Positions 1 through 64,000 of a stretch of DNA of 64,000 nt are shown piece by piece; position 1 is the stretch's first letter; the number at the start of each line of letters is the position of its first letter. The DNA lies in assembly GCA_945890485.1 (NCBI GenBank), contig CAMDCN010000013.1, forward strand, positions 62,001 to 126,000, given 5' to 3'. Source of the stretch: Candidatus Sulfopaludibacter sp. SbA3 (GTDB lineage: Bacteria; Acidobacteriota; Terriglobia; Bryobacterales; Bryobacteraceae). The notes beneath the pieces were generated by a model that had not been told where the DNA came from, ran no database searches, and saw nothing but the letters and a program-made list of their open reading frames with translations. The translations under genes were made by a program, and so were the position numbers.

Positions 1-1548
1 ACCGTCCTGGACGCCGTAAGGGGTCAAGCCCGCTTGGCCGCGGAAGACGATCCGGGGAGTCGCGTCGCCGTCCGGAAGTACTCCAGGAATCGTCAAACGC
101 GAAGCACCGCCTCTCTGAGCAGGATTGTCCCATCCCTGCCGCGTCGCCGAGTAGCCAAACGTCGTGTGCATCAGGAAGGTAGGGGAGAGCGACCAATCGT
201 GGTTAAACCGGAGATTGTAAGGCTTCTGAAAGCTAGAGCCGAGACCCTGGTCGATCGGGCCGGAAAAGTTCGTCACGCTACCGACGTCGCCATCCTCTTT
301 GCTGAGGAAGAACGACAAACGGTTCATGGGGGTGAACGCATGATCGGCCTTAATGCTCCATATCTTCTGTTCGATCACCTGCTGGTTGACGAAGTCGAAG
401 TTCTGTTGCAGCGACGCCCGCGTCGGATTTGGAATCAGCGGAATTAGATTGCGAGAAACCCGGCTGAAGCGGCTCTGTGGGATGATATTCCCCGGGAACG
501 GCTGACGGGTGGTGCCCGAAGTGGTTGCAGGGTCGAAAATCATCTGGTTGCCAAGCTGCGAAAAATCTCCTTGCTTCATCTGCGCGGTGGGTACCGTGGA
601 GACCGGGAAGGAGACGTTCGCGGGCAGCAAACGCTGAGTGTAGGTGTAGTAGAAAAAGGTTTTATCCCGTCCGTCATAGACTTTCGGAATGTAGACGGGG
701 CCTCCGCCGGCGCCGCCGACTTCGTTCTGCCGTTCCTTCGGACGACCCAAGCCCTGCGCGTTACGCGCCCAAGCGTTGGCGTTCCAAATGTCGCGGCGCA
801 TGTTCAAAAACGCTGTGCCGTGGTACCAGTTGGTGCCGCTCTTGGTGACGTACTGTTCGACGCCGCCGCCAAAACGGCCCAGTTCGGCAGAGTAGGCGCC
901 GGTCGTCAGCTTGAATTCACCGAACATTTCCGCCGAAGGCATGTTGAAAACCGTGCCGCCCGACTCGGGAATGATCAGCGAAGCGCCGTCGATCTGCACT
1001 TCCTGCGCGCGGCCACCGGAACCCGAAATGCTCTGTTCACCCGCCCCGGCGTTTACGCCAGGCATGTAGGAGACAAAGGCGCGGGGGTTGCGGATGGCGC
1101 CGGTGAATAGCGGAATATCCGCCATAAACTTGGTCGAAAAGGTCTGACCGCGTTCGCTGGTCGAGGTTTCGAGCAACGGCGCATCCGCCGTTACGTCGAT
1201 GGTTTGCTGCACGTCGCCGACTTCCAGTTTCAGGTCGAGGTCGAGGCGCTGCGCAATACGGATTTCAATGTTGGACCGGTTCAACCGCTTGAAACCGGCC
1301 TTTTCGACAACAATGGTGTAAACGTCCGTCTTCAACGTGGGGAAAACGTACAGGCCCGCGTCCGTTGTCGTCGTTTCGATCTTCAAATTCGTCGCTACGT
1401 TGGTGGCGGTGACCTTCGCGCCCGGAACACTCGCTCCGTTTGCATCGACTACCGTACCGCCGAGGGATCCCGTGGCCACCTGGCCTAAAGCCAAGCTTGC
1501 GCCCAGCACTGACAGAGCCAACAACGAGGTTATCTGTTTAATTCTCAT
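1..1548 (-). CDS. Oar-like TonB-dependent receptor, cut by left edge
   Basis: The frame is open from an ATG at 1548 to the window edge (516 codons), so the C-terminal barrel is missing. Residues 1-23 form a signal peptide ending in LALGQ. A carboxypeptidase-regulatory-like domain follows (about 24-105, with GSLGGTVVDANGASVPGA), then a plug-like region (about 110-230, with the GSGGRAQEVQIDG motif) and the start of a barrel with the FSQLGN and FPGNIIPQSRF motifs typical of acidobacterial Oar-like proteins. Such proteins sit in the outer membrane and are thought to import or bind large ligands. The gene is divergent from the ZnuD-like receptor, with a 161-base shared upstream region. The ligand cannot be told from sequence. 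Confidence 0.9.
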   Translation of the reverse strand, partial: MRIKQITSLLALSVLGASLALGQVATGSLGGTVVDANGASVPGAKVTATNVATNLKIETTTTDAGLYVFPTLKTDVYTIVVEKAGFKRLNRSNIEIRIAQRLDLDLKLEVGDVQQTIDVTADAPLLETSTSERGQTFSTKFMADIPLFTGAIRNPRAFVSYMPGVNAGAGEQSISGSGGRAQEVQIDGASLIIPESGGTVFNMPSAEMFGEFKLTTGAYSAELGRFGGGVEQYVTKSGTNWYHGTAFLNMRRDIWNANAWARNAQGLGRPKERQNEVGGAGGGPVYIPKVYDGRDKTFFYYTYTQRLLPANVSFPVSTVPTAQMKQGDFSQLGNQMIFDPATTSGTTRQPFPGNIIPQSRFSRVSRNLIPLIPNPTRASLQQNFDFVNQQVIEQKIWSIKADHAFTPMNRLSFFLSKEDGDVGSVTNFSGPIDQGLGSSFQKPYNLRFNHDWSLSPTFLMHTTFGYSATRQGWDNPAQRGGASRLTIPGVLPDGDATPRIVFRGQAGLTPYGVQDG

Positions 1549-1575
1549 CTGACCTCTTAATTTCTATATTCTTTC

Positions 1576-1611
1576 ACTTGCAAGTCTATGATTTTTCATA
1601 TACTTGCAACT
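1576..1611. promoter_or_regulatory. Paired operator-like repeats between divergent receptor genes
   Basis: ACTTGCAAGT (1576-1585, a perfect 10-base palindrome) is followed by ACTTGCAACT (1602-1611). They lie on the same face spacing of 26 bases within an AT-rich stretch between two divergent receptor genes. This looks like a two-site operator, but I cannot name the regulator. The sites do not match a Fur or Zur consensus I know. Confidence 0.4.
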
Positions 1612-1709
1612 CATTTTCATTACCGCTCTCAGATTTTAATACAGCTCACCGTGGATTCCAACACAAAATTGAAACACTTGCCTTTTCGATATTGTGTTAT
1701 CATTCTCGT

Positions 1710-3953
1710 GTGGCGATCTCACGAATCTTTGCGGCCGGTTTTATTCCGGCAGCCCTGCTTTTTGCGCAGTCCTCTTCCTCTATCGGCAGTGTGGCCGGAA
1801 AAATTACCCTCGCGGCGACGGGGAATCCTTTGCACCACGCCTCCGTCCTGTTGCTACCCCTGGGGAGGGTAGTCGAATCTGATGATGACGGGCTCTATCG
1901 CTTCTCCGACGTGCCAGCGGGAAAATATACGTTGGTGGCGAATGTCAATGGCTTAAGCGGGGAGCGTCTGTCCGTGACGGTGACTGCCGGCGCCACCGCG
2001 TCGGCTGATTTTGTTCTCAGCATCTCACCGCTGCGGCAGGAGATTACGGTGACTGCTTCCGGGCGGCCGGAGACGACGATGGAGGCTTTCAGCTCCGTCT
2101 CTTCGCTCGACACCCTGGATTTGGCAACCAAAGCGGCGGCCTCCCTAGGCGATGTGCTGGATGGACAGCCAGGGGTTGCCAAGCGAAGCTTTGGGCCAGG
2201 CACCGGGCGTCCGGTGCTGCGCGGGTTCGACGGCGACCGGGTGTTGATTATGCAGGATGGGGTGCGGACGGGCTCGTTGTCCAGCCAGTCGGGGGATCAT
2301 GGGGAGCCGCTGGATCCGCAGTCGCTGGAGCGAGTGGAGATCGTGCGGGGCCCGGCAACCCTCCTTTATGGGTCGAACGCGATTGGCGGGGTCGTGAACA
2401 TGATCACGGGCCACCACGAGGCACAATCCGCGGGGCATGAGGGGTTGCACGGATATCTGTCGACCATCGGAGGGACGAACAACGGTCTGCATGGCGGCAG
2501 CGCGGGGCTCGACTACGGCGTGGGCCGGTGGGTGTTTCGGATGGGGTCGGGTGGTCAGCGGGCGTCAGACTATCGCACGCCGGCGGAGCGGATCTTCAAT
2601 TCCGCCACGCGGAACTATTCCGGCCAAGCGGGTGTGGCTCGCTATGGGGAACGTTCCTGGTTCAATCTTTCATACAACACCCAGCGGGGAACCTATCAGG
2701 TACCGAACGCCGAGTTGCAGGAAGAGCACCACGAGGAGGAGGGGCACGAGGGCGAGGAGCATGAACATGAAGAGGAGGGGCATGGGCATGAATCGGTTCG
2801 TCTCCCCTTCACCCGTCAGGGGGTCCGGCTGGCTGGCGGATTCCGAAATCTGAATCGGCCGATAGAAGGAATTCAGTACAGCTACAACTACACCGACTGG
2901 CGTCACAACGAAGTAGCCGGTGGGGAGATTGAGAATCAGTTTTTCAATAAGCAGTCCGACTACCGGGTGGTGTTCGAGCAGAGGCGTTCAGGGCGGCTAT
3001 CGGGCAGCTTCGGGGGCTGGGGGTTGCGGCGCGACTATAAGGCGATTGGCGCGGAGGCGATCACCCCGCCAGTGATCCAAAACGCATTGGCCGCTTTTGC
3101 GGTGGAGACGCTGACGCTGTCCGACCGGGTGCGGATGCAGTTCGGGGGACGGCTGGAGAACAACCGGTTCCGGCCGGACGGGTTGCGGAGCCGCTCTTTC
3201 ACGGGGGCGTCGGGATCGGTCGGCGTGAACGCTTCGATTTGGGACGGCGGCGTATTCGTCGCCAACTATAACCACTCGTACCGGGCTCCGGCAATTGAGG
3301 AGCTTTATGCCAACGGGCCCCACCTGGGGAATTTAACGTTCGAGATCGGCAGCGCGAACCTGCGCCGGGAGCGGGGCGACGGGTTGGACCTTTCTCTGCG
3401 GCACACCACAAACCGTGTGAAAGCTGAGCTGAACTACTTCTATTACCGGATGCGGGACTTTGTGTTTCTGGCGCCGACGGGCGAGCGGGAGGATGGACTG
3501 CTGGTGGCGGAGTACGCACAGGCCAACTCGCGGTACACGGGAGTCGATGGGCGGGTACAAGCGGGACTCCATAAGAATGCCTGGCTGAATTTGGGATTTG
3601 ATGCGGTGAACGCGGAGTTGACCGGGCTTGGGACGCCGCTGCCGCGGATTCCGCCGGTGCGCGGGCGCGTGGGATTGGATTTGCGGGCCGGACGGTGGAG
3701 CTTGCTGCCGGAGGTCGTGATGTCGAACCAGCAGAACCGGATCTATACGACCGAAACCGAGACGGCGGGCTTCGCCGTGTTCAACCTGCGCGGGACCTAC
3801 ACGTTGACGACCCAACACACGATTCACCTGTTCGGGGTGAACTTCTTCAACACGGGCAACCGGCTTTACCGGAACCATCTTTCGTTCATCAAGGACGTGG
3901 CGCCGGAGATCGGCCGGGGTGTTTCGTTCAGCTATTCGGTTCGTTTCTTCTAG
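1710..3953 (+). CDS. ZnuD-like TonB-dependent receptor with His/Glu-rich loop
   Basis: The frame is open from 1578, but I place the start at GTG 1710 because the signal peptide (about residues 1-20, ending LLFAQ) begins there; the product is then 747 residues. A carboxypeptidase-regulatory-like domain (about 25-105) is followed by a plug with RGFDGDRVLIMQDG, QSGDHGEPLDP and VEIVRGPATLLYGSNAIGG, the arrangement seen in ZnuD-type zinc receptors. The barrel ends in YSVRFF, a typical outer-membrane C-terminus. Residues about 335-363 form an external-loop-like run of His, Glu and Gly. The plug pattern and this loop together suggest uptake of Zn or another transition metal. No good Shine-Dalgarno precedes 1710, so the exact start is uncertain. 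Confidence 0.85.
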   Translation: MAISRIFAAGFIPAALLFAQSSSSIGSVAGKITLAATGNPLHHASVLLLPLGRVVESDDDGLYRFSDVPAGKYTLVANVNGLSGERLSVTVTAGATASADFVLSISPLRQEITVTASGRPETTMEAFSSVSSLDTLDLATKAAASLGDVLDGQPGVAKRSFGPGTGRPVLRGFDGDRVLIMQDGVRTGSLSSQSGDHGEPLDPQSLERVEIVRGPATLLYGSNAIGGVVNMITGHHEAQSAGHEGLHGYLSTIGGTNNGLHGGSAGLDYGVGRWVFRMGSGGQRASDYRTPAERIFNSATRNYSGQAGVARYGERSWFNLSYNTQRGTYQVPNAELQEEHHEEEGHEGEEHEHEEEGHGHESVRLPFTRQGVRLAGGFRNLNRPIEGIQYSYNYTDWRHNEVAGGEIENQFFNKQSDYRVVFEQRRSGRLSGSFGGWGLRRDYKAIGAEAITPPVIQNALAAFAVETLTLSDRVRMQFGGRLENNRFRPDGLRSRSFTGASGSVGVNASIWDGGVFVANYNHSYRAPAIEELYANGPHLGNLTFEIGSANLRRERGDGLDLSLRHTTNRVKAELNYFYYRMRDFVFLAPTGEREDGLLVAEYAQANSRYTGVDGRVQAGLHKNAWLNLGFDAVNAELTGLGTPLPRIPPVRGRVGLDLRAGRWSLLPEVVMSNQQNRIYTTETETAGFAVFNLRGTYTLTTQHTIHLFGVNFFNTGNRLYRNHLSFIKDVAPEIGRGVSFSYSVRFF

Positions 3954-3970
3954 GCTGTTACCTTTAAGAG

Positions 3971-5308
3971 ATGCTCTCCGTTCGCGGCCACGTGCTCCGC
4001 ATGGCCGCGCTCGCTTGGCCTATCATCGTTGCTGAACTCGGCTGGATGTCGATGGGTTTGGTCGATACCCTGATGGTGGGCCCATTGGGGAAAGAGGCTA
4101 TTGGCGCCGTGGGCGTGGCCAATATCCTATACGACACATTTGGCATCTTCTCGCTTGGTTTGTTGCTAGGATTGGACCCGCTGGTGGCGCAGGCGTATGG
4201 TGCCGGGAGGCCCGCCGACGCGAACCGGTATCTGCGTCAGGGCGTTTGGCTGGCGTTGTTTCTGACGCCGCCGACGATGGTGATGGCCTTGAGTCTGCCG
4301 GCGTTGATGGAATGGATCGGGGTGCAGGGGCCGGTGCGAGCTTTGGCGGAGCCATACATTCTGGCGCTGTCAACGGGGACCTTGCCACTCTTGCTATACG
4401 CTGCGTTTCGGCGGTTCCTGCAGGCGACGGACCGGGTGCGCCCAGTGATGATCGCGTTGGTCTCCGCGAACCTGATCAACGCGGCGGCGAACTATGTGTT
4501 GATCCACGGCGCATGGGGCCTGCCGGCGTTCGGGGTGACGGGATCGGGGTGGGCAACGGCTGCTTCCCGGGTGTTTCTGGCGGCGGTATTGATCGTAGCG
4601 ACGCGGCTGGACGATGTGACCGAGCTATGGGCGAAGGGACAGCGGTGGGTGAAGCCGAGGGCCGAGGATCTACGGGAGTTGCTGCGGCTGGGGGCCCCGG
4701 CTGCGGGGCAGATTGGGTTTGAGATCGCAGTGTTCGGCGCGGCAACGATGTTGGCGGGGCGGTTGTCGACGGCGTCGTTAGCAGCGCATCATATCGCGCT
4801 GAACATGGCGGGTATCACGTTTATGGTGCCGCTGGGAATTTCGTCGGCTGGGGCCGTGGCCGTAGGGCAGGCGTTGGGCCGCAATGAACCGAGGGAGGCG
4901 AAGCGGGCGGGGTGGGTGGCGCTGGGTTTCGCGGGCAGCTTTATGACGTTGGCGGGACTGGTGTTTGCGTTGGCGCCGGGCTTGGTATTCGGCGCCTTTA
5001 CAAATGATCCAGAACTTCTCGGGATCGGCGTAGGGCTGTTGCGGATTGCGGCTGTCTTTCAACTTTTCGACGGATTGCAGGTGGCGGCCACCGGAGTCCT
5101 GCGCGGGGCGGCGGAAACTCGGCTGCCCATGGTGGCGAACCTGGCCGGACACTGGGTGCTGGGGCTTCCGTTGGGCTACTACCTATGCTTTGAGCGCGGT
5201 ATGGACGCGGCGGGATTGTGGGCTGGCCTGTCGGTGGGTCTGATTGTCGTGGCGGTGTTGTTGGTGTGGTACTGGTGGCGTTTGCCGCTGCGTCCTGTGT
5301 CATCCTGA
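3971..5308 (+). CDS. MATE family efflux transporter
   Basis: This 445-residue protein has about twelve hydrophobic segments arranged as two MATE halves. The N-terminus carries the family pattern APLAWPIIVAEL-like (LAWPIIVAELGWM), followed by VDTLMVGPLG and GLLLGLDPLVAQAYGAG; the second half starts near residue 240 with LGAPAAGQIGFE. MATE proteins export cationic drugs or metabolites using H+ or Na+ gradients at the inner membrane. It begins 17 bases after the receptor gene, so co-transcription is plausible, but no functional link can be read from the sequence. Confidence 0.9.
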   Translation: MLSVRGHVLRMAALAWPIIVAELGWMSMGLVDTLMVGPLGKEAIGAVGVANILYDTFGIFSLGLLLGLDPLVAQAYGAGRPADANRYLRQGVWLALFLTPPTMVMALSLPALMEWIGVQGPVRALAEPYILALSTGTLPLLLYAAFRRFLQATDRVRPVMIALVSANLINAAANYVLIHGAWGLPAFGVTGSGWATAASRVFLAAVLIVATRLDDVTELWAKGQRWVKPRAEDLRELLRLGAPAAGQIGFEIAVFGAATMLAGRLSTASLAAHHIALNMAGITFMVPLGISSAGAVAVGQALGRNEPREAKRAGWVALGFAGSFMTLAGLVFALAPGLVFGAFTNDPELLGIGVGLLRIAAVFQLFDGLQVAATGVLRGAAETRLPMVANLAGHWVLGLPLGYYLCFERGMDAAGLWAGLSVGLIVVAVLLVWYWWRLPLRPVSS

Positions 5309-5312
5309 AGCC

Positions 5313-6371
5313 ATGCGCCGGTTCTGGCAGCGACTGAAAAACGCCCTCCGGCCGCGCATTGCGCAGCGGATTACACGGGCGGGGTTGTGGTTCACGATCA
5401 CGATCCTACTGACGGGCGTGGGCGCATTTCTTTCCGCGAATAATCTCATTTTTCTCATCTTGTCGGCGTTGTTGGCCACGCTGATTGTGAGCGGCAATCT
5501 GAACCGGCTGACCCTGGCCGGCTTGGAGGTGGAGTTTGAGCCGCCGAAACATCTATTCGCTCAGGAGAACGTGTCGGGAGGCATCGCAATCCGGAACACA
5601 AAATCGTGGTTCCCGAGCTTTGCGTTGCGGCTTTCCAGCGCGAGCGAAAACGGATTGCGCCGGCCCGTGTTCATCCCGTTGATTGGACCGGGAGAAGTAG
5701 TGAAGTTTGACGCCGAGGTTCGGTTCGCCCGGCGAGGGCGGTACCGGGAGAACGGATTTGAGATCTCGTCGCGGTTTCCGTTCGGGTTTGCGGAGCGCCG
5801 GGCCGCGGTGACGCTGCTGGCGGAAGTATTGGTATATCCAGAGATGGAAGAGCGTCATCTGACGGAGCCGCTGTTTGTCGAATTGCTCGCTGAGGCTGAG
5901 GCGCGGCGGCAGGGCCGGGGGACGGAGTTTCACCAGTTGCGGCCATACCGACACGAAGATGACGCGCGGCATATCGACTGGCGGACTTCGGCACGCCATG
6001 GGGAGATGTACCTGCGGGAGTTTGCCGTGGAGCAGCTGGAGGACGTCGAGCTGTGGCTTGATCTTGGCGGGTGGCGTACCGACGGGTTCGAACAAGCTAT
6101 TCGTGCTGTCGCCGCGCAAGCGTTCGAGCTGGATCGTCGTGGGCTGCACGTAAAGCTGCGAACGCAAGAATGCGAAATTGCCGTGCCCGGTCAGGCTGAT
6201 ATCTATGGCCTGCTCAAATATCTGGCGCTCGTGGACCTGGAGCCCTTGGCGCGGCCTTTTCCCGAATCCAGCGTGTCCACCACTGCCTTAGTGCTGCTGT
6301 ATACCGCGGCGAGTGAAAGGGCGCCTGCGCCTCTGGTCAACCGGGCGATCTTCCTCAGCGAACCGAGCTAG
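5313..6371 (+). CDS. DUF58 domain-containing protein
   Basis: The frame opens upstream at 5244, but the natural start is ATG 5313, just after the MATE stop (5308), giving 352 residues. Two hydrophobic segments (about 25-70) are followed by a DUF58 region with GRGTEFHQLRPYRHEDDARH and IDWRTSARHGEMYLREF, the hallmark of the family. DUF58 proteins usually accompany a MoxR ATPase and VWA proteins; no MoxR gene is next to this one. Function is unknown. The ending ALVLLYTAASE is within the range for the family. Confidence 0.88.
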   Translation: MRRFWQRLKNALRPRIAQRITRAGLWFTITILLTGVGAFLSANNLIFLILSALLATLIVSGNLNRLTLAGLEVEFEPPKHLFAQENVSGGIAIRNTKSWFPSFALRLSSASENGLRRPVFIPLIGPGEVVKFDAEVRFARRGRYRENGFEISSRFPFGFAERRAAVTLLAEVLVYPEMEERHLTEPLFVELLAEAEARRQGRGTEFHQLRPYRHEDDARHIDWRTSARHGEMYLREFAVEQLEDVELWLDLGGWRTDGFEQAIRAVAAQAFELDRRGLHVKLRTQECEIAVPGQADIYGLLKYLALVDLEPLARPFPESSVSTTALVLLYTAASERAPAPLVNRAIFLSEPS

Positions 6372-6381
6372 CCTTCATGCG

Positions 6382-7263
6382 CTACGACCTGCGACGACGA
6401 AGGATCAGCACAGCGCTCAAGCCGCTGGCGAAGAGCAGATAGGTTCCCGGCTCGGGAATATCGCTGATGGCGGAACTGGTCCAGTTGCGGGTTGCTTCGT
6501 CGTACAGGCTCGTATGGAGACCGTAATAGAATCCAGACGTATAGGTGCCAGATGAGAGCTGCGGAATGGTACTCGCCGAGGCGATGCCGATAATCACGTT
6601 GTTCACAAGCATTGCGCCGCCCGAGTCACCCGCCGCCACAATCCCGTAGTTGGCCGGTTCGGACGATGACGCGAAGTTGTGGGCGGTCAGGAGTGGATTG
6701 TCGACTTCTCCCCCGAGGATTCCAAAAAGACGGTTCTGCGCGTGGCGGCGCGTTCCGCCGGGGAGCGCTCCGGACGGGTTACCACCGAGTCCATAACCAA
6801 CCATGTCGACCACGGTGCCGGTGGTGTCGCTGAACGCGATTGGCTCCGTGCCATCGGCGATCGTATAGATCGTCGCGTCGGCCGGCGCCACCGTCGCGAG
6901 CCGTAGAATCGCGATGTCGTACTCCTGAATCGCAGCGTTGGAAGCGCGGTTCGCAAACAGAGGGTGGACTTCGGCGCTAGTGACGCCAAGGGTGGCAAAT
7001 CCAGAGGCCGTTTGAAAGGTGACGTCCCAACTACTCGCGGGGGCGACGCAATGGCCGGCAGTCAGGATGACCGTCGGGGACACAAGCGCCCCGGAGCAGC
7101 CGAATGATCCTCCGGCGATATAGTTTCCGATAATACTCGCGACGCCAGTGTACGAGGCGTTGCCCGTCAGGTAGCCCGGCGACGAGGTATCGTGAATCGT
7201 CATTGCGCCCGCGGGAGCGCTGACGAGACACAAAAGGAAGCCGTAGTGGCGGACAATTGCCAT
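6382..7263 (-). CDS. Secreted trypsin-like serine protease with PEP-CTERM anchor
   Basis: A 293-residue chymotrypsin-fold protease. A signal peptide ends near AGA (20). The triad is visible: His71 in LTAGHC, Asp116 in EYDIAIL, Ser214 in AGDSGGAM. The C-terminus carries a PEP-CTERM sorting tail: IPEPG (269-273), a hydrophobic span and a terminal RRRRS. PEP-CTERM tails are recognised by exosortase and are linked to surface or exopolysaccharide-associated proteins; no exosortase gene is in this window. The gene is convergent with the DUF58 gene, 10 bases apart. Substrate unknown. Confidence 0.92.
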   Translation of the reverse strand: MAIVRHYGFLLCLVSAPAGAMTIHDTSSPGYLTGNASYTGVASIIGNYIAGGSFGCSGALVSPTVILTAGHCVAPASSWDVTFQTASGFATLGVTSAEVHPLFANRASNAAIQEYDIAILRLATVAPADATIYTIADGTEPIAFSDTTGTVVDMVGYGLGGNPSGALPGGTRRHAQNRLFGILGGEVDNPLLTAHNFASSSEPANYGIVAAGDSGGAMLVNNVIIGIASASTIPQLSSGTYTSGFYYGLHTSLYDEATRNWTSSAISDIPEPGTYLLFASGLSAVLILRRRRS

Positions 7264-7331
7264 ACCCAGAAGTTACTACGAAATTTATAAACCAACACGA
7301 GAAATACCCGGAGAATATTGCCCTAGCCGAA

Positions 7332-7363
7332 TAAGTACGGTTACTTACTTAGGCCTTGCTAAG
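7332..7363. promoter_or_regulatory. Tandem inverted repeats in divergent upstream region
   Basis: TAAGTA-cggt-TACTTA (7332-7347) is directly followed by CTTAG-gccttg-CTAAG (7348-7363). Both lie between the protease gene and the hydrolase gene, so they could be operator sites or a leader structure. The regulator is unknown. Confidence 0.35.
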
Positions 7364-7436
7364 GCGAAGTCTGGATGGTCTGGGCGCAACCCCGGGGGAA
7401 TCCCTGAGTCGAACGTGCTACTATCGCGGCAACGCG

Positions 7437-8336
7437 ATGGAAAAGACCAAACCCCTCTACTACCTGGAAACCGATTTTCCGGCCGATGAACTCAGCTTGG
7501 CGCCACCCGCCGAGCCAGCCAATCGCCGGTTCTTTGTGACGGCGCTGGCGACGGGTTTCGCCCTTGCCGTGCAGCCGGTCTCGGCCGCGGCCATCACCAC
7601 GGACACCGAGGGCCTGACGGCGGGGGAAGTGAAGATTCCCGCGGCGGGCGGCGAGATTCCGGCCTACCGGGCGATGCCGGCCAATGGTAAGAAGTTCCCC
7701 GTGGTGCTGGTGGTGCAGGAGATTTTCGGCGTACACGAACACATCAAGGACGTCTGCCGCCGTTTCGCCAAGGCTGGATGGTTCGCGATTGCTCCCGAAA
7801 TGTACGCCCGGCAGGGCGATGTTTCGAAGCTGCAGAACATCCAGGACATTTTTAAGATCGTAGGTCAGGTTCCGGATAGCCAGGTAATGGCGGATCTCGA
7901 CGCGGCCGTGGCCTATGCCGGAAAAACCGGCAAGTGCGACGTGAAGAAGCTTGGGGTGACGGGGTTCTGCTGGGGTGGGCGCATTACGTGGCTCTATGCG
8001 GCGCACAACCCGAAAGTGAAGGCGGGCGTGGCGTGGTACGGCCGCCTGGTCGGCGACGCTTCGACGAATTCGCCGAAGCATCCGGTGGACTTGGCGGCGT
8101 CGTTGAGCGTCCCGGTGCTGGGGCTTTACGGGGCCAAGGATCGCGGGATTCCGCTCGATTCTGTGGAGAAGATGCGGGCGGCGTTGAAGGCGGCGGGCAA
8201 GCCGGGCGAGATCCACGTCTACCCGGAGGCCGACCACGGCTTCCACGCCGACTATCGACCAACCTACAATGAGGCGGCGGCCAAAGATGGCTGGTTGAAA
8301 TTACTGGCCTGGTTTAAGAAACACGGCGCGGTGTAA
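7437..8336 (+). CDS. Exported dienelactone hydrolase family protein
   Basis: The open frame extends upstream to 7356; ATG 7437 is preferred and gives 299 residues. Residues 1-28 are polar, then Asn-Arg-Arg-Phe-Phe (29-33) precedes a hydrophobic stretch ending in VSA, which resembles a twin-arginine signal. The hydrolase domain (about 60-299) keeps Glu95 (VVQEIFG), nucleophile Cys178 (GFCWGG), Asp235 (GAKDRG) and His267 (ADHGFH), the layout of dienelactone hydrolases. These enzymes open lactones such as dienelactone, but many homologues act on unknown esters. The signal may instead be an ordinary Sec signal or anchor. Confidence 0.9.
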
Positions 8337-8366
8337 ACGGATCTACATTCTGGAGGTGTACTCAAG

Positions 8367-8609
8367 ATGATTTACATGATCGTGATTGGTTTTCTGATCG
8401 GCCTGGTGGCGCGGTTCCTGTTCCCAGGGCGTGACCCGCACGGTTTCATCATCACCACATTGTTGGGTATCGCCGGATCCATGATCGGTAGCTACGCCGG
8501 CCAGGCTTTGGGTTTCTACTCGGCTGGCCAGCCGGCTGGGTTCCTAATGTCCGTGGTGGGGGCGATGGTTCTGCTGTTCGCCTTCCGGATGGTTCGTTCG
8601 AACGGATAG
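8367..8609 (+). CDS. GlsB/YeaQ/YmgE family small membrane protein
   Basis: An 80-residue protein with three hydrophobic segments and the family motif LVARFLFPGRDPHGFIITTLLGI followed by GIAGSMIGSYAGQALG. Members are transglycosylase-associated or stress-response membrane proteins of unknown biochemistry. A clear ribosome binding site (GGAGG, about 8351) precedes the ATG. The next gene starts 4 bases after its stop, so the two are probably co-transcribed. Confidence 0.9.
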   Translation: MIYMIVIGFLIGLVARFLFPGRDPHGFIITTLLGIAGSMIGSYAGQALGFYSAGQPAGFLMSVVGAMVLLFAFRMVRSNG

Positions 8610-8613
8610 ATCG

Positions 8614-9546
8614 ATGCTGTCCGTCGCTGTACTTACGAACGTGTTGGGCCTGGCGATCGGCGCCGGGCTCAATCTGTATGCGGCCGTCCTGGTGACAGGA
8701 CTGGGGATCCACTACGGCTGGTTGACGCAACTGCCTGCCGAACTGAACATTCTGGCGCATCCGGCGGTGTTGATCGCGGCCGGGGTGATGTACACGGCGG
8801 AGTTTGTCGCCGATAAGGTTCCGTTCTTCACGCCGATTTGGGATGGCATCCATACCTTCATCCGGCCGGCGGGTGCGGCGCTGCTGGCGTTAGGAGCGAC
8901 GGGCGACATGGACCCGATGGTACGAACGCTGGCCATGCTAGCGGCTGGGACCGTGGCGCTGGGAACGCATTCGAGCAAGATGGGTGTGCGGCTGATGGCG
9001 CATACGACGCCCGAACCGGCGACGCACTCGGTGATGAGTATTGCCGAGGATGTCGGGGTGGTGGCGCTGCTGGCGCTCGTGTTTCAGTATCCGTGGGTGG
9101 CTCTCCCGGTACTGCTCGCTTTGCTCGTGGGCATGGCGGTGCTGTTGCCGTTTCTGTGGCGGGTCGCGAAGTTTCTGGTGTCGGGCCTGTGGGGGCGGGT
9201 AACGTCGATCTTCGGCTTGACGCCGGATTCGGAGGCAGTACCGCCTTGGGTCCCCGGGCAGGTGCAGGCCGTGCGCGTATTTAGCCGAAAAGTGAAAGGC
9301 GCGCCGCGGGTGTGGCCGGGATACCTCTTGTTGTACGGCACGCAGACGCAGTTCACGTACAAACGTTGGGGTCGCGTTCGGACGGTCACCGTGGGCGATG
9401 CGGAGGCGCGCCCGGAGTGGGGATTCGTATTTAACGTGGTCCGCTGCTCCGGGGGCGCGAGTTTTTACGTGACCAAAGAGTGGTGCCCTGTGCTTACTTC
9501 ACAAACGCCTGCCGGAGCATCGCTTCAAAAGGTGGAGTACAGATAA
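8614..9546 (+). CDS. DUF4126 family membrane protein
   Basis: A 310-residue protein whose N-terminal two thirds has several membrane segments (for example GLAIGAGLNLYAAVLVTGLG and VALLALVFQYPWVALPVLLA), matching DUF4126. The C-terminal about 100 residues are soluble and follow SIFGLTPDSEAVPPW. The 3' end overlaps the convergent phosphatase gene by 53 bases, so the last residues of both are encoded on opposite strands of the same DNA. Function unknown. Confidence 0.82.
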   Translation: MLSVAVLTNVLGLAIGAGLNLYAAVLVTGLGIHYGWLTQLPAELNILAHPAVLIAAGVMYTAEFVADKVPFFTPIWDGIHTFIRPAGAALLALGATGDMDPMVRTLAMLAAGTVALGTHSSKMGVRLMAHTTPEPATHSVMSIAEDVGVVALLALVFQYPWVALPVLLALLVGMAVLLPFLWRVAKFLVSGLWGRVTSIFGLTPDSEAVPPWVPGQVQAVRVFSRKVKGAPRVWPGYLLLYGTQTQFTYKRWGRVRTVTVGDAEARPEWGFVFNVVRCSGGASFYVTKEWCPVLTSQTPAGASLQKVEYR

Positions 9547-10258
9547 GCGCGTTGCCGCCGTAGATGGAATCGGTGCCGGCGAAGTTGAAGAACTTGCCGC
9601 CGGCCTCTTCGACGAGGACTTTGAGGGGGCAGAGGTCCCAGGGCTGGGCGCTGGGTTCCACCCAAACTTCGGCTTTCCCGGTGACGATCATCATGCAGTC
9701 CGGCCCGCCGCTCAAGCTACGGACGGCCCAGAAGTTGGCACAGAAATCCATCACTTGGTCGCGATACGACCATTTCTTGTTGTTCTGCAGGCCATTGAAG
9801 CAGACGACGGCGCGGTCGAGACGGTCGACGCTCGAAACCTTGCAGCGGACGTCGTTGCACCATGCGCCGCCGCCGACGCTGGCGAAGTACGTCTCTTCCA
9901 TCACGGGGTAGTGGGCGCAGCCGGCGACTGGCTGGCCGTTCTCTTCGAGGCCCAGCAGGACGCCCCAGAGCATGTTACCTCGCACGAAATCGCGGGTGCC
10001 ATCAATGGGGTCGATGATCCAGGTGCGGCCGGAGCGGGAGGGTTTGGCTACGCCTTCCTCGCCGCGCTGGCCGTCTTCCGGGAACATCTCTTCGAGCATC
10101 CGGGCGATAAGCTTCTCGCTTTCCTTGTCGGCGATCGTAACGGGCGAGTCGTCGCTCTTATCCTCCATCTGGATGCCCTGCTCAAAGTAGCGCATGGCGA
10201 GGGAGGAGCTGGCTTTCGAGATGCGGCGCATCGCCGCGATTTCGCGTTCGTAATTCAT
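9494..10258 (-). CDS. Inositol-monophosphatase family phosphatase (HisN-like)
   Basis: A 254-residue protein with the family metal-binding signatures: GEEG (Glu), WIIDPIDGTRDF (the DPIDGT motif) and, near the C-terminus, WDLCPLKVLVEEAGG. The family dephosphorylates inositol phosphate, histidinol phosphate or related sugars with Mg2+; the WDLCPLKVL variant is often seen in histidinol-phosphatases, but no histidine genes are nearby. Its start codon is only 20 bases from the divergent ligase start, leaving little room for a conventional promoter between them. Confidence 0.88.
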   Translation of the reverse strand: MNYEREIAAMRRISKASSSLAMRYFEQGIQMEDKSDDSPVTIADKESEKLIARMLEEMFPEDGQRGEEGVAKPSRSGRTWIIDPIDGTRDFVRGNMLWGVLLGLEENGQPVAGCAHYPVMEETYFASVGGGAWCNDVRCKVSSVDRLDRAVVCFNGLQNNKKWSYRDQVMDFCANFWAVRSLSGGPDCMMIVTGKAEVWVEPSAQPWDLCPLKVLVEEAGGKFFNFAGTDSIYGGNALICTPPFEAMLRQAFVK

Positions 10259-10278
10259 CTTTGAACTATTATCTAACG

Positions 10279-12072
10279 ATGAGCCTGCGAACCGTGTATT
10301 CCCTCCTTGAAGAGGCCGTCAGCAAGTATGGCGAAGCCGTGGCGCTGCACCAGCCGGTGGTTGTGGACAAAGCGCGCAGCTACCAGACGTGGACGTGGCC
10401 GCAATATCGCGATGCCGTGCGCGAGATCACCTGCGGGTTGCGGGCCATGGGCGTGCAGCCGGGCGAGAGTGTGGCGTTAGGTAGTGAGACGCGGGCCGAA
10501 TTCTATCTCACCGACCTGGCGATCATGACCAATGGATCAACCGCCGCGGCGCTTTATGCGAACTCGTTGGCGGGCGACCAGGTGAAGGCGTTGCGGACGT
10601 GCGGCGCGAAGATCGTATTTCTCGAAGACCCCAAGTACTTGAAGATGCTGCGGGCGGCCGGGGGCGGGGAACTGGACGTGCAATGGATCCTGCTGACGGG
10701 CTTTGAAGAAGGCGTCGCCACGCTCGCCGAAGTGAGGGCCCGGGGCCAGGCGGCGATTAAGGAGGACCGCGATTATTTCGAACGGATTCGTGTGATGGTG
10801 AAGCCGGAGGACCGGGCGATTCTCTACCTCACCTCCGGTGCGACCGGCGAGCCGAAGATGGTGGAAGTGTCGCATGCGGCACTGGTGGCTAATGTCGACA
10901 TGGGTCCACCGGCGATCCCGATTGGCCCACAGGACCGGATGCTGGCGTTTCTGCCGTCGGCCCATATTGCCCAGCGCGTTGCGCTGGAATTGTTGCCGCT
11001 GCGGATGGGCGTGCCTGTCTGGTTCAGCGAGAGCCTGGCGCGGATGCCTCATGAGTTCAAGAGTGTGAAGCCGACGTTTTTCCTGGCGCCGCCGCGGGTG
11101 TGGGAGCGGGTCTATTCGACCGTGCGTACGGAGTTGCAGAAGTTGACAGGGATCAAGCGGACGCTGGCGTTTACGGCGCTGGGCATGGGGCAGGAAGCGG
11201 CGCAGATCCGGCAGCGCGGCCACTCCGTGCCGTTGCGGCTGGCATTGCCTTTGAAGCTGTTCGACAAGTTGGTGTTTGCCAAGATCCGCGACCGCTTTGG
11301 CGGCGAGCTGAAGTTTCCGATTTCCGGCGCCGCGCCGCTGAGTAAAGATTTGGGGCTGTTCTACGACATGATCGGCATGCCGCTGATCGAAGGATTCGGT
11401 CTCACCGAGGGCGGCATCAACTGCCTGAACCCAACGGATAAGCCGCGGCTGGGGACGATCGGCAAGCCGCTGCAGGGCGTGAAGATGAAGATTTCGGACG
11501 ACGGCGAGCTGCTGATCAAGTCTCCGTCGAACGCCACCGGCTATTTCAACGATCCGGCGGCGACGGCCGCCGTGTTTCAGGACGGATGGCTCTACACGGG
11601 CGACCTGGGCAGCATTTCCGAAGACGGGTTCGTTTCGATCGTAGGCCGCAAGAAGGAGATGATCGTCTCCTCGAATGGAAAGAAGATCTATCCGTCGCGC
11701 GTGGAGGCGCTTTTCAAGACCGAGCCGTTGATCAGCCAGATGGTGCTGGCCGGCGAGCAGCAGCCCTATGTGACGGCGCTGTTCACGCTGAATCCTGTGG
11801 CTGCCGAGGCGCTCGAAGGCATGAAGGGCAAGCCGATGGAGGAGCTTGCTAAAGAGCCCGTGGTGCAGAAGGCGGTGAAGAAGGCCGTCGAACGGGCGAA
11901 CAAGGAGCTGGCCGTTTACGAGGCGATCAAGAAGTTCCGGATCCTGGAGAAGGACCTTTCGATTGAGGCCGGCGAACTGACGCCTACGATGAAGGTGCGG
12001 ACGAAGAAGGTGCTGGAGAAATACGCGGATCGGATTCAGGAGATGTACGGGTCGAAAGAAGATCTCCTGTAG
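10279..12072 (+). CDS. AMP-forming long-chain acyl-CoA ligase
   Basis: I use ATG 10279 (597 residues); an in-frame TTG at 10261 is possible. The ATP-binding motif appears as YLTSGATGEPKMV, and later motifs are GFGLTEGG, GWLYTGDLG and GRKKEMIVSSNGKKIYP, the set found in FadD-like synthetases. The enzyme activates a fatty acid with ATP to acyl-AMP and transfers it to CoA. The C-terminal lid (EAGELTPTMKVRTKKV) is complete. The 3' end overlaps tsaE by 89 bases on the other strand. Confidence 0.92.
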   Translation: MSLRTVYSLLEEAVSKYGEAVALHQPVVVDKARSYQTWTWPQYRDAVREITCGLRAMGVQPGESVALGSETRAEFYLTDLAIMTNGSTAAALYANSLAGDQVKALRTCGAKIVFLEDPKYLKMLRAAGGGELDVQWILLTGFEEGVATLAEVRARGQAAIKEDRDYFERIRVMVKPEDRAILYLTSGATGEPKMVEVSHAALVANVDMGPPAIPIGPQDRMLAFLPSAHIAQRVALELLPLRMGVPVWFSESLARMPHEFKSVKPTFFLAPPRVWERVYSTVRTELQKLTGIKRTLAFTALGMGQEAAQIRQRGHSVPLRLALPLKLFDKLVFAKIRDRFGGELKFPISGAAPLSKDLGLFYDMIGMPLIEGFGLTEGGINCLNPTDKPRLGTIGKPLQGVKMKISDDGELLIKSPSNATGYFNDPAATAAVFQDGWLYTGDLGSISEDGFVSIVGRKKEMIVSSNGKKIYPSRVEALFKTEPLISQMVLAGEQQPYVTALFTLNPVAAEALEGMKGKPMEELAKEPVVQKAVKKAVERANKELAVYEAIKKFRILEKDLSIEAGELTPTMKVRTKKVLEKYADRIQEMYGSKEDLL

Positions 12073-12487
12073 CGGTGATGCGGCGATGGTCGCCGTCGCC
12101 GTGCTCGATGGTCAGGATGATCCGGTTGGGGGGCAGGAAGCGCGCGAACTTCTCGCCCCACTCTATGAGGACAAGAGCGTTCGCGTCGAAAATCTCTTCG
12201 AGACCGAGCGTGAAGAGTTCGCGCGGCTCTTCGAGGCGGTAAAGGTCGATGTGATAGATGCGCGTGGGCTCGCCGTATTCGTGGATGAGCGAGAAGGTGG
12301 GGCTGCTGACTTCGGCGGAAGGTGCGACGCCGAGCGCCTCGACGAGGGCGGCGACTAGCGTCGTCTTGCCTGCGCCGAGGTTGCCCGTGAGCTGGACGAC
12401 CGCGCGGCGAGGGAGCAGGGCGGCAAGTTCGACGGCGGCGGCGCGGGTCTCGTCGACGTTGGCGGGGAACCATGTGTAGCTAGGCAC
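11984..12487 (-). CDS. tsaE: tRNA threonylcarbamoyladenosine biosynthesis protein TsaE
   Basis: The open frame runs upstream to 12583, but a GTG at 12487 overlaps the nnrDE stop by 8 bases and gives a normal start (about 167 residues). The P-loop LTGNLGAGKTTL and the family motifs SPTFSLIHEY, YHIDLYRL and LIEWGEKF are all present. TsaE is the ATPase that works with TsaB and TsaD in making t6A37 of ANN-decoding tRNAs. The last about 30 residues are encoded antisense to the acyl-CoA ligase and are low-complexity (Ser/Pro-rich), an extension not needed by the family. Confidence 0.9.
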   Translation of the reverse strand: MPSYTWFPANVDETRAAAVELAALLPRRAVVQLTGNLGAGKTTLVAALVEALGVAPSAEVSSPTFSLIHEYGEPTRIYHIDLYRLEEPRELFTLGLEEIFDANALVLIEWGEKFARFLPPNRIILTIEHGDGDHRRITATGDLLSTRTSPESDPRISPAPSSSAPSS

Positions 12488-13892
12488 AGCGGCGGATGGC
12501 CTCCGGCAGGAAACGAAGCAGGTCCGTGGCGATGACGCAGCGCTCGGTGAGTTCGGCGGCGGCGAGTTCCCCGGCGAGGCCATGGAGATAGACGGCGGCG
12601 AGGGTGGCCTCCCACGGCGGGGCGGTGTCGAGCAGCGCGGCGAGGAGACCGGTGAGGATGTCGCCGCTGCCGGCAGTGGCCATGGCCGGGGAGCCGGTGG
12701 GGTTCAATGCAGTACGGCCATCAGGTGACGCGATTACGGTGCGATGTCCTTTGAGGACGACGGTCGCGCCGGTGGCGGCGGCGAGGGACTGGGCATCGAC
12801 GATTCGGTCGCCAACGCGGCGGCCGAGGAGTCGGGCCATTTCGCCCGGGTGCGGAGTAAAAACGCGGGGTGCGGCGAAGCTGGCAGGCATGGCGGCGGCG
12901 AGGGCGTTGAGGCCATCGGCGTCGACGACCATGGGCAGGGGGCAATCGCGGACGAAGGCGGGAACGCGGGGATCGAGTCCGAGGCCAGGGCCAAGGGCGA
13001 CGCTATGTTTGCCAGCGGTGGGCCATTCGGCGTCGAGCGGCGTGGTCATCAGTTCCGGTGTAGGCAGCGTCGGGGCCGTGGTGGCCACGGTGACTAGGCC
13101 CGCCCCCATGCGGAGGGCGGCCAAGCCGGTCATGCCGATGGCGCCTGCTTTGCCGTCCACGCCACCGATGGCGAGGACGTGCCCGAAGGTGCCCTTGTGG
13201 CCCTCGGCTGGGCGCGGCGCCAGGAGGTGGCGCCACGCAATGGGTTCGTTTTGACAAAGGGCGACCTCATCCATCATGGCCGGAGGCGTGCCGATGGGTG
13301 AGACCGTGATGCTGCCGAGACCGTGGCCCAGCAAGTGGGCGCGCTTGGGGGCGGTGAAGGTGATCGAGTAGTCCGCGCGGACGACGGCCCCGGCGGCGAG
13401 GCCGGTATCGGCGTTCATGCCGGAAGGCAGATCGACGGCGACGACTTGCGCCAGCGGAAAGCCAGTGTTGATCTCGCCGATCAGCGATGCATAGGGTTCG
13501 CGGGCCGGGCCGGTGAGGCCAGTGCCGAGGAGCGCGTCGACGACGATGGTCGCGAGGCGAGCGTGTGCCGGGATCGACTCGTGGATTGCTGTGAAGCCGC
13601 TGGCGCGGAGCAGGGTGAGCTGCGGATGGGGTTCGGCGGCGAGCACCACGTCGAGAGTGCGAGGAGCGAAGCGGCTGAATAGCAGGCGGGCGATGGCCAA
13701 ACCGTCGCCGCCATTGTTGCCTTTGCCGGCGAAGATCACGATGCGTTGTTCGTTGAGCGGCGCGAAATGGCGCTCCAGCACTTCGACGACGCGGTGGGCC
13801 GCGTTCTCCATCAGCACGAGGTCAGGCAGACCGGCCTCGATCGTCCGTGCGTCGATCGCGCGCATTTCAGCGGCGGTGAGGACCTTCGTCAT
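12480..13892 (-). CDS. nnrDE: Bifunctional NAD(P)H-hydrate epimerase/dehydratase
   Basis: The start is ATG 13892, overlapping the channel-gene stop as ATGA; the product is 470 residues. The N-terminal epimerase (YjeF_N, about 1-215) has LTAAEMRAID, GKGNNGGDGLAIARLL and VVAVDLPSGMNADTG. The C-terminal ADP-dependent dehydratase (about 230-470) has HKGTFGHVLAIGG, HPGEMARLLG and ATAGSGDILTGLLAALL. The enzyme repairs hydrated NADH/NADPH. It sits inside a string of overlapping genes with tsaE downstream, a pairing common in many bacteria. Confidence 0.95.
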   Translation of the reverse strand: MTKVLTAAEMRAIDARTIEAGLPDLVLMENAAHRVVEVLERHFAPLNEQRIVIFAGKGNNGGDGLAIARLLFSRFAPRTLDVVLAAEPHPQLTLLRASGFTAIHESIPAHARLATIVVDALLGTGLTGPAREPYASLIGEINTGFPLAQVVAVDLPSGMNADTGLAAGAVVRADYSITFTAPKRAHLLGHGLGSITVSPIGTPPAMMDEVALCQNEPIAWRHLLAPRPAEGHKGTFGHVLAIGGVDGKAGAIGMTGLAALRMGAGLVTVATTAPTLPTPELMTTPLDAEWPTAGKHSVALGPGLGLDPRVPAFVRDCPLPMVVDADGLNALAAAMPASFAAPRVFTPHPGEMARLLGRRVGDRIVDAQSLAAATGATVVLKGHRTVIASPDGRTALNPTGSPAMATAGSGDILTGLLAALLDTAPPWEATLAAVYLHGLAGELAAAELTERCVIATDLLRFLPEAIRRCA

Positions 13893-14920
13893 GCGGCGCT
13901 CTTCAGCATATCCTCGAGGCGCCGCAACTGTCCGGGCGGCCCGAGGACAATGAGGAAGTCGCCAGCCGCCATCATGCACTCGGCGGGCGGATTGAAGATC
14001 ATCTCACCATTGGCCCGGCGAATGGCAAGCACGATGACGCCGAGGTCGCGGCGGATCGGCGTATCGCGGAGTGTCTTCGAAACGAACTCGCTCCGGTCGG
14101 TGACCAGGATCTGTTCTATACGGACGTCCAGGCCGATGGTGTTTCCTGTCGTGAAGTCGATGAAGTCTTTCACGTGGGGGCGAAGCAGGCTTTGCGAAAG
14201 CCGATGACCAGCCATGGCGTAGGGTGCGTAGACAATGTCGGCGCCGGCACGTTTGAGCTTGGCTTCGGAGTCCTCCTCGATGACGCGGGCCGCGACCTGC
14301 ACCTTGGGGTTGAGCGTCTTAGCCGTGAGGATGAGATAGAGGTTATCGGCGTCGGTGGAGAGCGCGGCGATAAGGCCGGCGGCGCGGTCGATGCCGAGTT
14401 CGCGGAGAGACTCGTCCCGGGTGCAGTCGGCGGCGACGGCGACGTAGCCCATGCGCATGGCGCGTTCCACCTCGTCTTCACTGCGATCGACGATGAGGAA
14501 GGGCACGGCGGAGATATCGAGCTCAGCGGCCGCGGCCCGCCCCACGCGGCCGAAGCCGCAGATGATGTAATGATTTTCGAACTTGTCGATCATGCGTCGA
14601 TTCCGTCTCTTTGCAAAGTATCCGCTTAATTCGAGTTCCACCACGGACTGCGTCAACGCACCGAGGGAGATAATCATCGTCGACACGCCGACAATGATGT
14701 AGACGATGTTCCAGGTTCGCGCTGCCCGGGACATCGGAAGAATTTCGCCATACCCGACCGTGGTGATGGTGGTCAGAGCCATGTAGAAGGCTTCAAACGC
14801 GGGGAAGGCGCCGAAGGTCATGTAGCCCCATGCGCCCAGAACCAGCACGCTCGCGACGGCGAGTCCCACCGCGGCGAGCCGCTTTTGGATGCGGGCCCAG
14901 GGCGAAACGGACCGGTTCAC
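13889..14920 (-). CDS. Two-TM potassium channel with RCK (TrkA) domains
   Basis: GTG 14920 overlaps the upstream stop as GTGA and yields 343 residues. Two transmembrane helices flank a pore with the selectivity filter TTVGYGE. A TrkA-N/RCK domain follows (NHYIICGFGRVGRAAAAEL, a Rossmann GxGxxG-type turn with VDRSEDEV), then an RCK-C domain (about 250-340). The layout is that of MthK-like channels gated by ligand binding to the RCK ring. Lying between a SpoIIE phosphatase and nnrDE in one overlapping operon, its physiological link to them is not evident. Confidence 0.93.
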   Translation of the reverse strand: MNRSVSPWARIQKRLAAVGLAVASVLVLGAWGYMTFGAFPAFEAFYMALTTITTVGYGEILPMSRAARTWNIVYIIVGVSTMIISLGALTQSVVELELSGYFAKRRNRRMIDKFENHYIICGFGRVGRAAAAELDISAVPFLIVDRSEDEVERAMRMGYVAVAADCTRDESLRELGIDRAAGLIAALSTDADNLYLILTAKTLNPKVQVAARVIEEDSEAKLKRAGADIVYAPYAMAGHRLSQSLLRPHVKDFIDFTTGNTIGLDVRIEQILVTDRSEFVSKTLRDTPIRRDLGVIVLAIRRANGEMIFNPPAECMMAAGDFLIVLGPPGQLRRLEDMLKSAA

Positions 14921-16905
14921 GCGACCCGCCGAACCAACAGGATGGTCATGTCGTCGTTCGAATCCGGGGAGTGGATCCACTGTTCGACGGCGCGAAATAC
15001 TTCGGCGATGATGGCTTCGTTCGGGCGATCGATGACGCGTTGAATGGTTTCGATTAGGCGGTCTTCGCCGAACATCTCGTCGTACTCGTTTTCGGGTTCG
15101 GTGATGCCGTCGGTGTAGAGGACCAGCAGATCGCCGGGTTCAAGTTGCACGGTGGACTCATCATATTTGGCCAACGCGAAGGCGCCAACCACCATGCCGT
15201 TGACGTCCAGCCGGATGATCTCGCCGCCCCGGAAAAGCAGCGGCTGGAGATGGCCGGCGTTGGTGGAAGTCAAAATGCCCGTCGTCTCGTCGTAGACGCC
15301 AAAGTAGAACGTCGCGTACTTTTCGGCGGTGGTGTGGGCGTGGAGATGTTTGTTCAGCTGGCTGACGATGGAGGACGTGGAGCAGGCCTGGCCTAACTCC
15401 TGCGAGTGGCGGATCTGCGCGCGGAGGGCGGACTGCACGTTGGCCATCAGGATGGCAGCGGAGATGCCTTTACCCGCCACGTCGCCGAGAGCAAGGGCGA
15501 TGCAGTGGTCGTTGACGCGCTGGTAGTCGTAGTAGTCGCCGGAGACGGAACGGGCGGGATTGAGGCGGGCGGTGAGGATCAGTGAGTTCGACGGCGGAAC
15601 GGTGCGTGGGTAAAGCTGCTCCTGCACTTCGCGGGCGATGGTGAGGTCGGCCTGGATGCGTTCGTTGTCTTTGGCGACGACGAGGAGCTTTTCGAGATTC
15701 TCCGTCATTGCGTTGAAGGAATGGGAGAGGTCGGCGAGCTGGTCGCGGCCTTTGACGGGGATCCGGGTGGAGAAGTCGCCTTGCTGGACGCGGCGCGTGC
15801 CTTCGTAGAGGTGGTGGACGGCGCCAGTGATGGTGCGGGTGATGGAGATGCCGATGATCAGGGCGACGAATTCGAAGAAGAGGAAGAGGCCGGCGAACAG
15901 GTAGAAAACAGAGATCAGAAGTGGCTGATCCCGGTCCGCCTTCTGGGAGAACAGGACGCGAAAAACTTGAGCGATGCGCGTATGGACGCCGAGAACGACC
16001 TTGCGCTCGCGCTGCGGGGAGCTCCAATCGTAAACAGGGAGTTCCGTCCCCCAGAGCACTTGCAGATCCAAGAAGTTCGCCGGGGCGGGAACTCCGCGAG
16101 TGGAGAAGAGTTCGAGCGGAGAATCGTCCGATGTGCGGTCGTGCAGTTTCATGCGCCCGCCTTCGGAAGGCATGTCGACCAGCGTGATGGCGCCTAGGCC
16201 GGGAATCAGGTCTGCCAGATAAGCACGCGTCAGCGGCGCAACGACGGTGACCGATCCTTTATCGGAATGGTGATGGGCCCAGGCGTAGAGCAGGCCGTCC
16301 TTGGCGAGCACCCCGGAGATGTGTTCCTGCACGTTGGGAGGGCTCGTGAGTTTTGAACCCGCCGGCAGCCGAACATCCGGTTGGCCGGGCCGGGTGACGA
16401 GGTACTCAATTCCAGGGAAGCGCGCATTGAGCAGTGAAAACAGACGATTGGCCGGCTCATTCGACGAGCCGGCAGCGCCGTTCAGTACGGCCGCTGAGGA
16501 GTCGTGGAGCACCTCGATTCTCTTGTTGAACTCGGCGGCGACAAGGTAAAAGCCTGTTTGGGATGCGAGCACCCATGCGCCGATCCAGCCGAGGGCAAAT
16601 AGCAGCAATACCGGGACGACCGCGATGAACAGATAGCTCGACAGTAGCCGGTTCCGCAGCCGCCACACAGAATGTTGGACGAGGCGCCGGACGCCGCGGA
16701 TCGCGACCCAGGATCCGGATGCGAGCAGGACGATGAGTAGCACCGGCTGCAGAATCGAACCCGGGGCAAAATAACTCACCCCGAGCCACGCGATGGCCGC
16801 CACCAACGCGAACTGCTCTATGCGGCCGAACGGCATCGCCGCAGGGTGCGGCGGCTGTTCGGCCGTATAGCGGAACGGCGCATTGGGGGCGGACGGATCG
16901 CTCAC
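14917..16905 (-). CDS. Membrane sensor with HAMP and SpoIIE-type PP2C phosphatase
   Basis: A 662-residue protein starting at GTG 16905, which overlaps the LOG-gene stop as GTGA. Hydrophobic helices near the N-terminus and at about 90-115 and 330-355 bracket a periplasmic sensor region. A HAMP domain and coiled coil (about 355-430) lead to a SpoIIE/RsbU phosphatase (NPARSVSGDYYDY, LALGDVAGKGISAAILM, LVLYTDGITEPEN). Such proteins dephosphorylate anti-anti-sigma factors of the STAS type. No STAS or RsbW-like gene lies in this window, so the partner must be elsewhere. Confidence 0.93.
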   Translation of the reverse strand: MSDPSAPNAPFRYTAEQPPHPAAMPFGRIEQFALVAAIAWLGVSYFAPGSILQPVLLIVLLASGSWVAIRGVRRLVQHSVWRLRNRLLSSYLFIAVVPVLLLFALGWIGAWVLASQTGFYLVAAEFNKRIEVLHDSSAAVLNGAAGSSNEPANRLFSLLNARFPGIEYLVTRPGQPDVRLPAGSKLTSPPNVQEHISGVLAKDGLLYAWAHHHSDKGSVTVVAPLTRAYLADLIPGLGAITLVDMPSEGGRMKLHDRTSDDSPLELFSTRGVPAPANFLDLQVLWGTELPVYDWSSPQRERKVVLGVHTRIAQVFRVLFSQKADRDQPLLISVFYLFAGLFLFFEFVALIIGISITRTITGAVHHLYEGTRRVQQGDFSTRIPVKGRDQLADLSHSFNAMTENLEKLLVVAKDNERIQADLTIAREVQEQLYPRTVPPSNSLILTARLNPARSVSGDYYDYQRVNDHCIALALGDVAGKGISAAILMANVQSALRAQIRHSQELGQACSTSSIVSQLNKHLHAHTTAEKYATFYFGVYDETTGILTSTNAGHLQPLLFRGGEIIRLDVNGMVVGAFALAKYDESTVQLEPGDLLVLYTDGITEPENEYDEMFGEDRLIETIQRVIDRPNEAIIAEVFRAVEQWIHSPDSNDDMTILLVRRVA

Positions 16906-17681
16906 GAATTTTGCGTATGGGCAATGCCCGGGGTCATCTCGAACTCCTCTTCCGGCGTCAGGTAGAGCCGTGTGAGGCCGTTGCGAAGATGGTTAAACGC
17001 CGTATCGACATCATCGGCGAATTGAAAAATATGCAGGTCTTCCGGCGAGATTAGCCCGTACTTGGCCAACGCCTCAAAGTTGAAAATCTCTTTCCAGAAC
17101 GACGTGCCGTAAAGCAGCACCACGATGGGCTTATGCAGCTTGCGCGTCTGCACCAGCGTTAAGATTTCGAACAACTCGTCCATGGTGCCAAAGCCGCCAG
17201 GGAACACAACGAGCGCCTTGGCGAGATAGGCAAACCAGAACTTGCGCATGAAGAAGTAGCCGAACTCCATGCTGAGGTCCGGCGTGATGTACGGGTTCGG
17301 CGCCTGCTCAAAGGGCAGCGCGATATTCAAGCCGACGGAGAGGCCGCCCGCATCGTATGCCCCGCGATTGGCCGCTTCCATAATGCCGGGGCCACCGCCG
17401 GTGGTGACGACGAATCGCTGCGCTGACGTCGGCAGGCTGTCGCTCCACTGGGTCAATCGCTTGGCCAGCTCGCGGCACTCGATGTAGTAGCGGCCCATCG
17501 GCCCATCGTTGTCCTGAATCCGCGCCGATCCGAACATGGCGATCGTGTCCCGGATCTTCTCTTTGCGAAAGACACGCAAGGGGCCGAGATACTCGGATAA
17601 CAGCCGGACGCTGCGGGCTTCAGACGAATCCAGAAATTCATCGTCCTGGAAAAATAGGGGGGGCTTGGCGGGGGAGTTCAT
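16902..17681 (-). CDS. LOG family nucleotide phosphoribohydrolase-like protein
   Basis: A 259-residue protein with the LOG signatures GGGPGIMEAANRGA and PGGFGTMDELFE. LOG-family enzymes hydrolyse nucleoside 5'-monophosphates to free base and ribose phosphate; in plants and some bacteria this activates cytokinins, while many bacterial members act on other nucleotides. Overlaps lpxD upstream (ATGA) and the phosphatase gene downstream (GTGA). Older databases mislabel the family as lysine decarboxylase. Confidence 0.92.
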   Translation of the reverse strand: MNSPAKPPLFFQDDEFLDSSEARSVRLLSEYLGPLRVFRKEKIRDTIAMFGSARIQDNDGPMGRYYIECRELAKRLTQWSDSLPTSAQRFVVTTGGGPGIMEAANRGAYDAGGLSVGLNIALPFEQAPNPYITPDLSMEFGYFFMRKFWFAYLAKALVVFPGGFGTMDELFEILTLVQTRKLHKPIVVLLYGTSFWKEIFNFEALAKYGLISPEDLHIFQFADDVDTAFNHLRNGLTRLYLTPEEEFEMTPGIAHTQNS

Positions 17682-18718
17682 TCGTTGCCTTTAGTTTTGG
17701 CCTCTAGTTCGGCGAGGCGCTTCTCCAATTCTCGCATCGTGCGGACCATATCCGGCAGTTTCGGGAAGGCGGTGACGGCGCGCAACCAGGTGCGGTTGTC
17801 GAAGGCGGGCGAACCGGAGACGAGCGTACCGGCGGGAACGTCGTGGCCGATGCCGCTCTGCGCGTAGGCGATGGCGTTGTCGTGAATCGTCAGATGCCCG
17901 GAGACGCCCACCTGTCCCGCCAGCAGGACACTCTTGCCCAGGATGGTGCTGCCAGCCAGGCCCACCTGTGAGCAGATGATGTTGTCCTCGCCCACGACAC
18001 TGGCATGGCCGATCTGGACGAGGTTGTCGATCTTGGCGCCGCGCTTGATGCGCGTCTCGCCCACCGTGGCGCGGTCGATGGCCGTAAGCGATTGAATTTC
18101 TACATCGTCTTCAATGACCACGATGCCGCTCTGCACGATCTTGTACTGAGAACCCGTAGCCGTCTTGGCGAATCCGAATCCATCGCCGCCGACGACAACC
18201 CCGTTCTGCAAAATGACGCGATCGCCGATCTGGCAGAACTCGCGGACGCTTACGTGGGCGTGGGCCAGGAAGTCGTCGCCGATTCGAGCGCCTTCGTAGA
18301 TGGCGACGTGAGGATGCAGCACGGCATTGCGGCCGATCGTCACATGAGCGCCTACGGCGACGAACGGGCCGACGGAGGCACCTTCGCCAAGGGTGGCCGT
18401 CGGGTGGATGGCCGCCAACGGATGGATGCCCGGCTCCGGCCGTGGCGGCTGGTAGTACAGTTCGAGCGCCCGGGCGAAGTCGTGATACGGGTTCTTGCTT
18501 TGCAGCGTGGCCATGCCTTCAATCGGAACGGTGGCCAGAATCGCCGAAGCGCGGGAGGCCTTCACTTTGGGGGCATATTTGGGGTTGGCGAGGAATGTCA
18601 ACTGGCCGGGGAGGGCTTGTTCCATGCCGCAAACGCCGGTAATTTCGATGGATGGGTCGCCATGTAAAATGCAGCCAAGCTTATCTGCCAGCTCGCCCAG
18701 AGTTAGGGAAGAAGTCAT
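17678..18718 (-). CDS. lpxD: UDP-3-O-acylglucosamine N-acyltransferase
   Basis: A 346-residue protein with an N-terminal uridine-binding domain (about 1-105, LTFLANPKY) and a left-handed beta-helix of hexapeptide repeats (about 110-315). The catalytic His lies in LVQIGHAS, and GGDGFGFA is conserved. A helical C-terminus (RELEKRLAELEAK) ends the protein. LpxD adds the N-linked hydroxyacyl chain in lipid A synthesis, showing that this organism makes a lipid-A-containing outer membrane. The other lpx genes are not adjacent. First gene of the overlapping operon and divergent, by 21 bases, from the next receptor gene. Confidence 0.96.
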   Translation of the reverse strand: MTSSLTLGELADKLGCILHGDPSIEITGVCGMEQALPGQLTFLANPKYAPKVKASRASAILATVPIEGMATLQSKNPYHDFARALELYYQPPRPEPGIHPLAAIHPTATLGEGASVGPFVAVGAHVTIGRNAVLHPHVAIYEGARIGDDFLAHAHVSVREFCQIGDRVILQNGVVVGGDGFGFAKTATGSQYKIVQSGIVVIEDDVEIQSLTAIDRATVGETRIKRGAKIDNLVQIGHASVVGEDNIICSQVGLAGSTILGKSVLLAGQVGVSGHLTIHDNAIAYAQSGIGHDVPAGTLVSGSPAFDNRTWLRAVTAFPKLPDMVRTMRELEKRLAELEAKTKGNE

Positions 18719-18739
18719 AAGGAGAAGTACACTGTTATT

Positions 18740-21457
18740 ATGCAGAAGTCTGTTCCCTTAGCCGGATGGATTCTTCTGTTGCCCTGCTCGCTGTGGGCGC
18801 AGGGAGAGTTACAGAAGGCGGCTGAGGAGTTTAAGGCAGCGACCCGCGAACTGGGTCTGCGTGCAGATTCGCCGGCGCGTTCCGCCGGAAAGCGGCAATA
18901 CCCCTGGCAGACCTGGCACGGCCGTCTGTCGTACAACCTGCGGAACGACCTGCTCGACGCGGTACCGCACGAAATCGCCCAGCGCGGCGGCGGAAAGAAT
19001 CTACTGCGGCGCGGCCAGTTTGGTTTCAATGTCGCCGGGCCGGTGATCGGCAAGTCGACCTTCGCCTCGCTCTCGTACGAAGGTGTCCGCGAACGCATCG
19101 GCCGCAACTCGCTGCGTACTGTCGCGATTATGCCGGAACGCCGCGGCGACTTTTCGCAGACCGTCGATAGCGCAGGCGACCCGCAGCAGATCTTCGATCC
19201 GGCGACCACCCGGCTGAACCCGGATTTTGACCCGGCGCAGCCAGTATCGACCAGCAACCTCGAATACATTCGCCAACCCTTCCCCGGCAGCGTGATTCCA
19301 TCCAGCCGACTGGACCCGGCGGCGCTGCGCGGCGTTTCGCTTTACCCTGAACCCAACGCCGACGCCGGGCCCTTCTTCCGCAACAACTATTTCGTGGTTT
19401 CGCCGGAGACGAATAAGGCCGACGGCATGATCATCAAGGTGGACCACACCGTAGATGAAAAGAGCCGGCTGAGCCTTTCATTGTCTACGACGAACGGTTT
19501 TGCGGCCGCCTCGCGGTTGATGCCAACAATTGCGGACCCCGGTGCGAACGACCGGATTTATAGCGCCCGGCGCGGCACGGTGGAGCATATTCTCACGTTA
19601 AGCCCGCGCACGATCAACACCTTGACGCTCGACCTGGCCACTGACCGGAGCGACTCCAGCCGGCCCGGCGAAATTTTTCCGGACTATCGCTTCTCCGGCA
19701 ACTATCTGGGTATGGGGCGCGCCAATCCAGTGCAGCTTACCGCGCACAACACCTATTCGCTTTCCAATGGCTATTCCACCCGCATTGGCAAACATAGCCT
19801 GCGTGCCGTGGCCCGTTTCACGCATTATCAGGTCCACGCCTTCCTACCGCACTATCCCGAAGGCCGCTATACCTTCGGGCCCGGCTACACCTCGCTGCCG
19901 GGTATCAACAATACCGGCTACTCGTTCGCCAGCTACCTGCTCGGCGCCGCGGAGTATGCCGAGGCCAGCGTGTTCCCTTCGCCTTCCTATTGGCGGCGGA
20001 ATGCGGCTAGTTTTGTGCTGCGAGACCAGTACGAAATTACCAAGCGGCTCAACGTCAATATCAGCGCCAATCTGGACATCTCGACGCCGCGAACGGAGAA
20101 ATACGACCGCATCTCGACCGTGCGCCTCGATGTCATCAACCCGGCCAACGGCCGTCCCGGCGCCCTTGTGGCGGGCGGCGCCGCGCAGCCAACTCGCACC
20201 CGCCCCGGTACCAGCATCGGCTTTGCGTGGAACCCTACGGGCAACCCGAAGAGTGTGGTCCGCGGCGGCTATAGCCTAAGCTTTCAGGCCGTTCCGCTGT
20301 ATACCTCGCAGTGGGGCACCCAGGGCTTCAATGGAACGCCGACGTCGATTTCGACGAACACGCAGTTGGCCCCCGCGATTCTGTTGCGCGACGGCATGCC
20401 CTCGCTCGGCCGGCCGCTCCCGGACCTGCGCCCCGACTTTGCCAACAACACCGTGGCCGATCTGGTCGAGCCGACCGCGACGCAACCCATGTACCAGTCG
20501 GCTTCTCTGAGCTATGAGCGGGAACTCCCCGGCCAGCTCATCGTGGCCGGAACCTTGGCCCATTCCCGAGGCCAGCGGCTTTTCGTCTCGAACTCCGCCG
20601 CCAACCCGAACGCGATTCCGCTTGAAAATCTGCGGTTCCGGGACGAATTAAACAATGAACTCTTCCGCCGCGAACTCAGACCCTATCCGCAATTCCAGCG
20701 GTTTGATGTGTTCAGCGCATGGCCCTTGGGCAACTACAAGCGCAACGCCGGCTCCATGCGCGTCGAAAAGCGCTCGACGAGCGGCTTGGGCCTCACTGCT
20801 ACCTACGAACTTTCCCGCCAAATGGACGACTACTCGGGGCCCTATGGCGTGCAGGACTTCTATAACCGGCAGGCTGAGTGGTCGCTGACCGCCTACAATG
20901 TGCCCCATCGGGTTTCCCTGTCCTACGCCTATGAATTGCCCATTGGCTCAAAGAAATCGCTGATGGCCTACAACGACTGGCGGCGATACCTCGTCGATGG
21001 CTGGTCGATCAGTGGCATGTCGACGCTGCTGAGCGGAGAGCCGATCGCCCTGCGCCCGCAATTCAACAACACCGGCGGCCTTGTCGAAGCACTTCGCGTG
21101 AACGTGGTTCCGGGCGTGGACCCGAGCCTGTCTAACCGGTCTCCCGACCTTTGGTTTAACCCGGCCGCGTTCGATAATCCGGAGAACTTCACTTTGGGTG
21201 ACGGTCCGCGGACCCATCCGACTCTGCGCAATCCGGCCAGTCAGAACCACGACCTTTCCGTAACTAAACGGATCGCCATCGATGCCGAGCGCGCCTTGGA
21301 ACTGCAGGCGACCGGCTTCAACTTCGTCAACAACGCTAATTGGACGGATCCGGATCCGGTGATCGGTCCCGCCTCGACGCCCAATGTAAATGCCGGCCGG
21401 ATCATCGGTTCGCGCGGTGGCCGCGTAATTCAGGTCGGGCTGAGGTTAAGCTTTTGA
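18740..21457 (+). CDS. Oar-like outer-membrane barrel protein lacking the regulatory domain
   Basis: A 905-residue protein with a signal peptide ending SLWAQ, then about 60 residues of charged helix, and the Oar-like plug and barrel elements GQFGFNVAGPVIGKSTF, ERRGDFSQ, FPGSVIPSSRLDP and a terminal VIQVGLRLSF. Unlike the receptor at the left edge it has no carboxypeptidase-regulatory-like domain after the signal. An AGGAGA site lies 12 bases before the ATG. It starts a set in which the VWA gene (TTGA) and coiled-coil gene (ATGA) overlap, so the three products probably act together at the envelope. Confidence 0.85.
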   Translation: MQKSVPLAGWILLLPCSLWAQGELQKAAEEFKAATRELGLRADSPARSAGKRQYPWQTWHGRLSYNLRNDLLDAVPHEIAQRGGGKNLLRRGQFGFNVAGPVIGKSTFASLSYEGVRERIGRNSLRTVAIMPERRGDFSQTVDSAGDPQQIFDPATTRLNPDFDPAQPVSTSNLEYIRQPFPGSVIPSSRLDPAALRGVSLYPEPNADAGPFFRNNYFVVSPETNKADGMIIKVDHTVDEKSRLSLSLSTTNGFAAASRLMPTIADPGANDRIYSARRGTVEHILTLSPRTINTLTLDLATDRSDSSRPGEIFPDYRFSGNYLGMGRANPVQLTAHNTYSLSNGYSTRIGKHSLRAVARFTHYQVHAFLPHYPEGRYTFGPGYTSLPGINNTGYSFASYLLGAAEYAEASVFPSPSYWRRNAASFVLRDQYEITKRLNVNISANLDISTPRTEKYDRISTVRLDVINPANGRPGALVAGGAAQPTRTRPGTSIGFAWNPTGNPKSVVRGGYSLSFQAVPLYTSQWGTQGFNGTPTSISTNTQLAPAILLRDGMPSLGRPLPDLRPDFANNTVADLVEPTATQPMYQSASLSYERELPGQLIVAGTLAHSRGQRLFVSNSAANPNAIPLENLRFRDELNNELFRRELRPYPQFQRFDVFSAWPLGNYKRNAGSMRVEKRSTSGLGLTATYELSRQMDDYSGPYGVQDFYNRQAEWSLTAYNVPHRVSLSYAYELPIGSKKSLMAYNDWRRYLVDGWSISGMSTLLSGEPIALRPQFNNTGGLVEALRVNVVPGVDPSLSNRSPDLWFNPAAFDNPENFTLGDGPRTHPTLRNPASQNHDLSVTKRIAIDAERALELQATGFNFVNNANWTDPDPVIGPASTPNVNAGRIIGSRGGRVIQVGLRLSF

Positions 21458-22353
21458 CGCGCCGTCACCTGCTTGCGCTGCTCGCGCCGCCGATGCCCGA
21501 AGGGGCGGCGCCAGGTAGGCTGAGGGTGCCCGTCCTGGTCGGCCAAGGCGAACCGGCGAACGTCGAAGCTACCGTGGACGGCAAGCCAGCCAAGGTCGAA
21601 CGGCTCAAGGGGCCGCAGGATGATCTGCTGGTGCTGATTGTGCTCGATTTTAGTGGCGACATCTCCTACGTGGAAGCGGCGCGGACGGGCTTGGAAGCCG
21701 CGGTGAAGGAGCTGCCTCCGCACGCCTGGGCGACCGTGCTGCGGGCGCAGGACGGCCTTCGCGTGCTGCAGGATCCCACGGGCAGCGCCGAGGAGTTGGT
21801 GGCGGCCATGAATACCTACACCGGGGGAGGGAAGGCGGGGCTCCTCGATACGGTGGAAGATGCCGCCAAGCTCGGCGACCGCTTGCTGATGAAAACCGCC
21901 GCCCGGGTGGCCGTGCTCTACTGCACCGACAGCAGCATCTACAACTACCGCGAGGACTACACCAACCCGGTGATCAACTCGAGCGACTCGCGTGACCTGA
22001 GCCGCCGGTTTCCCGACCAGTTGGTTCGGGAGAAGACGCAAAAGCTCATCAGTTCTCTGCTCAACCGGGAGACGCCGATCTGGATTGTTCACATTCACTA
22101 TCGCGTGGATACGATCAACGAGGCCTATCAGCGCGGTCTGCAGCAACTCGCCGAAGCCACCGGCGGCGAAGCGGCCATCTGCCGGGGTTTGGCGGAGATT
22201 CCTGGGGCACTTGCGAACGCCTTTCGGCGGATCCGCGATCATTGGAGCGTGTTCCTGGAATTGCCGCCGGGCAAGTCTCGGAATATCGTGGTTGGTTTGA
22301 CCGCGCCCGATTGTGATATGACTTACCGGCAAAGGTTCTCGGTGAAGCGATGA
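21454..22353 (+). CDS. VWFA-related secreted protein
   Basis: The open frame extends back to 21340, but TTG 21454 overlaps the previous stop as TTGA and begins a short signal-like segment (MTRRHLLALLAPP), giving 299 residues. The VWA-like core starts with LLVLIVLDFSGD (a MIDAS-like DFSGD in place of DxSxS) and continues to about residue 285 (PGKSRNIVVGL, CDMTYRQRFSVKR). This resembles the VWFA-related family common in Acidobacteriota. Role unknown; by context it may bind or assemble with the barrel protein encoded upstream. Confidence 0.8.
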   Translation: MTRRHLLALLAPPMPEGAAPGRLRVPVLVGQGEPANVEATVDGKPAKVERLKGPQDDLLVLIVLDFSGDISYVEAARTGLEAAVKELPPHAWATVLRAQDGLRVLQDPTGSAEELVAAMNTYTGGGKAGLLDTVEDAAKLGDRLLMKTAARVAVLYCTDSSIYNYREDYTNPVINSSDSRDLSRRFPDQLVREKTQKLISSLLNRETPIWIVHIHYRVDTINEAYQRGLQQLAEATGGEAAICRGLAEIPGALANAFRRIRDHWSVFLELPPGKSRNIVVGLTAPDCDMTYRQRFSVKR

Positions 22354-23165
22354 AAACTGGAAAGGGTCTGCTGATCGCGCTTTTGGGACTAGTGGCACTG
22401 AGTGCCGCAGGAACCTTCTTGCTGGTAGAAGAGCGTCGCGCCCGGGCGATCGCTGAAGTGAAGGTTGTCGAATTGACTTCGCAAGTGGAGGCACTGCGGA
22501 CGGCCCGGCCCGCTCCCGCGCCGGAGTTGGAGCCTGAGGCGCCCGAGGCCCCCGCCACCGGCAAGGCGATCGCGAAAACCGCGCCCACCGTTCTTCCCAC
22601 CGAGTACATCCGCATCATCGCCGAAACGCAGGCAACGTTGGAGTCGGCCCGAAAGGATCTTTCGGCGGCCCGCAATGAGATTGCCGCACTGCAGGCCAAG
22701 GCCGGGCAGGATCAGGAGCAACGCGAGAAGTTGATGGCGGAACTGGCGGAGATCAACGAGGCGTTGGCTTCCACCAAACGGGTTGTTGCCGCCACCCAAA
22801 CCGAGCTGAAGGCGAAGAACGATCGGTTGGTCCGCATCGAAACCAGCGAAAAACTTGTGCGGGAGGCCGCCGGCAAAGCCGAGATCGAATCGGCGAAGAC
22901 TATGCGGACGGCGCAGGAGCTCGAAGACCTGAACCGCCGCCGCGAAGTGCTGCTGAATAGCATGGTGCGCCGCTACCGTGAGGTCACGGACCAGTACCGG
23001 ACGCTTTCGCTGCGGGTGCAGACCCGGGCCGACCAACTGGGGCTCGACCCCGGAGCGGGGGAGCTCTCTCGCATCCAGACGTCGGTGCAGCAAGCCGAGG
23101 AAGAGTTCCGGCAGTTGAACGGGCTTAGCGCCCAAGCCGCGAAATTGCTTCGGCCGAACCGCTAA
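22350..23165 (+). CDS. Membrane-anchored coiled-coil protein
   Basis: A 271-residue protein starting at an ATG that overlaps the VWA stop (ATGA). Residues 7-27 form a transmembrane or signal-anchor segment (LLIALLGLVALSAAGTFLLV). A Pro/Ala/Glu-rich linker (about 50-75) precedes a long heptad-like coiled coil rich in Glu, Lys and Ala (about 85-265). I do not recognise a family. It may be a periplasm-spanning or scaffolding partner of the two proteins encoded upstream. Confidence 0.75.
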   Translation: MKTGKGLLIALLGLVALSAAGTFLLVEERRARAIAEVKVVELTSQVEALRTARPAPAPELEPEAPEAPATGKAIAKTAPTVLPTEYIRIIAETQATLESARKDLSAARNEIAALQAKAGQDQEQREKLMAELAEINEALASTKRVVAATQTELKAKNDRLVRIETSEKLVREAAGKAEIESAKTMRTAQELEDLNRRREVLLNSMVRRYREVTDQYRTLSLRVQTRADQLGLDPGAGELSRIQTSVQQAEEEFRQLNGLSAQAAKLLRPNR

Positions 23166-23434
23166 GCGGCGGCTTGCTTCTCACAGTCTTTGGAGCAGTA
23201 GAAGACATCGGTCTCACGCGTGCTGTGCCGGAGCATCCTGGTTTCCGGCGCGAACGTTCCGCAGGTCTTGCACTTGCGCAGGCGCGTGCCCGATTCCGGC
23301 GGCGCGTTGCCGGCCGCCTTCTCCGGCTCCGGCTGCATCGCCTCTTTGGCGCCTTTGACGAGCAACGTCATCACGGCCCGGAGGAACGTGACCGCGAGGA
23401 TCGAAACCAATATGCCAATGAGAGCTTTGATCAT
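23162..23434 (-). CDS. PP0621-like small membrane protein with zinc ribbon
   Basis: A 90-residue protein with an N-terminal helix (IGILVSILAVTFLRAVMTLL) and two Cys pairs, KCKTCG and YCSKDC, that would hold a zinc ion. The layout matches small PP0621-type proteins of unknown function. It overlaps the coiled-coil gene by 4 bases tail to tail. Its start lies only 8 bases beyond a strong hairpin, and no Shine-Dalgarno is visible in that gap. Confidence 0.7.
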   Translation of the reverse strand: MIKALIGILVSILAVTFLRAVMTLLVKGAKEAMQPEPEKAAGNAPPESGTRLRKCKTCGTFAPETRMLRHSTRETDVFYCSKDCEKQAAA

Positions 23435-23442
23435 AAAATGCC

Positions 23443-23475
23443 GAAAGGCGCCCTACTGGTAGTAGGACGCCTTTC
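23443..23475 (-). terminator. Strong hairpin, probable terminator of the TPR gene
   Basis: GAAAGGCG-c-CCTACT (23443-23457) pairs with AGTAGG-a-CGCCTTTC (23461-23475) around a 3-base loop, 14 pairs with one mismatch. Reading along the minus strand it follows the TPR gene stop by about 35 bases and precedes the zinc-ribbon gene start by 8. A long U-run is absent, so termination may be partial. Confidence 0.6.
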
Positions 23476-23509
23476 TATCGTATCGAGTTTCGGGAACCGG
23501 AAGGGTTCG

Positions 23510-24667
23510 TTACTTCTTCTTCTGCGTGCCCTTCTTGGGGGCGGGCGCATTCGGGTTGCGGAACGTCGTTTCCACCTTCGAGCCCATCGATTCGATCATG
23601 CTCTTGGCGCTATCGGCGAAGGGGCCATCCGGCTTCAACGAAATGTACTTCTGGAAGGCTTCCTCGGTTCCGGGAACCGGGGTGATCTTACCGTCCGCCG
23701 CCACCTGCGCCTTGCCGACGAGGTAGATGCCGTACTGGTAGTGGGCGTCGGCATAGTTCGGGTCCATCTCGATCGCCTTCTTGAACGCGCTGCCGGCGGC
23801 TTCGAGCTGGCTGACGTTCGTCAGAATCGCGCCCATGTTGTAGTAGTACCGGCCACCGTTGGTGGGGTCGAGCGCGGCCGCTTTGTCGAGCTCGGCGCGG
23901 GCTTCGTCGAACTTCTTCACCTTGGCCAGGGCCAACGCGTAGTTGTTGTGCATGCCGGCGTCGTCGTTCTTCAGTTCGAGCGCCTTCGCGTAGCTTTCGA
24001 GGCCCTTCGTGCTGGCCGCCTCGGCTTCGGCGCCAGTCTTCGTGGCCGCGAGGCCCATGTAGGCTTCCGCCATATTGGCGTAGATCACTTGCTGCTTCGG
24101 ATCCAGAGCAACGGCCTTTTCAAAGCCCTCGACGGAAGCCTGGAAGTTCTTCGTCTTCAGGTTCTCCATACCAGCGTTGAATGCGTCGTTCAGTTCCTTG
24201 TTCTTGGCCATGGCCGCGGCGCGTTCCTTCACCTGCTTTTCCATCGCTTCGCGCTGTTCCTTGGTCATTTCGCGCGACATCTCTTCGGTCACCTGGCCGG
24301 TGGCCATCGCCGCCTCCATCGCTTGTTTGCGGGCGACGTTCTTCGACAGGTCGAAGTTCACGGGCAGCGGATCGCCCATGCGCGTGCGGACGCCTTTCAC
24401 CGTATCCTGCACCTTGCCGTCGACCTCACACTCGATGTCGTAGGTTCCCAGCGGCAGGCCGGCGTGGAACCACTGGCCCTTCTTGTTGGTTTTAACTTTG
24501 TAGTTGCCCTTGATGTCGGTCCGGGTGAGCTTAATCAGGGCGTCCTTGAGGGGTTTGCCGTCTTCCCCCTTCACTTCGCCTTCGAGCGAAGCCGTCTGCG
24601 CCATAGCGCCGAACGTGAAGAGAAGAGCCACTGCGGTGAGTGAAAACAGGCGGGAAAGGGATTTCAT
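23510..24667 (-). CDS. Carboxypeptidase-regulatory-like and TPR protein, secreted
   Basis: ATG 24667 is chosen over the longer frame (24985) because GGAGG lies about 9 bases upstream and a signal peptide (ending GAMAQ) follows; the product is 385 residues. A carboxypeptidase-regulatory-like domain (about 25-105, SLEGEVKGEDGKPLKDALI) is followed by a charged helical stretch (about 110-165) and TPR repeats (about 165-345, with NMAEAYMGLA and NYALALAK). The C-terminus is Lys/Pro-rich (KKGTQKKK). TPR proteins of this kind scaffold envelope complexes; the partner is unknown. Confidence 0.85.
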   Translation of the reverse strand: MKSLSRLFSLTAVALLFTFGAMAQTASLEGEVKGEDGKPLKDALIKLTRTDIKGNYKVKTNKKGQWFHAGLPLGTYDIECEVDGKVQDTVKGVRTRMGDPLPVNFDLSKNVARKQAMEAAMATGQVTEEMSREMTKEQREAMEKQVKERAAAMAKNKELNDAFNAGMENLKTKNFQASVEGFEKAVALDPKQQVIYANMAEAYMGLAATKTGAEAEAASTKGLESYAKALELKNDDAGMHNNYALALAKVKKFDEARAELDKAAALDPTNGGRYYYNMGAILTNVSQLEAAGSAFKKAIEMDPNYADAHYQYGIYLVGKAQVAADGKITPVPGTEEAFQKYISLKPDGPFADSAKSMIESMGSKVETTFRNPNAPAPKKGTQKKK

Positions 24668-24808
24668 GAAGGGATACCTCCGACGTGGGGAGCTAGTTTT
24701 TATCAACCCTGAGGATACTACATCAGGACTGCCAGTTGGATGGTTTTCCCGGCTGCGGAGTTCCAAACGATACCTGAAACCCGCGTTATCCTGGAGGCAT
24801 CGAATTGA

Positions 24809-25662
24809 ATGATGAAGGCAATCCTGGTTGCGGCGCTTGCTGGCTTCTCCCTCTGGGCTGGGCCAGCGGAGTTGTCGCGGGCCTCGGAGTACTATCAGCG
24901 CACCCAGTATCAGGAAGCGTTCAAGATCCTTCAGCCCGTGCTGGGGGCAGACCCGACCGCCCACGAACTCGCCGGCAAATGCCAATACATGATGGGCGAC
25001 TTCAAGAAGGCAGCCGATCTGTTTGAAAAGGCCGTCCAGTTAAACGGACAGATTTCGGAGCACTACCACTGGCTTGGCCGCGCCTACGGCCGGCGGGCGG
25101 AATCCGGCAACCCACTGGTGGCGCCCCACTACGCCTCGAAAGCCCGGCAGATGTTCGAACGCGCCGTCAATATGGATCCGAAAAATGGCGAGGCGATCAA
25201 CGACCTTTTCGACTACTACCTCGAAGCGCCCGGCTTCCTCGGCGGCGGACTAGATAAAGCGCAGGCGCTGCTCGAAAAGATCAAGGCGAATGACCAGGCC
25301 GAATACTACTACGCCACGGCGCAACTCGCGCAGAAGCGGCAGGAGTTCAATTCGGCGGAGCAGCATTTGAAGCGCGCCGCCGAACTCGCTCCCCGCCAGA
25401 TTGGCCGGCTGCTCGATGTTGCCAAGTTCCTCGCCCGGCACGGCCGGATCATCGAAAGCGAGTCGTTCATCAGCAAGGCGGAGAAGATCGACCCGAACAA
25501 TCCCAAGCTGCTCTTCGACAAGGCGCAGACCTACATCATCGCCAAGAAGAATCTTCCGACGGCCACCAAACTCCTCGAACAGTATCTGAAGTCCGACCTG
25601 AACCCGGAGATGCCGTCGCGGGCCGAAGCCGAGAAGTTGCTGCGGCAAGCCCGGGGCGGCGC

Positions 25663-25666
<4 letters not shown>
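24809..25666 (+). CDS. Secreted TPR repeat protein
   Basis: A 285-residue protein with a signal peptide (about 1-17) and TPR repeats from about residue 20 to 280 (for example QEAFKILQPVLGADP, AADLFEKAVQLNG, FERAVNMDPKNGEAINDL). GGAGG lies near 24792. The ATG at 24812 is an equally likely start. It overlaps the ABC permease gene (TTGA), suggesting that the periplasmic TPR protein and the permease act together. Confidence 0.85.
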
Positions 25667-27996
<2,330 letters not shown>

Positions 27997-27997
<1 letters not shown>

Positions 27998-28314
27998 TGC
28001 CACTTGGACTTTTGTTGCAACTCCCCTCGGCGAACAGCCTGATCGGCTTTCTCCCCATGATCGCGATCTTCGCGATCTTCTATTTCCTGCTCTTCCTGCC
28101 CATGCAGCGGCAGAAAAAGCAGACCGCGGAGATGCTCTCCAACCTCAAAACCGGTGACGAAGTCGTTTCGACTGGCGGAATCGTGGGTACCGTCGTTGCG
28201 GTGAACGCAACCGATGATACGCTAGTGATTCGCGTGAAGCCGGATAACGTTAAGCTCCAGATGGCGCGTACCGCCATCGCCTCTCTCGTGACGAAGGCCG
28301 AGAAGGCTTCCTAG
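27997..28314 (+). CDS. yajC: Preprotein translocase subunit YajC
   Basis: A 105-residue protein starting at GTG 27997, which shares one base with the tgt stop. A single membrane segment (LPMIAIFAIFYFLLFLPMQRQ) precedes a conserved soluble part (LKTGDEVVSTGGIVGTV). YajC associates with SecDF at the inner membrane. Its family, length and position before secD make the call firm. Confidence 0.95.
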
Positions 28315-28324
28315 GATTTTTTTC

Positions 28325-29944
28325 ATGGATAAGAACCTCAAAACCAAAGCCATTGTGATTGTGGCTACGATTCTGATCTGTATTTACGGGATTATTGGCC
28401 TGCCCAAGTCGAAAGCCGAACTCGACCGTAATATTGCCGAAAGCATCAAACTGGGCCTCGACCTGCGTGGCGGCAGCCAACTGGTTTTGCAAGTTCAGGT
28501 GCAGGACGCCTTCAAGGCGGATGCCGACCAGAACATCGAACGTCTGAAGGACGAGATGCAGAAGGCTGCGATCCCTTACGTTTCGGTCGATCGGAACGAC
28601 CCGGCGACCATCGAAGATGCCGACACGATCCAGATCAACATCAAGGGCATCCCGGTCGACAAGACCTCGGCGTTTCGCGAAATCCTGACGCAGAAGTTCT
28701 CCACGTGGCAGATGGCCAGCGTCGGTTCCGATGCTTACCGCCTGACCATGAACAATACGGAATCGCTGGCGATGCGCCGCGATACGGTTACCCGCTCGAT
28801 GCGGACGATTGAACAACGCATCAACGGCCTCGGCTTGGCCGAAGCCACCGTGCAGCAGCGAGGTAACGGCGAAACCAACCCCGAGATTCTGGTGCAAATG
28901 CCCGGCGTCGACGACCCGGCCCGTGTGAAGTCGATTCTCCAGGCGGCGGCGATGCTTGAAATCGTCGAAGTCAAGGATGGTCCGTTCCCCAGTGAAGAGG
29001 CCCTTCGCGCCAAGTCCGGTGGCATTCTGCCGCTCGGTACGAAGCCGATCCAACAGGCTTCCCGCCCTGGCGACCAGGGAGAAAGCTGGTATTTAGCCAA
29101 CCGTACCGCTGTCGTCACCGGCCGCGACCTGCGCAACGCGCGTCCGTCACAAGACCAGTTCGGCAAATGGGAGACCTCATTCGTCCTTTCGCCTGACGCT
29201 GGACGCCGCTTTGGTCGCTACACCGAATCGAATGTGGGCAACAAGCTCGCCGTTTTGCTCGACGGGAAGGCTCGCAGCGTCGCTGTCATCAACAGCAAAA
29301 TTGAAGATTCCGGCGTCATCACCGGCGCTCCCTCGCAGCAGGAAGCTTCGGACCTTGCCCTGGTGCTCACCTCCGGCTCGCTGCCCGCTGGTGTAGTTTA
29401 TCTTGAAGAGCGGACCGTTGGTCCGTCGCTCGGCGCGGACTCGATTCGTGACGGCCTCATCGCCGGCGCCGTAGGCGTAGGTGCAGTCGTGCTCGTAATG
29501 CTCGTCTATTACAAAAAGGCCGGCATCAACGCTGTCTTGGCGCTGATCCTGAACGCAATCATTCTGATCGCTGTTCTTGCCTACCTTGGAGCCGTACTGA
29601 CCCTGCCTGGCATCGCCGGCATCATTCTGACGATAGGTATGGCCGTCGACTCGAACGTATTGATCTTCGAGCGCATTCGAGAAGAATTGAAGCATGGCAA
29701 AGGCGTCATGGCGGCGATCGACGCCGGATTTGGCAAAGCATGGTGGACGATCGTTGACACTCACGTGACGACTGTTGTCTCCTGTGCCTTCCTGTTCATC
29801 TTCGGCACCACGGCCGTAAAGGGCTTCGCGATCACGCTAGTGATCGGTCTGCTCGCCAATGTGTTTACCGCGGTATTCGTTTCGCGGACCATTTTTGACT
29901 GGGAATTGAGCGGAAAGCAACAGCCCACCACGCTCAGCATTTAG
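28325..29944 (+). CDS. secD: Protein translocase subunit SecD
   Basis: A 539-residue protein with TM1 near the N-terminus, the LDLRGGSQLVLQV motif, a periplasmic P1 head region, and five further membrane segments from about 365. The GMAVDSNVLIFERIREELK loop carries the conserved Asp used for proton-driven pulling of exported proteins. It is separated from secF by 139 bases that contain a promoter-like site. Confidence 0.96.
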   Translation: MDKNLKTKAIVIVATILICIYGIIGLPKSKAELDRNIAESIKLGLDLRGGSQLVLQVQVQDAFKADADQNIERLKDEMQKAAIPYVSVDRNDPATIEDADTIQINIKGIPVDKTSAFREILTQKFSTWQMASVGSDAYRLTMNNTESLAMRRDTVTRSMRTIEQRINGLGLAEATVQQRGNGETNPEILVQMPGVDDPARVKSILQAAAMLEIVEVKDGPFPSEEALRAKSGGILPLGTKPIQQASRPGDQGESWYLANRTAVVTGRDLRNARPSQDQFGKWETSFVLSPDAGRRFGRYTESNVGNKLAVLLDGKARSVAVINSKIEDSGVITGAPSQQEASDLALVLTSGSLPAGVVYLEERTVGPSLGADSIRDGLIAGAVGVGAVVLVMLVYYKKAGINAVLALILNAIILIAVLAYLGAVLTLPGIAGIILTIGMAVDSNVLIFERIREELKHGKGVMAAIDAGFGKAWWTIVDTHVTTVVSCAFLFIFGTTAVKGFAITLVIGLLANVFTAVFVSRTIFDWELSGKQQPTTLSI

Positions 29945-29982
29945 TTCGTTCAGTGCGAATTCGGACTAGTACCTGTCCGCAT

Positions 29983-30011
29983 TTGAGAAACATTAAGAAT
30001 TGTGGTAATTT
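29983..30011 (+). promoter_or_regulatory. Sigma-70-like promoter ahead of secF
   Basis: TTGAGA (29983-29988) and TAATTT (30006-30011) are 17 bases apart in an AT-rich gap between secD and secF. It would start transcription about 65 bases before the secF ATG, giving secF its own promoter in addition to readthrough from secD. Confidence 0.5.
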
Positions 30012-30083
30012 TCTGAGATCATAACGGGAACAAAAGGGGCAGGAGTGGTGTCGAAACCCACTGGCCGCCAGTAGCAACACTGC

Positions 30084-31289
30084 ATGGAGATTTTTAAAAA
30101 CACGAACTTCGACTTCCTGGGCAAGAAGATGCCCTTTATCATCGCCTCCATCGTTTTGACGGTTGTCGGTGTGGGAAGTCTCGTCCTTAAGGGCGGCCCC
30201 AAGTACGGCATCGACTTCAAAGGCGGTACCGTCACCACGGTCCGTTTCCAACAGACGCCGAACGAAGATCAAATCCGGAAGGCGCTCGGCGCCAAGATTC
30301 CGGGAGAGATTGTTGTGCAGCAGGTTACCGGCCAGAATGAGGTAATCATCTCGACGGACCTGCGCGACGAAAAAGAATTGAATGAGGCCCGCGCGGTGGT
30401 CTTCGACACGCTGAAGAACACCTTCGGCGCGGCGCAAGGCGACAAACTGGATATCAATACCGCGACTCAGGCGCAACTAGCCGACAAACTGCGCGGCCCG
30501 CTCGCCGCCACATCAGCCGCACCGACCGAGCCTCAGCTCCAGGAGATGGTGAAGAACATCCTCGCCTACCGTGACGCGGCTCCCCGCTCCGGCCTGCTCG
30601 GGAACCTGGACGCCCTTTCTGGTGTCAGTGGTATTACAGCTGAGGCAGTGAATGTGTTGAAGCAGCAAACCTATCCCGGCCCCTACACCATCCGCGGTTT
30701 CGACCTGGTTGGCCCGAGGGTGGGTAAGGAACTGCAATCGCAAGCTATCAATGCAACCTTGTTGGCCTTGGCTGGCATGTTGATCTACATCGCCTTCCGC
30801 TTTGAATTTGTTTACGGTTTGGCCGCCGTCATCGCGGTCTTTCATGACGTGATCATCACGCTTGGACTCTTCTCCCTTCTGGATAAAGAGATCTCCCTGA
30901 CGGTGATCGCGGCGCTCCTCACGCTCGTTGGCTTCTCGATGAATGACACCATCGTCATCTTCGATCGCATCCGCGAGAATCTGCCGCAAATGCGGCGGGA
31001 AAGTTTTGACAACGTCGTCAATCTCAGCATCAACCAGACGCTGAGCCGGACCATTCTGACGTCAGGCCTTACCTTCCTGACGGCACTCGCGCTATGGCTG
31101 TTCGGTGGACAGGTATTGAACGGATTCGCGTTCGCCCTGGTCGCCGGCATCATCTTCGGCACGTACTCCTCGATCTTTATCGCGGCTCCCATCCTGATTT
31201 ACCTTCGGGACTGGATGGAGAAACGGCGAAAGGGCAACGCACCCCCTGCTCCCGCTGTGACCCCGGTGAAGGCGAAAGCTCTGAAATAG
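30084..31289 (+). CDS. secF: Protein translocase subunit SecF with extra periplasmic insert
   Basis: A 401-residue protein, longer than typical SecF (about 300-320). TM1 is followed by GIDFKGGTV, and the C-terminal half has the five conserved segments with SMNDTIVIFDRIREN. Residues about 120-195 are an insertion in the periplasmic part. It has helix-hairpin-helix-like elements (DINTATQAQLADKL and LSGVSGITAEAVNVL) similar to ComEA-type repeats. The catalytic core is intact. SecF works with SecD in export at the inner membrane. Confidence 0.93.
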   Translation: MEIFKNTNFDFLGKKMPFIIASIVLTVVGVGSLVLKGGPKYGIDFKGGTVTTVRFQQTPNEDQIRKALGAKIPGEIVVQQVTGQNEVIISTDLRDEKELNEARAVVFDTLKNTFGAAQGDKLDINTATQAQLADKLRGPLAATSAAPTEPQLQEMVKNILAYRDAAPRSGLLGNLDALSGVSGITAEAVNVLKQQTYPGPYTIRGFDLVGPRVGKELQSQAINATLLALAGMLIYIAFRFEFVYGLAAVIAVFHDVIITLGLFSLLDKEISLTVIAALLTLVGFSMNDTIVIFDRIRENLPQMRRESFDNVVNLSINQTLSRTILTSGLTFLTALALWLFGGQVLNGFAFALVAGIIFGTYSSIFIAAPILIYLRDWMEKRRKGNAPPAPAVTPVKAKALK

Positions 31290-31418
31290 TATCGCTCTTG
31301 TTGTTGTCAAGTAGTCCCGTCGACCTCTGTTCCAATGCTCGGGAACGGCGCCGACTAGAAGTCCTCCCACCTCAACGCGCTCCGCTACTCTGGCTGCGGG
31401 GCCGAAAGGATAACGGAA

Positions 31419-32177
31419 ATGTTTGATCAGACATTCGTCGATGGCACCGGGAAAACTAATAAGCCCTGGACCGTTTTTGTCTCCTTCCTCATCCAGGCAG
31501 TTCTACTCACCGTCTTGGTGGTCCTGCCGATGTGGTTCTTCGAGGGCCTGCAACCGGCGCAACTGGCAAGTATGCTGGTCGCGCCGCCACCACCACCTCC
31601 TCCCCCTCCTCCTCCGCCTGCCGCCGCACCCGTCAAGGTCGTAAAGGTGATTCCGCGTCAGTTCGACGCCAACCGCCTGATGGCGCCCAAGCAGATCCCG
31701 AAAGAGATCGCGATGATTAAGGAAGAGGAGCTCCCGCCCCCCATGGGTGGAGCCGTCGTCGGGGGCGTCCCCGGCGGTGTTCCCGGAGGCGTTCCTGGTG
31801 GTGTGATCGGTGGTATTATCGGTGGCGTTCCGTCCGCCGCCCCGCCCCCTCCGCCTCCGAAGGAAGTTCCGAAGCCGAAACCGACCGGTCCGATTCGCGT
31901 GGGCGGTAACGTCCAGGCTGCCAATCTGATCCGTCAGGTCCGGCCCAACTATCCTCCGCTGGCCAAGCAGGCCCGCATTCAAGGTGTCGTGCGTTTCAAC
32001 GCGATCATCTCGAAGGATGGCACCATTCAAAATCTGCAGATGATGAGCGGCCACCCGCTGCTCGTTCCCGCCGCGACCGATGCCGTCCGGCAGTGGGTCT
32101 ATAAACCCACCTTGCTGAACGGGGAAGCCGTGGAAGTGCAGACCCAGATCGACGTGAACTTCACGTTGAGCAATTAA
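31419..32177 (+). CDS. Energy transducer TonB
   Basis: A 252-residue protein: an N-terminal membrane anchor (about 18-45, FVSFLIQAVLLTVLVVLPMW), a run of 12 prolines (about 56-67), a proline/glycine linker with repeated GGVPGG units (about 110-140), and the TonB C-terminal domain (about 165-252, RPNYPPLAKQARIQGVV, WVYKPTLLNGEAVEV). TonB passes proton-motive-force energy from ExbBD to outer-membrane receptors, of which three are in this window. First gene of a tonB-exbB-exbD-exbD set. Confidence 0.93.
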   Translation: MFDQTFVDGTGKTNKPWTVFVSFLIQAVLLTVLVVLPMWFFEGLQPAQLASMLVAPPPPPPPPPPPPAAAPVKVVKVIPRQFDANRLMAPKQIPKEIAMIKEEELPPPMGGAVVGGVPGGVPGGVPGGVIGGIIGGVPSAAPPPPPPKEVPKPKPTGPIRVGGNVQAANLIRQVRPNYPPLAKQARIQGVVRFNAIISKDGTIQNLQMMSGHPLLVPAATDAVRQWVYKPTLLNGEAVEVQTQIDVNFTLSN

Positions 32178-32191
32178 CCGTTCACGTAAGA

Positions 32192-32205
32192 AACGGAATT
32201 CCGTT
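32192..32205. repeat. Perfect 14-base palindrome after tonB
   Basis: AACGGAATTCCGTT reads the same on both strands and lies 15 bases after the tonB stop. It could be a protein-binding site or form a short stem in RNA. Confidence 0.35.
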
Positions 32206-32253
32206 CGCGCAGTACCCGAGCCGCCGAAATCCATGAGGAAGGCGTGCGGCTCA

Positions 32254-32267
32254 CCCACTTCGGTGGG
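32254..32267 (+). other. UUCG-loop hairpin between tonB and exbB
   Basis: CCCAC (32254-32258), TTCG loop, GTGGG (32263-32267) form a stable tetraloop hairpin in the tonB-exbB spacer, about 60 bases ahead of the exbB ATG. No U-run follows, so it is more likely an mRNA processing or stability element than a terminator. Confidence 0.45.
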
Positions 32268-32326
32268 ACCAAACCCGCCGGGACACCGGCTACTTATTCC
32301 AAAAATTCAACTCGCAGGAGATTAGC

Positions 32327-33058
32327 ATGATCATTCAGTTGCAGGTATGGGCTCTGTTTCTGATCCAGGAAGGTGGCGTCTCGTTCGATCCGGCCGACAT
32401 GTGGGCCCAGATGGGCTGGATGGCCCGGTTCGTCGTCATCGCGCTGTTCATTATGTCCGCTTGGTCGATCGGTGTAATGATCGACCGTCTGATCGCATTT
32501 AACGCCGCTCGCACGCAGAGCCGCGCATTTGCTCCCGCCGTCGCCGGCGCTCTCCGGGAAGGCAAACTCGATGAAGCCATCAAGATTGCTGACCGTTACA
32601 AGAAGTCGCACCTCGCCAAGGTCGTCGTTGCTGGTTTGCAGGAATTCCAGGCTCACAATCAGGGCGACATCTCTGGGGAAACCATCGAAGCTTCCCGCCG
32701 CGCTCTCGAACGCGCTGAAGCGATCGTTCAGGCTGAACTGAAGCGTGGCGTCAGCGCACTGGCTACCATCGGTTCCACCGCGCCGTTCGTCGGCCTGTTC
32801 GGTACCGTCGTCGGCATCATCAACGCGTTCCAAGGTATCGCTGCTGAAAAGTCCACCGGCCTCGGCGCCGTCGCCGGCGGTATTTCGGAAGCGCTCGTCG
32901 CGACCGCTATCGGTCTCTTCGTGGCTATCCCGGCCGTCATGGTGTTCAACTACTTCAACAGCCGCCTCGAAGCGTTCAACGTGGAAATGGGCAACTCCTC
33001 TTCCGAATTGATCGACTATTTCATCAAGCGCGCGTCGCGCACCAGCGCGAAGCACTAA
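32327..33058 (+). CDS. exbB: MotA/TolQ/ExbB proton channel protein
   Basis: A 243-residue protein with three membrane segments (about 27-48, 145-170 and 190-215). The [16 protein letters not shown] motif and the [15 protein letters not shown] segment are hallmarks of the family. It forms the stator with ExbD and drives TonB. GGAG lies before the ATG. ExbB rather than TolQ is inferred from tonB and exbD next to it. Confidence 0.93.
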
Positions 33059-33092
33059 GCTTCTTTCTTCTGTCGAGTTGAATCCGGAGCCC

Positions 33093-33113
33093 GGCCGGGC
33101 CCTCTGCCCGGCC
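33093..33113 (+). other. GC-rich hairpin between exbB and exbD
   Basis: GGCCGGGC (33093-33100) and GCCCGGCC (33106-33113) pair perfectly over a 5-base loop. It lies between the exbB stop and the exbD ribosome binding site. With no U-run it may slow or protect the mRNA and so set ExbB above ExbD, as in other bacteria where ExbB is in excess. Confidence 0.5.
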
Positions 33114-33138
33114 GGATCCAGACTAAGGAGATTCCCTC

Positions 33139-33609
33139 ATGTCGATCGTAATTGGACAGTCCCACCGCAAAAAGAATACGGCCCCGCCGCCCGTGTCGGA
33201 CATCAACGTCACCCCCTTGGTGGACGTGATGCTCGTCATGCTCATCATTTTCATGGTTATCACCCCGATGCTCTCGAAGGGAATCACCGTTGAACTTGTG
33301 CAAACGAAGAACCCCATCGCCATGCAGGCTGCCGACAAAGAGGACGCAATCCTCGTTTCGGTCACCCGTGACGGCAAGGTGTACCTCGGTAGCGATCAGT
33401 TCAACGACCTGCCGACCCTGGGCACCAAAGTGAAGGATCAGCTAACCAATCGTGTCGACAAGACCGTCTACTTGAAAAGCGACTCCCGCGCTCGTTACGA
33501 GCGGGTGGTCGAAGTCCTGGATAACCTCCGGGCGTTTCAGGTGGATCAAATCGGTCTGTTGACGGAACAGATTAAAGAAGGCGACGCTATGGCCGCCCCG
33601 GGCGTCTAG
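33139..33609 (+). CDS. ExbD/TolR biopolymer transport protein, first copy
   Basis: A 156-residue protein with a single N-terminal membrane helix (NVTPLVDVMLVMLIIFMVIT) containing the essential Asp29, and a periplasmic domain to the end. AAGGAG precedes the ATG. ExbD transfers protons with ExbB and moves TonB. A second, diverged copy follows 33 bases later. Confidence 0.93.
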   Translation: MSIVIGQSHRKKNTAPPPVSDINVTPLVDVMLVMLIIFMVITPMLSKGITVELVQTKNPIAMQAADKEDAILVSVTRDGKVYLGSDQFNDLPTLGTKVKDQLTNRVDKTVYLKSDSRARYERVVEVLDNLRAFQVDQIGLLTEQIKEGDAMAAPGV

Positions 33610-33642
33610 CCCGGCTCATTCCTCTTCCGAAGGAGCATTCTT

Positions 33643-34074
33643 ATGTCAATGTCAACAGGCGGCGGCGGCAAGGGACCGCAAGCCGACATCAATATGACCC
33701 CCCTGATTGACGTGCTGCTTGTGTTGCTGATCATCTTCATGGTCATCACGCCGCTCACGCCGAAGGGATTGGACGCCCTGGTTCCGCAGCCGCCACCCCC
33801 GAACCAGCCTCCTCCTCCGCCCGATCAGGATCGCACCGTCGTGATCATCATCGCCAAGGACAAGTCCATCAAGCTCAACAGCGAAGATGTGCTTGAACAA
33901 AATCTCGAAGAGCGCTTGAAGAAAGTGTTCTCCACTCGCGCCGAGCGTGTGGTCTTCGTGAAGGGCGATCCGGATCTTGAGTTCCAGTATGTCGCTCGTG
34001 CCATTGACATCGCTAAGGGCGCTGGCATCGACAAAGTGGGCCTCATGACCCCGAAGATGGAGCAAGGACAGTAG
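33643..34074 (+). CDS. ExbD/TolR biopolymer transport protein, second copy
   Basis: A 143-residue protein with the ExbD helix (NMTPLIDVLLVLLIIFMVIT, Asp23) after a Gly-rich N-terminus. It carries a proline-rich segment right after the helix (PPPPNQPPPPPD) that the first copy lacks, and a periplasmic domain follows. A clear AAGGAG site precedes it. Two ExbD copies beside one ExbB suggest either a mixed stator or two receptor sets. Confidence 0.92.
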   Translation: MSMSTGGGGKGPQADINMTPLIDVLLVLLIIFMVITPLTPKGLDALVPQPPPPNQPPPPPDQDRTVVIIIAKDKSIKLNSEDVLEQNLEERLKKVFSTRAERVVFVKGDPDLEFQYVARAIDIAKGAGIDKVGLMTPKMEQGQ

Positions 34075-34089
34075 GAGAACGCAAACCGT

Positions 34090-34905
34090 ATGATGAAAAC
34101 TCTCCTCACCCTAGCCGCTTGCGGCGCCCTCCTTCTCTCCGCCACGGGCTGCCAAAAGCTCAAGGCCCGCGATAATCTGAACAAGGGTGTTCGCGCCTAC
34201 AAGAACACGAAGTACGCCGAAGCAGTGAAGTCCTTCCAGGAAGCCGTCGAACTCGACCCCGAGTTCACCACCGCTCGGCTCTATTTGGCAACCGCCTACA
34301 TGAGCCAGTGGATCCCCGGCGCCGAATCGGAAGAGAATATGAAGTTTGCCAAGGCGGCTCAGGATAACTTCCAGTTGGTCCTCGACAAGGATCCCAACGA
34401 CAAACTCGCCATCGCCTCCATCGCTTCTCTCTACTACAACCAGAAGAAGTTCCAGGAAGCGAAAGAATGGAATGAGCGCCTGCTGAAAGTCGACGCCCAG
34501 AACAAGGAAGCCCTCTACACCCTCGGCGTTATCGCCTGGGGCAAGGCCTACCCGGTTCGCGGCGAAGCTCGCGCCAAGCTCAGCATGAAGCCGGAAGATC
34601 CGGGTCCCCTCAAGGACAAAAAGGTTCGGGAAGAAGTTCGGGAAAAGAATTTGGCCATCGTTCAGGACGGCCTGAAGCAGCTCGAAGCGGCTGTTCAGGT
34701 TGACCCTGACTACGATGACGCCTACGCCTATCTCAACCTGATGCACCGCGAATTGGCCGACCTCGCTGATACTCCCGAGGAGTATAAGAAAGAGCTCGAA
34801 CTGGCCGACAACTACGTGCAGAAGGCCCTCGAAGCGAAGAAGCGGAAAGCGGAAGCGCTCGAGAAGAAGGCCGCTGGCGGCATCATTCAAGACCCGTCTA
34901 AGTAA
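34090..34905 (+). CDS. TPR-repeat lipoprotein
   Basis: A 271-residue protein with a lipoprotein signal (LSATGC, Cys21) and TPR repeats (about 30-235; DNLNKGVRAYKNTKYAEAV, FQEAVELDPEFTTARLYL). It follows exbD closely (15 bases) and may be part of the TonB system operon, perhaps an assembly or docking factor. The C-terminus is rich in Lys, Glu and Ala. ATG 34093 is an equal start. Confidence 0.85.
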   Translation: MMKTLLTLAACGALLLSATGCQKLKARDNLNKGVRAYKNTKYAEAVKSFQEAVELDPEFTTARLYLATAYMSQWIPGAESEENMKFAKAAQDNFQLVLDKDPNDKLAIASIASLYYNQKKFQEAKEWNERLLKVDAQNKEALYTLGVIAWGKAYPVRGEARAKLSMKPEDPGPLKDKKVREEVREKNLAIVQDGLKQLEAAVQVDPDYDDAYAYLNLMHRELADLADTPEEYKKELELADNYVQKALEAKKRKAEALEKKAAGGIIQDPSK

Positions 34906-34961
34906 ATAATGGTGACCGGCTGGTCTCGCAGCGTGTACTCTGAAAGGAAAGGGGTCTCGCT

Positions 34962-37190
34962 GTGAGTCAGCCGGTCGATCTGTCTAGTCCCGCCCCATTG
35001 AGTCCAATGGATCCTGCCCTGGCCGCTCGATTTGAAGAGCTGGTGGCCAAGTACTCGAAGCTTCGTCCCACCGAGAACGTAGCTCCGCTGCGTGAGGCTT
35101 TTGCCTACGCCGCTCTTCACCACACCGGCCAAACGCGCTCCTCCGGCGAGCCCTACATGGCCCACCCCCTCGAAGTCGCCCACATTTTGTGCGACATGTC
35201 GATGGATCTCGTCTGCCTCGAAACCGGCTTGCTCCACGACACGGTGGAGGATACCTCCGTTACGGTCGACGACGTCCGCAAGCTCTTCGGTAGCGAAGTC
35301 GCGCAGTGCGTCGACGGCGTCACCAAACTCGCGAAACTCAATTTCTACTCCCGCGAAGAACGCCAAGCCGAGAGCGTCCGCAAGATGCTGCTGGCGATGG
35401 TCAATGACATTCGCGTCGTTCTCGTCAAGCTCGCCGACCGCCTCCACAATATGCGGACCATGGCGTCGCTCAGCCGGGAACGCCAAGAGCGCATCGCCCA
35501 GGAAACGCTCGAAATCTACGCCCCCATTGCCCATCGCCTCGGCATGGGGAAAATCCGCGCTGAGCTCGAAGACCTCGGCTTTCGCTACCTCGACCCGCCC
35601 GCCTTCGAAGAGGTCACCGAGGCCATCGAATCGAAACGTCGCGCCACGCAAGGCGTGCTCGAAGAGATCCGCCACGCCGTCGAGGTCAAACTCGCTCGCG
35701 AGAACATTCCCGCCCGCATCGAAGCCCGTTTGAAGCGTCCCTTCAGCGTCTATCAGAAGTTAAAGCGCCAGAAGATCAGCATCGATCAGGTCTACGACCT
35801 CCTCGCTCTCCGCATCATCACCGACAACGTCAAGAACTGCTACGGCGCGCTTGGCACCATCCACGGCGAGTGGACTCCCATCCCCGGCCGCATCAAAGAC
35901 TTCATCGCCATCCCCCGTCCGAATCTCTACCAATCACTTCACACCTCCGTCATCGGTCCCGGTGGCCAGGCCTTCGAAGTGCAGATCCGCACCGAGGAGA
36001 TGCATCGCATCGCCGAAGAGGGCATCGCGGCCCATTGGAAGTACAAAGAAGGCAACAAGGGCGGCCAGACCGGCGAACACCAGGTGGCCTGGCTCCGCCA
36101 GCTCGTCGAATGGCAGCAGGATGTCCGCGATCCCGGCGAGTTCATGTCGACCCTCAAGGTCGATCTCTACCCCGAAGAGGTCTACGCCTTCACGCCGCGC
36201 GGCAAGGTCATCATTCTCCCCCGCGGCGCCTCCCCCATCGACTTCGCCTACGCCATCCACTCCGACATCGGTCACCTTTGTGTCGGCGCCAAGATCAACG
36301 GCCGCATCGTCCCGCTGAAGTACGAGCTCAAGAACGGCGACGTCGTCGATATTCTCACCCAGCAAGGCCACACCCCGTCCAAGGACTGGCTCAACTTCGT
36401 CAAGACGTCGAAGGCGCGCAATCGCATTAAGCACGTCATCAACACGACGGAGCGCGCCAAAGCTGTCGAGATCGGCGAAAAGCACCTTGAAAAAGAGGCC
36501 CGCCGCCTCGGCGTCCAATGGAAGAAGATCACCAAGGAGCAGATCGAAAAGGTCGCCCACGATTACGGCTTCGGCAAAATGGAGGATCTCCATGCCGCCC
36601 TCGGCTACGGCAAATTCTCCCCCCGTCAGGTGCTCCAACAACTTGCTCCGGAACAGGTAGCCGCAGCCGAGGCCGTCGAAGCGCCTCCCGCGCCGGTCGC
36701 TCCCCCTCCCGCCAATCTCGACGACAAGGATCTCGTCCTCAAAGTCCGCGGCGTCGACGACATCATGGTCTACCGGGCCAAATGCTGCAATCCCATCCGC
36801 GGCGAAGCCATCGTCGGCTACATCACCCGCGGCAAAGGTGTCGCCGTCCACTCCGTCAACTGCAGCAACGTCCAGAACCTGATGTACGAAGTAGAGCGCA
36901 AGATCGAGGTCGAATGGGCCCGCGCTGTCAACGAGACCTTCCTCGTAAAGCTCGTCATCTACACCGACGACCGGCCCGGCATACTCAACCAGCTCACCAG
37001 CTCCCTATTCAACGAAGGGACCAATATCCGAACCCTGGAAGCGCAACCGGACGAATCCCGCAGTGACGGCAGCGCCATCGTCAACGTGGCCATCGACGTC
37101 CGTGATAAGAAGCAACTCGAACGCATCGTCAACTCCGTCCGCCGCATCAGCGGCGTTCGCGACGTCGAACGTTCCCAATCCAACTCATGA
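34962..37190 (+). CDS. relA/spoT: Bifunctional (p)ppGpp synthetase/hydrolase
   Basis: A 742-residue protein starting at GTG 34962 with AGGAAAGGGG upstream. Domains in order: HD hydrolase (about 45-200; LLHDTVEDT, RLHNMRTM), synthetase (about 240-355; FIAIPRPNLYQSLHTS), TGS (about 405-465; VYAFTPRGKVIILPRGA), an intermediate helical region with a Cys-containing part (RAKCCNPIRGE), and a C-terminal ACT (about 665-740; DRPGILNQLTSSL). Both catalytic halves look intact, so it should make and degrade the stringent-response alarmone. Overlaps the DUF971 gene as ATGA. Confidence 0.96.
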   Translation: MSQPVDLSSPAPLSPMDPALAARFEELVAKYSKLRPTENVAPLREAFAYAALHHTGQTRSSGEPYMAHPLEVAHILCDMSMDLVCLETGLLHDTVEDTSVTVDDVRKLFGSEVAQCVDGVTKLAKLNFYSREERQAESVRKMLLAMVNDIRVVLVKLADRLHNMRTMASLSRERQERIAQETLEIYAPIAHRLGMGKIRAELEDLGFRYLDPPAFEEVTEAIESKRRATQGVLEEIRHAVEVKLARENIPARIEARLKRPFSVYQKLKRQKISIDQVYDLLALRIITDNVKNCYGALGTIHGEWTPIPGRIKDFIAIPRPNLYQSLHTSVIGPGGQAFEVQIRTEEMHRIAEEGIAAHWKYKEGNKGGQTGEHQVAWLRQLVEWQQDVRDPGEFMSTLKVDLYPEEVYAFTPRGKVIILPRGASPIDFAYAIHSDIGHLCVGAKINGRIVPLKYELKNGDVVDILTQQGHTPSKDWLNFVKTSKARNRIKHVINTTERAKAVEIGEKHLEKEARRLGVQWKKITKEQIEKVAHDYGFGKMEDLHAALGYGKFSPRQVLQQLAPEQVAAAEAVEAPPAPVAPPPANLDDKDLVLKVRGVDDIMVYRAKCCNPIRGEAIVGYITRGKGVAVHSVNCSNVQNLMYEVERKIEVEWARAVNETFLVKLVIYTDDRPGILNQLTSSLFNEGTNIRTLEAQPDESRSDGSAIVNVAIDVRDKKQLERIVNSVRRISGVRDVERSQSNS

Positions 37191-37510
37191 ACCCCGAACA
37201 CATCGCCATCTCGAAATCGAAAGGCATCGAGATCGACTGGGAAGGCGGCGAGCACTCCAGCTTCCCCGTCGAACTCCTCCGCTCCGAATGCCCTTGTGCC
37301 ACGTGCACCGGCGCCCATGGCACAGAACCCCAAAAGTGGGTGCCAGACCCAAGTCCCTTCCAGATGTATAAGCCCCGCATCGCGATGGAGAGCGTGGAAG
37401 CCGTCGGCAACTACGCCATCCGCATCCATTGGAACGACGGCCACAAAACCGGAATCTACTCCTACGACCATCTCTATAAGATCCGGCCGCAGGCAACGCC
37501 CCCAACCTAG
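37187..37510 (+). CDS. DUF971 domain-containing protein
   Basis: A 107-residue protein made up of a single DUF971 domain, with ELLRSECPCATC near the N-terminus, and WNDGHKTGIYSYDHLYKI at the C-terminus. The domain is related to the N-terminal part of gamma-butyrobetaine hydroxylase, and stand-alone members often work in iron-sulfur or folate-linked steps. The overlap with relA/spoT suggests co-translation. No clear function. Confidence 0.85.
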   Translation: MNPEHIAISKSKGIEIDWEGGEHSSFPVELLRSECPCATCTGAHGTEPQKWVPDPSPFQMYKPRIAMESVEAVGNYAIRIHWNDGHKTGIYSYDHLYKIRPQATPPT

Positions 37511-37971
37511 TCCGGCATATTCTGGGCCATCTCGGCCAGCAGCTCCCGCTCGCCGTCGCTAAATCGGTCTTTCATCCGCGGAGTCGCCAGGAACTTTTTC
37601 CGGCCTTCCGGATCCAGCTTCCGCAAATGGGTCAATGCCCGGCGTCCATCCACGCGCTTCTCCGTTGGCATGGTCTCGTTAAACTTCCGCACCAGCCCGC
37701 GCAGGTTCTCCTGCTGCTCCGGCTTCATCTGCCGGAAGTTCTCGAAGGAACCCTGCAGACGTTGCTTGCGCGCCGGCGCCATGCGGTTCCAGCGGTCGAG
37801 CCGCTGTTCCATGATCCGCCGCCGCACCGGCGGCATATCCTGCAGCGCCCGTTCCCGCTCCTCCGGCGCCATCCGCCGCAGCTTTTCTAGAGCCCGCGCC
37901 TGCTGGGCCGGCGGTTGGGCCCACAGCCCCATGGCTACCACGCCCAATGCGATCAGAATTCGGATCATCAT
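37507..37971 (-). CDS. DUF3106-like secreted protein
   Basis: A 154-residue protein with a signal peptide (about 1-18, GLWAQ) and a basic, Arg/Glu/Met-rich helical region with repeated units such as RMAPEERERALQDM, RWNRMAPARKQRLQG and RQMKPEQQENLRG, as in DUF3106. It overlaps the anti-sigma gene (ATGA) and closes the sigma/anti-sigma set, so it may be a periplasmic sensor or modulator of that pathway. It is convergent, by 4 bases, with DUF971. Confidence 0.8.
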   Translation of the reverse strand: MMIRILIALGVVAMGLWAQPPAQQARALEKLRRMAPEERERALQDMPPVRRRIMEQRLDRWNRMAPARKQRLQGSFENFRQMKPEQQENLRGLVRKFNETMPTEKRVDGRRALTHLRKLDPEGRKKFLATPRMKDRFSDGERELLAEMAQNMPD

Positions 37972-38474
37972 AAGCTGGTTTCCTCCTCGGGGGGCTCCAA
38001 CTGCCGTAGCATCTCCAGGTCTTCCAGCGCCCGTTCAGCCTGCTCAATCTCTTGCGCTTCCAATTTCACAGTCTGGCCCACGGGCTCGGTCCGGAACGGG
38101 TTTTCGATTGAGAGCGCCACGACCAACGTCAGCGCCAGCGCGCCCGCCGAAAGCACCGGCCGCCACCCCAGTCCGCCCTGCAGGAATTGACGCACCGGCT
38201 CCGTCCATCGCTGCCACACCGAAGGCTGCTCGGTCGACGCGATCCGGGCAAACAGCGCCGCATCGAAATCGGCCGACACCGGCTCCGCCTCCCACGCATC
38301 CATTGCGGCCCATACGGTCTGCTGCTCCGCCGCCCACGCCCTGCACTCCGCGCACGCCGTCAAATGCTGCTCGATCTGCGCTACCTGTTCTGCCTCCAGG
38401 GACCGCGCGCAGTACGACAGAAGGATCTCCGCGTTCCCGTTCTGCATCGGGCATTGATTGTTCTTCGCGTTCAT
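37968..38474 (-). CDS. Anti-sigma factor with zf-HC2 domain
   Basis: A 168-residue protein with a zinc-binding anti-sigma motif HLTACAEC (HxxxCxxC; with Cys22 ahead), a linker, and one membrane helix (about 108-128, LSAGALALTLVVALSI). It would hold the ECF sigma encoded upstream at the inner membrane. The C-terminal periplasmic part is short and acidic. It ends overlapping the DUF3106 gene. Confidence 0.85.
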   Translation of the reverse strand: MNAKNNQCPMQNGNAEILLSYCARSLEAEQVAQIEQHLTACAECRAWAAEQQTVWAAMDAWEAEPVSADFDAALFARIASTEQPSVWQRWTEPVRQFLQGGLGWRPVLSAGALALTLVVALSIENPFRTEPVGQTVKLEAQEIEQAERALEDLEMLRQLEPPEEETSL

Positions 38475-38491
38475 TTCATCCTCCTCGCCAC

Positions 38492-39085
38492 TTATTCCCG
38501 TCCGGCCATATGGGCCAGCTTCGCCCGTAGTGTCTCGTACGCCCGGAACAATAAACTCTTCACCGCGGACTCCGAAGATTCGAGTGCTGCTGCAATCTGG
38601 GCGTACTCCATTTCCTGATACTTATGCATCAACACGGCCGCCCTTTGCTTGGCAGGCAATAACTGGATCGCCCGGCGGATCTCCTCGAACTTGGCTTCCC
38701 GCACCATCATCTGCTCGACCGTCGGGGCCTCGGAGGCCACCTGCCGGCTCATCCCTTCGTCGCTTTCCTGGTCCAGGCTCTCCTGGTTTCGCTCATGCTT
38801 ACCGTCCCGGATGTGGTTCAGAGCCACATGGCTCGCAATCCGGAATAACCAGGTCGTAAACTTTGCCGTCGGCTCATAGCTCGCCCGGCTTCGGTACACC
38901 CGCAGGAACACTTCCTGCGCCAACTCCTCGGCCACCGCCTGATTCTGAATCATGCGGTATAGGAAGTGGATCACCGGCGTACGATGTTTCGCCAGCAGCA
39001 ACGCGAAACTCTGGGAGTCACCCTCCCGAACCCGCAACATCAGTTCGGCGTCGTGCTCGATCGTGGCCACGGCCATCATATCCAT
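38492..39085 (-). CDS. ECF RNA polymerase sigma factor
   Basis: A 197-residue sigma-70 family factor with region 2 (about 20-90; LAQEVFLRVYRSRASYEP, FTTWLFRIASHVALNHI) and region 4 (about 130-185; LLPAKQRAAVLMHKYQEM, AAALESSESAVKSLLFRA). It is followed by an anti-sigma factor 17 bases later, so activity is probably controlled by that protein. The regulon is not known. ATG codons at 39079 and 39076 are also possible starts. Confidence 0.9.
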   Translation of the reverse strand: MDMMAVATIEHDAELMLRVREGDSQSFALLLAKHRTPVIHFLYRMIQNQAVAEELAQEVFLRVYRSRASYEPTAKFTTWLFRIASHVALNHIRDGKHERNQESLDQESDEGMSRQVASEAPTVEQMMVREAKFEEIRRAIQLLPAKQRAAVLMHKYQEMEYAQIAAALESSESAVKSLLFRAYETLRAKLAHMAGRE

Positions 39086-39132
39086 CTGAACCCACTGTCT
39101 CGTGAAAGGTTGCGGTCCCGGCTGTTACAAAT

Positions 39133-40134
39133 CTAAAGTTCCGCGCCGGGCTCTCGCTCCATCAGGTCCCGCAGCGCGTCGTGCGGACTTTTGCCCTGCT
39201 CGAAAATCGCGAACATCGTCTCCGCAATCGGCATGGATACCCGTTGCCGCCGGGCCAGCTCCACCGCCGAGTAAGTGTTCTCGACGCCCTCGGCCACCAT
39301 GTGCATGCCGTCCTGGATCTCGGCCAACGTCCGGCCTTTGGCTAACTCCAACCCGACCCGCCGGTTCCGGCTCAGGTCGCCCGTGCACGTCAAAATCAAA
39401 TCGCCCAACCCCGCCAGCCCCGACAGCGTCGATGCCTGCGCGCCCATCGAAACCGCGAGTCGCGTCAACTCCGCCAACCCTCGCGTCAGCAGCCCCGCCA
39501 TCGCATTCGAACCCAAGCCCAGGCCGCTGCACACGCCGGCCGCGATCGCGATTACGTTCTTCAGCGCCCCGCCCAGCTCCGTGCCAATTGGGTCGCTATT
39601 CGTATAAATCCGAAACGTTGGCCCAGCAAACTCCCGCTGAATGCGCGCCGCCAAGGCCGTGTCGACAGAACTCGCCGCCACCAGCGTCGGCTCTCCCCGG
39701 GCCAGTTCCTTCGCGAACGAGGGCCCACTCAGAACGGCCAACTGTGCTGGAAACTTAGGCCGCGTCACCGCATCAATCACCTCGCTCATTCGCAATGAAG
39801 TGCCCCGCTCCACGCCCTTGGTGGCGCTCACAATCGGCGCCCCCGGCGGCAGATGCGGAAGCGCGCTGGAAAACACCGCCCGCACATGCATCGAAGGCAC
39901 CGCGCCCAGCACGATTTCCGCCGCCTGCAGCGCTTCGCCCAACTCCCAGACCACCTGCACGTTCGGCGGCAGCCGGAAGCCGTCCAGATACTTCTTGTTC
40001 TCCCGATGCGCCTGCATCTGCTCAGCCAGTTCCCGCTCGAAGCTCCATAGGACCAGCCGCTCATAGCGCGGCGCCAGCACCATCGCCAAGGCCGTCCCGT
40101 AACTCCCGGCGCCCAGGATTGTTAATTGGCTCAC
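39133..40134 (-). CDS. gpsA: Glycerol-3-phosphate dehydrogenase [NAD(P)+]
   Basis: A 333-residue protein with the Rossmann motif ILGAGSYGTALAMVLA, SATKGVE, LSGPSFAKELARGEP and GLAGLGDLILTCTG. It reduces dihydroxyacetone phosphate to sn-glycerol-3-phosphate for phospholipid synthesis. The plsY gene upstream overlaps its start by 4 bases, so both enzymes of the early lipid pathway are co-expressed. Confidence 0.96.
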   Translation of the reverse strand: MSQLTILGAGSYGTALAMVLAPRYERLVLWSFERELAEQMQAHRENKKYLDGFRLPPNVQVVWELGEALQAAEIVLGAVPSMHVRAVFSSALPHLPPGAPIVSATKGVERGTSLRMSEVIDAVTRPKFPAQLAVLSGPSFAKELARGEPTLVAASSVDTALAARIQREFAGPTFRIYTNSDPIGTELGGALKNVIAIAAGVCSGLGLGSNAMAGLLTRGLAELTRLAVSMGAQASTLSGLAGLGDLILTCTGDLSRNRRVGLELAKGRTLAEIQDGMHMVAEGVENTYSAVELARRQRVSMPIAETMFAIFEQGKSPHDALRDLMEREPGAEL

Positions 40135-40712
40135 AACTTATTCTCCGTCCCCGCCCGCAACCGGGCAATATTCCCCCGGTGCCGCCAGATAATGAACACG
40201 CCGCCTACCAATGCCGCCAGCACAATCCAATTCGAGGGATGATCAATCATCCAAACCGCCACCGGCGCCATGGCCGCGCCGACAATCGAACCCAGCGAAA
40301 CATAGCGGGTGCGGGCTACCGTAGCGGCAAAGACTACCGTCACGGCCAGCAGCGGCATCGGCGCCAGATAGAGAAACGCGCCTACAAAACTCGCCACCGC
40401 TTTGCCACCCTGGAACTTCAGAAACACAGGGAACGCATGCCCCAATATCACGGTCAACCCCGCCAGCGCCAGCCACATCGGCTCGGCGGAGCCGTACCGC
40501 GCCATTAGCCAAACCGCCAGCCATCCCTTCCCGATATCCAGCAAGAGCGTGCCGATTCCTACCAGCTTCCCGCTCGTTCGCGCTACATTGGTTGCGCCAA
40601 TATTGCCGCTGCCCATGGCGCGAACGTCCTGGCCGGTCTTCCACCGCACCAGCAAATATCCGAACGGAACCCCGCCTAACAGGTAGGCCACCACCAGCCA
40701 CAGGAAAGTCAT
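40131..40712 (-). CDS. plsY: Glycerol-3-phosphate acyltransferase
   Basis: ATG 40712 (193 residues) overlaps the thpR stop as ATGA; the longer frame from 40781 lies inside thpR. Membrane segments and the family motifs LLGGVPFGYLL, GSGNIGATNVARTSG, GHAFPVFLKFQGGKAVA and a final membrane pair identify PlsY, which uses acyl-phosphate to acylate glycerol-3-phosphate. Downstream gpsA supplies its substrate. Confidence 0.95.
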   Translation of the reverse strand: MTFLWLVVAYLLGGVPFGYLLVRWKTGQDVRAMGSGNIGATNVARTSGKLVGIGTLLLDIGKGWLAVWLMARYGSAEPMWLALAGLTVILGHAFPVFLKFQGGKAVASFVGAFLYLAPMPLLAVTVVFAATVARTRYVSLGSIVGAAMAPVAVWMIDHPSNWIVLAALVGGVFIIWRHRGNIARLRAGTENKL

Positions 40713-41248
40713 CCCAGCGGAAACTCCTTGATCTTTCGATATACCGAGCCCTGGGCCTCCGCCCGGCTTGCATACAGCCAAAACGACGCAACCCGAAACT
40801 TACCAAAGTCGATCGATTCGAGGTCGCCGATCGCCCGCCGCAACTCCGTCACCGGTACGCTCGTTCGGATCCGCGCCAGCGTCAAGTGGGGCGAATACCG
40901 CTTCGTCTCTTTCGGTATGCCCAGCCGCCCGCATGCCGCGTCGGTCTGCTCATGTAAGTCACCCAGTTCGTCCGCCGCTGCCACCCCGGCGAAGAGCACC
41001 CTTGGCTGGTGTGGATTCGGATACCACCCCAGTCCACGGACCTCCAGCGAGAATGCGGGCACCCGCACGGTGCCAAGCTCTCGCTCAATCCCTGCTAGGT
41101 CGGCCCAGTCACCGATAAACTTCGTCGTAATGTGCCAGTTTGCGGCCGGGCTCCAGGTAATCGGTGCCGTCGGTTCGAGCACAGCCACCAACTCCGTCAG
41201 TTTTTGGCGGACCTCTTCCGGCACATCAATCGCGGTGAACAAACGCAT
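40709..41248 (-). CDS. thpR: RNA 2',3'-cyclic phosphodiesterase
   Basis: A 179-residue member of the 2H phosphoesterase family with both HxTx motifs: HITTKFIG (near residue 45) and HLTLARI (near 127). It opens 2',3'-cyclic phosphates in RNA. It is in one minus-strand set with plsY and gpsA, overlapping plsY by 4 bases. Confidence 0.92.
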   Translation of the reverse strand: MRLFTAIDVPEEVRQKLTELVAVLEPTAPITWSPAANWHITTKFIGDWADLAGIERELGTVRVPAFSLEVRGLGWYPNPHQPRVLFAGVAAADELGDLHEQTDAACGRLGIPKETKRYSPHLTLARIRTSVPVTELRRAIGDLESIDFGKFRVASFWLYASRAEAQGSVYRKIKEFPLG

Positions 41249-41269
41249 CGTGATAACTTTCTAGTCTAG

Positions 41270-41824
41270 TTGATTGCTCTTCCTGAAAGCTTCTACGGGC
41301 GCGATACGGTCACGGTGGCCCGGGCGCTGCTTGGCAAAATTCTCGTCCACGGGGAACGCTCCGGCCGAATCGTCGAGGTGGAAGCCTACCTCGGAGCGGA
41401 TGACCTTGCCGCCCATTCGAGCCGAGGCCTAACGCCGCGCACCCGTGTGATCTTCGGGCCCCCCGGCCGAGCGTATGTCTATTTGAACTACGGCATCCAC
41501 GAATGCCTCAACGTCGTCGCCGAACCTGACGGCGTCCCCGGTTGCGTGTTAATCCGGGCCTTGACGCCCGTTGCCGGCCTCGCCGGTCGCCTCGACGGTC
41601 CCGGCCGCCTCACCAAAGCCATGGGTGTCGACCGGCGCTTCTACGGCCATTGCTTCTGGAACGCGCCCCTTTGTATTCTCGATGCGCCGTCGCCCGTTGA
41701 GCCCATTGAAGTTACGGCCCGCATCGGCATCACTCGCTGCGCCGACTGGCCCCTGCGATTCCTGCTGGGACAACGGGGCTGGGACCACGGGGCTGAGCCT
41801 GATCGGCCTGCCAGCCCCGTCTGA
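41270..41824 (+). CDS. DNA-3-methyladenine glycosylase (AAG type)
   Basis: A 184-residue protein beginning at TTG 41270 (no ATG is near the N-terminus; start is tentative). Motifs ALLGKILVHGERSGRIVEVE, AYLGADDLAAHSSRG and YVYLNYGIHECLNVV are those of alkyladenine glycosylase, whose conserved Glu and Tyr residues flip and cut damaged bases. It lies divergent from thpR, 21 bases apart. Confidence 0.92.
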   Translation: MIALPESFYGRDTVTVARALLGKILVHGERSGRIVEVEAYLGADDLAAHSSRGLTPRTRVIFGPPGRAYVYLNYGIHECLNVVAEPDGVPGCVLIRALTPVAGLAGRLDGPGRLTKAMGVDRRFYGHCFWNAPLCILDAPSPVEPIEVTARIGITRCADWPLRFLLGQRGWDHGAEPDRPASPV

Positions 41825-41918
41825 GCGCGGTCTGCATCTTCCTCCGAACGCTAAGATGCGACCACCCTTCCACCGTGCCACACACGCGGCCCGATTGAAT
41901 AGAGGAGTAAGACAAATT

Positions 41919-41943
41919 AGTACTGGAATGTAACTCCAATACT
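41919..41943 (-). terminator. Weak terminator-like hairpin
   Basis: AGTACTGGA (41919-41927) pairs with TCCAATACT (41935-41943), one mismatch, 7-base loop. On the minus strand it follows the stop of the unknown gene by 8 bases and is followed by a slightly T-rich stretch. Probably terminates that gene. Confidence 0.4.
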
Positions 41944-41950
41944 AAGTACG

Positions 41951-42454
41951 TCAGTTCCGGCTGCCCACCGGCTCGCGGCGCCCGTGCAGCGGCCGGAATA
42001 CCCCAGCGCCGCACACCGCCACCCCCGCCTGCAGCATCGCCGAAAGCAGGTTGAAGAGCAGGCCGTAGATCACCTGTTCGCTCACATTCTGCCGGCCTGG
42101 CAGCTTAAACCCTGTCGGCAACTCCTTCGCGAGCCGCAACCGTACACCTTCCAGCTCCAACTGGCCCCGCGGTCCCCGCTTGTTTCCCACGCTGATCGGC
42201 GTCTGCAAAACGTTACCCGTCGCGCCGTCGATATAGAACTGGCAGCGTGAAAACCACCCCAGATTCGCCGGCTCCGCCGCGTCAAACACCAGCAAGGGAA
42301 CCTGCCGTTCCGTCGCCGTCAAATCGAGCGTCAGCGCCAGAGAGGTCTCCTCGATCGACACGGCGAATCCGGCCTGTTGGCAAACCTGCGCCAACTGTTC
42401 CATATCGTATTCGAGCAAAAGGAGCCGGTGCTTTCCGGCCTGAAGCAGCTGCAT
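41951..42454 (-). CDS. Conserved-looking protein of unknown function
   Basis: A 167-residue product with no family I recognise. The N-terminal part resembles a small mixed alpha/beta domain (QLLQAGKHRLLLLEYDMEQL), the middle has a possible beta region (CQFYIDGATGNVLQTP), and residues about 125-150 contain a hydrophobic stretch (VIYGLLFNLLSAMLQAGVAV) that could be membrane-associated. Codon use looks like its neighbours. A 39-codon frame ends 6 bases upstream and could be translated together with it. There is no clear ribosome binding site. Confidence 0.5.
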   Translation of the reverse strand: MQLLQAGKHRLLLLEYDMEQLAQVCQQAGFAVSIEETSLALTLDLTATERQVPLLVFDAAEPANLGWFSRCQFYIDGATGNVLQTPISVGNKRGPRGQLELEGVRLRLAKELPTGFKLPGRQNVSEQVIYGLLFNLLSAMLQAGVAVCGAGVFRPLHGRREPVGSRN

Positions 42455-42460
42455 GAGATT

Positions 42461-42580
42461 CTATTGTAGCTGGAGCACGTGCGCCAGCGCCGCAATCACG
42501 ATGCAAATCGTCACATGGGCGATCATCCCGTAGTGAAACCAATGGCGCGTATAGCGGATCACGTCGTGTACTAAGGTCAC
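42461..42580 (-). CDS. Possible small membrane protein (39 residues)
   Basis: A GTG-started frame encodes a 39-residue product with one hydrophobic helix (MIAHVTICIVIAALAHVL) after a basic, aromatic N-terminus (RYTRHWFHYG). It is preceded by an in-frame stop two codons before GTG and ends 6 bases before the unknown gene downstream, so the two could be coupled. No strong ribosome site is seen. It might be a chance frame. Confidence 0.35.
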   Translation of the reverse strand: MTLVHDVIRYTRHWFHYGMIAHVTICIVIAALAHVLQLQ

Positions 42581-42680
42581 ACTTCACTTTGGCCCGTCCG
42601 TCCGTCTTTGAGAATAGATCGGGGTAGGGTGTTCGTCCTATGACCGCTGGACTTGGGTTCCAGTACTCTACGCTATAGAA

Positions 42681-43664
42681 ATGCGCTTCGCCCTGCTCGC
42701 TCTCGTTTCCCTCCCACTGCTGGCCCAGCCACCCGCTCCCGGCCCCGACCACCGCGGGGACCAGATCCTGAAGTCCATCGACAACTATATGTGGCACCTC
42801 AAACTCAGCGACATTGCTGTCGTGGATCAGGTAGCCTACACCTCCACCCCGCCGCACTACGAAGCCAACCCCACCGGCCAGGGCGCCGGCAACGACATGA
42901 TCGTCTATGCCTACACGTTCATCCCGAAAGCGCTCGACCGCACCAGGAAGCAGCCTTCGATCGTCTACGTCCACGGCGGCGTGCACAGCAATCTCCAGAG
43001 CGGCGGGGCCTCGAATGGCGCGCACATCATCCGCGAGCTACTCGAACTCGGCTACACGGTCATCGCCCCCGATTACCGCGGCTCCACCGGCTATGGTGCA
43101 GGCTACTACAACCGCATCGACTACGGCGGTCGCGAAAACGATGACGTCCACGCCGCCCGCGCCTGGCTACTCGAACGCTACAGCTTCCTCGATCCCGCCA
43201 AGGTCGGCATCCTCGGTTGGAGCCACGGCGGCATGATCACGCTAATGACGATCTTTCAGCATCCCAAGGACTATGCCGTTGCCTACGCTGGCGTCCCGGT
43301 GAGCGACCTGGTCGCCCGCCTCGGCTACAAGTCCGAGACCTACCGGAAGATATTCAGCGCCAAGAGCCATATCGGCAAGAGTGTGGACGAGGATGTGCAT
43401 GCCTACTTGAAGCGGAGCCCTTTCACGCATGCCGCCAAGCTGGAAACGCCACTGTGGATTGACGGAAACACGATTGACGAAGACGTTAACGTCCTCGAAG
43501 TCCGCCGCATGATCGACGCCCTCAAAGCAGCAGGCAAGAAGTTTGAATCCAAGATATGGGACGGCGCACCCGGTGGTCACCACTTCAATCGCCTCGATAC
43601 CAAACTTGCCCGCGACTCTCGCGCCGAGATCTGGCGGTTTCTGGGGCAGCACCTTACGCGGTAG
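42681..43664 (+). CDS. Secreted S9-like alpha/beta hydrolase
   Basis: A 327-residue protein with a signal peptide (about 1-16, PLLAQ) and a prolyl-oligopeptidase-type fold. VYVHGGVHSNLQSG forms the oxyanion region, GWSHGG the nucleophile elbow, Asp in NTIDEDVNV and His in GGHHFNR complete the triad. DYRGSTGYG is conserved in S9 peptidases. It has no propeller domain, so the substrate could be a peptide or an ester. The 3' end overlaps the kinase gene by 11 bases. Confidence 0.85.
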   Translation: MRFALLALVSLPLLAQPPAPGPDHRGDQILKSIDNYMWHLKLSDIAVVDQVAYTSTPPHYEANPTGQGAGNDMIVYAYTFIPKALDRTRKQPSIVYVHGGVHSNLQSGGASNGAHIIRELLELGYTVIAPDYRGSTGYGAGYYNRIDYGGRENDDVHAARAWLLERYSFLDPAKVGILGWSHGGMITLMTIFQHPKDYAVAYAGVPVSDLVARLGYKSETYRKIFSAKSHIGKSVDEDVHAYLKRSPFTHAAKLETPLWIDGNTIDEDVNVLEVRRMIDALKAAGKKFESKIWDGAPGGHHFNRLDTKLARDSRAEIWRFLGQHLTR

Positions 43665-44625
43665 GCGTTGTCCGCCGGCCTTCCTCCCACGCCCCCAGGT
43701 CCTGGAGCATCGCGCTGACGGATTGATATCGCTCTGCTGGGGTCGGTCGTAACGCCCGCCGTAGAATTTCGGCGAGCCAAGGATCGACTTCCCCCGCCGG
43801 CGGCATCTCGCCGCCGGCGAGTCGCCGTCCGGTCACCAACTCGAATAACAGTCCTCCCAGTCCATACACATCGGTCAACGGCGAAATCGGCTCGCCGGCC
43901 ATCTGTTCCGGCGCCGCATAGGCCGGGGTCAACGGGCCGGATCGCTGCTCCGGCGCGGAACTCTCCTGCCGGTCGAGCAACTTGGCCACTCCAAAATCCA
44001 GCAACTTCGGCTGACCGCCATCGGTCACCAGCACATTGCTTGGCTTCAGGTCCCCATGCACCACTTGGTGGGCATGCGCGTACTCCACCGCTTCTGCCAC
44101 CGCCCGGAAAAGCTTCACCCGCTCAGCGACGATTCTCCCTCTCCGCTGCCAGTCCGCCAGTGGCTCACCTTCGACATATTCCATCACCAGGTAAGGTTCT
44201 CCCGTCGCCGTCCGCCCGCCGTCCAGGAATCGGGCAATTCCCGGATGGTCCAGTCGGGACAGAATCTGCCGCTCATCAAGAAAACGTCTCAGCAAGCCCG
44301 CTCCCCCCCAGCGCATGCACTTCACGGCGAGGGTCCGGCCGAAGCCTTCGGCCAGATACACCGTCCCCATGCCTCCGCTACCCAGGCGCCGCAACACCCG
44401 GTATGGGCCTAAGGTCTCCGGCAACGCGTCCTCCCAGAAGAGGCGCAGAGAGCCCTCGGCGTCCTCAAACCAGGCGAACGCCTCCCCTTCCGTCTGCAGC
44501 ATCGACAGCAACGTCACTTCTAGTTCCTGATCGCCGCCGCACTCGCGCGCCAAGAACCCGGCCCATTCGCTGGCCGGCATCGCCCGGGCTGCGTGAAACA
44601 GTTCATCCAACCGATTGAGACTCAT
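43654..44625 (-). CDS. Soluble Ser/Thr protein kinase paired with an ECF sigma
   Basis: ATG 44625 (323 residues) is chosen over the longer frame because it overlaps the sigma-gene stop by 23 bases. A short helical N-terminus (about 1-70) is followed by the kinase: Gly loop GSGGMG (82-87), Lys102, HGD at 190-192 in place of HRD, DFG 210-212, and PLTPAYAAPEQM. There is no membrane helix and no C-terminal repeat domain. The HGD change makes this a non-RD-type kinase that may not need activation-loop phosphorylation. It is next to a TIGR02999-type sigma factor that it may control. Confidence 0.9.
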   Translation of the reverse strand: MSLNRLDELFHAARAMPASEWAGFLARECGGDQELEVTLLSMLQTEGEAFAWFEDAEGSLRLFWEDALPETLGPYRVLRRLGSGGMGTVYLAEGFGRTLAVKCMRWGGAGLLRRFLDERQILSRLDHPGIARFLDGGRTATGEPYLVMEYVEGEPLADWQRRGRIVAERVKLFRAVAEAVEYAHAHQVVHGDLKPSNVLVTDGGQPKLLDFGVAKLLDRQESSAPEQRSGPLTPAYAAPEQMAGEPISPLTDVYGLGGLLFELVTGRRLAGGEMPPAGEVDPWLAEILRRALRPTPAERYQSVSAMLQDLGAWEEGRRTTPTA

Positions 44626-45196
44626 CGTTGCGGCCTCCGCGAAGATGATGAAACAGCCACGCACGCGCCGTGTCCCAGCCGCGCTTCACCGATGCTGGAG
44701 AAATCGCCAGCGCGTCCGCTGTCTCCTCCACTGTCAGACCCCCGAAAAATCGGCACTCCACGATCTGCAATAGACGCGGTTCCCGCTCTCCGAGCAGCGA
44801 CAGCGCTTCATCCAGCGCCAACAGTTCAACACTCCGTTGCTCGCTGATCCGAGCCTGCTCACTCAACTCCACCCGCTGCAGGCCACCGCCCCGTTTGGTC
44901 CGCTGCATGTGTTTGGCATGGTCTACCAGGACGTTCCGCATCGCCACCGAAGCAAAATAGAAGAAGTGAGCCCGGCTCGCCCACGGCTCGCTTTGGCCTC
45001 CCGACAGGTGCAGGAAAACCTCATGCACCAGACTGGTGGTGTTCGGGGCCTCCTGCCCTCGCCACTGCCAGCGGCGGCGGCGAGCGATCTTCCGTAGCTC
45101 CTCATAAACCAAGGGCAAGACCTCTTCGGCCGCGCTCCGGTCTCCGTGCGCGAACGCGGCCAATAGGGTCGTCAGGTTTTCCGGGGCTGTCCTCAT
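44603..45196 (-). CDS. ECF sigma factor, TIGR02999 type
   Basis: A 197-residue sigma factor with region 2 (TTSLVHEVFLHLSGG, FYFASVAMRNVLVDHA) and region 4 (VEETADALAISPASVKRGWD). This type is common in Acidobacteriota and Planctomycetota and usually sits beside a Ser/Thr kinase rather than an anti-sigma factor, as here. The kinase gene starts inside its 3' end. The regulon is unknown. Confidence 0.9.
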   Translation of the reverse strand: MRTAPENLTTLLAAFAHGDRSAAEEVLPLVYEELRKIARRRRWQWRGQEAPNTTSLVHEVFLHLSGGQSEPWASRAHFFYFASVAMRNVLVDHAKHMQRTKRGGGLQRVELSEQARISEQRSVELLALDEALSLLGEREPRLLQIVECRFFGGLTVEETADALAISPASVKRGWDTARAWLFHHLRGGRNDESQSVG

Positions 45197-45309
45197 GCTG
45201 GTTTCGACAAACCATCACCTGGGTCGGGTCGCCGCCCGTCCGTTGGTTTCTTAGGTTGGAGTTTGTCAAAGTATACATGGGTCAGCCCCTTCTCCGAACT
45301 CGTCGCTGC

Positions 45310-48300
45310 CTACTTGATTTCAATCGAACGCGCCTCAATCTGCGCGCCGATCACCAGTCCCAGGTCCAACCCGGGAGCCTGGAACGGAGCCACTTGGCCG
45401 GCCGAACGAAAGCTGAACAATCCCAGCAATCCGAACTTTTCTCCCAAGTCGCCCGCCGCCTGCACGGCCGGCAGGTTCGCCAGGGCAGAAGCCGGCACCG
45501 TGAAGTTTCCGTTGCCCGCCTCCGCCACGCAGACGAAGCCGCTGCTGGCCTTGTTCGTCTGGTCGGTGCCGTAACCCAGCACCAACAAGCTCTCCCCTGG
45601 AGTGCCGCCGGTCCAGTCCACCCGGAACGGCGCCTTCCGGTCGATCACCCCCAACTGACTCCGATTGGTCCAGTTCAGCGGAGGCCGTAGCGTAATGCTC
45701 GCGTTGAAGGCGCCCACATCCGGGCCACCCGTGCCCGAGATCGTAAACGTTCCGGCGTCCAGCGGAACCATGGCCGGAGCGCCGGGTAGCGGGATACTGC
45801 CGCCCAACAAGCCGAGATATGTGCCATTGGTTGAACGCTCCAGGTTCGCCGTCTTGCCGGCCGAACCCACCCGCAACGTCGCCCCGGCGTCCAGCATCTT
45901 CGAGGCGCCGGTGGTTTGCAGAGGACCGCCGAAGGCGCCTCCGAGCAACTCGGAAATGTCCCGTACCCCGGCGAACGCCTGGCAGGTGCCCACGGGCGGC
46001 ATCGAGGTCAGCATATTGAATCCCAGATCGCCCGCCGCCGTCACCTCGGGGAACGCGGCCACGCCCAGATCAGCATCCAGCTTCTGCTCGCCGTCCGTCA
46101 CCGTGTTGATCGTGGCCGAAAGCCGCGTCAGCATCACCACGCCCACCTTGCCGCCTGTCGAGGTTAACGTCGAAACCGGGTTCGCCGCGTCCTTGCAGAC
46201 CTGCCCGCTCGGTTCAATCGCCATGGTGACCACGTTGCTCCACACGTCGCCCGCCTTCACCTGCACGGGCACATAGCAGCCCTGCGGGGCATCGTCCGGC
46301 ACCTCGGCCACAATCTGGTCGACCCCGGAGCAACAAGGGGCCCGTCCCGTGTACAGGAGATTCGCCGGTTTCCCGCCAATGGTCATCTCAAACGGGAAGG
46401 GCAGATTGCCCGCCGGCGGCGCCACATTGTCCGGCGCCGTGATCGGCCCCGCGCCGGTGCCCCATAGAATGATCACCTGCCGCGGCTTCGCCGTCGCCGA
46501 ACGGGTATTCAGCGGCTGCTCCAACTGCGTCTGGAAGTTCTGAATGATGCCCGGCCCCCGGCCTTGGCTCGTCGCGAAGATCCCGAAGTTGTGTTGGGCA
46601 ATTCGAACCGGCACCGCCCGGCTCGCGTTGCCATTGAAGGTAACGATCATCTCCGCATTGCCCAACGGTGCATTCGACGGAATGATGCCGTTGATCTGCG
46701 TGCTCGACGTGAACACCAGATAGCAGTCCACCGTCCGGGTCCCTTGGCGTACCTGCACCCGTGTCCCGCCCAGATTGGTTGGCAGCGGAAACTGTTCAGC
46801 TTGCTGGGGCGGAGTTGGGCCGACGCCTGCCGCAAAGATCGTGAAAAACGATCCTTGCGCCAAGGCGCCGCCCGGCAGCGACGGCGGGACGCCGCTAGCC
46901 GAATTCACGATCCCGTTCTCGGTCACCGTGGGCGTACCGGGAATGGAACCCGCCTCCTGCGTCAGTGTGAACGTTTGCCCGTTCACCGTCATCGTTGCCG
47001 TTCGCGCGCTGGTCGTCGCGTTCGCGTCGACCGTATACGGAATCCGGCCTGCTCCCGTCCCCGAGGAAGGGGAGCCTACTTTCAGCCAGGCATCATTGCT
47101 CCGCGCCGTCCAGGCGCAGGTTGAGGTTGTGGCGCTCACCACAATCGTGCTGCTGCCGCCGCCTGGGCCCATCCGCGCTGTCGTCGGAGAGATCGTCACA
47201 GTGCACGAACTGCCCGCTGCCTGCACTATCGTATGTACCTGCGCGGCGGTGATCACCCGGCCCGTGCGCGTCACTGGATCCGGATTGGCCGAAACGACGT
47301 AATCCACGGCGCCCGAGCCCTTGCCGTTCGCGTTGCGAACCGCGGTGAGTCGAACCCAAGGCACCTCACTGTGAGCATTCCAGGCGCAGGTGTCCGCCGT
47401 CGTCACGCGGATGATCCCCGTCGACTGCGCCGGTGGGGGTGCCGCCGAAAGCGGGGTCACGAAGTAGTTGCAACCAGGGGTAACCGTCCATCCCACGCCG
47501 GTGGTACCGCCACCTCCGGAGCCTTGGCAGGCTGAAACCCGCCGTGTCCCCCGGCCCGTTCTTGTCCCGGCGGTAACCGAGACTTCCACGTCGGCCTCCC
47601 GGGCCGGATCGGCCGGCGAGTAGGAAACCTCACAAGTGCTCGTGATGTTCGATGCGACCGTTTGCAGCAACGCCTGCAGTTCCGCTGACGTGGCGCCCCG
47701 TGTAAACGTGCCCCCCGTCTCGGACCCGATCCGTTGCAGTACCGTCTCGTTGATACCCGAACCGAACCCCACCGCATAAACGGCCGTCTGCGCCGCCTTG
47801 GCCGCCGCGATGGCCTCGTCGATCGTCTTGCCGCTCACGTTGTTCGATCCATCCGTCATCAGCACCATCACCCGCCTTCCGGGTATCGTCGCCAGATCTT
47901 GCGCGGCTTGGAATACCGCCAGATACAGTGCGGTGCTGCCGCCGATGGACAGGCTGTTGATCGCGGTATTCGCCAACTGCTTGTTCGTGGTAAACGCCTG
48001 CTTCTTCGTCACCACCGAATCGAAGTTGTACACGGCTACCTGGTCGCTCGCCCCGAGCGAGTTCACCAGGCTCACCGCCGCGGCCTTTTCGTTTACCAAG
48101 TCCGTCGTACTGAGTGATCCGCTGGTGTCGATCACAATTGCCACTGCCGCGCCCGATCCCGCGGACCCGCTCCCGCCCGAGGAACTGCACGTCACGCTCA
48201 CCGGGCGCGAGACCTGATTCTCCGTCAAGGTGAAGTTCGACGAGGTAAGGCCCGTCACCGCCTGGCCGGAGCCGTCCACCACAGATACCACCAGCTTCTT

Positions 48301-49629
48301 GGTCACCGGACAGGCCGAGTTGTCTTCATTGCTGATGGCAACCGTCAACGCACCCTCCGCGGCGCCGCTCACATCCAGTTGGAAGACAAAGTCCGCGCCG
48401 CCGCTGGCCGCCACGGCGGTGTTGGCGCCGACTTTGTTGAGATTCGTCAAACCCGTCGCGCCCATGCTCAATCCGGAAGAGCCGCTCACGCGACCCCACG
48501 TAGCGGCAGCCGTGAGCGCTGAAGTCAGGAACACCGCCTGTTCTGTCGCCCCATCACTCCAGTTCAGCGTGATCCTTGCGTGGCTGCCCATAGCTCCCGG
48601 CTCGCCGTAAAGGAAGTAGCTCCCGGGTTGCAAGTTCACGCTCCGGTTGGCTGCGTTCAACAAGGGCGCTGTCGCACTTGGCAGAGAGACTCCCAGCGTA
48701 TACGTAGAATCCGGCAGCGTCGTCCATACGTTGCCATTCCCGCCGAAAACGTTTGTGCTGTTCACTGATCCCATCTCAAGCCGCAGTCCGGTTATGGTGC
48801 GAGTCGCACTGCCTCCGCCTCCTGTCGACGAGCACGGGCCCACGGTCTTTCGCGCGCTCCCGGTCCGCTGATTGTTCACATTCACCCGTACCTCCACGTC
48901 CGCGCTTCGTGTCGCGTCGGTGGGCGGATAGGAGATCGTGCATTGTCCTGCACTGGGGCAAGTGACGCCCGCGTTCTTCACTGTCGTCCCCTCGAGGACG
49001 GTGAAGTTGGAGACCGTCAAGCCGGAGACCAGAGCGCCTGCCGAGTCCCGCACGGTTACGGGCAGCTTCTTCGTTGCCGGGCAACTGCTGTTGTCTTCGG
49101 CTCCAATCGCCACGGATAAGTCGTTCACCGGCAATGGATTGGGGTTCGTGATCGTTATCTGAATCGTGCCTGTGTTCGGGGCCGCGAAATCGAATGCTCC
49201 GAGTCCAAGGAAGTAGGTGCCCGCACGGAGCGCCGGCGAGGATCCCAGAGTGATCCGCAAATCCTTCGTTAGAATGGATTCCGTCGAGTGGTCAGAAATC
49301 ACCTGCCCGTTCGTGCCGATGCGGGGATCGGACCCGAAGTTAGCGTAAAGCTCAATGTCGGAACCCGTCGTCAGACGGATCCGTAGTTCCGTGGCGCCCT
49401 GGGGAATCTTGATGGTGTAGCCAAAGTCTCCAATGAAGAGAGTCGGCCGCGAAAACGCTGGCAGCGCAAAATTCACGATGGAGCCGTTTACAAGCTCGGT
49501 CTGGACCTGCCGGCCGTCGAGCGAACTCTCCCGGACTCCACCGTCTGAACTGATCTGCCGCTGACCGGTTTCCGCCAAAATCACGCCGGCTTGCAAGAGC
49601 AACGCCAAGAGAACACGCTGGGATCGCAT
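45310..49629 (-). CDS. Giant secreted VWA/BACON protein with Solibacter C-terminal domain
   Basis: A 1439-residue secreted protein with a signal peptide (about 1-19). Order: pre-peptidase-C-like region (about 40-165); module A (176-266, EDNSSCPATKKLPVTV); a beta-rich region (275-430); module B, split in two (433-481 and 664-701) around an inserted VWA domain (about 494-663, MIDAS DTSGS at 501-505); BACON-like repeats (about 740-915, each with a CAWxA core); a Solibacter-type C-terminal domain (about 925-1180, NGIVNSASGVPPSLPGG); and a further beta-rich tail. It is probably an extracellular adhesin or ligand-binding surface protein. The sigma/kinase gene pair lies just beyond its 3' end on the same strand. 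Confidence 0.88.
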   Translation of the reverse strand: MRSQRVLLALLLQAGVILAETGQRQISSDGGVRESSLDGRQVQTELVNGSIVNFALPAFSRPTLFIGDFGYTIKIPQGATELRIRLTTGSDIELYANFGSDPRIGTNGQVISDHSTESILTKDLRITLGSSPALRAGTYFLGLGAFDFAAPNTGTIQITITNPNPLPVNDLSVAIGAEDNSSCPATKKLPVTVRDSAGALVSGLTVSNFTVLEGTTVKNAGVTCPSAGQCTISYPPTDATRSADVEVRVNVNNQRTGSARKTVGPCSSTGGGGSATRTITGLRLEMGSVNSTNVFGGNGNVWTTLPDSTYTLGVSLPSATAPLLNAANRSVNLQPGSYFLYGEPGAMGSHARITLNWSDGATEQAVFLTSALTAAATWGRVSGSSGLSMGATGLTNLNKVGANTAVAASGGADFVFQLDVSGAAEGALTVAISNEDNSACPVTKKLVVSVVDGSGQAVTGLTSSNFTLTENQVSRPVSVTCSSSGGSGSAGSGAAVAIVIDTSGSLSTTDLVNEKAAAVSLVNSLGASDQVAVYNFDSVVTKKQAFTTNKQLANTAINSLSIGGSTALYLAVFQAAQDLATIPGRRVMVLMTDGSNNVSGKTIDEAIAAAKAAQTAVYAVGFGSGINETVLQRIGSETGGTFTRGATSAELQALLQTVASNITSTCEVSYSPADPAREADVEVSVTAGTRTGRGTRRVSACQGSGGGGTTGVGWTVTPGCNYFVTPLSAAPPPAQSTGIIRVTTADTCAWNAHSEVPWVRLTAVRNANGKGSGAVDYVVSANPDPVTRTGRVITAAQVHTIVQAAGSSCTVTISPTTARMGPGGGSSTIVVSATTSTCAWTARSNDAWLKVGSPSSGTGAGRIPYTVDANATTSARTATMTVNGQTFTLTQEAGSIPGTPTVTENGIVNSASGVPPSLPGGALAQGSFFTIFAAGVGPTPPQQAEQFPLPTNLGGTRVQVRQGTRTVDCYLVFTSSTQINGIIPSNAPLGNAEMIVTFNGNASRAVPVRIAQHNFGIFATSQGRGPGIIQNFQTQLEQPLNTRSATAKPRQVIILWGTGAGPITAPDNVAPPAGNLPFPFEMTIGGKPANLLYTGRAPCCSGVDQIVAEVPDDAPQGCYVPVQVKAGDVWSNVVTMAIEPSGQVCKDAANPVSTLTSTGGKVGVVMLTRLSATINTVTDGEQKLDADLGVAAFPEVTAAGDLGFNMLTSMPPVGTCQAFAGVRDISELLGGAFGGPLQTTGASKMLDAGATLRVGSAGKTANLERSTNGTYLGLLGGSIPLPGAPAMVPLDAGTFTISGTGGPDVGAFNASITLRPPLNWTNRSQLGVIDRKAPFRVDWTGGTPGESLLVLGYGTDQTNKASSGFVCVAEAGNGNFTVPASALANLPAVQAAGDLGEKFGLLGLFSFRSAGQVAPFQAPGLDLGLVIGAQIEARSIEIK

Positions 49630-49812
49630 GAACTAAATCTCCGAATATAGGATTGATATGTCTGGTTACGACATTCCTTCGGGAATCGGCTCACGGCACG
49701 GTCGATTAAAATTTTTGCTTCCATTCACAGAGTTCGGCCCGTGGTCGAAATCTCTTGTAGGCGCGGAAGTGATCGCGCTTAACAGAAAGAACTTACAAGG
49801 GAAATCATCAAC

Positions 49813-49941
49813 ATGAAGCGTTTATTCACCATTGCTCTCGGACTCACCTTCGCGTTCGGCACCTTCGCCCTCGCTGACGACCACAAGAAGAAGGAAGAGC
49901 CCAAGAAGGACGATCACAACAAGAAGAAGCCCGGCCACTAA
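49813..49941 (+). CDS. Small secreted charged peptide (42 residues)
   Basis: A 42-residue frame: a signal peptide (about 1-21, MKRLFTIALGLTFAFGTFAL then AD) and a mature part of only about 21 residues made of Lys, Asp, Glu, His and Pro (DDHKKKEEPKKDDHNKKK). A purine-rich AAGGGAAA lies about 10 bases before the ATG. The organisation is that of a genuine small secreted protein. The mature peptide could bind metals or nucleic acids. It is too short for standard gene finders. Confidence 0.7.
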   Translation: MKRLFTIALGLTFAFGTFALADDHKKKEEPKKDDHNKKKPGH

Positions 49942-49974
49942 GCTCGGGTCCTCTCGCGGCTGGCCGCTCCATCG

Positions 49975-50745
49975 TTACCCGATCAGCGGCCGGCCGCCCA
50001 GCGCTCGCACCAGCAGCCACACCGTCGCGCCCGCCCACCCCGCCGCCGCTCCCCATACCAACGCAACACTTCCCACCCAATAGCCCAACAGCGGAAGCGC
50101 TTGCAGCGCGTGCATCCCAACAAAGTGGGCCACCCGCAGGTCGCCGCCCTTCGTACTCCAATTTAGAAGCGGCAGCCCCGGCCCTCCGTCGTTCACGCCG
50201 ACCGCATGTTGCAGTCTCGACGCCATGAGTCCGCCTTCGAATCCCGCCAGCACGAACAAAATGATTCCTAGCCGAATTCCCCACAGATACGCCGGAGTCA
50301 GGCCAATGGTTGGCGATGTCTGCCAGCAGTGCCACGCCCCACCCAGCGCCGCGAGCATGTTGATGACGATCATCACCCCCATCGATCCGAAAACGAACCC
50401 ATCGAACCCAGTCGCCACGTTGAAGTGCGACCCTACGCCGCGCGCCGCCTGGCCAAAAATACAGACCGTCTCATAAATCAACGTGCCTGCGATCACCCAA
50501 CTCACCGCTGCCTTCGCTCCGCCCGATGCGTTGGCATGATGATAAATCCATCCAAAAGTTGCCGTGTACAGCACTATGGAAACCGCGAACTTCATCGGTT
50601 TGACCCAGATGTTGATGCCTGCCAACTGCCTGCCGTCAATCTGCGAGAGCGCCAAAGCCGCGATAAACAGAATCGCGTGTGCTGCCGCCGTCCATCCCAG
50701 GACCTCATTTCTCCGCAGCAACTCCGAAAGCATCCTGGTCTCCAT
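49975..50745 (-). CDS. Polytopic membrane protein of unknown family
   Basis: A 256-residue protein with about seven hydrophobic segments (for example AAHAILFIAALALSQ, FAVSIVLYTATFGWIYHH, MGVMIVINMLAALGGAW, LGIILFVLAGFEGGLM). ATG 50733 is an equal start. It overlaps the upstream ABA4-like gene by up to 41 bases. I do not recognise a named family and give no function; a role beside the ABA4-like protein is only suggested by coupling. Confidence 0.7.
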   Translation of the reverse strand: METRMLSELLRRNEVLGWTAAAHAILFIAALALSQIDGRQLAGINIWVKPMKFAVSIVLYTATFGWIYHHANASGGAKAAVSWVIAGTLIYETVCIFGQAARGVGSHFNVATGFDGFVFGSMGVMIVINMLAALGGAWHCWQTSPTIGLTPAYLWGIRLGIILFVLAGFEGGLMASRLQHAVGVNDGGPGLPLLNWSTKGGDLRVAHFVGMHALQALPLLGYWVGSVALVWGAAAGWAGATVWLLVRALGGRPLIG

Positions 50746-51133
50746 TGAGCAGATAGAAGAGGCCCAGTCCCGCCGGGCCCAGCAAGAAGGTCAGCGGTAG
50801 ACAAGGGAGAATACGCCAAAGGGCAAGGCCACGCCGCTGCCCTTGCGCCACAATCCACGAACCACAAAACAAGTCGAACGCCAGGTAGTGAACCCAGCCT
50901 CCGGCCAGAACCCAAGGGTTCGAGAACAATTTCGCCACGTTTTCGAGCGTATCGAACCCGCCCTCTCCCTCGCCCCAATGCAGCCCCAGCACCGCCACGT
51001 AGCAAAAGCAAAATCCGCAAACGAGGCCCCGCGCCACCGGGACACTCCAGCGCCATCTCGGAGCAAGCACTAGAGGAAGCCAGCCGAACAATGCCACCGT
51101 GTTGGCGATACTGAAGAATTCGGACGGCGTCAT
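50705..51133 (-). CDS. ABA4-like (DUF4281) membrane protein
   Basis: ATG 51133 overlaps the GNAT stop as ATGA and gives 142 residues with about four membrane segments. Motifs such as IANTVALFGWLPLVLAPR and WVHYLAFDLFCGSWIV match the ABA4-like family. Plant ABA4 is required for neoxanthin formation, but bacterial homologues are uncharacterised. Next to another membrane protein in a coupled minus-strand set. Confidence 0.8.
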   Translation of the reverse strand: MTPSEFFSIANTVALFGWLPLVLAPRWRWSVPVARGLVCGFCFCYVAVLGLHWGEGEGGFDTLENVAKLFSNPWVLAGGWVHYLAFDLFCGSWIVAQGQRRGLALWRILPCLPLTFLLGPAGLGLFYLLNGDQDAFGVAAEK

Positions 51134-51687
51134 CGCGCCATTAACTCCTCCAAGTGCGTCTTCACCCCCGGCCACTCCTCCCGGATCACCGAGAAGTAGA
51201 CGGTGTCCCGGATCCGGCCGCTCCAAGTGACCATGTGCCGCCGCAGGGTCCCTTCTTCTTTGGCGCCGATCCTTCGCATCGCGTTCTGGGAGCGAAGATT
51301 CAGCATGTCTGTCTTCAACTCCACGCGGTTCAGGCCCATTTCTTCAAACGCTTGGGTCAGTAACAGGTACTTGCACTCGGTATTCACCCCGGTCCGCTGA
51401 AACTCGGGGGCGTACCACGTGGATCCGATCTCCAAGCGGCGATGGGCCATCTCCATGTTCATGTAGCGCGTCGATCCCGCTAAACGGCCCGTCGCCCGGT
51501 GCCGAACCGCGAACGCCTGGGTCTTCGCATCGGCGATTGCCCGGACAATATACGCGCTCATCTCCTCCGGACTTGTCACCCGCTCGATTCCAACGTCCCA
51601 AAGGGAAGGGTCCAGGCCGATCGCACTGAGCTCCGGCTGGTGATCCATGGACAAGGGTTCCAACTGGACAATGTTTCCCGCAATCAT
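51130..51687 (-). CDS. GNAT family N-acetyltransferase
   Basis: A 185-residue RimJ/RimL-like acetyltransferase. Conserved features: RLAGSTRYMNM and RRLEIGSTWYAPEFQRTGVNTECK (acetyl-CoA-binding region), followed by LNRVELKTDMLNLRSQNAM. The substrate, a protein N-terminus or a small amine, is unknown. It lies divergent from the sulfatase gene, with 23 bases between start codons. Confidence 0.9.
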   Translation of the reverse strand: MIAGNIVQLEPLSMDHQPELSAIGLDPSLWDVGIERVTSPEEMSAYIVRAIADAKTQAFAVRHRATGRLAGSTRYMNMEMAHRRLEIGSTWYAPEFQRTGVNTECKYLLLTQAFEEMGLNRVELKTDMLNLRSQNAMRRIGAKEEGTLRRHMVTWSGRIRDTVYFSVIREEWPGVKTHLEELMAR

Positions 51688-51710
51688 TCCTTGCTACAGT
51701 AGCGATTCAG

Positions 51711-53024
51711 ATGAACCGTCGCAACTTCCTGTTCGCCCTCGCCGCGCCAAAGCCCCGGCCCAACTTCTTGTTCCTGTTCTCCGACGATCAGCGATTCGAC
51801 ACCATCCGCGCGCTCGGCAATCGGGAGATCCAGACGCCGAATCTCGACCGGCTCTGTGCTCGCGGTGTCGCCTTTACCCAAGCCTCCATCATGGGCGGCA
51901 ACCAGCCGGCCGTGTGTATGCCATCCCGGGCCATGCTGATGACCGGTCAGTCGCTGTATCATGCCACCGACGCCGTGGCCGGTAAGCGCCCGTATCATCT
52001 CTGGCCCGCGGTCTTCGCCCAAGCCGGATACCAAACCTATGGGGCAGGGAAGTGGCACAACGGCCCAAAGCTCTATCACGAAGCCTTCACCGCCGGCGGC
52101 CCCATCTTCTTTGGCGGAATGAACGACCACTACCGCACCCCGCTTCACCGCTACAATGCCTCCGCGCAGTACCCGCCCGCCGCGGCGGAACGATCGCCCA
52201 AACAATCTGCCAGCGAATTGTTTACCGATGGACTGCTCGGATTTCTGCAGCGCCGCGACAAAACGAAGCCATTCTGCGCCTATGTGGCGTTTACTGCGCC
52301 CCACGATCCCCGCCAGGCCCCGCCCGAGTGGCAGGCGAAGTATCCAGTCGACAAGATCAAGTTGCCGCAGAATTTCCTGCCGAAGCATCCGTTCGACAAC
52401 GGCGAGCTAGAGATTCGCGATGAGAAGTTGCTGCCGTTTCCGCGGACGCCGGAGGCCGTGAAGAAAGAGATCGCCGACTACTACGCGCTGATTTCGCATC
52501 TCGATAGCCAGATCGGCCGCATTCTCGATGCGGTGGATGAGAACACGATCATCGTGTTTGCCGGCGACAACGGGTTGGCTGTCGGCCAGCATGGATTGTT
52601 AGGGAAGCAGAATTTGTACGACCACTCGATTCGCGTGCCTCTGCTTGTGGCGGGTCCCGGAATTAAGAAAGGCCGGAAGAGTTCGGCGCTTGTGTATGTT
52701 CAAGACTGCTTCGCCACGCTGTGCGATCTCGCCGGGTTGCCGAAGCCTGCTACTGTCGAGGGAGAATCGTTCGCCCCGGCGCCACGCGGCGAGCAGTTTG
52801 TGGGCCGGGCCAGCACCTTTCATGTGTATCGCGATTTTCAACGCGCCGTTCGGACACGGACGCACAAGCTAATCCGCTACACGGTAAAGGGGGTCACTAC
52901 GAAGCAACTCTTTGATCTTGGCCGGGATCCGCTTGAGATGACAAACCGAATTGACGACCCGAGCCAAGCGAAACGCATCGCCGAACTGGAGGCCGAACTC
53001 AGCCGTTGGGAGAAGCTGGTTTAG
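51711..53024 (+). CDS. Type I sulfatase with twin-arginine-like N-terminus
   Basis: A 437-residue arylsulfatase-family enzyme. The N-terminus carries Asn-Arg-Arg-Asn-Phe (2-6) and a short hydrophobic stretch, like a Tat signal. The metal site is at LFSDDQRFD, and Cys69 in CMPSR (CxPSR) would be converted to formylglycine by a separate enzyme not encoded here. AGDNGLAVGQHG and KHPFDNGE are further conserved segments. Sulfatases release sulfate from sulfated polysaccharides or other esters. Convergent with the RidA-like gene by 4 bases. Confidence 0.93.
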   Translation: MNRRNFLFALAAPKPRPNFLFLFSDDQRFDTIRALGNREIQTPNLDRLCARGVAFTQASIMGGNQPAVCMPSRAMLMTGQSLYHATDAVAGKRPYHLWPAVFAQAGYQTYGAGKWHNGPKLYHEAFTAGGPIFFGGMNDHYRTPLHRYNASAQYPPAAAERSPKQSASELFTDGLLGFLQRRDKTKPFCAYVAFTAPHDPRQAPPEWQAKYPVDKIKLPQNFLPKHPFDNGELEIRDEKLLPFPRTPEAVKKEIADYYALISHLDSQIGRILDAVDENTIIVFAGDNGLAVGQHGLLGKQNLYDHSIRVPLLVAGPGIKKGRKSSALVYVQDCFATLCDLAGLPKPATVEGESFAPAPRGEQFVGRASTFHVYRDFQRAVRTRTHKLIRYTVKGVTTKQLFDLGRDPLEMTNRIDDPSQAKRIAELEAELSRWEKLV

Positions 53025-54121
53025 GGCGTGGGACGAACCGCGACGACAGAAACCTGTTCGACCATCGGCCAAGTGCCGTTGGCCTGCTCTTTACGAACGA
53101 CCGGGGCGAGGGGCTGGACCGTCGTGCGTGTCGGCGGGATCTGCGGGAAAAAGCTCCCATAAATTCCATTCATTTTGCCAAACTCGGCGAGGTCGTCGAC
53201 GTACACATTCGACTGCACGCAGTGGCTGAAGTTCAGGCCAGCTTCTTCGAGTCCGTCGAGCAGGTTGCGCATCGTCTGACGTACCTGAAGTTCGACCGTC
53301 GGGGCATAGATGCCCGAATTCGGCCCGGGAATGAAGCCGGACTTCGCGGAGCAGTAGAGGGTATCGCCGGCCCAGACGCAGGGGCTGGCGGTCTGGCTCG
53401 GTGCCATGTTGCGAGGGCGGACGACGCGGCGGTCCTTCCGATCCTTAACGGCGACGCCGGTGATCGCAATCTTCGCGCCGTTGGGGAGCTCGTTCACCAC
53501 CAGCGAGGCGCGCGCCGGGGCGTCTCCCGCGGCGAACAAGGGCGCGTAGGCCTTGTTCATTTCAGCGAGACTGAGGTCGGGCGTGACATAAACGTTAACG
53601 AAAACCAGATTCCCGAGATCGGGCACGGCCTTCTTCAGCAAGTCCATCGCGGCGGCGGGGGTAGCGGCGTAGAGTCCGGGGATGTAGGTGCGGTCGAGGG
53701 TTTTCTTCGTCGCGACAGCGTTGATTTCGACCGGAGTTTCGGTCGGCATCCGCTTCACACCCAGCACGGCGCGGACGGGCCCGGCGCCGGGGAAGTATTC
53801 CTTCCAAACTTTGTCCATGACGGGGTAGTTCGTCATATCCGAAAGGTATACCTGGCTATAGATGATGTCCGCCAGGGTAAGGCCGCCGCCTTCCACGATC
53901 GCTTTCACGTTTTCGAGGCACTGACGCGTCTGACCCTCGAAGGTGGCCGCCATTTGATTGTTGGCGTCGCGCGCTCCCTGCCCACTCACATAAAGGACGC
54001 CGTTGGCCATAACCCCGGGCGTGTAGGGGCCTACCGGCTTCGGACCAACCTTCGGATAAACAGCCGACTTTTCAGCGGCCAGCATCGTGAATGCCAGAAA
54101 GAGGGCGGAGAAGAGACGCAT
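53021..54121 (-). CDS. Secreted tandem RidA-like (YjgF) protein
   Basis: ATG 54121 (366 residues) starts 7 bases after the frr stop; the longer frame starting inside frr is rejected. A signal peptide (about 1-16) precedes three RidA-like units: about 27-137 (GPYTPGVMANGVLYVSGQG), a shorter one about 148-226, and about 237-363. Each has the family Arg: Arg117 (PVRAV), Arg204 (PARASL) and Arg332 (PTRTTV). RidA normally is a homotrimer of single domains that hydrolyses reactive enamines or imines. The tandem chain may be a single-chain pseudotrimer, exported to the periplasm. Confidence 0.85.
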   Translation of the reverse strand: MRLFSALFLAFTMLAAEKSAVYPKVGPKPVGPYTPGVMANGVLYVSGQGARDANNQMAATFEGQTRQCLENVKAIVEGGGLTLADIIYSQVYLSDMTNYPVMDKVWKEYFPGAGPVRAVLGVKRMPTETPVEINAVATKKTLDRTYIPGLYAATPAAAMDLLKKAVPDLGNLVFVNVYVTPDLSLAEMNKAYAPLFAAGDAPARASLVVNELPNGAKIAITGVAVKDRKDRRVVRPRNMAPSQTASPCVWAGDTLYCSAKSGFIPGPNSGIYAPTVELQVRQTMRNLLDGLEEAGLNFSHCVQSNVYVDDLAEFGKMNGIYGSFFPQIPPTRTTVQPLAPVVRKEQANGTWPMVEQVSVVAVRPTP

Positions 54122-54128
54122 CGGGAGC

Positions 54129-54707
54129 CTACTTGACGTCGAGCAGTTCTTTTTCTTTGGCTTTGGCAACTTGGTCGAGTTTGGCGATCAGGCTGTCCGT
54201 AAGCTTTTGGTTGTCTTCGAGGGCGCGGCGCTCGTCGTCTTCACTGATCGCCTTGTCCTTGAGCAGCTTTTTCACGGCGTCATTCGCATCACGGCGAATG
54301 TTGCGGATGGCTACGCGATGATCTTCGGCGATGCCGAGCAGCTTCTTGACGAGTTCCTTGCGGCGTTCCTGGTTCAGGGGCGGAATCGGCAGGCGAATCA
54401 GGACGCCATCGTTCGAGGGATTCAAGCCGAGATCGGAGTTGCGGATCGCGGTTTCGATCGCCTTGATCTGAGACCGATCGAACGGCGTAACGGTGATCAT
54501 GGCCGGCTCGGGCACATGGAGTGTCGCCACATGCGAGATGGGCGAGAGCATGCCATACGCTTCCACCTGAATCGAATCGAGCAGGTTGATGGACGCCCGG
54601 CCGGTGCGGATCGACGCCGCATCGTGCTGCATATCGGCGACTACCTTTTCCATGCGCTGCTTAGCGTGCGCTTCTACTTCCTTAACGGTCGTGAAAGGTT
54701 GCGACAT
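54129..54707 (-). CDS. frr: Ribosome recycling factor
   Basis: A 192-residue protein with the conserved RTGRASINLLDSI, NLNPSNDG-like (GLNPSNDGVLIRLPIPPL) and RRDANDAVKKLLKDKAI segments. Frr splits post-termination ribosomes with EF-G. It follows pyrH by 13 bases, as in most bacteria. Confidence 0.97.
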   Translation of the reverse strand: MSQPFTTVKEVEAHAKQRMEKVVADMQHDAASIRTGRASINLLDSIQVEAYGMLSPISHVATLHVPEPAMITVTPFDRSQIKAIETAIRNSDLGLNPSNDGVLIRLPIPPLNQERRKELVKKLLGIAEDHRVAIRNIRRDANDAVKKLLKDKAISEDDERRALEDNQKLTDSLIAKLDQVAKAKEKELLDVK

Positions 54708-54720
54708 AAGAAGAATTCCT

Positions 54721-55428
54721 TCAACAGATCAGAGTGCCGACGGGTTCACCCATCGCCATACGCATTATATTGCCAGCCGTCCGCAGGTTGAAGACGCGGA
54801 TGGGCAGTTTGTTTTCGCGGCACATGGCGACAGCGGACGCGTCCATGACGGCGAGCGAATTCGCAAGCACTTCGTGGAACGTGACGGTCTCGAACATCAC
54901 CGCGTCGGGATGCTTGCGCGGATCTTTGTTGTAGACGCCGTCAACACCGGTGGCCTTCGCGACCACTTCGGCGTGAATCTCGAGGGCGCGGAGGGTCGCG
55001 CCGGTATCGGTGGAGAAGTACGGGTTTGAAGTACCGGCCGCAAAAACGACGATCCGCCCCTTTTCCAGGTGGCGGATGGCGCGGCGGCGAATATAGGGTT
55101 CCGCCACCGAGGGGATGGTGATGGCGGTCATGACGCGGGTCGGCATGCCTTGGCGTTCCAGCGCGTCCTGCAGCGCCAGCGAATTGATGACGGTCGCGAG
55201 CATCCCCATATGGTCCGCAGTGACCCGGTCCATTTTTTTTGCTGCGGCCTGAACCCCGCGGAAAAAGTTGCCGCCGCCGACAACCAACCCTACTTGTACG
55301 CCCGCCTGGACGACTTCAGCGACTTCGCGGGCCATCGAATGCAGGCGGTCCTGATCGATACCGAAGCCGCTCTCTCCGGCGAGGACTTCGCCGGAGAGTT
55401 TCAGCAGGATTCGCTTGAAGGCGGCCAA
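54721..55428 (-). CDS. pyrH: UMP kinase
   Basis: A 235-residue amino-acid-kinase-fold protein starting at [17 protein letters not shown] with [10 protein letters not shown] and [14 protein letters not shown]. It phosphorylates UMP to UDP and is regulated by GTP and UTP in the family. It starts 3 bases after tsf. Confidence 0.97.
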
Positions 55429-55431
55429 GGG

Positions 55432-56328
55432 TTACTCCGCTTCCGGGGCGTCGGGGCCGGCGGTTTCGCCGACCTTGAACCGGACGAACTTGGCGATGGT
55501 GAGAGCAACGCCCATCTTCTTGTTGGACTGTTCGACCATCTGGCCGACCGTGACCGAGTTTTCCTTGATGAACGGCTGTTCGAGAAGGCAAACCTCTTCG
55601 TAATACTTGGACATGCGGCCTTCGAGCATCTTCTCGACGATGGCCGGGGGCTTTCCTTCGCGGATTGCACGCTCGCGCTGGATTTCCTTTTCCTTCTCGA
55701 CGTCGGCCGCGGTGACTTCCGTGCGGGCGATGAACTGGGGGTCGGCGGCGGCGATCTGCATCGCGACGTCGCGAACCAGTTCCTGGATCTCGTCGGAGGA
55801 GGTGGAAATACCCGTCGCCTGGATCAGGACGCCGAGCTGAGCGCCCGGGTGGATGTAGGCGCCGAGAACGCCGCCCGAGAGCTTCTCGAGGCGGGCGAGC
55901 TTCATGTTTTCGCCGATCTTGGCAACCTTGGCGGTGATGAGAGCTTCGATGGTGATCGAAGGATCCTTTGCGTAGGCTTCCTTCAGCAGGTCAGCGGGGG
56001 TGGTGACCGCAGCGGAGGCTAAGGCCTGCTCAGCGAGGTCGGCCACGAGGCCTTGGAAGTCATCGGTGCGGGCGACGAAATCGGATTCGCAGTTGAATTC
56101 CACGATGACACCGGAGGTCTTGTCGTCGGACAGCTTAATGACGATGGCGCCTTGCTTGGCGGAGCGGCCGGTTTTCTTGGCGGCCGAAGCGATGCCGCGC
56201 TTGCGGAGTTCTTCGATGCCCTTTTCGATATCGCCGCCGGCCGCTTCGAGGGCCTTCTTACATTCCATCATGCCCGCGCCGGTACGGTCGCGGAGCGCTT
56301 TCACCATTTGTGCGGTGATCTCAGCCAT
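55432..56328 (-). CDS. tsf: Translation elongation factor Ts
   Basis: A 298-residue protein with the N-terminal TDVGKVR-like signature (RTGAGMMECKKALEAAGGD), core domains with VIVEFNCESDFVAR, and a C-terminal helical module. EF-Ts exchanges GDP on EF-Tu. It is separated from rpsB by an 89-base spacer containing a strong hairpin. Confidence 0.97.
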   Translation of the reverse strand: MAEITAQMVKALRDRTGAGMMECKKALEAAGGDIEKGIEELRKRGIASAAKKTGRSAKQGAIVIKLSDDKTSGVIVEFNCESDFVARTDDFQGLVADLAEQALASAAVTTPADLLKEAYAKDPSITIEALITAKVAKIGENMKLARLEKLSGGVLGAYIHPGAQLGVLIQATGISTSSDEIQELVRDVAMQIAAADPQFIARTEVTAADVEKEKEIQRERAIREGKPPAIVEKMLEGRMSKYYEEVCLLEQPFIKENSVTVGQMVEQSNKKMGVALTIAKFVRFKVGETAGPDAPEAE

Positions 56329-56371
56329 AAAACCTCGTCAGATGTGGTTGGGGTAAGGGGAGGGGTAGGAA

Positions 56372-56395
56372 GCGGCGCCGGGAATCCAGCGCCGC
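56372..56395 (-). terminator. Hairpin between rpsB and tsf
   Basis: GCGGCGC (56372-56378) and GCGCCGC (56389-56395) form a perfect 7-pair stem with a 10-base loop, lying in the gap between the rpsB stop and the tsf start. A pyrimidine-rich run follows on the minus strand. It probably attenuates tsf relative to rpsB. Confidence 0.5.
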
Positions 56396-56417
56396 CAAGT
56401 TACTGACTTACTGGGAC

Positions 56418-57284
56418 TTAGTCTTCTTCGACGAGCGTCTTGCTGCCGCGCGGCATGATCAGGGCCAGATCCTCTTCGGAAGTCTCCGAATTGGTTTCCG
56501 ACATCAGCTGGGCGGAGAACTGCGGGTCGAGGTACTGCTCGGCTGAGCCGAGGTCCATATTGTCGTCATCGCTATTGGAGGCGCCGAGTTCGGACTCGGA
56601 GACCTGCTGGCGTCCTTCGAGGCACGCTTCGGCGATCTTATTCGTGAAGAGGCGAATGGCGCGCAGGGCGTCATCGTTGCCGGGGATCACGTAGTCGACC
56701 TGGTCGGGGTCGCAATTGGTATCGACAACTGCCACAACGGGGATCCCGAGGCGGCGGGCTTCCATGACCGCGATCGCTTCCTTGTTCGAGTCGACAACGA
56801 AGAGGACGTCGGGGAGACGGCCCATGTCGCGGATACCCGACAGGTTGGCGCTAAGGTGCTTACGCTCGCGTTCGAGCTGGATGATTTCTTTCTTGGTCCG
56901 GCCACCGTAGTTACCGGTTTCGGCGAGATCCTCAAGCATCTTGAGACGCTCGATGGACTTCTTCACCGTGGTGTAGTTGGTGAGCAAGCCGCCCAGCCAG
57001 CGGTTGTTGATGTAGAACATCTGGCAACGCGTAGCTTCTTCGGCGATCGCTTCCTGCGCCTGGCGCTTGGTCCCAACGAAAAGTACGTTTTTACCCTGGG
57101 AAGCCATGTCGCCTACGTAGGCCATCGCGTCCTTAAACAGCTTCAGGGTCTTTTGCAAATCTACGATGTAGATCCCGTTACGTTCGCCAAAGATGTATTC
57201 CTTCATCTTTGGATTCCAGCGCTTGGTCTGGTGCCCGAAGTGAACGCCTGCTTCGAGCAATTCTTTCATGGAAATAGACGGCAA
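56418..57284 (-). CDS. rpsB: 30S ribosomal protein S2
   Basis: A 288-residue protein: conserved [30 protein letters not shown] and [20 protein letters not shown]. The last about 55 residues, after the usual S2 end, are an acidic, Ser/Glu/Asp-rich extension ([26 protein letters not shown]). S2 sits between the head and body of the small subunit. The extension is typical of some Acidobacteriota, but I cannot tell its role. Confidence 0.97.
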
Positions 57285-57317
57285 TGTAGCTCCTTAGTTG
57301 GGGATTGAACACACGAA

Positions 57318-57353
57318 CCGGCAGGACTTTCCGAGCGGTATTTGTCCTGCCGG
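57318..57353 (-). terminator. Long hairpin between rpsI and rpsB
   Basis: CCGGCAGGAC (57318-57327) and GTCCTGCCGG (57344-57353) pair perfectly over a 16-base loop in the rpsI-rpsB gap. It may be a partial terminator or an S2 autoregulatory leader. Confidence 0.5.
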
Positions 57354-57382
57354 CAGGGTTGTGTGGAATCCTGGTTGGTTGT

Positions 57383-57778
<396 letters not shown>

Positions 57779-57796
57779 TTCGGATTCCTCTCTTCT

Positions 57797-58234
57797 TTAC
57801 CGTACGATTGCTTCCAGAGCCACTGGCTTCTGGGCCTGATGCGGATGCTGGTCGCCCGCGTAAACTTTCAACTTGGTGGCCATCTGCTTGCCGAGTTTGC
57901 TCTTGGGGAGCATTCCCTTGATAGCTTCTTCCACCATTTTCATCGGACGGGTGGCGCGCATCTTTTTGGCGCTGATTTCGGTCAGACCGCCCGGGTAGCC
58001 GGAGTGATAGCGATAAAACTTCTGCTCTTCCTTCTTACCGGTAAGACGAACTTTCTCAGCGTTAACGATGACGACATGGTCGCCCATATCAATGTACGGC
58101 GTGTACAGCGCTTTGCTCTTACCCATCAAAATGTGGGCAGCCTGCGAGGCGATGCGCCCGAGCGCCGCGCCCGAAGCGTCAATAACATGCCAATTTCTCT
58201 GGATATCTTTGCCAGAGGGAACTACGGTATTCAT
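57797..58234 (-). CDS. rplM: 50S ribosomal protein L13
   Basis: ATG 58234 (145 residues) is used; the longer frame from 58282 adds residues not found in L13. Conserved parts: GRIASQAAHILMGKSKALY, MGDHVVIVNAEKVRLTGKK and GMLPKSKLGKQMATKLKVYAG. It begins the operon rplM-rpsI-rpsB-tsf-pyrH-frr-RidA. Confidence 0.97.
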   Translation of the reverse strand: MNTVVPSGKDIQRNWHVIDASGAALGRIASQAAHILMGKSKALYTPYIDMGDHVVIVNAEKVRLTGKKEEQKFYRYHSGYPGGLTEISAKKMRATRPMKMVEEAIKGMLPKSKLGKQMATKLKVYAGDQHPHQAQKPVALEAIVR

Positions 58235-58270
58235 AGACAGACGATCTCCCTGCGATCCTTCCAACCATCC

Positions 58271-58300
58271 AAGATAGCGCAACTATTCGGGTTGCGTCAA
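58271..58300 (-). promoter_or_regulatory. Promoter of the ribosomal protein operon
   Basis: On the minus strand TTGACG (58300-58295) and TATCTT (58276-58271) are 18 bases apart, about 37 bases before the rplM start. This is the best sigma-70-like promoter in the window and would drive rplM and the genes that follow. Confidence 0.6.
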
Positions 58301-58865
58301 ATTCATGGGTCGCCCGCCGGGGTCCGGACGGTGAACCGAATGGCGCCCTGGATGAGCTCTGCCTCTGGGCTGCTGGGGGGAAAGCAACGCTCTTCGTTAT
58401 TGTAGCGCGGCCGGGTTGAGCTTTGGGTTCATTTGGGGTTATCCGGGTACCGCGTTTGGATGAACCGAACGCGGAAGTGGCTGTTGAGTCAATCACTTCC
58501 TGGGTTCATGCTTCATTTTTCCCGGGCGGGGCGGATTGCTCGCCCCGGCTCTGGACTGGAGACTGTTTTTGTGAGCGGATATGGATTGGCCATGTTGCTT
58601 TCAGGGTGTCTCGCCGGAGAGGAGAGACCGGGCCCAGGGTGCGTGGCGGGCCTGTGTTTGTTGGCGGGAAATATTTTAAGAGGTCGTGAACGCGTGGTTT
58701 GCCGGGCCGCGCTGGCGAACGCGCCAAGCCGTCTCTGTTGCGAGGAGCGGCTTTTTTCTTGGAGGATGACCGTTTTGGTCGAGCGTTCTCACCTTCGTGA
58801 GGCAGAGGCCCGCAGCGGCAACGTGATGCGGCCGAAATGAACTTCACGTAATCAGGAGAACCGAA
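58301..58865. other. Gene-free, hairpin-rich region
   Basis: About 565 bases separate the ribosomal promoter from the next gene. Frames present (for example 58433-58840) have no recognisable protein. Stems seen: CCGCGTTTGG/CCGAACGCGG (58450-58474, 5-base loop); GGAAGTG/CACTTCC (58473-58500); GGGGCG/CGCCCC (58528-58546, 7-base loop); GTTTGCC/GGCGAAC (58697-58720); and a terminator at 58726-58757. The layout suggests a structured plus-strand RNA. It lacks the conserved motifs I know for RNase P, tmRNA or SRP RNA. Confidence 0.4.
58726..58757 (+). terminator. Intrinsic terminator in gene-free region
   Basis: AAGCCG (58726-58731) and CGGCTT (58748-58753) pair, with an inner CTC/GAG stem, and are followed by a T-run (58752-58757). 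It reads as a plus-strand terminator although no protein gene precedes it, so it may end an unannotated RNA. Confidence 0.55.
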
Positions 58866-59360
58866 ATGTTGAAAACCATCTATTACGCTGCCCTGGCGCT
58901 TGCCATGACCGCGAGCGCTGCTTCGGCGCAAATGAACCAGAAGCCCTGGCAGGGAACCTTTACCAAAACCAGCCACAACCTGACCGGAGGCCGCATGTTC
59001 CTGGACCTGCCAGTGCCCAGCGACGACCGGATCCTGACGATCGAGCAGATTAGCCTTGTGGTTGGCCCATGGCTGAGCATCTACGGCAAGGTGTTGGATT
59101 GTCAGCTTGAGTCGCACGGCCCGATTGTCGAGAATCTGGAAGGAGCCGCGCAAACGACTTCGGTGCCGCTTCCAGATCCGGTTACGCTGCAGCCGGGCAT
59201 CAAAATGAAGGGCATTCCTGCGATGCCCGTCAAGATCCACGCAACGGGCGGGGCGGTCGCCCTGACGCGGACTAAGCTTCGCTTGAGTTGCGCGGTGGAG
59301 TACTTGGGCGGTAACGAGCCATTTGTCGTTACAGCCGTGGGATATACGACGCCTAAGTAG
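58866..59360 (+). CDS. Small secreted protein of unknown function
   Basis: A 164-residue protein with a signal peptide (about 1-22, ASAASAQ), AGGAG about 8 bases before the ATG, and a beta-rich mature part (RMFLDLPVPSDDRILTIEQI, LRLSCAVEYLGG). I recognise no family. Two Cys residues (near 76 and 141) might form a disulfide. The gene is preceded by the hairpin-rich stretch and may be regulated by it. Confidence 0.7.
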   Translation: MLKTIYYAALALAMTASAASAQMNQKPWQGTFTKTSHNLTGGRMFLDLPVPSDDRILTIEQISLVVGPWLSIYGKVLDCQLESHGPIVENLEGAAQTTSVPLPDPVTLQPGIKMKGIPAMPVKIHATGGAVALTRTKLRLSCAVEYLGGNEPFVVTAVGYTTPK

Positions 59361-59440
59361 CCACTTCTGGGCGGGGAACCTGTGTTCGAGTAGAATGATC
59401 TTCGCGGACCGAGCTTAGTTATTTGAGGATCTGACGCCCA

Positions 59441-62400
59441 GTGCTCGATGTGATCGTCGAAAGGCCCATTGCTGTCGCGGCGCCGAACTCACCGTGGCCG
59501 GTGGCCCTGCTCAAGTTCCTGGCGCTTGGGGTCCTCTTCAGCGGCATGGCGGCACATTCCGCGCCGCCTCATCGGTGGACTAAGTATTCGCCGGTTCCCC
59601 TCTCGCCGCTCACCGCTATCGTCGAAGGGCCCCAGGGTTACCTCTGGATTGGCACGCCGGAAGAAGGACTCTTTCGGTTTGACGGCTTTCACCTGGAACG
59701 TGTGACCCAAAGCCCGGTGCGGGCCCCGCGGTCGCTGGCCGCGATTGGTGATGTCCTCTGGATCACGGATGACCACCGGATTGCCAAGTTCGATGGAAAG
59801 TTCTCCGAGGCCGGATCGATCCCGGAGTTCTCAAAAAGTTCGCGAACTGACGGGACGTCGCTCTTTGTGCGCCGAAATAGTGGCTGGTGGAGGTGGTCCG
59901 AAGGGGCGTGGCAGGAGCTGGCGAACGGAGGACTTGACGACTTGCAGTTTGATCGGGATCGAGCGGGGTGGGGCATTCGAGATAGAGACCTTCTCCGGTT
60001 GCTGCCTGGAGAAAACGCGGTACAGGCCGTCGCCACGTTGGACTTTCCGAAGGATCTCCAGATTGGGGATAGTACTCGACGAGCGGTGCGAAGTTCCAGT
60101 GGGAGGGTTTGGCTGTCTTCAGAACGGAGGGCCGTTCCGTTTCGTGACGGCAAGGTGGACGGCGCAGTGCCGGAGGTGAACTATTCCCGTAAGGGGGATG
60201 AGCCGCTCGCGATCATGGGCCGGGAGGGACGGGTATGGCTGTTGGGATCCACGATTACCAGCGACCCGCCGGGACCCGTCTACCGGTATCAATCGAAGGG
60301 TGCGAACGAGTCGATCCTGACGGCGACTGAGGGGACGAGGGGAGATCTATGGTTGGTTCACGAAAGGCAGGGATTGATTCGCATGACTCCCGATTCGGGA
60401 TGGCGCGTCGATCCTGTCGATGAGCTAGAGAATGCGGCGCCGTCCCAGGTGTTCCGCGATCAGGACTCGAATGCCTGGATGGCCACTGACAGCGGGCTAT
60501 TTCGATCTCAGGGAGAGCAGGGACATTGGGCGCGTTCTGAAGGGCCTCGGCGGGACTATGTTGAAGTACTGAGCCTGTCCGATGGCCGCTTTCTGGCGGC
60601 GAGCCGGGAGGAGGGTCTTTGGGTCTTGGATGGAGAAGGGAGACCGGTGGAACAGGTCGCCGATCCGCTGCCAAGAATTCGGAAGGATTACCGACGCATC
60701 TTTCGGGATAGAACGGGGCGCATCTGGGTGGGGAATCGGCGAGCACTATTCGAGGCAATCGCTGAGGGCAAAGGATTCCGTTTGATCCTGCAAACGTTGC
60801 CTGAGGCCAGTACTTTCCCCTCGCCGATCGACTTCGCCGAGGATTCAGAAGGGGTGGTCTGGGTCGGATACACGGGCGGATTGGCGAGCCTATCGGCTGC
60901 TGGCAAGTGGGTGCGTCTACGGACGGACAAGCCTGTGAACGAAGTGCGGACTCTTTCGATCGACCGAACGGGCAATCGAATTTGGGTGGGCTATCGAAAA
61001 AACGGTCATTTCTCCATGGTGGAACGTCGTTCTGGGCGGGGAATCGTGACGCACTTTTCGCTGGAGGAGGGCTATTCGCCCAAGGATACGCACTATCTTC
61101 GGGTTGATCGGCGGGGCTGGATTTGGCGCGGATCGAGCGACGGTGTCCGGGTGTCCGACGGCAAAAGCCTCGACCCGAATGCGTGGCTCTTTGTGGGGGA
61201 ACAGAACGGCCTGGCCGGAGGTCGGGCAAGTCCTAACGGGTTCTTCGAGAATTCCGACGGGTCGGTGTATCTGGCTTCAGGCAAGGGTCTAACTTGGATC
61301 CTGCCGCGAGAGAACTGGTTCGCGCGTCCGCAGGGAGTTCCACGGATTAGTCAGATCCTCGTGGACGGTAGGTCGTATGGGCTCGACGAAGCGTTCTTGC
61401 CAGAGACCGTGCCCGCCGGGGTGTCCAAGCTGGTTGCCCGACTCGGATCGTTCGAAGATGTTACGTTTCGGCAGCGCCCATTCGTTTTTCGGCTTCTTCC
61501 CCAGAGTTCTGAATGGGCGACGGTGAACGGGGCTGAGGTGCCGATGGGACCGCTGGTTGATGGGGAGTACGTCCTGGAGGTAGCGTATGCTGGCGCGGGA
61601 GCAGGCTCGGCGCCGGCGGCGCATTGGCGATTCCGGGTGGGGGCGGAGCCGATGGCGCGCTGGCCATACTTCCTCGTCGCGATTGGTGGAGCGGTTGCCA
61701 GCTACCTGGGGCTGCGACGCTCGCCGAAGCTAGAAAAGTGGGGTTATTTCGCGGGGAAGTGGCTTTACCTGCGTCACCACACCACGCGAGGCGCCGAAGT
61801 CGCGGATCTTGTTGGCGAGTTGGTGGATGGCCGGTACCGCGTGCAGCGGGTAGTGCGGGTGGGAGGTACGGCTACGGTTTTTTCCGCTGAGGACCTGGAG
61901 CGGGATGGCGCGGCGGTGGCGTTGAAAGTGCTCAACGCGCGGGCCTCGGAATCGGCGTTGATTCGGAAGCTGTTCTCCGTTGAAGTGACGGCGCTGCGGA
62001 GCGTGAGTCACCGTGGCGTTGTTTCCCTGCTGGCTCATTGGATTGACAAAGACGGGCGGCCGATTCTGGTGATGCCGTACATTAACGGTCCAACACTGCG
62101 GGAGTGGGTGGAGTCCGGGCCAGTTAGTTTAGCGCAACGATTGGATGTGCTGGGGCAAGTCGCAGCGGCGTTGGACGCTGTTCACGAGAGGGGAATTGTC
62201 CATCGGGATGTGAAGCCGGAAAACATCCTGCTGGATGATGGCGGAAGGGCGTATCTGATCGATTTCGGAATAGCAGGAATTCAGGGGTTGAACGAAGGTT
62301 CGGTGCTGACTGAGGATATGGCTGGGACGTTGGGATACATGGGACCGGAGAGGATGGAGGGTCTGTTCTCGCAGGCGACGGACACTTATTCTTTTGGGGT

Positions 62401-62614
62401 GGTTGCGTCGGAGTTGTTGCTCGGGAAGCGCCTGAGTGAGGGCGACTTGTTCGAGGAGGAGTTACTGTCGTTGTATGGGCCCGGGGTGGCCGCACTGCTG
62501 GCGGCGGCCTTGTCGCCGATTCCGGGGGAGAGGCCGGTTCGGATGCGGGAGTGGGTTAACCAGTTAATCGAAGCGATGGGGCGTGCTGCTTCGATCGATT
62601 TGCCGGCCAGTTGA
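59441..62614 (+). CDS. Beta-propeller sensor fused to a Ser/Thr protein kinase
   Basis: GTG 59441 gives 1057 residues; a GTG at 59501 beginning a signal-like segment is an alternative. Residues about 45-640 contain propeller-like repeats of the two-component-regulator type (GYLWIGTPEEGLFRFDG, GRIWVGNRRALFEA, GVVWVGYTGGLASL), then a Y_Y_Y-like domain (about 660-735), one membrane helix (741-760), and a kinase (from about 793: VGGTATVFSA loop, ALKVL Lys, HRD His921-Asp923, LIDFGIAG, MGPERMEG). The normal partner of such sensors is a histidine kinase; here a Ser/Thr kinase replaces it. The propeller faces the periplasm, the kinase the cytoplasm. Confidence 0.9.
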   Translation: MLDVIVERPIAVAAPNSPWPVALLKFLALGVLFSGMAAHSAPPHRWTKYSPVPLSPLTAIVEGPQGYLWIGTPEEGLFRFDGFHLERVTQSPVRAPRSLAAIGDVLWITDDHRIAKFDGKFSEAGSIPEFSKSSRTDGTSLFVRRNSGWWRWSEGAWQELANGGLDDLQFDRDRAGWGIRDRDLLRLLPGENAVQAVATLDFPKDLQIGDSTRRAVRSSSGRVWLSSERRAVPFRDGKVDGAVPEVNYSRKGDEPLAIMGREGRVWLLGSTITSDPPGPVYRYQSKGANESILTATEGTRGDLWLVHERQGLIRMTPDSGWRVDPVDELENAAPSQVFRDQDSNAWMATDSGLFRSQGEQGHWARSEGPRRDYVEVLSLSDGRFLAASREEGLWVLDGEGRPVEQVADPLPRIRKDYRRIFRDRTGRIWVGNRRALFEAIAEGKGFRLILQTLPEASTFPSPIDFAEDSEGVVWVGYTGGLASLSAAGKWVRLRTDKPVNEVRTLSIDRTGNRIWVGYRKNGHFSMVERRSGRGIVTHFSLEEGYSPKDTHYLRVDRRGWIWRGSSDGVRVSDGKSLDPNAWLFVGEQNGLAGGRASPNGFFENSDGSVYLASGKGLTWILPRENWFARPQGVPRISQILVDGRSYGLDEAFLPETVPAGVSKLVARLGSFEDVTFRQRPFVFRLLPQSSEWATVNGAEVPMGPLVDGEYVLEVAYAGAGAGSAPAAHWRFRVGAEPMARWPYFLVAIGGAVASYLGLRRSPKLEKWGYFAGKWLYLRHHTTRGAEVADLVGELVDGRYRVQRVVRVGGTATVFSAEDLERDGAAVALKVLNARASESALIRKLFSVEVTALRSVSHRGVVSLLAHWIDKDGRPILVMPYINGPTLREWVESGPVSLAQRLDVLGQVAAALDAVHERGIVHRDVKPENILLDDGGRAYLIDFGIAGIQGLNEGSVLTEDMAGTLGYMGPERMEGLFSQATDTYSFGVVASELLLGKRLSEGDLFEEELLSLYGPGVAALLAAALSPIPGERPVRMREWVNQLIEAMGRAASIDLPAS

Positions 62615-62800
62615 GGGAAGGGCTGGGTCTCGGCCGGTGCATGACAGAACGATATCTGACGTCAGGTACCCGAGTTCGGATTGCGCCTACAGGCAACAGC
62701 CGCCTTTGGGGAGGCGGAGACGGCGGCAGTGCGTCCAGCAGATGAGGGCCGCGAGTTCTGCTTCACTCGCTTGGCGCATCGCTTCAGAGTGATCGGGCAC

Positions 62801-63343
62801 CTACTGGCGGTCGGACTGGGCGGACCATGGCGGCGCTACGCCGCTCATCCGTGCGTAGGCGATCGCTTGGCCCATGTGCTCGTGGTTGTGGACCAGGATG
62901 CGGAGGAGGACGTTTGCGGCGGGGACTTCGGAGCCGAAGAACTTCACCTTCTTCGCGCCGTCGACGGTGGGTTGCCCGGCGCGGACGGCGTCCATCGAGT
63001 CCTTGAGCCAGCGGACTACTTCGGCCTTGTCTGTGACCTTCTTCTCCGCATCTGGCGGGATCTGCCGTGGCCAATGGGGTCCTCCGGGCTTCACACCGGC
63101 TTGCGCCAGGAGCCAGTAGTTTCCGACGGCGATATGCATATAGACTTCGCTGGTTGAACGGATGCCGGGAGCCGGGCGGAAGCTAAATTTGTTCGCTGGG
63201 GTCGCTTCGGCCAATGCGATCAGTTGCCGGGAGGCGAGGTCGAATTCTCCATTCCAGCCTTGGCCCAGGCCGGATTGTGGCGGCTGGGCGGGGAGAAGGA
63301 ATGCGGACAGCAGCCCAAAGGCGACGTTTCGTAGTTGTGTCAT
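62801..63343 (-). CDS. DinB-like four-helix protein, secreted
   Basis: A 180-residue protein with a signal peptide (about 1-20, LLPAQ) and a DinB/YfiT-like helical domain with candidate metal ligands His69 (YMHIAVGNY) and His151/His155-type HNHEHMGQAI. DinB-like enzymes include metal-dependent thiol transferases; secreted members are common in Acidobacteriota. Substrate unknown. A possible hairpin (CCGCCT/AGGCGG, 62700-62717) lies downstream. Confidence 0.85.
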   Translation of the reverse strand: MTQLRNVAFGLLSAFLLPAQPPQSGLGQGWNGEFDLASRQLIALAEATPANKFSFRPAPGIRSTSEVYMHIAVGNYWLLAQAGVKPGGPHWPRQIPPDAEKKVTDKAEVVRWLKDSMDAVRAGQPTVDGAKKVKFFGSEVPAANVLLRILVHNHEHMGQAIAYARMSGVAPPWSAQSDRQ

Positions 63344-63461
63344 GGTTCTAGAGTCTTGCTGAATTGTTCCATGCCGGACCGCACTTCCGACAGTAGTGAA
63401 CCCAGCCGCGAGGCTTCGGAGTCCCCACTGCGTTTGCGGCGCCCGAGTGGCAACCCCTGGA

Positions 63462-64000
63462 TCAGGCCTTATTTGGAACTACGGTTAACGAGTTGGGGCG
63501 CAGCAGGGCGGGAAACTGGACCTGCAATTGATCGCGGAGGGCGATCGCAAAGGCCGTAAGAATCAGAAGTCCATAGACGCCGCTGTACGGGGCCTGCCAA
63601 AGCAGGAGGATGTAGACGGCGGGGAGGAGAAGAATCTGGAGGACGGTACGCAAGGCGAAGGACGTTTCCTCGTCGAACAAGAGGGACGCGCACAGAAGCA
63701 GCAGAATGGGATCTTGGATGTAGGCGTGGAAGTTGATGACTAACCCTGCCATGATGGCAAACGCTAGGCTCTTCTCGTAGCTTTTCGCGGTCCAAATGAG
63801 GTACAGCGCGGCGGCGGTGAGCAGAGCGCAGAGAGTCAGGTAAACAGCCGGGTTGGGACCGCCCGTGAAGGCGACGACCATGCCGCGCAGGTTTGGCATG
63901 AGTTCGGGATATGGATGACTTTCGGGACGCCGCAGCAGGGCGATGAGCGAGAGAAACACCGGCCATCCACCACCAGCCAGCCCGATCAGGAACAAGATGA
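63462..64000 (-). CDS. GT87-like membrane glycosyltransferase, cut by right edge
   Basis: About 179 codons of the C-terminal part are visible; the start lies beyond the window. Hydrophobic segments (VYLTLCALLTAAALYLIW, VLQILLLPAVYILLLW, YGLLILTAFAIAL) with MPNLRGMVVAFTGG and NFHAYIQDPILLL match the C-terminal half of glycosyltransferase family 87 mannosyltransferase-like proteins. These use polyprenyl-phosphate sugars at the inner membrane. The family call is by pattern only. Confidence 0.6.
   Translation of the reverse strand, partial: ILFLIGLAGGGWPVFLSLIALLRRPESHPYPELMPNLRGMVVAFTGGPNPAVYLTLCALLTAAALYLIWTAKSYEKSLAFAIMAGLVINFHAYIQDPILLLLCASLLFDEETSFALRTVLQILLLPAVYILLLWQAPYSGVYGLLILTAFAIALRDQLQVQFPALLRPNSLTVVPNKA

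Follow-up and report, generated by a model that had tools for sequence, protein, structure and literature searches.

An export-type chain of three unlike RidA units in Acidobacteriota, with export-type PLP enzymes among its gene neighbors

RESULTS

RidA proteins are known chiefly as cytoplasmic guards against enamines from PLP enzymes. The window, by which we mean the whole 64,000-nucleotide stretch of Candidatus Sulfopaludibacter sp. SbA3 DNA that was analyzed, carries a gene for a single chain of three RidA units, referred to here as 3x-RidA. Its translated product (53021-54121, reverse strand) has 366 amino acids and begins MRLFSALFLAFTMLAAEKS. The gene, its parts, and its two neighbors are as follows.

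54129..54707 (-), frr (context), just upstream; closes the rpsB-tsf-pyrH-frr run
53021..54121 (-), 3x-RidA gene, 366 amino acids plus stop, assigned by translation, Pfam match, and homologues with the same layout
54074..54121 (-), putative signal peptide, residues 1-16, by a hydropathy rule; cleavage site estimated by eye
53705..54073 (-), RidA unit 1, residues 17-139, complete fold with a Z of about 21 to many RidA chains
53426..53704 (-), RidA unit 2, residues 140-232, lacking the first two strands and matching profile positions 54-120
53024..53425 (-), RidA unit 3, residues 233-366, its final loop being longer
51711..53024 (+), sulfatase-like gene (context, outside the system), converging on the 3x-RidA gene with the stops overlapping by 4 bp

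The names rpsB, tsf, pyrH, and frr were given by recognition; likewise, we take the gene at 51711..53024 to be sulfatase-like from its recognized appearance. As the initial annotation of this DNA had stated, 3x-RidA starts 7 bases after frr, which ends at 54129, with the ATG at 54121. Its placement at the end of the ribosomal operon stands insofar as the gene adjoins frr, but this is a local trait and a poor clue to function. Among the best 80 of 88 related loci (see below), frr lies directly upstream in only eight (L045-L050, L052, and L073), and in one more it is found at a distance of about 3 kb; it also precedes 3x-RidA in L148, a relative in the genus that came from a sample of the class. 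Since frr is directly upstream in just these 8 of 80, we rejected a link to translation as a general clue. In the clade that shares the short middle unit of the window's protein, 3x-RidA follows frr in L045-L050 and L052, L051 being cut off, and the sulfatase-like neighbor recurs in seven of the eight loci; the eighth contig has little DNA there.

A Pfam search of the protein returned Ribonuc_L-PSP (PF01042) alone, at 180.1 bits over three stretches, which exceeds the gathering cut-off of 27.3 and places 3x-RidA in the Rid/YjgF superfamily. The PF01042 search of the organism's own genome gave a total of 14 matches, of which three fall inside the 3x-RidA gene, where units 1, 2, and 3 scored 100.2, 32.8, and 53.1 bits, each above the cut-off; the stretch in unit 2 covers only profile positions 54 to 120 of 121. 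The TIGR00004 score, summed over the three stretches, was 178.6 bits against a curated cut-off of 106.25. The chain has the three RidA domains in tandem that characterize a 3x-RidA, unit 2 being shortened yet RidA-like. Compared with one another against 300 shuffles, the units gave Z values of 8.8 (units 1 and 2), 14.5 (1 and 3), and 3.5 (2 and 3). The units are thus related beyond chance, the last pair weakly, as its score of 43 lies below the highest shuffle (47). The three RidA-like units of the initial annotation are borne out by these stretches and by the compact predicted chain described below.

The annotation had also proposed a signal peptide. We judged export by a simple hydropathy rule (a basic residue followed by a hydrophobic 11-mer) rather than by SignalP. 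The products of frr, pyrH, tsf, and rpsB fail this rule; of the 38 members whose start was assigned, 36 pass it, including the window's protein, in line with that proposal. Starts were themselves chosen by rule, and none was assigned in 43 of the 80 loci (the best 80 of 88). These N-termini suggest that 3x-RidA is exported to the periplasm. The same genome encodes a second export-type triple-Rid paralogue, in which no family arginine was recognized by eye.

To place the protein among its relatives, we used three collections. The first, a scan of the phylum in 396 genomes, yielded three clear relatives over the full length, L016 to L018, and a further one, L021, that matches over units 2 and 3 and whose reading frame holds three units. 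A second scan of genome contigs, with the last 172 residues as the query, supplied the 80 loci (the best 80 of 88), of which 78 carry acidobacterial-group titles. These were picked by exact unit 3 patterns, DT[YL]YCSAK or E[AL]QVRQ[TS]M, a selection that makes unit 3 and its partners look more conserved than they are. Alignment A3 comprises 76 rows, namely, 71 of the 80 loci plus P0001, L016, L017, L018, and L021; nine loci were excluded, as the match was too short or the frame was broken at a contig end. One of the two patterns occurs in 74 of the 76 rows. Alignment A4 holds 48 of the 75 other members. Finally, 151 genomes of the class were searched with the whole alignment at an E value of 1e-45 or better. 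Sixteen, about a tenth, gave matches, the own genome included, and the chain is therefore a family. Ten of the 15 other class-sample matches carry neither pattern (the pattern-free relatives), and five carry one; at least two of these five resemble loci already in the set, judging by their N-termini (L138 is like L056 and L148 is like L046). Counts over 91 rows combine the 76 rows with the class sample, and some of these rows are near duplicates. A plasmid search for the full-length protein matched 35 records; no single place in any of them held 80% of the query.

The relatives share the three-unit layout, and some have an equally short middle unit. Unit 2 has 94 amino acids in the window's protein and in the seven aligned relatives closest to it, 97 in L018, 110 to 116 in four members, and 127 to 134 in 63 of 76; among the aligned members, the lengths of units 1 and 3 vary far less. 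The shortening of the middle unit is therefore local, and the 3x-RidA chain itself is the wider family.

We predicted the structure of the single chain with AlphaFold, using the 76-row alignment, and obtained one compact chain (pLDDT 93.6, pTM 0.91). Its best whole-chain structural match was the chorismatase 4bps (Z 24.1, rmsd 2.8 Å, 260 aligned residues, model residues 40 to 362), values that agree with a chorismatase fold. Together with 5ag3 and 5a3k, the chorismatase matches span Z values of 23.3 to 24.1 over 260 to 263 residues at 2.8 to 3.1 Å; identity is only 11 to 12%, and chorismatases catalyze a different reaction. The fold of the chorismatase FkbO presumably resembles a YjgF trimer. 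Within the model, unit 1 matches many RidA chains at 1.2 to 1.5 Å. Unit 2, folded alone with residue 139, reached a pLDDT of 91.0 and matched Rid chains with Z values of 10.4 to 12.1 and an rmsd of 1.9 to 2.9 Å over 84 to 92 residues. Most of these matches start at about RidA residue 23, and thus the first two strands are gone and the remainder is RidA. A middle unit that is mispredicted, or is a non-RidA insert, was rejected on the grounds that it is RidA-like when folded alone.

The initial annotation had read the polypeptide as a pseudotrimer. The prediction is compatible with this, with all three units in one compact chain, but the idea itself was already in print: a part of Niehaus et al. 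(2015, PMC4433059) names 3x-RidA proteins, with EF_0115 of Enterococcus faecalis as an example, and presumes them to be covalently linked trimer units. Alternatively, the chain could stay open, so that units from different chains build RidA trimers and hence larger oligomers. Trimerization is normal for RidA units; still, the single-chain pTM and the whole-chain match to single chorismatase chains argue against this arrangement, which we regard as improbable.

The residues to which we refer are as follows; fractions of 76 are counts over alignment A3.

53771..53773 (-), Arg117, unit 1; kept in 69/76 and in 15/15 of the class sample; proposed to share a site with the half of unit 2 that has decayed
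53726..53728 (-), Glu132, unit 1, equivalent to RidA Glu120; Glu in 53/76, Gln in 23/76
53678..53680 (-), Pro148, unit 2, in place of the Ser of the SG motif; Ser in 63/76, Pro in 8/76
53510..53512 (-), Arg204, unit 2, family arginine; kept in 75/76, and in 89/91 with the class sample
53348..53350 (-), Ser258, unit 3; 75/76, a figure that the search pattern favors; 10/10 pattern-free relatives; proposed partner of Arg204
53126..53128 (-), Arg332, unit 3; kept in 61/76; proposed to share a site with the unit 1 residues Tyr33, Ser46, and Glu132

Arginines 117, 204, and 332 are found at the residues given by the initial annotation, and all three align to the family arginine (Arg105 of TdcF). The sites around them differ, as had been suggested, since the residue sets of the three units are unlike over the 76 rows; the column equivalent to Glu120, for instance, holds Glu132 in unit 1, Ala219 in unit 2, and Gln356 in unit 3. 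All three arginines are present in 53 of the 76 members and in 11 of the 15 class-sample members. The unit 1 or unit 3 arginine is missing in 22 of 76. On the 76-row tree, Arg204 changes once, Arg117 three times, and Arg332 five times. Over 91 rows, Arg117 is kept in 84, Arg204 in 89, and Arg332 in 72, and the ten pattern-free relatives keep them in 10, 9, and 8 cases, respectively. By these counts, Arg332 appears to be the least kept arginine, and Arg204 at least does not look degenerate. The lead of Arg204 over Arg117 seems to come from the biased set, as the ten pattern-free relatives do not support it.

The two halves of the middle unit differ. Across 52 representatives, the first half of unit 3 was the most conserved of all half-units (entropy 0.89) and the first half of unit 2 the least (2.17). 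Removal of the eight columns of the main pattern left this order unchanged, the first halves then having values of 0.71 in unit 3, 1.57 in unit 1, and 2.08 in unit 2. The middle unit appears to decay in its first half only, most strongly in the window's clade. The middle unit had been described as short and possibly degenerate. Short it is, with a decayed first half, but its second half keeps the arginine, so that it is not simply degenerate.

RidA sites lie between subunits. In salmon RidA-1, according to a portion of the report on that protein (PMC7311433), each monomer uses its N-terminal residues to pair with the neighbor's C-terminal segment; therefore, the simplest pairing in a fused chain joins the arginine of unit i to the first half of unit i+1. 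We tentatively propose that the arginine of each unit may face the next unit in this direction. The site between units 2 and 3 would comprise Arg204 with Ser258, Lys260, and Gln356, and would be the most widely kept, in a set biased toward unit 3. The site between units 3 and 1 would combine Arg332 and Thr334 with Tyr33, Ser46, and Glu132; of the three sets in the window's protein, this one is the most classical. The site between units 1 and 2 would bring Arg117 next to Pro148 and Ala219 and would be spoiled in the window's clade. Among the 76 rows, L018 alone has lost both Arg204 and Ser258; in L150, from the class sample, Arg204 is lost and Ser258 is kept. Covariation on the 76-row tree gave hints for the pairing, none of them significant: Arg332 and Glu132 shift together in 3.1 of 4 independent pairs, and Arg332 and Tyr33 do so in 0.5 of 4. 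In Salmonella RidA, changes at Tyr17 or Glu120 had little effect, as stated in a section of PMC4433059.

Missing arginines might mean that the protein is an enzyme no more, being instead an exported binding or scaffold protein with a RidA fold, whose sites hold small carboxylates or aid a partner. The 22 members that lack the unit 1 or unit 3 arginine, the decayed first half of unit 2, and the export-type paralogue without an arginine recognizable by eye all fit this explanation. The full arginine set in most members of both samples and the PLP enzymes among many of the gene neighbors speak against it, and we give it a minor share of the likelihood. An enzyme that acts on enamines or imines is the reading that we pursue below.

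Gene neighborhoods were compared across the 80 loci (the best 80 of 88). A gene for a DgaE/SelA-like PLP enzyme lies on the same strand in 41 of them, within about 650 bp in 39; separately, 39 of the 41 genes are upstream and two are downstream. Most of the upstream cases sit in one large clade and therefore represent few independent events. A DgaE-like gene also adjoins L016, L017, and L021. It was found in 0 of the 26 other loci of the phylum scan (25 partial matches plus L018, most seen with about 1.5 kb on each side). In the class sample, with 1.2 to 1.5 kb on each side, it occurs in 6 of 15 loci, on both flanks in L142 and L143; one further locus has an aminotransferase gene and one has frr, and seven have none of the sought genes within about 1.2 to 1.5 kb. 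Just three of the ten pattern-free relatives have a DgaE-like neighbor.

NCBIfam placed two representatives of these neighbors nearest the DgaE ammonia-lyases (TIGR01437), with 155.1 and 188.8 bits, below the curated cut-off of 385.3. The PLP lysine (index 213 in the numbering used here, Lys-217 in the paper's) is kept in 44 of 44, as in DgaE/DGL. The neighbors depart from DgaE/DGL at the columns of DGL residues 162 and 163, where His occurs in 0 of 44 neighbors and 0 of 6 own-genome copies, although four of the 44 have a His a few columns away. The available part of a DGL study (PMC9529869) reports that the H163A variant releases the enamine instead of the imine. A further difference is the twin-arginine start, present in 42 of 44; in the other two, L079 and L093, the gene is truncated by a contig end. 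The pattern search caught 41 of the 44, and the motif of L113, at the edge of its stretch, was recognized on viewing.

Neighbors of the loci without a DgaE-like gene were collected by an open reading frame heuristic whose output was mixed and partly unreliable, and only the one that recurred, an aminotransferase, was taken further. A PtaA-like aminotransferase gene lies just upstream in seven more of the 80 loci (L056, L057, L059, L062, L072, L075, and L076; best 80 of 88). Six of the seven products have a twin-arginine start; the contig of L059 holds the gene's end only. The three that we checked matched Aminotran_1_2 and scored 289 to 293 bits with the PtaA model, below its cut-off of 500. 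According to the consulted part of PMC6206403, which names no RidA partner for them, the PLP enzymes PtaA and PvdN are periplasmic and exported by the Tat system. The aminotransferase neighbors resemble both in being Tat-type PLP enzymes.

Exported-type PLP neighbors thus total 48 of the 80 loci (best 80 of 88). We weighed this count against another explanation, that of a housekeeping RidA linked either to translation or to 2-aminoacrylate stress in the cytoplasm, whose N-terminus is no working export signal. Its best argument is position, directly after frr in the window, in eight of the 80 loci, and in L148. That link is confined to few loci, in contrast to the exported-type PLP neighbors; export-type N-termini are nearly general among members with an assigned start, and the genome has PF01042 genes other than this one. 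A housekeeping role therefore has a slim chance of being right, and service to exported PLP enzymes remains the reading that we prefer.

Neither kind of PLP gene was found near 3x-RidA in the window's own clade (0 of 8 loci, L051 lacking upstream DNA). The own genome has six DgaE-like genes elsewhere, of which five show a twin-arginine start; it also encodes a single relative of the PtaA-like aminotransferase, at 38% identity. The window's 3x-RidA would then serve several exported enzymes of the DgaE-like type in trans.

DISCUSSION

We propose that an exported 3x-RidA folds as a covalent, asymmetric RidA trimer and hydrolyzes enamines or imines in the periplasm, where it serves exported PLP enzymes; we judge the chances of this proposal to be about even. 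Reactive enamine or imine by-products of those enzymes would be cleared by 3x-RidA outside the cytoplasm.

The pseudotrimer idea is that of PMC4433059, within the part of it consulted, and this was the only paper in the literature searched in which we met the term 3x-RidA. With the 3x-RidA proteins described there, the window's protein has in common three tandem RidA domains and a presumed covalent trimer; it differs in its export-type start, its unlike units, the loss in its clade of the first half of the middle one, and the exported-type PLP neighbors of the family. What is new is an exported-type acidobacterial 3x-RidA family, its units unlike and the decay limited to the first half of the middle one, together with the link to exported-type PLP enzymes. 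Among the matches listed in our literature search, most subscription journals lying outside it, we recognized no exported RidA, no solved 3x-RidA structure, and no DgaE-RidA pair.

Compared with the RidA subfamily (TIGR00004; TdcF/YjgF of E. coli), the protein shares the fold and the family arginines, and unit 1 has equivalents of the Tyr, Ser, and Glu. It is unlike that subfamily in being one chain in place of three, with unlike sites and an export-type start. A cytoplasmic parallel may exist in marine chitin oxidation, where, in the part of PMC9537276 available to us, the single-domain OngD (127 amino acids, role unknown) is a RidA protein essential beside the PLP-dependent D-glucosaminate deaminase OngC. 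A PLP enzyme and a RidA protein share one cluster there as well; the difference is that OngC is predicted to be cytoplasmic and OngD is a single unit.

A more specific version of our proposal is possible, although we hold it with less than even confidence. Acidobacteriota may possess a periplasmic enamine/imine module in which Tat-exported PLP lyases or aminotransferases give off reactive enamines or imines and work with an exported covalent RidA pseudotrimer whose main site, between units 2 and 3, is under selection while the others drift. Such a module would degrade amino-sugar acids or D-amino acids.

The fused chain, with its staged decay of the middle unit (134, 110 to 116, and 94 residues), offers a natural series on the loss of symmetry after fusion. 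If the module exists as described, it shows a homotrimeric enzyme turning into a one-site enzyme via gene fusion. If our proposal of an exported 3x-RidA is true, enamine/imine chemistry, and perhaps a catabolic route, also operates in the periplasm.

Members with an altered middle unit or family arginines

Departures from the common pattern were seen in two members of the triple-RidA (3x-RidA) family. In the protein encoded at 1498-2550 of locus L018 the middle unit is incomplete in another region, and both Arg204, the family arginine of this unit, and Ser258, its proposed partner in unit 3, have been lost. The second, L150, is a distant relative from the class sample (E 4e-49), in which the Arg204 column is occupied by His and the Arg332 column (unit 3) by Leu.

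In the tree, which was built from 76 aligned rows, the 3x-RidA genes of L060 and L105 fall inside acidobacterial clades, while the record titles read Acidimicrobiia and Betaproteobacteria; these two are perhaps mislabelled MAGs.

A second triple-Rid protein

A second export-type triple-Rid protein is encoded in the window's own genome, and a relative of it is found in L054:

L012 1285-2406 (contig C1): triple-Rid protein, 374 aa
L054 6795-7898: its relative, about 1.3 kb downstream of the L054 3x-RidA gene

The L012 protein scored 65.1 bits against PF01042, and its likeness to the 3x-RidA protein of the window was almost nil (BLASTP E 0.002). The family arginine was absent from it at the positions recognisable by eye.

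Genes adjoining 3x-RidA genes

Window 51711-53024: sulfatase-like gene whose start (MNRRNFLFALAAP) resembles a twin-arginine motif
L069 3003-4289: amidohydrolase-like frame
L079 2116-3363: amidohydrolase-like frame

The stops of the sulfatase-like gene and the 3x-RidA gene overlap by 4 bp. In L142 and L143, from the class sample, the 3x-RidA gene stands between two differing DgaE-like (DgaE/SelA-like, PLP) genes, one on each side and all on a shared strand. Each amidohydrolase-like frame, recognised by a look at the sequence only, separates the 3x-RidA gene of its locus from the DgaE-like one, and such a frame would perhaps supply a deacylase step.
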